Shown here: positions 1 to 30,193 of the stretch, in pieces
Numbering within the stretch: position 1 is the first letter of the stretch
How the letters are laid out: each line of letters opens with the position of its first letter
Origin: a bacterium
Lineage (GTDB): Bacteria; SAR324; XYD2-FULL-50-16
Length of the DNA stretch: 30,193 nt
Direction of reading: 5' to 3'
NCBI GenBank assembly: GCA_024275165.1
Contig: JAJRZQ010000007.1
Span: 1 to 30,193, forward strand
The notes under the pieces: model-generated
Database searches by the model: none
What the model saw: the letters and a program-made list of their open reading frames with translations, nothing else
What the model was told of the DNA's origin: nothing
Made by a program: the position numbers and the translations under genes

Positions 1-609
1 CCCGTTCGCCGCGCAAATAGGGTTATAAACATAGGCCCCGACCATAAAACGCTTGGCATCGGTGACCTGAACCACCGCCTGAGCCGCGGCCGCGGCTAGG
101 CTGGTGACATCGTCTCCGGCACTGAGCTTTTTTAAAAATTTTCCGCTTACCGCCCATTGCAGGGGCCCTTTTTTATCGTTTAAGGAAAGTTTGGCTTCAT
201 TGGCCACCGCGCCGGTTACCCAATGTACCGCATGGCCCCGGCGATAAACCATGGAAAAACTCGGCTTGGTCATGGTCTGGCCGTATTGGGCACTGACCCC
301 GGAATTGAGGGTTTCTTTCCCCATTAGGGAAATGAGCAGTGGAGCCCCTACCGGAGCGGAACCGGGACTATTGACCCGGATGAGGTAAGCGAAGGAAAAT
401 TCCCCCGCGCTTAAGCCATCCTGAAAGCGATAGATGACCCCTCGGCTGTTTTGCATTTCTGGGGAATCGGTATAGCCCGGGTTTTGGCTCGCCTTGAGCG
501 CTCCGACTAAGGGAACACAGTCTACGCTACTGGGAGGGGCTAAAACCCCGGGGGTGGTTTCCAATTTAAGGAAAACCAATTGGTCTGTTTTTCGTGCGAT
601 GCTCATCAT
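1..609 (-). CDS. Putative phage tail tube protein (partial)
   Basis: An open reading frame runs leftward from ATGATG at 604-609 and is still open at the window edge (203 codons seen). The N-terminus (MSIARKTDQLVFLKLETTPG) and the following alternation of short strands resemble tail-tube proteins of siphovirus-like transposable phages (Phage_tube_2 type), which often start with a short strand followed by an ETTPG-like turn. Position supports this: it follows gp36, gpG and gp37-type genes, where Mu-like phages place tail genes. No sheath-like gene precedes it, which hints at a non-contractile tail. The family call is by resemblance and order only; either Met could be the start. Confidence 0.6.
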   Translation of the reverse strand, partial: MMSIARKTDQLVFLKLETTPGVLAPPSSVDCVPLVGALKASQNPGYTDSPEMQNSRGVIYRFQDGLSAGEFSFAYLIRVNSPGSAPVGAPLLISLMGKETLNSGVSAQYGQTMTKPSFSMVYRRGHAVHWVTGAVANEAKLSLNDKKGPLQWAVSGKFLKKLSAGDDVTSLAAAAAQAVVQVTDAKRFMVGAYVYNPICAANG

Positions 610-613
610 TTTT

Positions 614-1024
614 TTATTCCGTTAAGGTGAACTGGGCCGCATAGACCCATAGGTTTTGCATGCGGGTAATAAAACCGTCTTCTTGGGGCAGCAGGGGAGT
701 GCAGCCCGGGGGCTGAAAACCCGCCAGGGCAGCGATCACTTGTTCCAATAAGGCCAGGGCCCCTTCACTTCCATTGAGGCCGCTGACGGCCACAAAAACC
801 TCGAAACGATATTCTCGTTGCAAAGGGAAATCGGCTTGTAGGGGGATTGCCCCCAACTCGATAGGATTGCTGTGTTTAGCCCCCCCGTAGCGCACAAATA
901 CCGAGCCCTTGCCCCCGGTCAGCAGTTGTTCTTGAGGCCGATCAGGAAAAGGCTCCACCCTGTAGCCCCCACCGAGTTGCCCCTTGAGCTGTGCCACTAG
1001 AGCGGATTGAATGCTTTGGATCAT
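614..1024 (-). CDS. Mu gp37-like protein (DUF1834)
   Basis: A 136-residue protein beginning MIQSIQSALVAQL. Its length, the central strand pattern (FVRYGG...REYRFEVFVAV) and the C-terminal aromatic strand (NLWVYAAQFTLTE) match the DUF1834 family of Mu-like prophages, a virion-assembly protein of the head-tail junction region whose exact role is not settled. The start overlaps the stop of the gpG-type gene by ATGA, so the two are probably translationally coupled. It lies in the usual gp36-gpG-gp37 neighbourhood. Confidence 0.8.
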   Translation of the reverse strand: MIQSIQSALVAQLKGQLGGGYRVEPFPDRPQEQLLTGGKGSVFVRYGGAKHSNPIELGAIPLQADFPLQREYRFEVFVAVSGLNGSEGALALLEQVIAALAGFQPPGCTPLLPQEDGFITRMQNLWVYAAQFTLTE

Positions 1025-1437
1025 TGAACCTCCCTTGCTTGATCCTTAAATCGAGCGACCTCGCTTTGATAAGCGGCCTCTTCTTGATCCCCCCAACCCA
1101 AAAAGGCGCGTTGGGGCAGCTCTGATTTACCAAAAGGCCCCCCTTGGTTGTGAATCAATCCGTAATCGAGGTCACTGCCGAGTCGCAACCCACTTGAACT
1201 CTCTTGCCAAAAGAGGGAATGAAAAAGCGCTCCGCTGAGGTACAGGGTCTTGCCTCCTTGGGCCAGTACCCGCTGAGAAGGCTTCCAAGGCTTGCCCCAG
1301 GGATCTTGTTCTTGCTCAAAATGGCTTTGGGCAACCCGCAAAAGCCTCTCCCCCAAGCGTGGGAGAAACTGCTCGCGATAACCTGGAAGCCCCCTTAAAG
1401 AAGGATGCAGTAAAACCTCTAAACGAACCCCTCTCAT
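1021..1437 (-). CDS. Phage virion morphogenesis protein (Mu gpG-like)
   Basis: A 138-residue protein with the hallmarks of the Mu gpG / P2 gpS virion morphogenesis family. It has a Gln/Asp-rich FEQEQDPWGKPWKPS segment near residues 40-54, then LYLSGALFHSLFW, a YGLIHNQGG motif and a PQRAFLGWGD motif near the C-terminus. Members act in head completion or tail attachment in the cytoplasm of the infected cell. The ATG overlaps the stop of the upstream gp36-like gene by four bases (ATGA) and its own stop overlaps the next start the same way, so it sits inside a tightly coupled late operon. Confidence 0.88.
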   Translation of the reverse strand: MRGVRLEVLLHPSLRGLPGYREQFLPRLGERLLRVAQSHFEQEQDPWGKPWKPSQRVLAQGGKTLYLSGALFHSLFWQESSSGLRLGSDLDYGLIHNQGGPFGKSELPQRAFLGWGDQEEAAYQSEVARFKDQAREVQ

Positions 1438-1862
1438 GAATCAAACCCCTCCAACCCCGGATAGTTACTGAGCGGAGGAAGGCCGGCCTTGGCCTTGGAA
1501 GGGGAAAACAAACCAACCAGAGCCAAACCGGGAAGCTGCTCCCTCCCCTTAGATACGGCTTCGAGATAACGGGTCAGACGGCTTGCTTCTTCTGCCCAAG
1601 TTCGACTCAAGGAGGTCTGGCGGCGCAGATGCAACTCAATAAGGGCGAACTTAGCGGAAATCTGGGTTAGAATCGCCGGTACCGGATTGATCGGTAGGGG
1701 GGCAACCTGAGCTAAGTAGGCGTCGATTCGTTGGTCTCCCCTTAAAATAGCGGCATCAACCCGTGCCGTATCAATGCTGCCGACCCCTTGATCATCGGTC
1801 AGTTGCAGCAAATCGGCATCGCTGCTCAATTGCCGCAAATCCGCTAAACTAGAATAGGCCAT
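1434..1862 (-). CDS. Mu gp36-like protein (DUF1320)
   Basis: A 142-residue protein starting MAYSSLADLRQL. DUF1320 (Mu gp36) members share this opening, a helical segment in which a column of residues is indexed by Asp/Arg (ARVDAAILRGDQRIDAYL), then PLPINPVPAILTQISAKFALIEL. The family is a connector- or head-completion-type virion component. The ATG sits three bases beyond the TGA of the capsid gene, consistent with reinitiation. The C-terminal 30 residues (after GREQLPGLALV) are probably flexible. Confidence 0.85.
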   Translation of the reverse strand: MAYSSLADLRQLSSDADLLQLTDDQGVGSIDTARVDAAILRGDQRIDAYLAQVAPLPINPVPAILTQISAKFALIELHLRRQTSLSRTWAEEASRLTRYLEAVSKGREQLPGLALVGLFSPSKAKAGLPPLSNYPGLEGFDS

Positions 1863-1865
1863 GAC

Positions 1866-2858
1866 TCAAACAACCTGAGCGTATACCACGCATTCGGGGC
1901 GAAAGAGTACCGGTAAGGGCCTGGCCTCTACCTTAATCCAGCGACCAGATGGGTCTTCTTGATTCCAGGACTTGGAAAAAAAGAAATCCCCCGGCTGGCC
2001 TAAACCCACCCCGCCCTCGGCGTCGAAGTCGATTACGGGGGCGCAGAGTTCCGCCGCATGATCACCGCTTAGGCCCACCAAAATAAAGTGGGTGGGGGGA
2101 ATGAGGTCTTGGCGCACCCCGTTGGTATCGAGATAACTCCCTAGATACTCCACCAATTCGACCCCCACCAAGGTCGCCATCCGGCCATCAACCGCCAGCT
2201 CTTTACCGATGGTATATTTAAGCAACTCCAAGGCAGAGGGGTTCGCGATCAAAGCGTCCATGGCTTGACTGCCCACAAAGGCGACCCAGCTACTCACTTG
2301 GCCCACGGCTTGGCTGATCTGCTTTTTCCAAGAGCGGAGATCTTGAATCGGGTTGCTTAAGGGATCGCTCCACAAACTTGTGCCGGTCAAGACAGGTTTT
2401 TGGCTCGCCGCGAAATTAAAATCGACCAGCAGCGTGCCGGAATCATCAATGATCTGGCCGGATAAGGCCTTAGCCGCCATGAATTCACGGGTTAAATCAA
2501 TCTTGCGTTTCATCTCGGCTTGTTCACCGCCGATGCGTTCTTTGAGTAGAGTGTTCTCCCCCTCCAAACCAAAGGCCCGCATGGCATTTAAATCCCCTGC
2601 GGCGATGAGTCTTTTTTCCGAAAAACGGGGCGCGGAACAGGTGATGGTTTTGCGGCCCTGGTTATCGCTCATTTGAGCGGGCTCATGAACCTGGATATTG
2701 CGTAAAATACGCTCGGACTGGCTCGCGATATCCCAGGCAAAGCGATCCGTCAGTTGGCGGCTTTTTTTGCCGAAAACCTTGTCTAAGATTAAAGTGGGCA
2801 CCGGCTTGAGCAAATTGACCGCGGCTGCCATAGCGCGGGTTTGAAAGAGTTGATCCAT
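1866..2858 (-). CDS. Major capsid protein, lambda gpE-like (Phage_cap_E)
   Basis: A 330-residue HK97-fold capsid protein. The N-terminal part (residues 1-60, with LKPVPTLILDKVFG), the ERLIAAGDLNAMRAFG-like stretch near 80-97 and the long helix EAEMKRKIDLTREFMAAKAL-type region near 110-135 match the Phage_cap_E family of phage lambda rather than Mu gpT. A strong ribosome-binding site (AGGAG, seven bases upstream of ATG) fixes the start. It follows a lambda-D-like decoration gene and precedes gp36, so a lambda-type shell appears to be built with Mu-type packaging and connector proteins. Confidence 0.88.
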   Translation of the reverse strand: MDQLFQTRAMAAAVNLLKPVPTLILDKVFGKKSRQLTDRFAWDIASQSERILRNIQVHEPAQMSDNQGRKTITCSAPRFSEKRLIAAGDLNAMRAFGLEGENTLLKERIGGEQAEMKRKIDLTREFMAAKALSGQIIDDSGTLLVDFNFAASQKPVLTGTSLWSDPLSNPIQDLRSWKKQISQAVGQVSSWVAFVGSQAMDALIANPSALELLKYTIGKELAVDGRMATLVGVELVEYLGSYLDTNGVRQDLIPPTHFILVGLSGDHAAELCAPVIDFDAEGGVGLGQPGDFFFSKSWNQEDPSGRWIKVEARPLPVLFRPECVVYAQVV

Positions 2859-2882
2859 AAAAGCTCCTGAAAATGAATTGGA

Positions 2883-3230
2883 TTAGGCGAAAAAGAAACG
2901 AGCGGTACTGAGATCGGCTCTGCCGGGGGCGTCTAGACCGATTAGATTCGCCTCCCTCATCACTCCGATAAGGCAAACCACCGCTTGAACATCGGCTAAA
3001 GAGCCATCGGCGTCATCCCACAAAATAGCCTTGGCCACCTCGGTGCCGTCAAGGGCCGCGTTGTTGTAAACGCTGTATTTCCCCGTTGCGGTAATCACCC
3101 CTAAAACCTGGCCCCTCAAATAAGGCCCCCCCGTGAGAGTGACTTTTTGCAAGACCGGGCCGTAGTTGTTTTGCGCAATCAGGGTAGTTTTGTTTTGCGT
3201 AGTCTCGACCACGCCTAAAAGACCTGCCAT
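2883..3230 (-). CDS. Head decoration protein, lambda gpD-like (HDPD)
   Basis: A 115-residue protein. The segment TLTGGPYLRGQVLGVITATG, followed by KYSVYNNAALDGTEVAKAIL and the closing INTEREST-type VVCLIGVMREANLIGL, is the pattern of the lambda gpD / SHP head-stabilising family: a trimer that binds the expanded capsid from outside. The start is fixed by AGGAGG four bases before the ATG. It lies directly upstream of the capsid gene in transcription order, as gpD does before gpE in lambda. Confidence 0.85.
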   Translation of the reverse strand: MAGLLGVVETTQNKTTLIAQNNYGPVLQKVTLTGGPYLRGQVLGVITATGKYSVYNNAALDGTEVAKAILWDDADGSLADVQAVVCLIGVMREANLIGLDAPGRADLSTARFFFA

Positions 3231-3247
3231 ATTCCTCCTGCGGTTGG

Positions 3248-4192
3248 CTATTTAGAAAAAATACGCTCCTCGCGTACCGTGGTAGGGCAACCTGCCGCCT
3301 GAGCGATTTCTTGCCCTAGTTGATCCTCTTGAAACGAAGCTGAGCCCTGCCCAACCCCTAAAACCCGGAAATGCCCCTGTAGGGGAAGCCCAGCCAAGAG
3401 CCCTTTGAGGCGGCTTGCAAGAGAGGGAGAGCCCCCTTCTGCGAAGTTTTGGTCCGCCTCTTCTTCCAACTCCACCAACAGAGCAGGGATCACCTGCGCT
3501 TGGGCCGGGGTTAAACGGCCTTGAGCCACCAGCCCTTGGCTGAAATCCCGTGCCTGGGTGAAACGAGTTTCCTTTTGCAATTTTACGAGTTGGGTTTGGA
3601 GTTGGAGCTCCTTCTCGCTGGGAATCGACTCGCTCTTTACTCCTTCTGGCTGATTGCCCTGGGACAACCAGGCTTGATATTCCGCGTCATCCATCGCGAT
3701 CATCCGCTGTGCCTTGACCTTAAATATTCGGCCATCAGCGAGCATCAGGTAATCCTTCATAGGTTGAACCCCCTCATCAGGTTGATCAGGCTCATTGAAT
3801 TCAATCTCCAAAGCGGCCTGGTCGCCTTGAAAACTCACATCGACCAACCCCTTTACCGCAGGGGGAACCGCCCCCAAAAAACCGAGATGTCGGAGAGAAA
3901 AATCGGCAAAAAGGCTGATACTGCGCTTTTTAAAACGCCCCGCTTGCACCATCCGCACAAATTCAGGAGCCAATTCGCCCAATTGAGCTAAGAGTTTGCC
4001 TCCTTGCAGTTTAAGACCCTTGACCCAACCATAAGCGGGGGCGTTGTCCAGCGGATGCCCGATGACCACCGGGGCCTCATGCTGGGCCGGGTCGTAGCTC
4101 TCTTTGATCTTTGCAAGGTCAGCCATAGACCAATCCCGCTCGTTGCCTGAACTGTCGGTGTGCTTGCCGGTTTGAAATATTTCGATCCACAT
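3248..4192 (-). CDS. Putative prohead protease/scaffold protein (Mu gpI position)
   Basis: A 314-residue protein. The first 95 residues, with EIFQTGKHTDSSG, SYDPAQHEAPVVIGHP, PAYGWVKGLKLQGGKLLAQL and AGRFKKRSISLF, match a family common in Mu-like prophages and annotated as peptidase or I protein. The His and Ser in VVIGHP and KKRSIS are candidate catalytic residues of a herpes-type assembly protease, but I cannot prove this. Residues 160-250 are Gln/Glu/Leu-rich and probably coiled coil, as expected for a scaffold domain. AGGAG lies eight bases before the ATG. It sits between portal and decoration genes, the normal slot for protease/scaffold. Confidence 0.72.
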   Translation of the reverse strand: MWIEIFQTGKHTDSSGNERDWSMADLAKIKESYDPAQHEAPVVIGHPLDNAPAYGWVKGLKLQGGKLLAQLGELAPEFVRMVQAGRFKKRSISLFADFSLRHLGFLGAVPPAVKGLVDVSFQGDQAALEIEFNEPDQPDEGVQPMKDYLMLADGRIFKVKAQRMIAMDDAEYQAWLSQGNQPEGVKSESIPSEKELQLQTQLVKLQKETRFTQARDFSQGLVAQGRLTPAQAQVIPALLVELEEEADQNFAEGGSPSLASRLKGLLAGLPLQGHFRVLGVGQGSASFQEDQLGQEIAQAAGCPTTVREERIFSK

Positions 4193-4228
4193 TTTGTTTG
4201 CTCCTAAACTCTAAGTTACTGATAAAAT

Positions 4229-5410
4229 TTATTTGGAAATCAGGGAAAAATCCGCCTCCGACAAACCGTATTTTTTGGTCAAATAGGCGGGGTTGAAGCG
4301 CACCCCCATGCGAGTTAGGATTTCATCCCGCTCTGCCCAATCCCTGCTGGGATTTTCTTCTTCATACCAAGTAAATTCGGGCGGCGCGGCGGAGGGATCA
4401 TTTAAATCCCGGTACAGCCTGGACAAACGGTAAAACCAATCCTTGACCAAACCTTGATCGGCCTGGCGCACCTCATCCAAAATCCCCTTGTGGGTCTCGG
4501 TCGCCGCTCGACTCCCTGCGCCCCCTAAACTGCTGGTTAGGGTTTGGGTTAAGATGGCGCGGGTCATTTCTTCGGTTAGCCTGGCAATCAACTTTTCGTG
4601 AATCTCCGCGCCCTTGGACCGATCAGAAGAATGCACCTCGAGCTTGGAACCCTCGGGTAAAATGACGACGCCGCCACTCCGCGCCTGGGACAGGGCGGAA
4701 AGCAGATCGTCTTGATCTTCTAAGGAAAGCCCTAAGGGATAGGTTCCCGCTAAAAGCGGAAGGTTGAAATCCTCGGCGACCCGCACCCAAGCGCGGAAAC
4801 CGCCTCGACGAAAATTAACGGGCCAAAAGCAACGAGAAAGCGCCCTTTGCCCATAGGGGTTTTCATAACTTGGGGCGTGACGAAGAGGTAATACCTTGCC
4901 TGGGGGAATGGCTTCCCCCTCTGGATTGCTACCCAAAGCGGGGAAAAAACGAAGCTCCCCCTGGGTGTTAAAGCGAAACCAATGGCCCGGCAGGCAACGG
5001 GCCTCTTTTAAATGGAGTTGACCGGCCTTTTCCCCCCACAGCAATTCCACCGGAACCAAGCCGTACAGGGGGGCGTCTAAGAGATTATTGATCAAGGCAC
5101 GCAGGTCTAAACAAGATAAATCCCGCTCCAAAGCCAAGGCAAGCCTCTTAGAAGCTGGACTGGGGGAATTTGCCCCCCTTTTGCCGGGACGAAGGTGAAA
5201 CTCGCGGTTTAAGGTGGCGAGCTTGCGTTGCTCAATGAGGCCGAACAGAACGGGGTCGGCACTGAGGTCTCTCAATTTGGCTTCACCCCGATCCGCTAAA
5301 CGATTTAAAACCGGGTCGGGATCGGGTAGGAGCCAATGAAAGCCTCCCTCGGCCCGCGCCCGATTATAGATTTCTTGAGTGAGGGTGGATTTTTGCTTAA
5401 AGAGTTTCAT
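4229..5410 (-). CDS. Portal protein, Mu gp29-like (DUF935)
   Basis: A 393-residue DUF935 portal, the dodecameric ring through which DNA is packaged. Family features include the N-terminal RALAG-type block with DPVLFGLIEQRKLATLNREF, ALINNLLDAPLYGLVPVELLW, RHAPSYENPYGQRALSRCFWP and AEDFNLPLLAGTYP, then a TSSLGGAGSRAATETH motif near residue 310. I chose the ATG at 5410 rather than one 15 bases upstream because it follows GAGAGG by six bases and forms a TAATG overlap with the terminase stop. At 393 residues it is shorter than Mu gp29 (about 500). Confidence 0.88.
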   Translation of the reverse strand: MKLFKQKSTLTQEIYNRARAEGGFHWLLPDPDPVLNRLADRGEAKLRDLSADPVLFGLIEQRKLATLNREFHLRPGKRGANSPSPASKRLALALERDLSCLDLRALINNLLDAPLYGLVPVELLWGEKAGQLHLKEARCLPGHWFRFNTQGELRFFPALGSNPEGEAIPPGKVLPLRHAPSYENPYGQRALSRCFWPVNFRRGGFRAWVRVAEDFNLPLLAGTYPLGLSLEDQDDLLSALSQARSGGVVILPEGSKLEVHSSDRSKGAEIHEKLIARLTEEMTRAILTQTLTSSLGGAGSRAATETHKGILDEVRQADQGLVKDWFYRLSRLYRDLNDPSAAPPEFTWYEEENPSRDWAERDEILTRMGVRFNPAYLTKKYGLSEADFSLISK

Positions 5411-7044
5411 TAATAACCTCTCCAACGATCAGGTGTATTGCCTAAGGCAGGCTGGTTTTGATTCATAGCGCGGGCGGCCCCGCCCCCTTGAAGCAGGGCA
5501 AAGGCAAGGGTAAAGGCCATTTCTAGAGCGTCGGGGCCATCGTCATGAGAGGCTTTAGGGTAATGCCAAAGCTGGTTTAAGAGCTCTTGGTGACCGGCAT
5601 GAAACCGAATCACCCCAGCCTTGATCTGCGGTTGCAGGCTCTCGATACGCAAACCCTTTTCTGCCCTTGGTTTAACCCCTAAAGCCGGAACCGGAACCCC
5701 GGCGAGCGCCGCGCGACGAATCAGCTCATCTTTAAAAAAAGCCTGAAACTGCACGGTTTCTACCACCCAGCGAAGGCAGCGGTATTGTTGCTGCAACTCA
5801 ATCACCTCTTCGATAATCCGGTCGGGAGGGAGGCGGTTGATCTTGGCTGCGACCACAAAAACCTGCCCTTGACCTTTCGAGACCGCTAAAATAATCAGGG
5901 CGGAAGGGTCGGCCTGAGCATTGGCCCCCATTGAAGGGTCCACGGCGCCGACATAAAAAATATCCTCCGGAAGGGTTTCCCAATAACAAAAAAGAGCAGG
6001 GTCGAAAACCCGTTCCGCCTCATCCATGGGTTCATTTTGATATTCACTGGCAAAGCTCTCTGCCTGTTCCACCCTTTTGCCCATCAACAATAAAAGAGGT
6101 TGCACCTGGGGCCACAACACCTTGGCCCCTTCTTCCAAAGCGGCTTGATGTCGCTTATAAAACCCCAAGGCCGATGACCGCCCACTGGAACGGTAGAGAA
6201 GGGCGAATTGATCCCAAAGATCCATGCGGTTGGGCCAAACTCGAATCGCCTGCCAGCGCTCCCCATGAAAGGCACCACCAGAAAGCAACCTGGAAAGTAA
6301 GGAATCGTAATGTAAAACCGTACCCACAACAATAAGGTCATGGCTTTCATCGGGAGGGCCTAAGGGAACCACGGACTTCCAAAACCAAGCATAGGCCTTG
6401 TCGCGCATGGATAAAGCGCGGACCGCCTCATCATTTTCCAAGTCATCGCACAAAATCAAATCAGGCCGTTGTTGCCCATGGGTAGCCCCCCGAATTCGCT
6501 TGCCCGTGCCGTAAACCTTTACCTTGGCCCCATCTTGGGTTAAAATTTGGGTTTGGCTCCATACCCCCCCTAGACCACAAGCAGCGGGGAAATCTTGTTT
6601 CAGCCTGGGGTTTTCTTCCAATTCCACCTTGATTGCCGCTAATGTCTCCGCTGCTTGCTCTAAACTATCTGAAATCACCACCACAAATCGCTTCAAGCGA
6701 TAAACCAAGGAATAGAGAAGCAAGGCCTTAATTAAACTGGTTTTACCATTCCCCCTGGGAGCCGCCAAGGCGAGGCGAAGACCCCTCTGAGCCTTACCCC
6801 CGCCCCGAGCAAAAGGCTCGAGGAGGGAAAAAAACTGGCAATGCAGGTCGGAAAACCGACTCTCTGGAAAATAATGAGGAAGGTATTGGCTTAAAAAGTT
6901 TCCCAAATTGCCTTTTGCCTCTTCTTTGCGAGTGGCGATGTCTTTTGAATCCAATGGAGTCACCGATGTTTCGATTTCTCTTAACAACTGTTCCCGCAAA
7001 GATTGAATCCTTGCTTTTAAATTCGAGGAATTTAGTTTTGCCAT
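5410..7044 (-). CDS. Terminase large subunit (Mu gp28-type / COG5362)
   Basis: A 544-residue packaging motor. The ATPase domain has Walker A APRGNGKTS (about 95-103), a VVVISDSLEQA segment, an RIRGATHGQQRPD motif and Walker B LILCDDLE (about 196-203). The C-terminal nuclease has AVDPSMGANAQADPSALIIL, with the first catalytic Asp, and DGPDALEMAF, with the last Asp. It cuts and pumps phage DNA through the portal encoded next to it. The start overlaps the small-subunit-like gene by 13 bases, and the stop overlaps the portal start (TAATG). Confidence 0.9.
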   Translation of the reverse strand: MAKLNSSNLKARIQSLREQLLREIETSVTPLDSKDIATRKEEAKGNLGNFLSQYLPHYFPESRFSDLHCQFFSLLEPFARGGGKAQRGLRLALAAPRGNGKTSLIKALLLYSLVYRLKRFVVVISDSLEQAAETLAAIKVELEENPRLKQDFPAACGLGGVWSQTQILTQDGAKVKVYGTGKRIRGATHGQQRPDLILCDDLENDEAVRALSMRDKAYAWFWKSVVPLGPPDESHDLIVVGTVLHYDSLLSRLLSGGAFHGERWQAIRVWPNRMDLWDQFALLYRSSGRSSALGFYKRHQAALEEGAKVLWPQVQPLLLLMGKRVEQAESFASEYQNEPMDEAERVFDPALFCYWETLPEDIFYVGAVDPSMGANAQADPSALIILAVSKGQGQVFVVAAKINRLPPDRIIEEVIELQQQYRCLRWVVETVQFQAFFKDELIRRAALAGVPVPALGVKPRAEKGLRIESLQPQIKAGVIRFHAGHQELLNQLWHYPKASHDDGPDALEMAFTLAFALLQGGGAARAMNQNQPALGNTPDRWRGY

Positions 7045-7550
7045 GCTTTTTTGCGTTTAATGACTTCGGTTTGAATCTCTTCTAAACACTCGACTAAGCT
7101 TTGCGCGGCCGCGGGGCTTTTTTTGGTTAAGGCTTGAGCGGTGATTTCTAATACCTCGCTCACCACAACCTCAATGGACAATTCCGGCGCAAAGCGCCTC
7201 GCCGCGCCCACGGCTTTAGCCAAACTATGGGCCAAGGAAGCGATGAGCTTCACCTTGACCACCGGAGGATGATCCATTTCCCCTTGAATCTCCAACAGAC
7301 TTTGCCGCACCGCTTCGGTCAAATCCATCATGGCTTTGGCCATCTCCACCCCTTGGGGTAGAGTTTCTGCTTGCAGGCAGTCTTTTGCTTGTTTTTCAGA
7401 CTCAGCTTGCATGACCCAAGATTTTTGATAACGGCGAATGGTGGAGGGGGTAACCTTGAGCTTTGCCGCTGTTTCCAAAACAGATAAACCCTGCTCCAAC
7501 AAGAGTCGTTTGGCTTTTTTATTGCGCAGAACCGAAGCCTTTTGTCTCAC
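7032..7550 (-). CDS. Terminase small subunit-like protein (DUF1804-type)
   Basis: A 172-residue protein with an N-terminal helix-turn-helix (LLEQGLSVLETAAKLKVTPS, about 17-36, followed by TIRRYQKSW) and an otherwise helical, Ala/Glu/Val-rich body ending in a basic tail (VIKRKKAWQN). This architecture and its place directly before the large terminase fit the Mu-type small terminase family that recognises the packaging site. The Mu numbering is uncertain. Both ends overlap neighbouring genes (4 bases upstream, 13 downstream), so it belongs to the same transcript. Confidence 0.7.
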   Translation of the reverse strand: MRQKASVLRNKKAKRLLLEQGLSVLETAAKLKVTPSTIRRYQKSWVMQAESEKQAKDCLQAETLPQGVEMAKAMMDLTEAVRQSLLEIQGEMDHPPVVKVKLIASLAHSLAKAVGAARRFAPELSIEVVVSEVLEITAQALTKKSPAAAQSLVECLEEIQTEVIKRKKAWQN

Positions 7551-7900
7551 GAGCCTCCCCGAGCGCGAACCAAGTGGGTCAAAAGTTCGGCGGTGCGATG
7601 GGGCACCTCCATCACCTGCCTTTGTACCTCTTCAAGTCGGTCATATAAGCGACCGACCTTGCCTTCGATTTCATAATCCATTTGTTCCAACTTCCGGTTA
7701 TGTTCATCCAAGCGGCGACCGTGCTCCCCCACCCGGCCCCTTAAAGCCCCGTAAGTGACCGCTACGGCGATGAGGCTGCTCATGATGGTAATCAAAATCG
7801 CCCACCAGCCCGACTCGGTTTGAGTTGGCCCGGCCCAGGCCGAACTAGGTGCCAAAAGGGCTAGGACAAGCAATAAACGGGGTTTAAGATGGGGGTTCAT
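7547..7900 (-). CDS. Small phage membrane protein with coiled coil (DUF2730/spanin-like)
   Basis: A 117-residue protein. Residues 1-23 form a signal-like hydrophobic stretch ending SSAWAG, and residues 32-53 (WWAILITIMSSLIAVAVTYG) are a transmembrane helix. Residues 60-105 are charged and heptad-like (EHGRRLDEHNRKLEQMDYEI and on), typical of a coiled coil. Mu gp25-type DUF2730 proteins and inner-membrane spanins both look like this, and I cannot separate them. It overlaps the gene before it by 17 bases and the terminase small-subunit gene by four. Confidence 0.6.
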   Translation of the reverse strand: MNPHLKPRLLLVLALLAPSSAWAGPTQTESGWWAILITIMSSLIAVAVTYGALRGRVGEHGRRLDEHNRKLEQMDYEIEGKVGRLYDRLEEVQRQVMEVPHRTAELLTHLVRARGGS

Positions 7901-8174
7901 AACGCTCCAATAAAGAACTGACTAATTCCTGACCCATCTCTTGGGCCATCTGCTGGATGGTTGGGTTTTCAATCGGAAGTTGATCGAATAGAGGAATCAA
8001 TTCTTCTATCGCTTTGGCCCGCTCTTGGCGTAAACTCGCTTGAATCAAGCGCCGCAGGTTCAACAGAACCCCAGCAAGAGCCGGAAAAATAAGGGCTAAG
8101 GTGACAAGACCCGCGTCAAGAAAAAGACCGACCCAAAGCGGGTCTTGAAGGAAAAAATGAAGCAAAGACTGCAT
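7884..8174 (-). CDS. Small phage membrane protein, possible holin
   Basis: A 96-residue protein starting MQSLLHFFLQDPLWVGLF. I chose the ATG at 8174 because GGAG lies five bases upstream; an in-frame ATG at 8216 (adding 14 residues) has no clear ribosome-binding site. A hydrophobic region at about residues 10-42 could form one long or two short membrane helices. The rest is charged and helical (ASLRQERAKAIEELIPLFDQ). A holin is plausible from size, topology and the neighbouring spanin-like and lysozyme genes, but no family motif proves it. Confidence 0.5.
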   Translation of the reverse strand: MQSLLHFFLQDPLWVGLFLDAGLVTLALIFPALAGVLLNLRRLIQASLRQERAKAIEELIPLFDQLPIENPTIQQMAQEMGQELVSSLLERYEPPS

Positions 8175-8307
8175 GAATTCTCCAAATTTGAAAGAGGAAA
8201 GTTCCTCTTGATTCATTATGGATTCATCATAACAAAGTTCGATAAAAAATCGCAGACCCACTAGATTGGGTTGTAAAAAAGGATGAGGCAGAAAAAACCG
8301 ATTCTTT

Positions 8308-8505
8308 TTAAGCGAAACGCAAGCGATCGAGCAGTTGAAGTTTTTCAATCGCCCAATCAATGATTTGTTGTGTGCCGAGGAGTTGCTCTGTATCCATGCG
8401 ACCGGAACCCACTTGGGCCAGGCTGCGACTCACGAGCCCAAGAGCTAAAAGAGTTTCTTCTAAAAGTTTTTCTTCATCTCGTTTTGAGGGATAAGCTGTT
8501 TCCAT
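8308..8505 (-). CDS. Small hypothetical phage protein
   Basis: A 65-residue, mainly helical acidic protein (METAYPSKRDEEKLLEETLL...). The ATG at 8505 is preceded by GGAAGG three bases upstream, which is why I prefer it to a longer frame starting at 8607. It has no recognisable motif, signal peptide or membrane segment. It lies between a ribbon-helix-helix gene and the possible holin gene, and the palindrome at 8590-8605 lies upstream of it. Function unknown. Confidence 0.5.
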   Translation of the reverse strand: METAYPSKRDEEKLLEETLLALGLVSRSLAQVGSGRMDTEQLLGTQQIIDWAIEKLQLLDRLRFA

Positions 8506-8571
8506 GATCCTTCCTTTTGGTTTATTATTATCTTTTATGTCACTGGGATCATTATCTGTAAATATTTTTTT

Positions 8572-8688
8572 TGGCGGACACCTCAAGTTGTTAAGCTGAC
8601 TTAACATTATGTATTATATTGTTTTATTAAGGTTTTAAAATAAATTATAGCGTTATATAGGTAATGAAGCTTGCTAAGCTGGCGGACA
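8572..8688. promoter_or_regulatory. Candidate operator region: palindrome plus repeated 9-mer
   Basis: The AT-rich gap between two small phage genes holds a perfect inverted repeat GTTAAG-CTGA-CTTAAC at 8590-8605 and two exact direct copies of TGGCGGACA at 8572-8580 and 8680-8688. These are typical sizes for dimeric repressor sites, and the gene immediately upstream (8697-8867) encodes a predicted ribbon-helix-helix protein. Function as an operator is inference; no convincing -10/-35 pair was assigned. Confidence 0.35.
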
Positions 8689-8696
8689 GAATTTGT

Positions 8697-8867
8697 TTAT
8701 TCGTCTATTTTTTTTCCTAAAAGTTGGAGGTCAAAGGCCGTGAAAAGCAGTCGTAAAGCGGCATGACCCAAGTCGCTGCGGTTCCACTGAATATGAGTTA
8801 AGATTTCTCGAATTTTTTCTTCTTCCGCCTTCGTAGTGCGAAAATCCAGTCGATGATCCCTTCCCAT
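8697..8867 (-). CDS. Small ribbon-helix-helix (Arc/CopG-like) protein
   Basis: A 56-residue ORF with GAGG six bases before its ATG. The sequence MGRDHRLDFRTTKAEEEKIR reads as a short basic N-terminus, one strand (RLDFRTT) and the first helix; the remainder supplies a second helix beginning after an Asn-Arg-Ser-Asp turn. This strand-helix-helix plan and size match Arc/MetJ/CopG repressors, which bind DNA as dimers through the strand. A palindrome and a repeated 9-mer lie just downstream (8572-8688). The fold assignment is from pattern alone. Confidence 0.55.
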   Translation of the reverse strand: MGRDHRLDFRTTKAEEEKIREILTHIQWNRSDLGHAALRLLFTAFDLQLLGKKIDE

Positions 8868-9090
8868 CTTGCCTCTGCTATCTGAATGGTTTTTTTAAAA
8901 TAATTCGATTTACTGTCAACCTTAGTTGCGGGAGATACTGACAGCCCCCTAAACAACAATAACCTGAATAGGGTCGAATTTTAAAAACCAAAAAGCTAGG
9001 GCTGGACAACGCGAAGGGTCATAAATTGGGTTGTTTTTGTCCTTTTTCAATCTAAACCTGCTGCCAGATTGACCTAAAGAAAAAGGAAGC
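8868..9090. other. Intergenic region of the prophage, no gene seen
   Basis: About 220 bases between two small phage genes with no ORF of note. It is moderately AT-rich and lies downstream (in transcription) of the Mor-type activator gene, where Mu-like phages carry the middle promoter. I could not assign a clear Mor site or -10 hexamer. Confidence 0.3.
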
Positions 9091-9288
9091 TTAGGGATTG
9101 GGCAACAAAATCCAACCCTGCTGGTCCACCATCGCTTGGGCTGTTTTCCGATCAGGAGCCCGGTAGACCTTCCCCCTTTTACTGTAGACTTGCCAATAAA
9201 GCCCCTGCGCCCCTTGAACTAAAACCCGAACTTGGCAACCCTGGGGACAATTTTGCAACTGGGCCGCTGTGACTTTGATTTTTTTCAT
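9091..9288 (-). CDS. Small hypothetical phage protein
   Basis: A 65-residue basic protein starting MKKIKVTAAQLQN with AAGGAAAA upstream of the ATG. It contains two Cys (NCPQGCQV) and alternating short strands (VRVLVQGAQGLYWQVYSKRG), followed by a helix (DRKTAQAMVDQQ) and WILLPNP. No family is recognised. It lies immediately downstream of MITE copy B. Confidence 0.5.
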   Translation of the reverse strand: MKKIKVTAAQLQNCPQGCQVRVLVQGAQGLYWQVYSKRGKVYRAPDRKTAQAMVDQQGWILLPNP

Positions 9289-9306
9289 TCTTTTTCCTTT
9301 AAACTT

Positions 9307-9521
9307 AAGAAACCTCTGTAAAACTCCTTGCCTACCGCTTGTTCAAGCGGTAGTCTCATGCCCTTTGAGCTGATTATAGCCCTTGGGGCGCGTCAAGTTT
9401 TTCAACCTTTTCGGTTGGGAATGAAATCCACAATCCCAACGCGAATCAATAAGTACCACTTTTTGATTTGGCAAGGCATCCCTGCCTTGCTGGGAAACTC
9501 CGCGTTTTTCAGAGTTTCCTT
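9307..9521 (-). repeat. MITE-like element, copy B (full length)
   Basis: A 215-bp element, nearly 90% identical by eye to copy A at 12978-13191. Read on the minus strand it starts AAGGAAACTCTGAAAAACGC and ends in an imperfect inverted copy (its complement reads AAGAAACCTCTGTAAAACTC). Inside are several stem-loops: GAAACTC/GAGTTTC, GCAAGGC/GCCTTGC, CAACC/GGTTG and the perfect CTACCGCTTG-AA-CAAGCGGTAG. It has no coding capacity. TTAA flanks both sides, a possible target duplication. Insertion is at the 3' end of the Mor gene, whose last three codons and stop lie in the element. Confidence 0.8.
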
Positions 9522-9868
9522 AAGGGAAAACCCTGGAGCTTGACTAAGCGTTGCACCGTGTTGATGTGAAGTGAAAGCTCTTGCGCAATCTGGCGCTGAC
9601 TCCACCCCCGCTGTTGGAGTTTTTTGACCTTCTCTCGCAAGGCAAGGGTTTGGAACCGCCGCCCCTTGGGCAAAACCAATTGTTCCCCCCCGAAATGGCG
9701 ACAAAATACCCCGGTAAGCTGTGGACCCAAAAGTTGCCGAAGCCAATGATCGGCCTGAGGCTCCTTTTTAGGAATCCAAACCGTTTGGCCCCCTTTGGCT
9801 TGCAAGAGCTTTTTGGTCGCCTCCTCACCAAGGGCGGCCAACAGTAAATCTAATTGAATTCCAGGCAT
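9509..9868 (-). CDS. Mor-family transcriptional activator
   Basis: A 119-residue member of the Mor/C family of Mu-like phages, which activates middle or late promoters with host RNA polymerase. The N-terminal dimerisation part has AAKGGQTVWIPKK-type sequence (LLQAKGGQTVWIPKKEPQ), then LLGPQLTGVFCRHFGGEQLV and LPKG. The C-terminus carries a helix-turn-helix (RGWSQRQIAQELSLHINTVQ). I use the ATG at 9868, where the family homology begins, rather than 10024. The last residues (RKL) and the TGA lie inside MITE copy B, so the native C-terminus has probably been replaced. It overlaps the lysozyme gene by 19 bases. Confidence 0.85.
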   Translation of the reverse strand: MPGIQLDLLLAALGEEATKKLLQAKGGQTVWIPKKEPQADHWLRQLLGPQLTGVFCRHFGGEQLVLPKGRRFQTLALREKVKKLQQRGWSQRQIAQELSLHINTVQRLVKLQGFPLRKL

Positions 9869-10542
9869 GGATTGACCTTGGAAGAGAGTCGTAAAGCCAA
9901 TTCTTGGGCTAATTTTGGATTTTGTCTCGCCCAGGGGGTATCGAGTAATTCCTTGGCAGCGGCAAAAAAATCTTGCCATTGCAGGGCGGCTAAAAATTCT
10001 TCCAACCCCTTTAACCCAGTCCAACCGGTTTGCCCTAAAATTTCGGCTAAAACCCCCTTGGCAAAAGCAGGTAGCTCTTTGCCCCAGAGAAGTTTTGCTT
10101 CCACTTGAGCTAAAAGGCGCACCTTGTCAGCCGCCTCTTGGGCACGAGGACCCACTTGCCGCGCCCATTTGGAATCGAGCAACTCCTTAGCCGCCTCTTC
10201 CCATTGCTGCGCTTTGAGCGCGCTGAGAGCTTTGCGAAAGGTTAATAGGCCGTGAATCCCTAAATTAAAAGCGAGATCAACCAAGACCTCGCCCACCAAG
10301 CGAGGCAAACCCCGCCACCAGGGAAGAAAACGCTCGAGTTCGCCGACACTTTGCGCTAAATCATTTTCCAACAGGCTTTGCGCCTCAAAGAGGCTGATTC
10401 CTCTTGCTTCTAAATTACGCCCAAAGCCGATGGTTAATTTTCCCGCGGGACAGGTATAGGCTTTGAGTCGTACGCCCTCGTGGCGCATGACAGTTTGGCG
10501 GACACGCTCTAGAGGGAAGGGACAAGGGGTAGGTGGGTTCAT
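9850..10542 (-). CDS. Phage lysozyme (GH24 muramidase) with duplicated C-terminal segment
   Basis: A 230-residue endolysin that cleaves peptidoglycan glycan strands at lysis. The catalytic pattern is E22-(8)-C31-(5)-T37 in RHEGVRLKAYTCPAGKLTIG, the Cys variant of the E/D/T triad. LAFNLG and LLTFRKAL follow as in other GH24 enzymes. Residues about 105-143 (AAKELLDSKWARQVGPRAQE) recur at about 183-220 (AAAKELLDTPWARQNPKLAQ), an internal duplication that lengthens the enzyme beyond the usual 150-170. The ATG at 10542 has AGGAG five bases upstream; another ATG directly precedes it. No signal-anchor is visible, so a holin is expected. Confidence 0.87.
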   Translation of the reverse strand: MNPPTPCPFPLERVRQTVMRHEGVRLKAYTCPAGKLTIGFGRNLEARGISLFEAQSLLENDLAQSVGELERFLPWWRGLPRLVGEVLVDLAFNLGIHGLLTFRKALSALKAQQWEEAAKELLDSKWARQVGPRAQEAADKVRLLAQVEAKLLWGKELPAFAKGVLAEILGQTGWTGLKGLEEFLAALQWQDFFAAAKELLDTPWARQNPKLAQELALRLSSKVNPCLEFN

Positions 10543-10550
10543 CATTGCTC

Positions 10551-11174
10551 CTATAAGGCGGCGAGGTCTAACGGCAGAGCCTGCCATTTGCCCTCAACCG
10601 AGTGGACCCGCTGGTATAGGCGGATATATTTTTTGGTTTGCTCGATAATGATGGAATCGTGGATCGCCTCCATGGCTTTTTCCCATTGGCTGTCTTGAAT
10701 GGAAAGCCTTTTTAAACCTAAAACGCGGGGAATGGAGACCTTTCCTTCTTGGTTGACCCGAAAGGCGTCTTTGATCACGGTGACCAAATTAGGATCTGAC
10801 CCGTAAGACCAGCGCTCAATACATTGGTCGATGAGGCCCTTGGCAATCTGGAGCCGTTCATCAAAAGCAATGAGGTGAGCGACTTTGATTTCCAGTCGAA
10901 ACTGGCCGGAAAAATCTTGTAGGGTGAGGCTCTCGGATTTGCGCGGCTTGGCACCGTAGTTCTCTTGCAAGAGATTTAGGTAAGCCTCGACCTCTTCATA
11001 AATCCATTGTTTTAAGCCCTTTAACGCTTCTTGGGCTTGATTCCAACGAGAAACGATCTCCCCTAAAAGCTTATCCTTGAGCTCATCTTCACCGCGGACT
11101 TGAGACTTAGGAATGAGCCGACCCGTGGCATCTTCCCAAAATACAACCCCGTTGATTTGTGCTTCCCTTGCCAT
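10551..11174 (-). CDS. DUF3164 family early phage protein
   Basis: A 207-residue protein matching DUF3164, a family almost confined to Mu-like phages and found in their early region. Family features are the opening VVFWEDATGRLIPKSQV, the central FDERLQIAKGLIDQCIERW and the C-terminal WEKAMEAIHDSI followed by a YIRLYQR motif. Its role is unknown. It is the first leftward gene after the repressor/early intergenic region; in Mu-like genomes ner, A and B would come first, and none is present here. Confidence 0.85.
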   Translation of the reverse strand: MAREAQINGVVFWEDATGRLIPKSQVRGEDELKDKLLGEIVSRWNQAQEALKGLKQWIYEEVEAYLNLLQENYGAKPRKSESLTLQDFSGQFRLEIKVAHLIAFDERLQIAKGLIDQCIERWSYGSDPNLVTVIKDAFRVNQEGKVSIPRVLGLKRLSIQDSQWEKAMEAIHDSIIIEQTKKYIRLYQRVHSVEGKWQALPLDLAAL

Positions 11175-11231
11175 GCAACCCCCTTGATTTAAACTACCCT
11201 GGCTGGTTTAGAGCCTTTTTGTTTTTGCTCT

Positions 11232-11379
11232 CTTTCTCTTTGCGAGAAAGGAAAGGGTAGGATAGAATATAAAAACCAAAAACTTGTTTTTTAATCTAGT
11301 ATAGGTTTAATAATTTATTTTTCAACCTATTTTTTAAACTTTTTTATTAGCCGATTGAGTTAACTTGGTTTTTTAATCT
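11232..11379. promoter_or_regulatory. Repressor/early intergenic operator region with three repeated sites
   Basis: Between the divergent DUF3164 and repressor genes lie three imperfect direct copies of an AT-rich site: AACTTGTTTTTTAATCT (11281-11297), AACCTATTTTTTAAACT (11324-11340) and AACTTGGTTTTTTAATCT (11362-11379). They are spaced 43 and 38 bases apart, about four helical turns. This is how Mu-type repressors occupy arrays of repeated sites. A perfect 7-bp hairpin CTTTCTC/GAGAAAG (11232-11250) lies in the leader of the leftward transcript. Operator function is inferred. Confidence 0.55.
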
Positions 11380-11398
11380 GTTTTAAGGTTGACTCTTA

Positions 11399-11412
11399 GG
11401 TAAAAATTTACC
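11399..11412. promoter_or_regulatory. Palindrome overlapping the repressor translation start region
   Basis: GGTAAA-AA-TTTACC, a perfect inverted repeat with 6-base arms, ends five bases before the repressor ATG and occupies the place of a ribosome-binding site. It could be an autoregulatory operator or an mRNA hairpin that limits translation. No other ribosome-binding site is evident. Confidence 0.35.
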
Positions 11413-11416
11413 AACC

Positions 11417-12259
11417 ATGCAAAATCAAAACGCAATCTGCCTGACAGGGGAAGAGATGGCCACTCTACTCGGAACCTCACTGTCTTATATCCATAAAATC
11501 TGGAAGTTACAGGAATGGCCAAGTTTGAAAAGCCATAGTGGTCAAGCGGGAAGGCCCATCAGTCTCGCCCCCTTAAGCCAGCTACCGGATCGCATACAAA
11601 TTGCTTGGGTTGAAAAATCAAAAATTTCAAAAAAAACAGCCCAAATTATACTGGAATGGCCTTTACGCCAGAAATACTATGAGGAACGGAAAAAAAAGTG
11701 GGATGGAAACTCTTATGGAATCTGCCCTTTTGCTAGAGAATTATTAGTTCAACACTTTCCTGAATTTTCCAACTTGAACGCAAAAGAACCGGATTTTTTT
11801 CAACCCATTGCCCCGCAAAAAAGCAAAAAAGAACCCTTTCAAGAAGAATATACCCTCATCCCCCTGCTGAAACTACAAGCCGCCGCAGGAGCCGGGGTGG
11901 AAAACTTTGATCCAGAGGAAGCCCCGAAACATTTGGCCTTTCGTAAAGCTTGGCTACACCGAAATGTACAGGCAAACCCCGAAGGACTGGTCTTGGTCTA
12001 TGCCTATGGAGACAGTATGGAGCCCACCTTAATGGATCAGGATGTTTTGTTGATTGATCGCACTCAAAAAGATCCAAAAAACGGGAAAATCTTTGTTATT
12101 GAAGTGGAGGGACGGCTTTTAGTCAAACGATTAGAACTGTTGGTGGACGGGCAGGTGATGCTGCGCTCGGACAACCCCCTTTATACTCCGCAGAAGCTCC
12201 CCACCGATGAAGGGGTGCAGATTGTGGGGATGGTCGTTTGGCGAGGGGGGCGGGTTTAA
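11417..12259 (+). CDS. Phage repressor: Mu-type HTH plus S24 LexA-like peptidase
   Basis: A 280-residue lysogeny repressor. Residues 1-65 (LTGEEMATLLGTSLSYIHKI, then a WP turn and an RPISLAPLSQLP stretch) resemble the Mu repressor/transposase-type winged helix DNA-binding domain. Residues 148-280 form an S24 domain: a possible Ala-Gly cleavage site in QAAAGAG (154-160), catalytic Ser200 in YGDSMEPTL and Lys237 in LLVKRLE. Such repressors are inactivated by RecA-stimulated self-cleavage, so the prophage is probably induced by DNA damage. It is transcribed away from the early genes, facing three repeated sites upstream. Confidence 0.88.
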   Translation: MQNQNAICLTGEEMATLLGTSLSYIHKIWKLQEWPSLKSHSGQAGRPISLAPLSQLPDRIQIAWVEKSKISKKTAQIILEWPLRQKYYEERKKKWDGNSYGICPFARELLVQHFPEFSNLNAKEPDFFQPIAPQKSKKEPFQEEYTLIPLLKLQAAAGAGVENFDPEEAPKHLAFRKAWLHRNVQANPEGLVLVYAYGDSMEPTLMDQDVLLIDRTQKDPKNGKIFVIEVEGRLLVKRLELLVDGQVMLRSDNPLYTPQKLPTDEGVQIVGMVVWRGGRV

Positions 12260-12318
12260 GTCCTTATCCAAAAGCTAAAAAAATCTGTAAAAATAGTTCC
12301 CTTTGTGTAGAAGTTTAA

Positions 12319-12378
12319 TTAGGAAACCTCCAGCAAACTTTAGAAGTGTAAGGAGGGAGTTTTTCAAAGGGTCCTTAG
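12319..12378 (+). repeat. Decayed MITE-like remnant
   Basis: A 60-bp stretch begins TTAGGAAACCTCCAGCAAAC and ends GGGAGTTTTTCAAAGGGTCC TTAG-like. The two ends resemble the left and right termini of the MITE family in this window (consensus right end GGAGTTTTCAGAGGTTCCTT), with the interior lost. It lies between the repressor and the lipoprotein gene. Mismatches in both ends keep confidence low. Confidence 0.35.
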
Positions 12379-12425
12379 ATAATGGTTTTGGTGGTGCTGA
12401 ATATTATTATTTTATAAGAGGATAG

Positions 12426-12887
12426 ATGAAATTTTTAATCGTAGCTTTGTTTGCTTTTGTGGTTGCGGCCTGCGGCCCTACCGGATCCGATGGACAGGTA
12501 AGCTTGAAGGTGGCAGTCGACCCCAATATGGATGTTACCTATAATGGATATTTTTTAGGTTGCGTTCTCGACTCCTCTGGGACAAACGGTTGTTGTTTTT
12601 TGAATGTTAATGGGGTTTATCTTAACGCACATAGCCTGATCGACCCCGCTAAAATCACCCTTGTAACCACTGACACCACCATGACCACCATGACACCGGG
12701 TACCTATACAGCTTGTATGACTTGGTCGAGCGCGACAGACTGCCTCCAAGGTGGTTATAATGTAACGGTTGACCTGAATGCCAATCAGGGAGCAAAGGGG
12801 AAAATTCTAACCAAGGGAAGCGAGGGAAGCGCAAAAGCGGTTACCGTGACCTTCACCCAAACAGGCCCAACCGTGGCAAGCAATTAG
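12426..12887 (+). CDS. Cys-rich lipoprotein of unknown function
   Basis: A 153-residue protein with GAGG upstream of the ATG. The N-terminus MKFLIVALFAFVVAACGPTG is a lipoprotein signal with lipobox VAAC (Cys16). The mature part has further Cys in GCVLDSSGTNGCCFLNV and in CMTWSSATDC, and strand-rich Thr-heavy segments (ITLVTTDTTMTTMTPGTYTA), suggesting a beta-sandwich on the membrane surface with possible disulfides. No family recognised. It sits between the prophage repressor and the MITE/transposase scar, so it could be a phage cargo gene or a host gene. Confidence 0.7.
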   Translation: MKFLIVALFAFVVAACGPTGSDGQVSLKVAVDPNMDVTYNGYFLGCVLDSSGTNGCCFLNVNGVYLNAHSLIDPAKITLVTTDTTMTTMTPGTYTACMTWSSATDCLQGGYNVTVDLNANQGAKGKILTKGSEGSAKAVTVTFTQTGPTVASN

Positions 12888-12977
12888 CTTGTTGCCCACC
12901 CCTTCAAAAACCACCCGCCCGGTGACAGGGAAATAAAGCTTTAGACCCATCGGGCTAAAGTGAAGAAACCTTTGAAA

Positions 12978-13191
12978 AAGGAAACTCTGAAAAACGCGAA
13001 GTTTCCCAGCAAGGCAGGGATGCCTTGCCAACTCAAAAAGTGGTACTTATTGATTCGCGTTGGGATTGTAGATTTCATTCCCCACCGAAAAGACGAAAAA
13101 ACTCGACGCGCCCCAAGGGCTATAATCAGCCCGAAGGACACGAACCTACCGCTTGAACAAGCGGTAGGCAAGGAGTTTTCAGAGGTTCCTT
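12978..13191 (+). repeat. MITE-like element, copy A (full length)
   Basis: A 214-bp element with terminal inverted repeats: left AAGGAAACTCTGAAAAACGC, complement of the right end AAGGAACCTCTGAAAACTCC. It contains the stems GAAACT/AGTTTC, GCAAGGC/GCCTTGC and the perfect CTACCGCTTG-AA-CAAGCGGTAG, and no gene. A second, left-end-like motif (AAGAAACCTTTGAAAAAG) lies immediately before it at 12963-12980, as if one copy had inserted into or next to another. The right end enters a decayed small gene at 13192. Confidence 0.82.
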
Positions 13192-13346
13192 AGCAACATT
13201 TTTAGCAATATAGAGTTTTTCCATAATTGCCTCTTCAATCCATTTCCGTTGCGTTAGAGCGCATCCGCTTTCAACTTTTTGTTCAGCCAAATACAACTGC
13301 ACTTGATCCAAGAGCTTTGAGCTTACAACAGCGTTTCTTGTGCCAT
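13126..13346 (-). pseudogene. Decayed small gene interrupted by MITE copy A
   Basis: On the minus strand, ATG at 13346 begins MAQETLL and meets a stop after seven codons. In the next frame the sequence continues LLDQVQLYLAEQKVESGCAL...IEEAIMEKLYIAKNVA, which looks like a small helical protein with a possible ribbon-helix-helix plan. At 13192 it enters MITE copy A, which would add an unrelated tail (KEPLKTPCLP...). A single-base frameshift plus the insertion would explain the picture. The family guess is weak. Confidence 0.35.
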
Positions 13347-13374
13347 TTGTTCACCTTCAATTTTGGTATTCTGT

Positions 13375-13500
13375 TTATAAAGCATCCACAGCAATATGAA
13401 TCTTGGCGTCAAACCCACCTCTAGAGCGGCCTAACGACTGGGCAGACTGTCCACCGCTATAGCGCCACTGCCCGTAATGGCTATCGACATTATCATTCCA
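13375..13500 (-). pseudogene. IS5-family transposase fragment
   Basis: Minus-strand translation gives WNDNVDSHYGQWRYSGGQSA followed by QSLGRSRGGFDAKIHIAVDA L and a stop at 13375-13377. The GRSRGG-F-x-x-KIH-x-x-VDA block is a signature of IS5-group (IS427/ISL2-like) DDE transposases. Only about 40 residues remain, so it is non-functional. It abuts a transposase fragment on the opposite strand. Confidence 0.65.
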
Positions 13501-13871
13501 ACCCAAAGGTCTGTAAAAACTGCTCCCTCTTAAGCCAATGTACTCATCGTAAAGATCATGTTAAAGTCTTGACCCGTCATGTTTGGCAGGATGCCAAAGA
13601 TAGGGCTGACGCGCTGAGACTCACCGACTGGGGCAAAGAAATTTACAGCAGGCGAAAAGAGACCGTAGAGCGCGGCTTCGCCGATGCCAAGCAGCACCAT
13701 GGTCACAGATATGCAAAGTTTAGAGGTTTGGAAAGGGTCAAAATGCAGTGCCTGCTGGCCTCAGCCTGCCAAAATATGAAGAAAATGGCCCTAATCTGGG
13801 GTTATTTGCTTAAGATTTACTGGGCCCAAGTGAGATTTAGGGTTTTGGGGGTTCAATTGGCAAGAATTTAA
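13482..13871 (+). pseudogene. IS1182-like transposase C-terminal fragment
   Basis: An open frame of about 130 codons without a proper start reads YRHYHSNPKVCKNCSLLSQC, then THRKDHVKVLTRHVWQD and RRKETVERGFADAKQHHGHR with YAKFRGLERVKMQCLLASAC after it. The Cys pair region, RHVW and the VER-FADAK block with the final catalytic Glu are typical of the C-terminal half of IS1182-type transposases. The N-terminal half with the two catalytic Asp is missing and replaced by the opposed IS5-type fragment, so it is a relic. Confidence 0.72.
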
Positions 13872-13888
13872 AGACGAAGAATCAAAAC

Positions 13889-13906
13889 CTGAGACCTCTG
13901 CAAAAT
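13889..13906 (+). repeat. Terminal-inverted-repeat-like motif
   Basis: GAGACCTCTGCAAAATCT resembles ends of IS5/IS1182-type elements and shares the core CCTCTG-(C)-AAAA with the MITE termini. Its orientation is that of a left end facing right, so it is not the expected right end of the transposase fragment before it. It may be a relic of another copy. Confidence 0.4.
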
Positions 13907-13932
13907 CTTTATTTAACCTAGCCCTGAAAACA

Positions 13933-13993
13933 ACAAACCCCGCTGAGAGTCGGAGTTTGTCAAAAGTCTGGGGGCTGAAAGCCCTTTTTTTTT
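13933..13993 (+). terminator. Tandem hairpins, the second with a 9-T tract
   Basis: ACAAACCCCG/CGGAGTTTGT (13933-13942 with 13951-13960) is followed by GGGCT-GAA-AGCCC and nine T residues (13972-13993). The second hairpin is a good rightward intrinsic terminator, blocking transcription from the transposase relic into the feoB 3' end. Its service to leftward feoB transcripts is less clear because the T run is on the wrong side. Confidence 0.65.
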
Positions 13994-16174
13994 CTAAAGG
14001 CACTTGCCGCAGGCAACCCCTCCAGAAGCGCAGGCAGAATCCGCCTTCGCCCGGTAATTGGCCAAAAGCACCTTTTTGCCCCAACGCTGGAGAAAGAAAA
14101 TCAAAGAGGCTAAAATAATCAAGGCCGCAAGAACCCAGGGCATAGAAGCTTCTTGGCGCTCATTAAAACGCAGAACTTGGTAAAAGAGGGTGGAGAAGCT
14201 CCAAGCTAAGCCGGTCATATAAACCACCGTAAACAGCGTCCAATAACCGCCCGACTCCCTGCGCAGGGTAGCCGTGGCGGCAACGCAGGGGGCATAGAGC
14301 AAAACCCACAATAAATAGGCAAAGGCCCCGGCCTGCCCATCGAAGTATTTTACCATCACCCCAAAGCTGCTGTGGTTGACTTGGAGTTGATCCGCCATTT
14401 GCTCTTGATCCCCGATTTGCTCTAAATCCATGCCCAGAGGATTTAAAAAATTACCCAAGGCGTGGACGACATCGCCCGGTAAAGCGACAAAAGCCCCGCC
14501 AATCTGCTCGGATACGGAGGCAGGAGGGGGCTGGGCAATGGCCTGGCCTCGCTCTAAACTGCTGTACATGGAATCTAGAGTGCCGATGATCGCCTCTTTG
14601 GCAAAGATGCCGCTAAAAATCCCCACTGTGGCGGGCCAATTTTCATCGGTTAGCCCCATTCCATAAAAAATCGGGGTAATGGAACGGCCTACACTCGCTA
14701 AAATGGAATTCTCGCTGTTTTTTGAGCCAAAACCGCCGTTGAGACTTACTGAATTTAAAAGGGTTAAGAGGGCGACGATCAGTACGATCAGGCGGCCCGC
14801 CTCCACCAAAAAACGCCTTAAGCGAATCCAGGTCGTGGTAAAAATAGAAAAAAGACTGGGAACCTGATAAGCGGGAAGCTCGATCAATAAAGGAGTCGGC
14901 TTGCCGAGGAAAATCAGTCGCTTTAAGATCAACCCCGTGCTCAATCCCACCACGATCCCGATAAAATAAAGTAAAAAAACGAGGTTTTGCCCCCCCTGGG
15001 GGAAAAAGGCGGCGGCGAACATGGCATACACGGGGAGCTTGGCCCCGCAGGACATGAAAGGCACCATGGCTAAGGTCATCTGCCGGTCTCGTTCTTCTTC
15101 TAAGGTGCGGGTGGATAAAAGGGCGGGAACAGAGCAGCCGAAGCCGACAATCATAGGAACCACAGCCTTCCCCGGCAAGCCCAAGCGCCGCACAAAGCGA
15201 TCCAGCAACACGGTGGCGCGAGCCATGTAACCGGAATCTTCCAACAAAGAAAGAGTCAAAAAAAGCAAGCCAATCGGGGGGATAAAGGTCAAGACCGTTT
15301 GCACCCCGCCCCCGATACCCTCGGCAAGAAGAATGCGCAGCCAAGTCTGACCTGTCGCCTCTTGAATCCAGCCGCCCAGCCCGTCGATCAACAAAGCCCC
15401 GGCAGTAGCGTCAATAAAGTCGATAAAGGGGGTGGAAAAATTGATGGAGATAAAAAAGACCATATACATGGCCAGAAAAAATAGAGGCAAACCAAAATAA
15501 CGATGGAGCAATACTTTATCTAAAGAGTCGCTCAAAGCTTGGCGGGCGGGGTGAACTTGGCAAAGAACCTCTTTCGCGGCGCGGCCCACCCATTCTAAGC
15601 GTTCCTCCGCTTGCATGACAGGGCTGCGAAGTGGCTTTTGGGGGGCGAAATCCGCGGCGCGCAAGGCCTCGGTCAATAAATCCTCCGAACCTTGCTTTTT
15701 CTTGGCCACCAAAGGAACCACGGGACAGCCTAAAATCAGGCTGAGGCGGTTGCAGTCGATCTCTAGACCGAGCTTTTCCAAGGTATCCATCATATTGAGC
15801 CCCACCACCACGGGCAGGCCCAATTCTAAAAGTTGGCTGGTCAAATAAAGACTGCGCTCTAGGTTGGAAGCGTCAACCACATTGATCACCACCCCGGGCT
15901 CGCCGCTCGTTAAATAATCCTTGGCGACCGCTTCATCAGGGGATTGGACAATGAGAGAGTACAGCCCGGGGAGATCGACCATTTCGACCTCCATCTGGCC
16001 GGCCAACACCCGACCGGTTTTTCGTTCTACCGTAACCCCGGGCCAATTCCCCACCTTTTGCCGAATCCCCGTCAAGAGATTAAAAAGTGTGGTCTTACCG
16101 CAATTGGGATTGCCGATGAGCCCGATGATCAACTCTTGCCGCTCGCTTTGATGTTTGACCTTCACTCGGTTCAT
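13994..16174 (-). CDS. feoB: Ferrous iron transporter B
   Basis: A 726-residue inner-membrane Fe(II) importer. The N-terminal G domain has G1 GNPNCGKTT (21-29), the switch region VGNWPGVTVE, G3 DLPG (67-70) and NMMD as G4. It is followed by the helical GDI-like domain and a membrane part with two Gate-type blocks (PMIVGFGCSVPALL and FGIFSGIFAKEAIIGTL-like). The C-terminus has a short Cys cluster (CASGGVACGKC). I chose the ATG at 16174, with AAGAGG upstream; it overlaps the feoA stop (ATGA), so feoA and feoB are coupled. No feoC is present. Confidence 0.96.
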   Translation of the reverse strand: MNRVKVKHQSERQELIIGLIGNPNCGKTTLFNLLTGIRQKVGNWPGVTVERKTGRVLAGQMEVEMVDLPGLYSLIVQSPDEAVAKDYLTSGEPGVVINVVDASNLERSLYLTSQLLELGLPVVVGLNMMDTLEKLGLEIDCNRLSLILGCPVVPLVAKKKQGSEDLLTEALRAADFAPQKPLRSPVMQAEERLEWVGRAAKEVLCQVHPARQALSDSLDKVLLHRYFGLPLFFLAMYMVFFISINFSTPFIDFIDATAGALLIDGLGGWIQEATGQTWLRILLAEGIGGGVQTVLTFIPPIGLLFLTLSLLEDSGYMARATVLLDRFVRRLGLPGKAVVPMIVGFGCSVPALLSTRTLEEERDRQMTLAMVPFMSCGAKLPVYAMFAAAFFPQGGQNLVFLLYFIGIVVGLSTGLILKRLIFLGKPTPLLIELPAYQVPSLFSIFTTTWIRLRRFLVEAGRLIVLIVALLTLLNSVSLNGGFGSKNSENSILASVGRSITPIFYGMGLTDENWPATVGIFSGIFAKEAIIGTLDSMYSSLERGQAIAQPPPASVSEQIGGAFVALPGDVVHALGNFLNPLGMDLEQIGDQEQMADQLQVNHSSFGVMVKYFDGQAGAFAYLLWVLLYAPCVAATATLRRESGGYWTLFTVVYMTGLAWSFSTLFYQVLRFNERQEASMPWVLAALIILASLIFFLQRWGKKVLLANYRAKADSACASGGVACGKCL

Positions 16175-16425
16175 AGAACCTCTTCCGCCACCCAAAGGCG
16201 AACCAAAATAAATTGAGCGATCTCTTGAGCTAAGGCGACTCGTTGCCCGCTACCTACAAAACCGACGATGAGGGGGCGGGAAGGCTCCTCGAGCAGGACT
16301 TCCAAAACTCGGCCCCGGCCAAAGCCCATTCCCCGTAAGCGTTCCAATAAAGCCGCTTCTGCCTGTAACTCTACGACTTGTACCCTTTGCGTGGGTTTTG
16401 CTTGAATTAAGGGGAAAGGCTGCAT
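16171..16425 (-). CDS. feoA: Ferrous iron transport protein A
   Basis: An 84-residue SH3-like cytoplasmic protein that partners FeoB. The family core is visible as LLERLRGMGFGRGRVLEVLL, then PLIVGFVGSGQRVALAQEIA and the closing strand FILVRLW. It is the first gene of the feoAB operon; its stop TGA overlaps the feoB ATG. The promoter and Fur-like site lie about 85 bases upstream. No clear ribosome-binding site precedes the ATG. Confidence 0.92.
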   Translation of the reverse strand: MQPFPLIQAKPTQRVQVVELQAEAALLERLRGMGFGRGRVLEVLLEEPSRPLIVGFVGSGQRVALAQEIAQFILVRLWVAEEVL

Positions 16426-16508
16426 ACAATTTTGTTGTTTTACGGAGCAGAGGAACCTTTTAAAAAAAGCCCTCCCATGGACTTCTTCCCTCTTTCAGGA
16501 ACATTTTT

Positions 16509-16537
16509 AGTATAGACAATATTATGAATTTCATCAA
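16509..16537 (-). promoter_or_regulatory. feoAB promoter with overlapping Fur-like box
   Basis: On the minus strand TTGATG (-35) and TATACT (-10) are separated by exactly 17 bases. Overlapping the -35 and spacer is TGATGAAATTCATAA (16522-16536), a 7-1-7 inverted repeat with one mismatch that resembles the TGATAATnATTATCA Fur consensus. Iron-loaded Fur bound here would block transcription of feoAB, as is usual for Feo operons. The sites are read from sequence; binding is inferred. Confidence 0.6.
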
Positions 16538-16607
16538 TGCGAATTATTGGTTAAAGACCGGAACCACCATGTAAAAGCATGCGTTGAGCAAACTCCCAAG
16601 GAACACA

Positions 16608-18101
16608 ATGAAAGGCATGATCTTAGCTTTAGACCAGGGCACCAGTAGTTCACGCAGTCTGTTAATCCGGCGCTCGCAAGGTATCCTCAGCTCTGCCGTT
16701 CAGCCCTTAACCTGTACCTATCCCCATCCCGGGTGGGTGGAACAAGACCCCGAAGAGATATGGCAAAGCCAAAAAACCAGCATGGAGCAGGCCCTGGCTC
16801 AGGGCAAAACCAAGCTGAGCGAGGTGGCGGCCATCGGCATTACCAACCAACGAGAAACAACCCTCGCCTGGAACAAAGAAACCGGTGAGCCCCTAGGCCC
16901 GGCTATCGTTTGGCAATGCCGCCGCACGGCTGAGTTTTGTGAAGAAGCGAAAGCACAAGGATGGGGAGAAAAGGTAAAAGAAAAAACCGGATTGGTTTTA
17001 GACCCTTATTTTTCCGGAACCAAGATGGCTTGGATCTTACAACACAACCGCGCAGCCAAAAAGTTGGCCGACTGCGGCAAACTCGCCTTGGGAACCGTCG
17101 ATAGCTGGCTCATCTACCGCTTGAGCGGCAACCGGGCCCACCGCACCGATGCCTCGAACGCTTCTAGAACCTTGCTTTACAACCTACAAACAGGCACCTG
17201 GGATGAAGAACTGGCAAACTGGTTGGGCATCCCTCTCGAGGCCTTGCCGAGCATCCAAGACAGTTCAGGGGAATTTGCCCGCTTAGATCGCGGCTTATGG
17301 GGGGCAGACACCCCCATTACCGGGGTCGCGGGGGATCAACAAGCCTCTTTGTTTGGTCAGGCCTGCTTTGCCCCAGGGGACGCGAAAAGCACCTATGGCA
17401 CGGGTTGCTTTCTCTTAGTCAATACCGGAAACAGCCTAGCCCCCGCGAAAAACGGCTTGATCAACACAGTTGCCTGGCAACTGCAAGGAAAACGGACCTA
17501 TGCCTTGGAAGGCTCCATCTTTATGGCCGGAGCTTTGATTCAATGGCTTCGGGACCAATTGGGACTCTTTAGCGACGCTACACAAACCGCAGCCATGGCG
17601 GCCTCCCTTAAAGATAACGGGGGAGTATACCTAGTGCCGGCCTTTGTCGGCCTGGGGGCGCCCCACTGGGACCCCTACGCAAGGGGAACCATCTGCGGAT
17701 TGACTCGCGACAGCAATAAAAATCATCTGGCGCGGGCCGGCTTAGAAGCCATTGCCTTTCAAGCGGCAGACCTCCTTGAAGCGATGCGGCAAGAAACGGG
17801 ATTCGCCATTCAAACCCTGAAAATCGACGGTGGGGCCTCGGCCAACCCTTTTTTATGTCAATTCCAAGCAGACATTGCCCAGGTACAAATAGACCGTTCG
17901 AAAAACTCAGAAGCCACCGCCATGGGGGCCGCCTTTCTCGCCGGGCTGGCAGTCGGCCTTTGGAAAAACCAAGCAGAGATTCAAGCGACATGGCAAAGAG
18001 ATTGCCGCTTTGAGCCGGAAATCTCAGCCACCCAAGCCTTACGGCAAAGACAGGGATGGCTCAAGGCCCTAGAACGATCCAAGGGGTGGGCGAAGCCTTA
18101 A
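16608..18101 (+). CDS. glpK: Glycerol kinase
   Basis: A 497-residue FGGY kinase that phosphorylates glycerol to sn-glycerol 3-phosphate in the cytoplasm. Motifs: ALDQGTSSSR at the N-terminus (phosphate loop), ITNQRETTLAWNKETGEPLG, AIVWQCRRT, DASNASRTLLYN, GVAGDQQASLFGQ, TYGTGCFLLVNTG and GLGAPHWDPYARG with DGGASANPFLCQFQADI near the C-terminus. Length is standard. I use the ATG at 16608, with AAGGAA upstream, not the in-frame TTG at 16584. No glpF, glpD or regulator is adjacent; the 3' end overlaps the convergent pirin gene by four bases. Confidence 0.96.
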   Translation: MKGMILALDQGTSSSRSLLIRRSQGILSSAVQPLTCTYPHPGWVEQDPEEIWQSQKTSMEQALAQGKTKLSEVAAIGITNQRETTLAWNKETGEPLGPAIVWQCRRTAEFCEEAKAQGWGEKVKEKTGLVLDPYFSGTKMAWILQHNRAAKKLADCGKLALGTVDSWLIYRLSGNRAHRTDASNASRTLLYNLQTGTWDEELANWLGIPLEALPSIQDSSGEFARLDRGLWGADTPITGVAGDQQASLFGQACFAPGDAKSTYGTGCFLLVNTGNSLAPAKNGLINTVAWQLQGKRTYALEGSIFMAGALIQWLRDQLGLFSDATQTAAMAASLKDNGGVYLVPAFVGLGAPHWDPYARGTICGLTRDSNKNHLARAGLEAIAFQAADLLEAMRQETGFAIQTLKIDGGASANPFLCQFQADIAQVQIDRSKNSEATAMGAAFLAGLAVGLWKNQAEIQATWQRDCRFEPEISATQALRQRQGWLKALERSKGWAKP

Positions 18102-18976
18102 TCCACCCGGGGCTCGATCCGGCCCATTTTGCCCTGCCGGAAGTCTTGGAGGGCTTTCAGAATCTGCAACTCGCTATTCATGACAAAGGGGCCGTGACGG
18201 AAAATCGGCTCGCCCAAAGGCCGACCCGCGAGCCAGAGAAACTCTAAACTCTCTGCTCCTAGGTTGTAGATGGAAACACTCTCCCCTTCTTCAGCAAAAG
18301 CGACCCAATTGGGGGCTTGGACAACCCTTTTTTCCCTTCCAAAAGCCCCTTCCCCGCAAAAAAGATAAAGCCCTAGGCCTAAGCCTTCCGCAATGGATTC
18401 GTGGATTTCTGCGCCTGTTTCCAAGTGATAATGACGGTATTCAATGCTCGTCTCGGGATGGGCCGGGCCTTGGATTTCATCATAGTTCCCCGCGATGATG
18501 TTGACCCAACCCCGTTCCAACTGCTTTTTAGGGATCTTGGCGGAGGGAATCTCGTGATAGGCAGGAGGAACCATTTTACTTTTTGCCTGAAGGTTGATCC
18601 AAAGCTGAAACCCCTCCAGCCAGCCCCCTTGCCGGAGCAAGTCCGGATGAGGCAACTCAGAATGCACCACCCCGGAACCCGCCGTCATCCATTGCGCGTC
18701 GCCCGGACCGATGACCGCTTCATGCCCCCCTGAATCGCGATGGATCATCTGCCCTTGCAGCAAATAGGTAATGGCTTCAAAGCCGCGATGGGGATGATCG
18801 GGGGCACCTAACGCCTCACCGGGCTTCCAGCAGACCGGCCCTAAGTGATCGAGCAGTAAAAAAGGATCCCACTCACGAAAACCAGGAACCGGAAAGGGGC
18901 GAGTAACGGGAAACCCACCCCCCTCAAAGGTTTGCTCGCAAGTCTGGATTTGCCGGCAACTTCGTTCAACGCTCAC
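18098..18976 (-). CDS. Pirin family protein
   Basis: A 292-residue bicupin of the pirin family. The N-terminal cupin keeps the metal ligands His61 and His63 (PDHPHRGFEAITYLLQG) and His105 and Glu107 (GSGVVHSELPH), plus the DPFLLLDHLGP and GGWLEGFQLWINL blocks. Bacterial pirins are iron-binding, some act as quercetinases, and the physiological role here is unknown. The start is GTG at 18976 with GAGG five bases upstream. It is convergent with glpK and transcribed alone. Confidence 0.93.
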   Translation of the reverse strand: MSVERSCRQIQTCEQTFEGGGFPVTRPFPVPGFREWDPFLLLDHLGPVCWKPGEALGAPDHPHRGFEAITYLLQGQMIHRDSGGHEAVIGPGDAQWMTAGSGVVHSELPHPDLLRQGGWLEGFQLWINLQAKSKMVPPAYHEIPSAKIPKKQLERGWVNIIAGNYDEIQGPAHPETSIEYRHYHLETGAEIHESIAEGLGLGLYLFCGEGAFGREKRVVQAPNWVAFAEEGESVSIYNLGAESLEFLWLAGRPLGEPIFRHGPFVMNSELQILKALQDFRQGKMGRIEPRVD

Positions 18977-19268
18977 TAAGACCTCGGACAGTTTAAAGGC
19001 TTCACCAACCCCTTAAAGTTACACTCAGAAACTTACTGGACTGCAAAAAAAGTAAAACAAATAAAGCCTCTAGGAATTTCTCATTCAACAAAAAATGCTG
19101 GAAAACGGTGCAAAACTTTTAAAAGCCTATAAAAAAGAGAAATAGTACCTTTTTATTTGTTTTTATTGATTTTTTAAACCCATCAAGAATGAAGGCAGAG
19201 CAAAGTTGATTTTTTTCCAACAGCTTTTCAACAGAAAATCGACCCCTTGTAGAGGCTTGATTAGAGCC
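18977..19268. other. AT-rich intergenic region
   Basis: About 290 bases between the pirin gene start and the stop of the next leftward gene. It is strongly AT-rich with several A and T runs and must contain the pirin promoter and possibly the terminator of the gene to the right. I see no ORF, RNA or clear hairpin with a T tract. Confidence 0.4.
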
Positions 19269-19763
19269 TTATTCTCGTGGATTAAAGGAAAAACCCGGCT
19301 TGAGAGCTGCCATAATGTTGACCAGCCAGCGGCGTACGCCCATCGGAATTTCTCGATTTTTCCTCACCTCGGAAAAACGATCATAGTAATCTTTTTTATA
19401 GCTAATCACAACGCCGTCTCGATAAGTAAAGGCAACACTAAATTCCAACACCTGAAAGGGCTGGTTTAAGGACTCGCGTTTTTTGATGACCAGCAAAAAA
19501 GCATCGTTTACTGGAGGAGTGATTTTATCTTCCGGCTTCATGCTGAAATCATAAATCGTATATTGACTACGATCTAGTTCAGCAGAAACCTCAAGCAGAG
19601 AAGTAGAAACCCCACAAACCACCTTAGGAAGCGGATAGCGGCAATTTTTTGCCCTAAAGGTTTCGTATTCCAAATAGGGATTGAAATTGTCAATCACACC
19701 GGCCCTGGCGCTGAGCCAGGGCAAAAGCAACAATAAAAAAACAAGGACAAAGCTCTTTTTCAT
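19269..19763 (-). CDS. Secreted hypothetical protein
   Basis: A 164-residue protein with a classical signal peptide (MKKSFVLVFLLLLLPWLSAR, cleavage probably after ARA). The mature part is strand-rich with two Cys (NCRYPLPKVVCG), which could pair, and a basic C-terminus. No family is recognised. It follows an intrinsic terminator, so it is probably expressed separately from the haem lipoprotein upstream. Confidence 0.7.
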   Translation of the reverse strand: MKKSFVLVFLLLLLPWLSARAGVIDNFNPYLEYETFRAKNCRYPLPKVVCGVSTSLLEVSAELDRSQYTIYDFSMKPEDKITPPVNDAFLLVIKKRESLNQPFQVLEFSVAFTYRDGVVISYKKDYYDRFSEVRKNREIPMGVRRWLVNIMAALKPGFSFNPRE

Positions 19764-19801
19764 AGCCCTATTCTAAGAAGGGGCAAGGCCTTACAGCAAG
19801 C

Positions 19802-19835
19802 AAAAAAAAAGGGCTGAGTCGCCCCAGCCCTTTTT
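19802..19835 (-). terminator. Bidirectional intrinsic terminator
   Basis: A 6-bp stem GGGCTG/CAGCCC (19811-19816 with 19825-19830) is flanked by an A9 run on the left and a T5 run on the right, so it has a T tract in both directions. It follows the haem lipoprotein gene (stop at 19854) and precedes the secreted protein gene. Confidence 0.75.
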
Positions 19836-19853
19836 CATCCCGCAAACCTCGGT

Positions 19854-20477
19854 TTAATCGTCCCCGCCACCAGACCACTTGTTCCCGTGACATTTGAAAC
19901 AAGAGGGCGCGTTGACTCCGCCGGTCAGGTCCGCCCCGTGACAAGCATCGCAATAGCCAATCGGGGTTTTGAGTTCCGGCGCATGGAGGTAGCCGTCTTT
20001 ATTCTTGGTATGGGTCGCTGGTCGACCGCCTGCGCCTGTCCATAAGGCATCATGGCACTTATAACAAGAAGAGGGGGCAATGCTTCCCCCTTGCAGGCCC
20101 GCCCCGTGGCAACCGACACAAGAAGTTGAGGCAGTCAAGCGGTCCGGGTGGTGCATGACCCCGAGATTGCTCCAGCTATGGGTACTCGGAACCCCGGTGG
20201 AGCCGTCCCATAAAGCTTCATGGCATTGGAGGCAAGAAGGGCCCACAGCCCCGGTTAAATCCACCCCATGGCAACCGCTATAGTTGCACGAACCCGCAGG
20301 CTGGTATAGATTATCGCCATGCATGATGTTTTTTACATTCTTAATATGCACCGCTACATCCTGCTGCCCACCGGTACTGGTCGGGGTCGTACTCGGGGGG
20401 TCTTGTTGGGTTAAGTCCTTACACCCTACAAGCGTCAACAATCCACATATAATAAACAACCCAACTACTTTCTTCAT
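19854..20477 (-). CDS. Multihaem c-type cytochrome lipoprotein
   Basis: A 207-residue predicted lipoprotein with lipobox LVGC (Cys19). It has five CXXCH haem sites (CLQCH 82, CVGCH 120, CYKCH 138, CDACH 176, CFKCH 193) and one CX4CH variant (CNYSGCH, 64-70), so up to six haems. It is built of three two-haem repeats of about 55 residues, each with CHG-x-x-LxGG, a CxxCH, a Trp and a T/STH. It probably passes electrons at the membrane surface or in the periplasm. I chose the ATG at 20477, with GGAGG six bases upstream. The family is unassigned. Confidence 0.85.
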   Translation of the reverse strand: MKKVVGLFIICGLLTLVGCKDLTQQDPPSTTPTSTGGQQDVAVHIKNVKNIMHGDNLYQPAGSCNYSGCHGVDLTGAVGPSCLQCHEALWDGSTGVPSTHSWSNLGVMHHPDRLTASTSCVGCHGAGLQGGSIAPSSCYKCHDALWTGAGGRPATHTKNKDGYLHAPELKTPIGYCDACHGADLTGGVNAPSCFKCHGNKWSGGGDD

Positions 20478-20605
20478 CCACTTCCTCCGTTCTTTGCGCT
20501 TATTATACAAAGAAACAATTTAGAGATGCAACTTTATGAAGAAGATTTCATCGGCAAACCCCCACCCAGGGGCTTTTTTCGACCATAGCGCTAGGGGGGC
20601 GAACC

Positions 20606-21877
20606 TTAAGCCGCTAATTTCAAGGGATAGCGGTATACGGAAAAAAGAATTTCCCACAAAATAAACCCCAATCCAGCCCAGGCAACCCCCAAAACAGGCA
20701 AAAAGAAGGTTCCCCGCAAAAGCAGAGAAGCGAAAATAAGCAAAATTAATCCATTTAAGGCTTTGGCGAATCTAAATTGAACTTCATCGGATAAAAGATC
20801 CCCCAGCATGGGGATATCGACCCGACCGATTAACCCGGAAAACCGATGAAACCAGACCAGAAAAGGCACGATCTTAAACAACATGCCGCAAGTGATATTT
20901 ACCATCGCGCCCCCCAAAAAAAGCAAAAGGACGATAAACCCAAAGGCGGAATCGAATTGGGGAACCCAAAGCCCCCCTGCCGTAAGGGTAAACAAAGCGA
21001 TGTAAAAAAGTCCCCATTGCCACAGCCACACCGTTGGGTCCGGCTTTTTACGCCTTCTCTGCCCCAAGAGCCCCCACATGGTCACCACATAATTCCCTAG
21101 CCCAAAAAGCCCAAAGGAGCTGGCGGCCAACTTCCAGCCCCAAGGCAAGTTGAATAAAATACTTATCGGAAGTAAAAACAAAGTGATATAAATATGAAGT
21201 AGAATCCGCTCCGCGCGCGGCCCCTGGAGCCCCGGGGTTACATAGAACATAGGAAGGATATGGAAGCTTACCCCAATCAGCAGCAAACCGACCCAACCAC
21301 CAAGACCAAATAAAATATGTAAAGCTCGGGTTTGCTCCCTCTCCCAGGGAAGTTGCCACCAAGAGGCATATTCCCCCAGCATGGCCAACCCCAGCAAGAC
21401 CACCAGGGCCAGGCAGACTATCGATGCCCGCATGGCGCTCAAGGTGGGGCGACCTCCTCGCATCCAAAAAAGCGTCTTCCCCATCTGCGACAAAAAAAGT
21501 AAAAACCCCAACCCCAAAGCCGCCATGGGCCAAGGCAACAACTGACTGTAAGGAAAAAACAAAAATACGATCAAGCCGACAAGACCAAACAAAATGAAGG
21601 TATGCACCCAACGGGAAAGCTCTAAAAAAGGAACCTCGCCCCCCACCATGACGGGGATCATCTGATAAAAAGCCCCGATCATGATCATCGCGAGCCAACC
21701 GAGAGTAAAAAGATGGGTAAAGGCCACGGTGGAAAGATTGATGTACGACTCAAATAAATCCCCGCCCTGCCAAGCTAAAAGCAGACCTAAAAGAATCCAG
21801 AACAAGGGCGCGGTGAGGAAAAAACGAAAGGGGATATCTTGAGGGGGGGCTTGATCCAGGCTCAATCCTTGGTACAT
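20606..21877 (-). CDS. Twelve-TM membrane protein, NnrS-like / haem-copper-oxidase-like
   Basis: A 423-residue integral membrane protein with about 12 hydrophobic helices. Conserved-looking His lie inside helices: FTHLFTLGWLAMIMIGAFYQ, ALHILFGLGGWVGLLLIGVS followed by FHILPMFY, and VWFHRF, a pattern shared by NnrS-type proteins and by subunit I relatives that ligate haem. Its ATG overlaps the stop of the DUF2249 gene (TAATG), which in turn overlaps the hemerythrin gene. This operon context points to nitric-oxide or nitrosative-stress handling. Exact family not certain. Confidence 0.75.
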   Translation of the reverse strand: MYQGLSLDQAPPQDIPFRFFLTAPLFWILLGLLLAWQGGDLFESYINLSTVAFTHLFTLGWLAMIMIGAFYQMIPVMVGGEVPFLELSRWVHTFILFGLVGLIVFLFFPYSQLLPWPMAALGLGFLLFLSQMGKTLFWMRGGRPTLSAMRASIVCLALVVLLGLAMLGEYASWWQLPWEREQTRALHILFGLGGWVGLLLIGVSFHILPMFYVTPGLQGPRAERILLHIYITLFLLPISILFNLPWGWKLAASSFGLFGLGNYVVTMWGLLGQRRRKKPDPTVWLWQWGLFYIALFTLTAGGLWVPQFDSAFGFIVLLLFLGGAMVNITCGMLFKIVPFLVWFHRFSGLIGRVDIPMLGDLLSDEVQFRFAKALNGLILLIFASLLLRGTFFLPVLGVAWAGLGFILWEILFSVYRYPLKLAA

Positions 21878-22101
21878 TATGGATCCTCTTTAAGCCAGAT
21901 CCAAACTTCAACATGGCTACCCTTTTCTTCTACGCGGTAGGCCATTCCGCGCGCTATCAATTTAGCAAATAAAGGCGTGGGCCGCATGCGGTGCAACATC
22001 TGAATCTGTTGCCCCCGGCGCAAACGAGAAACGGCCTTCAACACCTTGATCATTGGCTCGGGAGGCTCTAGCAAGCGGCAGTCGAGGGTGAGGGTTTCCA
22101 T
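21877..22101 (-). CDS. DUF2249 protein (TusA-like fold)
   Basis: A 74-residue protein with the family pattern LDCRLLEPPEPMIKVLKAVS, a central RGQQIQMLHRMRPTPLFAKL and a C-terminal strand. DUF2249 proteins resemble TusA and usually accompany hemerythrins and NO-related genes. It overlaps the hemerythrin stop (TGATG) and the next start (TAATG), so the three genes are translationally coupled. Confidence 0.88.
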   Translation of the reverse strand: METLTLDCRLLEPPEPMIKVLKAVSRLRRGQQIQMLHRMRPTPLFAKLIARGMAYRVEEKGSHVEVWIWLKEDP

Positions 22102-22544
22102 CAGCGCGGGTAATTTTTCAACTCTTCAATCAACTTCTCCCGCTGAGGGGCCAACACCTGATCCATCATGGGATAAAGCATATTTTCTTCTTTCAGGTTA
22201 TGCTGCTGCATTAAAATCATCAAGGTTTCACCAACCCTAGCCAACTGGGTTAGGTCCCCCTCATGGAAGGCTGTTTCCATCCGCTGAAGTAGGGCCTTCA
22301 TCTGCTCGTGTTCCATTCGCATCACCTGGGTCGGGCCACCCTGGGAGCCCGTAGCCGCTTCAAAGGCGGGGAAAAGAAGGGTCTCTTCAATTTCAAAATG
22401 GCGGCGGTTAAGGTGAATGCATTTTTCAACCGGTTCTTTCGCCGCATCCAACCGACCCTTTAAAGCCGCTACTTCCGCTTCGGCGAAAGCTTGATCACAT
22501 TCTTGATGTTCTTGATGTAATTGTTGAACAAAGGAAGTTGTCAT
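22101..22544 (-). CDS. Hemerythrin-like (HHE) domain protein
   Basis: A 147-residue four-helix di-iron protein. His and Glu ligands are placed as in the HHE family: HQEHQECD near residue 11, HLNRRHFEIEETLLFPAF in the middle, MEHEQM near residue 107 and QQHNLKEENMLYP near 140. Such proteins bind O2 or NO or help repair Fe-S clusters. It is the first gene of the operon with DUF2249 and the NnrS-like protein; the operon promoter must lie right of 22544. Confidence 0.92.
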   Translation of the reverse strand: MTTSFVQQLHQEHQECDQAFAEAEVAALKGRLDAAKEPVEKCIHLNRRHFEIEETLLFPAFEAATGSQGGPTQVMRMEHEQMKALLQRMETAFHEGDLTQLARVGETLMILMQQHNLKEENMLYPMMDQVLAPQREKLIEELKNYPR

Positions 22545-22642
22545 TTTTAACTATCTCCGTTGATTGGTTTAAATCTATCACAAAAAAAAATAATCTTTAA
22601 CCAGAAAAATAAATTTACCGCTTAGCCCCTGGAAGAAATCGC

Positions 22643-23365
22643 TTAAGGGTTGCCTTGTTTTTTTGAAAGGAATCGTTGCGCGGCGGCAGGCCCCCCGGGT
22701 TTTCTCACAGGGGCCGAAGTGCGCGCCTCACTCAGCTTGCTACTGGGATGGCAGTTGGCGCAATCATGGATATCTTCCTGCCAATGCCCTCGCGCGATGG
22801 AGCTGTCCGAATGGCAGCCAAAGCAGCTATAAGACTTGAATTTGCCTTGGAGATGACAACTTTTACAGTCTTGGTGGTCTTCATCAAACCAAAAATAACT
22901 GTCATGGGCAAATTGGTCGGTTTTCCAGGTTTTTTGATCATGGCACTCCAAGCAGGAATCCTTTGCCTTTTCATGAGGTTGGTTTTGCGGCTTCTGATGG
23001 CATTGTAAGCAATTGTTCTTCCCTTGATCTGGAATATATTGATGGGTAAACCCCTCAATGCTGTCTTTGACTTGAGGCCCCTGATGCTCACGGTGGCAAA
23101 CCAGGCAGGTTTTCGCCTTTAAATCGTGGTGAAAGCGCAGACGCGGTTGGCCCTCGGTCGCTTTATTAAGTTTAGGCCCCCTATGACACTCCGCGCAAAG
23201 CTCGCCTTGAGGCCCCCGGAAAGGTTGATGACAGTCAAAACAGCTCAGCCCTTCTTTTTGATGGGCCGTGATCCAGGCCCCAGGGGCCAAGGCGGTCTCG
23301 GGCGAGGAATAAACCCCGGCAAACACACCGAGAAATAAAAGCGCCGCAACCCAGGCGTACCTCAC
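22643..23365 (-). CDS. Octahaem c-type cytochrome
   Basis: A 240-residue exported cytochrome with eight CXXCH sites (residues about 42, 57, 87, 119, 138, 167, 181, 202). The N-terminus is a signal or anchor (MRYAWVAALLFLGVFAGVYS). The tail after residue 205 is basic and Pro/Ala-rich. Several additional His near the haem sites could be distal ligands. I use the GTG at 23365, which overlaps the stop of the upstream membrane gene as GTGA with GGAG upstream, rather than an in-frame GTG at 23377. It probably accepts electrons from that membrane partner. Confidence 0.88.
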   Translation of the reverse strand: MRYAWVAALLFLGVFAGVYSSPETALAPGAWITAHQKEGLSCFDCHQPFRGPQGELCAECHRGPKLNKATEGQPRLRFHHDLKAKTCLVCHREHQGPQVKDSIEGFTHQYIPDQGKNNCLQCHQKPQNQPHEKAKDSCLECHDQKTWKTDQFAHDSYFWFDEDHQDCKSCHLQGKFKSYSCFGCHSDSSIARGHWQEDIHDCANCHPSSKLSEARTSAPVRKPGGPAAAQRFLSKKQGNP

Positions 23366-23949
23366 CTCCACCCCCACAAAGCGACAATAGAAAAGATATG
23401 GGTCAGGGTTAAAAGCACAAAAAACAAGACCAAGGGTTTATGCCAATTGCGCCAGCGGCCCAAGTTCTCGGCTGTTTTTGCTTCTTCATGCAGGCGGCTG
23501 TCCAACTTTGCTTGTTCTGCTGGAGAAAGCTGTTGGTTCTTTTTCGCTTCCAGGCGATTGCGCAAATTCGCGACCACTTGCTTGAGCAAGAACTTCCCCA
23601 CCAGACCCGACAAGGTGGTAACAATCAGGGCCACCAAAGCCAGCCAAGGAAGCCAAGCCCGGACCACCAGCCCGCCATGGACCAAAATAAACAAAGTCCC
23701 CAGCCAGGCGAGATATTCATGAAAAACCAACAGCGTTCGGGCTCGGCTGAGCTTAATGATTTTTTTCTTTCTGAGGGAGTAGCTGAAGGAAAGCCCGATC
23801 AACAGAGTTCCGATCCAACCAAAATGACGGGAAAAATGGCGTAAATTCGCGGCCGCAAAAATGGAATCGAAAAACAAGGTCGCCGCAAAAAGAGGGACCA
23901 CCCAGAGGGCGAAAGAGCGATAATCTTTTTTTAAAACGCTGAAAGGCAT
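23362..23949 (-). CDS. Membrane protein, cytochrome b561/ferric-reductase-like
   Basis: A 195-residue protein with about five membrane helices. Pairs of helix-embedded His (FHEYLAW, LVHGGLV, WHKPLVLFF, LTHIFS) look like b-type haem ligands, as in cytochrome b561-type or ferric-reductase-like domains. A cytoplasmic coiled segment (ANLRNRLEAKKNQQLSPAEQ) separates helices. It overlaps the octahaem cytochrome gene (GTGA) and would form a quinol- or NAD(P)H-linked electron gate to that cytochrome. Start set at ATG 23949; a GTG two codons earlier is possible. Confidence 0.68.
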   Translation of the reverse strand: MPFSVLKKDYRSFALWVVPLFAATLFFDSIFAAANLRHFSRHFGWIGTLLIGLSFSYSLRKKKIIKLSRARTLLVFHEYLAWLGTLFILVHGGLVVRAWLPWLALVALIVTTLSGLVGKFLLKQVVANLRNRLEAKKNQQLSPAEQAKLDSRLHEEAKTAENLGRWRNWHKPLVLFFVLLTLTHIFSIVALWGWR

Positions 23950-24039
23950 GAGCACTAGAATGTATCGTCAGGCTTTTTACTTGATTCAGACTAGGCTTCT
24001 CAGTTTAAATCGACAAATGAAATAACCTTCATCAAGGCA

Positions 24040-24070
24040 AAAAGACGCCCGCTCCGCTAAGGAGCGGGCG
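24040..24070 (-). terminator. Intrinsic terminator of tpx
   Basis: A 10-bp stem CGCCCGCTCC/GGAGCGGGCG (24046-24055 with 24061-24070), loop GCTAA, ends on the minus strand with TCTTTTTG. It lies 18 bases past the tpx stop. Confidence 0.88.
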
Positions 24071-24087
24071 CCTTTGCTTGCCAAGCC

Positions 24088-24588
24088 CTACTTGGCCGCC
24101 GCTAAGGCGGCAGCGTAATCGGGCTCATCTACAATTTCAGGAACCTGCTGCGTGTATTTGACCGTGCCGTCAGGAGCGACAACCACCACGGCGCGGCTCA
24201 TCAAACCCGCCAGAGGACCGTCGGTAATCAAACAGCCGTAAGCCTTCGTAAAGCTGTCATCGCGCAATTGCGCGGCGCTGATTGCATTTTCCAAGCCTTC
24301 GGTAGTGCAAAAACGCTTATGGGCAAAGGGGAGATCCTTAGAAACGCACAGCACTACGGTATTGTCGAGCGAACTGGCCGACTTGTTGAAAGCGCGCACT
24401 GAGTTGGCGCAGGTAGGGGTATCTAAGCTGGGGAAAATATTCAAAACCACGGTTTTGCCGGCGAATTTGTCTAAACCAAAATCGGCCAAGTCCGTACCGG
24501 TAAGCTTGAAATTAGGGGCCTTGCTGCCGACGGCGGGCAAATTGCCGCTGGTGTTGATTGGATTACCCTTCAAAGTGATTTGTGCCAT
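24088..24588 (-). CDS. tpx: Thiol peroxidase (atypical 2-Cys peroxiredoxin)
   Basis: A 166-residue cytoplasmic or periplasmic peroxidase reducing lipid and H2O2 peroxides with thioredoxin. Motifs: GSKAPNFKLTGTDLADF, SLDTPTCANSVRAFN with the peroxidatic Cys (about 60) and RFCTTEGLEN with the resolving Cys (about 94). Length is typical of Tpx. AGGAG precedes the ATG, and a strong terminator follows, so it is monocistronic. Confidence 0.96.
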   Translation of the reverse strand: MAQITLKGNPINTSGNLPAVGSKAPNFKLTGTDLADFGLDKFAGKTVVLNIFPSLDTPTCANSVRAFNKSASSLDNTVVLCVSKDLPFAHKRFCTTEGLENAISAAQLRDDSFTKAYGCLITDGPLAGLMSRAVVVVAPDGTVKYTQQVPEIVDEPDYAAALAAAK

Positions 24589-24780
24589 TACGCTCCTTGA
24601 GGTTCAATAATAGGAAACTAGATTAAAAATACTTTTTAAACGAATTAACAGATAAAGGCAAGGTCTTTTTATTCCCAGAACAGCGCAAAGTTTTTTTGAG
24701 CTCTATTGCCAAGGGCTCGCCCATTCATTACACTCTGCTTTTATCTCACCTTTTACCTGTATCATCCAAAGCCTAGGATC

Positions 24781-27700
24781 ATGTTCAAAGAAATTAAAAG
24801 CAAGGTTGATTTTGCCAAACAAGAAGAAGAAATCCTCGATTTTTGGGATCAATTTAAGATATTTGAACGCTCTATCCAGGAAAAAGACCCCAAGCAGACC
24901 TTTTATTTTTATGACGGCCCCCCCTTTGCCACGGGATTGCCTCACTATGGCCACCTCTTAGCCAGCACCATTAAAGATGTGGTGCCCCGCTACCAAACCA
25001 TGCTGGGCCACCGAGTCGAACGCCGCTTTGGCTGGGACTGCCACGGCCTCCCCGTTGAATTTGAGGTGGAAAAGGAACTGGGATTAAAAGGCAAAAAGGG
25101 AATTGAAGATTACGGCATCGACAACTTCAATGAAAAGTGCCGCGGCATTGTCTTGCGCTACGCAGGCGAATGGCGCCGCACCATCCGCCGCATGGGGCGC
25201 TGGGTGGACATGGAAGACGACTACAAAACCATGGATCTCGATTTTATGGAATCCATCTGGTGGGTCTTTAAATCCTTATGGGAAAAAGGATTGATCTATG
25301 AAAGTCGAAAAATTGTCGCCTATTCCCCACGGCTGGGCACCCCCCTATCCAACTTTGAAGTCAACCTGGGGTATCAAATGGCGCAAGACCCGGCGGTGAC
25401 CCTGCGCTTCCCCCTAAAAAACAGGCCAAATACCTATTTCCTCGCCTGGACCACCACCCCTTGGACCTTGCCCAGCAACCTCGCTTTAACCCTTCACCCC
25501 CAATTGACCTACATCACCGTAGAGCATGAAGGAGAACAGCTGATCTTGGCCGAGGCGCTCTATAGCCAAGTCTTTAAAAAAGAAGAACCCAAAATTATGG
25601 AGCGGAAACTGGGCAGTGATTTAGAGGGTACCGAGTATGAACCTCTCTTCCCCTATTTTGCCGAACTCGCCCAAAAAGGTTGCTTTCGCGTTACCTTGGG
25701 GGAATATGTCACCACCGACGCAGGGACCGGAATCGTACACACCGCCCCCAGTTTTGGTGAAGACGACTTTGCCACGGGAGAAAAATACCAACTCCCTTGG
25801 GTTTTCCCCCTTGACGATGCCGGCTATTTCACCCACGAGGCAAAGGAATATGAGGGCTTGTTTTTTAAAGAAGCCGATAAAAAGATTATTCAAGACCTAA
25901 AGGCCAAAAACAGGCTTTTTCGTCATGAAACCTTGATGCACAGCTATCCCTTTTGCTGGAGGAGTGGGGCCCCCTTGATGTATCGCACCATCGGGAGTTG
26001 GTTTTTGGATGTGGAAAAAATCAAAGAAACCATGCGCGCGAACAACCAGCAAATCCATTGGTCCCCGGCGCACATCAAAGAAGGGCGTATGGGAAAATGG
26101 TTGGAGGGCGCGCGCGCCTGGGCGATCAGCCGCAACCGCTATTGGGGCAACCCCATTCCCGTTTGGGTCTGTGAGGGCTGTGGGCACCGCCACTGCATGG
26201 GGAGTAAAAAAGAGTTGGAAGACTTAAGCGGGGCGCGGCTTACAGACCTGCATAGCCATTTTATCGACTCCATTCAGATTCCCTGCCCTAAGTGCCAAAA
26301 AACGATGGCGCGCACCCCGGAGGTCTTGGATTGTTGGTTTGAATCCGGGGCCATGCCCTATGGGCAATCTCACTACCCATTTGAAAACAAAGATATTTTT
26401 GATCGAAACTTCCCCGCTGACTTCATCAGCGAAGGGATTGACCAAACCAGGGGCTGGTTTTATACCCTCTTGGTGCTTTCGACCGCCCTCTTTGAAAAAC
26501 CGGCCTTTAAAAACTGCATTGTCTCTGGAATGCTGCTCGCCGAAGACGGCAAGAAAATGAGCAAGTCCTTAAAAAATTACCCGGACCCCTGGGAAATGCT
26601 CAATCAATACGGGGCCGACGCGATTCGATTGTATATGCTCAATTCAGGAGCCATTCGCGCCGACGAATTGCGCTTTGCCGAAAGCGGCCTGCAAGAAACC
26701 ATGCGGGGCAATATCATCCCCCTGTGGAATGTCTTAAGCTTTTTTACCACCTACGCCGCCTTGGATCACTGGGAAGTGACGACGCTCAACCAAAAGCAAT
26801 TGCCCAATCCCTTGGATCGCTGGATCTTAAGTCGACTGCATCACCTGATCCAAGAGGTGGAAGAGGCGATGAGCGCCTTTGATCTCAATCGCTCGGTGGC
26901 CCCCTTTGTCGGTTTTATCGACATGCTCACCAACTGGTATGTGCGCCGTAGCCGCCGCCGTTTTTGGAAGGCCGGGGAAGGGGAGGATAAATCCCAGGCT
27001 TACGCCACCTTATACCAAGTGTTGAAACAACTCTCTAAGGTCATCGCCCCCTTTGTGCCCTTTTTGGCAGAGGCAATCTATCAAGCCTTGCGGCAAGAAG
27101 GAGACAAAATCAGCGTTCATCTTTGCGACTTCCCCAAAGCAGACCCCTGCAGGATCGACAAAACTCTGGAAGCGGAGATGGAGATTATCCTAAAAGCCGT
27201 CAACCTAGGTAGGGCCTTGCGCGCCCGTCATCAGCTCAAGGTGCGCCAACCCTTGGCCAAAATCACCTTAGTCACCAAAAACGAAGCGGTGCAAGGGGTC
27301 TTGGGGGAAATGCGAGAATTGATTACCGATGAATTGAATGTGAAAGAGGTGCGGCTTGCCCGCAATGAAGAGGCCTTGGTCCATCTTTCGGCTAAGCCCA
27401 ACCTACGCCTTTTGGGCCCAAAATTGGGCAAGGCCTTGGGGCAGGCGCGCCCCTTAATTGAAGCCTTGACCCCGCGGCAAATTGTTGCCATTCAAGAAGG
27501 AGGGCACCAAGTCATTGAGGTGGCGGGAGAATCTATTGAAATTGGTCTAGAGGAACTCTTTTTGGAACGCAGCGAAAAAGAGGGCATGGTGACGGGCAAC
27601 GATGGAGAACTCACCGTGGCCCTCGATACCCAACTCACCCCGGAACTGATCGCGGAAGGGCTCGCTCGGGAGTTTGTCAACAAGGTGCAGCAAACGAGAA

Positions 27701-27909
27701 AAGACATGGACTTAGCCGTTTCCGACCGAATTCATGTAGAGGTTTTTGCCGACGCTGATTTAATCGAGGCCTTAAAAAAACACCAAGCATACATCACCAA
27801 GGAAACCTTGATGGATCAGATTGGTTTTGTCACTCAGGCAGGGGAAGGCTTCAGTGCCTGGGATTTAAACGGCAAACCCTGCAGCATTCGGGTTTTTATC
27901 CCTCTCTAA
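24781..27909 (+). CDS. ileS: Isoleucyl-tRNA synthetase (IleRS2 type)
   Basis: A 1042-residue class I synthetase. HIGH is HYGH (55-58, in TGLPHYGHLL), KMSKS is 592-596, and the editing domain has TTPWTLPSNLAL and GTGIVHTAPSFGEDD. FGWDCHGLPVEFEVEKELG and a zinc-type pair of CxxC (CEGCGHRHC; CPKCQK) in the middle insert are features of the eukaryote-like IleRS2 form, often less sensitive to mupirocin. The ATG at 24781 matches the usual N-terminus; an in-frame ATG at 24706 is not credible. It is convergent with lgt. Confidence 0.96.
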   Translation: MFKEIKSKVDFAKQEEEILDFWDQFKIFERSIQEKDPKQTFYFYDGPPFATGLPHYGHLLASTIKDVVPRYQTMLGHRVERRFGWDCHGLPVEFEVEKELGLKGKKGIEDYGIDNFNEKCRGIVLRYAGEWRRTIRRMGRWVDMEDDYKTMDLDFMESIWWVFKSLWEKGLIYESRKIVAYSPRLGTPLSNFEVNLGYQMAQDPAVTLRFPLKNRPNTYFLAWTTTPWTLPSNLALTLHPQLTYITVEHEGEQLILAEALYSQVFKKEEPKIMERKLGSDLEGTEYEPLFPYFAELAQKGCFRVTLGEYVTTDAGTGIVHTAPSFGEDDFATGEKYQLPWVFPLDDAGYFTHEAKEYEGLFFKEADKKIIQDLKAKNRLFRHETLMHSYPFCWRSGAPLMYRTIGSWFLDVEKIKETMRANNQQIHWSPAHIKEGRMGKWLEGARAWAISRNRYWGNPIPVWVCEGCGHRHCMGSKKELEDLSGARLTDLHSHFIDSIQIPCPKCQKTMARTPEVLDCWFESGAMPYGQSHYPFENKDIFDRNFPADFISEGIDQTRGWFYTLLVLSTALFEKPAFKNCIVSGMLLAEDGKKMSKSLKNYPDPWEMLNQYGADAIRLYMLNSGAIRADELRFAESGLQETMRGNIIPLWNVLSFFTTYAALDHWEVTTLNQKQLPNPLDRWILSRLHHLIQEVEEAMSAFDLNRSVAPFVGFIDMLTNWYVRRSRRRFWKAGEGEDKSQAYATLYQVLKQLSKVIAPFVPFLAEAIYQALRQEGDKISVHLCDFPKADPCRIDKTLEAEMEIILKAVNLGRALRARHQLKVRQPLAKITLVTKNEAVQGVLGEMRELITDELNVKEVRLARNEEALVHLSAKPNLRLLGPKLGKALGQARPLIEALTPRQIVAIQEGGHQVIEVAGESIEIGLEELFLERSEKEGMVTGNDGELTVALDTQLTPELIAEGLAREFVNKVQQTRKDMDLAVSDRIHVEVFADADLIEALKKHQAYITKETLMDQIGFVTQAGEGFSAWDLNGKPCSIRVFIPL

Positions 27910-27913
27910 AGCT

Positions 27914-28690
27914 TTAAGACTGACGGCGGTAGAGGCGGTAGATGAAGATGAAAGCCAAGGCCGTGCCCCCACCGAGCAGGCTGATTAAGTAAGGGGCGCG
28001 CAAACCCATGAGCATTAGATCGTCAGCGCGAAACCCGGTGACCGAGGAACGAATGGCCGCGTACAGCAGGACATAAAAACAGGCGAAAAAACCGGGGCGA
28101 AAGGGTTGCTTTCTCAAAGAATACAGCAAAAACCAACCCAACAGGTTTAAAGCCCCTTCATAGAGCATCACCGGATGGGTGGGCAGACCGGGGAACTCAT
28201 GCGCTGCCGGGCCATAGGGGAAAACGATCCCCCAGGGCTCATGCGTGGGAACCCCATGCGCGTCGCCGTTCATAAAATTGCCGATCCGGCCTAGGGCCTG
28301 GGCTAAGAGAAAATGTACCGCTAAGAGATCCAACACCGGTAAAATGGAAATCCGCTGCTTACGACAATAAAACCAAAGGGTTAAGGGACCAAGAATCAAG
28401 GCCCCATGAATGGCCAAGCCACCGTGCCAAATCGCCAAAAACTCATACCAGGGGACCTTGCCACTGAAATAATAATCGAAATTAAAAGCAACATAATAGA
28501 GGCGCCCCCCCATCCACCCACTTAAAAACCCCCAAAGGATTAAATCGAAATATTGATCTTCATTGAGGTTTAAGCCGCGAAGCCGCAAATCGCGCTTGCC
28601 CAGATAAAACACGGCCAGCAAACCCATGGCGTACATCAGGCCATAATAACGCAGGGAATAGCCAAAAATTTCAAAAACAATCGGATTCAT
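27914..28690 (-). CDS. lgt: Prolipoprotein diacylglyceryl transferase
   Basis: A 258-residue inner-membrane enzyme that transfers diacylglycerol from phosphatidylglycerol to the lipobox Cys of preprolipoproteins, such as the two lipoproteins in this window. The signature [13 protein letters not shown], the YYGLMYAMG segment, [10 protein letters not shown] and PSY-type [11 protein letters not shown] are all present within about seven membrane helices. Only four bases separate its stop from that of ileS. It is divergent from the cyclophilin gene. Confidence 0.95.
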
Positions 28691-28748
28691 AAAAATTTAC
28701 TGTTGCCCCATCATAGGGGGAATCCACCTAACTTGCAAGGTATGTCAG

Positions 28749-29336
28749 ATGATAAAACAATTCGTTGTGGTCTTGTTCTTGATCTTTAGCTTTCAGGCAA
28801 ACCTGGTAGCCCAGGAGTTGGCCAATGGAATCTACGCGAAGATTTTTACCTCCAAAGGAGAAATCTTAGCCAAGTTGTACTATCAAAGAGTCCCCAAAAC
28901 CACGCGCAACTTCATCGGTCTCGCCGAGGGCTCCAAAACCTGGACCCATCCCAGAAACGGAAAAATAATGAACAACAAACCCCTGTACAGCCATCTTCTG
29001 TTTCATCGGGTCATCCCCAATTTTATGATTCAAACCGGCGACCCCTTAGGCAATGGAACGGGGGGCCCGGGGTACCGCTTTGCCGATGAGTTTCACCCCG
29101 ACTTAAAACACGATAAGCCGGGAAGGCTATCCATGGCCAACGCGGGCCCGAATACCAACGGAAGTCAGTTTTTTATTACCCATGTGCCTACCCCTTGGTT
29201 GAATTACAAGCACTCGGTCTTTGGTCAGGTAATCCGGGGGCAGAAGGTGGTTGACTCCATCCAAAAGGGAGATCGCTTGGAAAAAATCAAAATCCTCCGC
29301 ATTGGCGAGGCGGCAAAGAAATTTAGCGTGTATTAG
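28749..29336 (+). CDS. Periplasmic peptidyl-prolyl isomerase (cyclophilin)
   Basis: A 195-residue cyclophilin with an N-terminal signal peptide ([20 protein letters not shown], cleaved probably after VAQ). The domain shows [15 protein letters not shown] (catalytic Arg), [17 protein letters not shown] and [14 protein letters not shown], all canonical. It catalyses X-Pro isomerisation during folding of exported proteins. An AAGG lies upstream of the ATG. It is divergent from lgt. Confidence 0.94.
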
Positions 29337-29483
29337 GGGGGTTTGCATCTCCAAGCCAAAAGAGCCTGTCATTTTCACCTTGTCTAGAGGCATCGAGAGG
29401 AGAACTCTCCTGACCGACCTACGATTTGAGTTGAATTTTGCTTGGCTCTGGGTCAAACTTTTAGTCCTTCAGGTATCACCTTG

Positions 29484-29503
29484 AGCCGAGGAATCGGCTT
29501 TTC
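29484..29503 (+). terminator. Small hairpin with T tract before tRNA-Pro
   Basis: AGCCGA-GGAA-TCGGCT followed by TTTTCT is a short intrinsic-terminator-like hairpin nine bases before the tRNA. It could end cyclophilin transcription. If the tRNA has its own promoter it must overlap this hairpin, so the call is tentative. Confidence 0.45.
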
Positions 29504-29508
29504 TCCAT

Positions 29509-29585
29509 CTGGATATAGCTCAGACTGGTAGAGCGCTTGCTTCGGGAGCAAGAGGCCGCAGGTTCAAATCCTGTTATCCAGACCA
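29509..29585 (+). tRNA. tRNA-Pro (CGG)
   Basis: A 77-base cloverleaf with encoded CCA. Acceptor CTGGATA/TATCCAG with C1:G72 as in bacterial tRNA-Pro, D stem GCTC/GAGC, anticodon stem CTTGC/GCAAG with loop TTCGGGA (anticodon CGG, reads CCG), T arm GCAGG-TTCAAAT-CCTGT, discriminator A73. Confidence 0.97.
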
Positions 29586-29597
29586 ATCAACGCAATA

Positions 29598-29723
29598 AAG
29601 GAAACTCTGAAAAACGCGGAGTTTCCCCGCAAGGCAGGGATAGCTTGCCAAATCAAAAAGCGCGACTTATTGATTCGCGTTGGGATTGTGGATTTCATTC
29701 CCAGCCGAAAAGACCGAAAAACT
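29598..29723 (+). repeat. MITE-like element, copy C (right part missing)
   Basis: A 126-bp copy of the same element as at 9307-9521 and 12978-13191. It starts AAGGAAACTCTGAAAAACGC 12 bases after the tRNA and matches through GCCGAAAAGACCGAAAAACT. The remaining 90 bases, including the CTACCGCTTG palindrome and the right terminus, are absent. The sequence switches at 29724 to a caspase-like coding sequence. Confidence 0.8.
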
Positions 29724-30193
29724 ATCCCGAGCGGTCAATCAAGTCCTTCGCCAAAGTTATGGGTTTAAAACTGAACTGATACTGGACGCAAAACGCGATC
29801 AGATCAGCAAAGCCATGAATCGCTATCGCAAACTGCTGAAACCGGAGGATTCTTTTTTGTTATACTATGCCGGTCACGGGACCTTTGACAAAAAGGTGAA
29901 CAAGGCCTATTGGCTCCCCTTAGACGCGGCTTTAGACGATGATACCAACTGGCTGATTACCGACAGCATCACCGCGAAAATTCAAAGGTTGCCTGCCCGT
30001 CATGTATTGATTGTCTCCGACTCCTGCTATTCAGGAACCCTAAGCCGTGGAGCAAACTTCAAACTTCAAACTTCAAACTTCAAACTTCAAACTTCAAACT
30101 TCAAACTTCAAACTTCAAACTTCAAACTTCAAACTTCAAACTTCAAACTTCAAACTTCAAACTTCAAACTTCAAACTTCAAACTTCAAACTTC
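29722..30193 (+). CDS. Caspase-like (peptidase C14) gene, 5' truncated and running off the window
   Basis: The frame reads LSRAVNQVLRQSYGFKTELI after a MITE junction, with no start codon or signal. It continues with LLYYAGHGTFDKKVNKAYWL (His at 29875-29877) and HVLIVSDSCYSGTLSRG (Cys at 30025-30027). These are the catalytic His and Cys blocks of the caspase/metacaspase fold. The N-terminal strand before the first helix (normally ALVIGNNxY...) is missing. The first in-frame ATG is at 29815, inside the domain. After SRGA it enters a 7-bp repeat translated as NFKLQTS. Likely a pseudogene or fused remnant; the dyad is intact. Confidence 0.72.
30054..30193 (+). repeat. Heptanucleotide tandem repeat, at least 20 copies
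   Basis: AAACTTC is repeated 20 times without a mismatch, running to the window edge. Seven is not divisible by three, so the repeat cycles through all three frames and reads as the 7-residue repeat NFKLQTS in every plus-strand frame, with no stop. The minus strand contains TGA in every frame. Copy-number change would shift the frame of whatever follows. Confidence 0.97.

Follow-up and report, generated by a model that had tools for sequence, protein, structure and literature searches.

Does a long heptanucleotide repeat within a bacterial caspase gene act as a genetic switch, or does it lie in a gene that is being lost? This question is raised by the end of the window, the whole stretch of DNA analysed here (30,193 nucleotides), which is the entire contig C42 of a 2.69-Mb genome assembled in 47 contigs. 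A first-pass annotation of this DNA had proposed that slippage of the repeat would switch a downstream domain on and off, as at a contingency locus. Our analysis of this genome and of related sequences indicates instead that the locus is probably an expanded heptamer SSR in a loop of a decaying, 5'-truncated metacaspase-like gene. The features on which this rests are collected in Table 1. At the other end of the window (positions 1-11200) are Mu-like prophage genes predicted to encode a major capsid protein E, a Mu-type portal, a DUF1804 protein, and a phage lysozyme, together with an S24-type repressor at 11417-12256.

Table 1. Features at and around the heptamer array. Positions are those of the window unless another contig is named.
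Feature	Position	Strand	Basis or remark
MITE-like element, another copy of ~220 bp	9305-9524	-	
tRNA-Pro (CGG)	29509-29585	+	ARAGORN; Rfam RF00005; directly upstream of the truncated element
Truncated MITE-like repeat copy, about 125 of ~220 bp, 3' part missing	29599-29723	+	Alignment with 7 copies
N-terminal part of the 5'-truncated caspase domain	29724-30052	+	PF00656 profile positions 27-135 of 233
(CAAACTT)n array	30053-30193	+	TRF, 20.1 copies, 100% match; runs to the contig end
C-terminal caspase half	Contig C12, L038 17265-17564	-	Continues the gene past the array

A perfect heptamer array at a contig end

The array is 141 bp long and perfect over its 20.1 units, which bears out the repeat of at least 20 copies first described, and its last base is also the last base of contig C42. 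Translation confirmed that every plus frame of the array is free of stops and that each encodes the same cycle of NFKLQTS heptads. The minus strand is closed by a stop (TGA) once per cycle. Once one plus frame is open the others are open as well because 7 is not divisible by 3. Openness in all forward frames therefore comes with any 7-mer that lacks a stop, as 69% of heptamers do on a given strand.

In this genome the heptamer was found at two places only, the ends of contigs C42 and C12, and the last 141 bp of C12 are an identical array. We compared both ends of the 47 contigs, three short ones of which appear to read as N, and found that ten other pairs of contig ends overlap by exactly 141 bp. 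The assembler k-mer was therefore 141. Thus, the 141 bp seen here is the k of the assembler and not the true length of the array, and the visible length is an assembler limit. In an array with a period of 7, a recurring 141-mer closes a cycle in the assembly graph. The phase of the flanking sequence sets the array length at 7n+3, so that a break implies an n of at least 21. Judged from the assembly graph, the true length is probably 150 bp or more.

Caspase-coding sequence on both sides of the array

The ORF upstream of the array matches the Pfam caspase profile PF00656 (E 6e-13) and keeps both catalytic motifs, the His in YYAGHG and the Cys in DSCYSG. The first-pass annotation had placed the DSCYSG block directly before the array; the block is there, three bases away from the position given for it, at 30019-30036. 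Beyond the array, C12 encodes one open frame of 100 codons that continues to the end of the caspase. It reads AKSQQEGYTQQLEQRKSRTLLASGG...FIFYRR followed by a stop, and the outward reading from the array starts AKSQQEGYTQQLEQRKSRTLLASGGNEPVADSSRNSGHSVFAWGF. The two other frames meet stops after about 12 and 26 codons. An immediate stop in all three frames, which had been named as an argument against a switch, is thus not what follows the repeat. The distinct effector domain that had been expected past the array did not appear either, and we rejected it, since the downstream frame encodes the second half of the same caspase.

We searched relatives with a query in which the array was omitted and the halves were fused. 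Single, uninterrupted genes of relatives cover both halves, the best with 44% identity over query residues 3-207, and the joined halves match PF00656 positions 28-224, where the domain of a relative matches positions 3-223. The C-terminal half alone has no Pfam match; it aligns with the homologs from relatives. In this alignment the array sits in a variable loop that follows the Cys block and precedes the SRTxLxSGG strand, that is, between the catalytic-Cys block and what is predicted to be a p10-like half. Few parts of the aligned homologs vary as much in length as this linker. Because the joined halves match single genes of relatives and PF00656 positions 28-224 with the array in a loop, contigs C42 and C12 are almost certainly the two sides of one array, an adjacency that we infer rather than read. 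Synteny of cyclophilin and tRNA-Pro genes is uninformative for placing C12, as no tRNA was found beside the cyclophilin genes of relatives.

Both caspase halves are free of stop codons. The part that remains has 36 of 41 conserved columns, on par with intact homologs. Near the second half (L038:12719-13645 on contig C12) we also observed genes for a DUF4384 protein and an Lnb_N-domain protein.

The 5' end of the gene

The caspase lacks about 25 N-terminal residues, including the first core strand. Aligned homologs carry a GNNNY...NDA-type segment at this place, and we did not find the missing segment elsewhere in the genome. At 29723 the caspase adjoins a copy of a dispersed element of ~220 bp that is bounded by terminal inverted repeats of ~20 bp (TTAAGGAAaCTCTGAAAAAC) and occurs about 40 times in the genome. 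From this organization the element looks like a MITE; it has no Rfam match within the window. Identity between the copy beside the caspase and seven other copies ends at 29723, and the other copies extend ~100 bp further, to a terminus that repeats their first ~20 bases in inverted orientation. Thus, a broken repeat is joined to a broken gene, for which a deletion is the best explanation. The nearest in-frame start, a TTG at 29680, lies inside the element with no ribosome-binding site before it, and no plus-strand promoter-like site was seen. This 5' truncation argues against a working switch. Because both halves are free of stops and the conserved columns are largely kept, either the gene lost its 5' end recently or it is still under some selection.

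The junctions of the array could also be products of the assembly, with C42 and C12 not being neighbors or with a chimeric 5' junction. In favor of such an artefact are the position of the array at a contig end, its visible length equal to k (141), and the copy of a repeat family at the 5' junction. However, a 141-base k-mer of pure array needs real reads of such sequence, the array ends number only two and encode complementary halves of one domain, and k exceeds the length of the repeat copy at the 5' junction. These points make false junctions very improbable. The join at 29723 is possibly chimeric, in which case the gene might be whole.

The truncated copy at the array is the sole caspase match in this 2.7-Mb genome. 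Genomes of the family have 2-9 caspase matches at sizes of 6.7-7.8 Mb and 0-1 near 3 Mb. This scarcity fits gene loss in a smaller genome, as a correlation only.

Occurrence of the heptamer in other genomes

Among 84,980 named genomes, we found 91 stretches with five perfect units of the heptamer, and these are spread over many phyla. The arrays that were measured (n = 82) are 35-163 bp long, and an array of at least 150 bp would rank among the longest of this heptamer. An open frame of at least 50 codons is present on both sides in 16 of the 82, several of these cases being evidently spurious. A clear in-gene case, with five units in frame, is found in Desulfococcaceae bacterium HSG8 (L221), and by eye the gene that carries it resembles one for glutamine-fructose-6-phosphate aminotransferase. 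Flavobacterium sp. MAG17 (L218) has long, degenerate variants of the heptamer (SNFKLQT, PNSKLQT) ahead of a coding region. Three units were present in one of 57 other genomes searched, as a 25-bp stretch outside any long ORF. A 25-bp stretch in a relative was also the only other heptamer array in ~410 kb covering the contig ends, C12, the window, and the relatives' loci. We considered whether the array is a common feature of the caspases of relatives and rejected this, as the aligned homologs lack it.

At the protein level, the NFKLQTS heptads encoded at 30053-30193 match PADLOC model PDLC02522 (BREX PglX) at positions 1038-1084 with 21 bits, compared with 0-13 bits for scrambled heptads. A similar repeat may be present in some PglX proteins.

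A possible frame switch in a probably decaying gene

Several features of the locus are those of a contingency locus. The unit of 7 bp, which is not a multiple of 3, lies between two halves of an ORF, and the full product would be made in one frame only, with early stops in the other two. Thus, the toggling of frames in the proposed switch held up (one frame open for 100 codons, the others stopping at about 12 and 26). The intact gene that it would act on did not: a contingency locus has an intact, expressed gene, whereas in this assembly the 5' end and first strand are missing. Because the gene under its control seems to be truncated, we do not class the locus as a contingency locus, although expression would make it behave as one.

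It is unlikely that the gene is a phase-variable caspase at a selected contingency locus, where one in three copy numbers gives a continuous caspase with a repeat-encoded linker. The array is long and perfect with one frame leading into the rest of the domain and two into early stops, the gene retains both catalytic blocks (His and Cys) as well as 36 of 41 conserved columns, and neuO provides a documented case of a coding heptamer switch (PMC13001214). Against this stand the loss of the first ~25 domain residues and of any start region, the absence of an array in this linker from all aligned caspase homologs of relatives, and the mostly intergenic position of the heptamer in other genomes. In an intact and variable form, the locus would switch a caspase-like protease stochastically, and the switch would lie within the catalytic domain rather than at the start of the gene. 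A bolder form of this idea, in which a slipping heptamer linker joins or separates the caspase halves and one repeat state in three turns on a protease of possible cell-death or defence function, is highly doubtful. If true, the slipping interdomain linker would vary in length, with a lysine in every heptad.

The array might also be a length-variable linker that does not switch anything, in a short functional protein that tolerates both array and truncation. This would be in keeping with the high length variability of the linker among aligned homologs and with frames that are open on both sides, but steps of 7 bases break the frame two times in three and the fold lacks its first strand, so we regard it as very unlikely.

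We favor an array prone to slippage in a decaying gene. Slippage would have expanded a heptanucleotide repeat in a bacterial metacaspase-like domain, within the loop that links its two halves, and a deletion from inside the MITE-like element into the gene probably removed the start and first strand. What remains would be a decaying remnant at which the array grew or persists under little constraint. If translated, only arrays (length 7n+3) with n = 2 mod 3 would join both caspase halves, and the array would mechanically be a frame switch on a probably inactive product. The locus also gives reason for caution, since the assembler determined how much of a striking repeat was visible at a contig end, and the adjoining gene lacks its beginning.

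Comparison with known systems

The upstream and downstream halves together resemble a bacterial type I metacaspase or orthocaspase (Peptidase_C14, PF00656; PMC6426788); they match PF00656, and their His block, Cys block, and halves follow the usual order. The locus differs from these proteins in that the first core strand is missing (profile positions 1-26) and the halves are split by a repeat.

Bacterial SSRs are enriched in heptameric repeats, and the families that have been studied are mostly non-coding (PMC4692102). The heptameric SSRs of Xanthomonas and Nostoc (PMC4692102) and the repeats of Haemophilus hmwA, where the heptamer is in the promoter (PMC8262952), resemble the array described here in being perfect tandem heptamers; such arrays have up to 26 units. 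They are mostly intergenic or in promoters, whereas this array lies inside coding sequence.

The closest parallel is neuO of E. coli K1, on prophage CUS-3, which contains a coding AAGACTC array and is fully translated when the repeat number is divisible by three (PMC13001214). Both are coding heptamers of about 20 or more units with all forward frames open, and in both the frame depends on the number of units. In neuO the repeats are at the 5' end of an intact gene and their variation has been measured (PMC13001214), whereas the array described here is within a domain of a 5'-truncated gene, with copy-number variation as a prediction. Thus, the frame-switch mechanism is already known from neuO, and the unusual feature of this locus is the position of the array between the halves of a protease domain.
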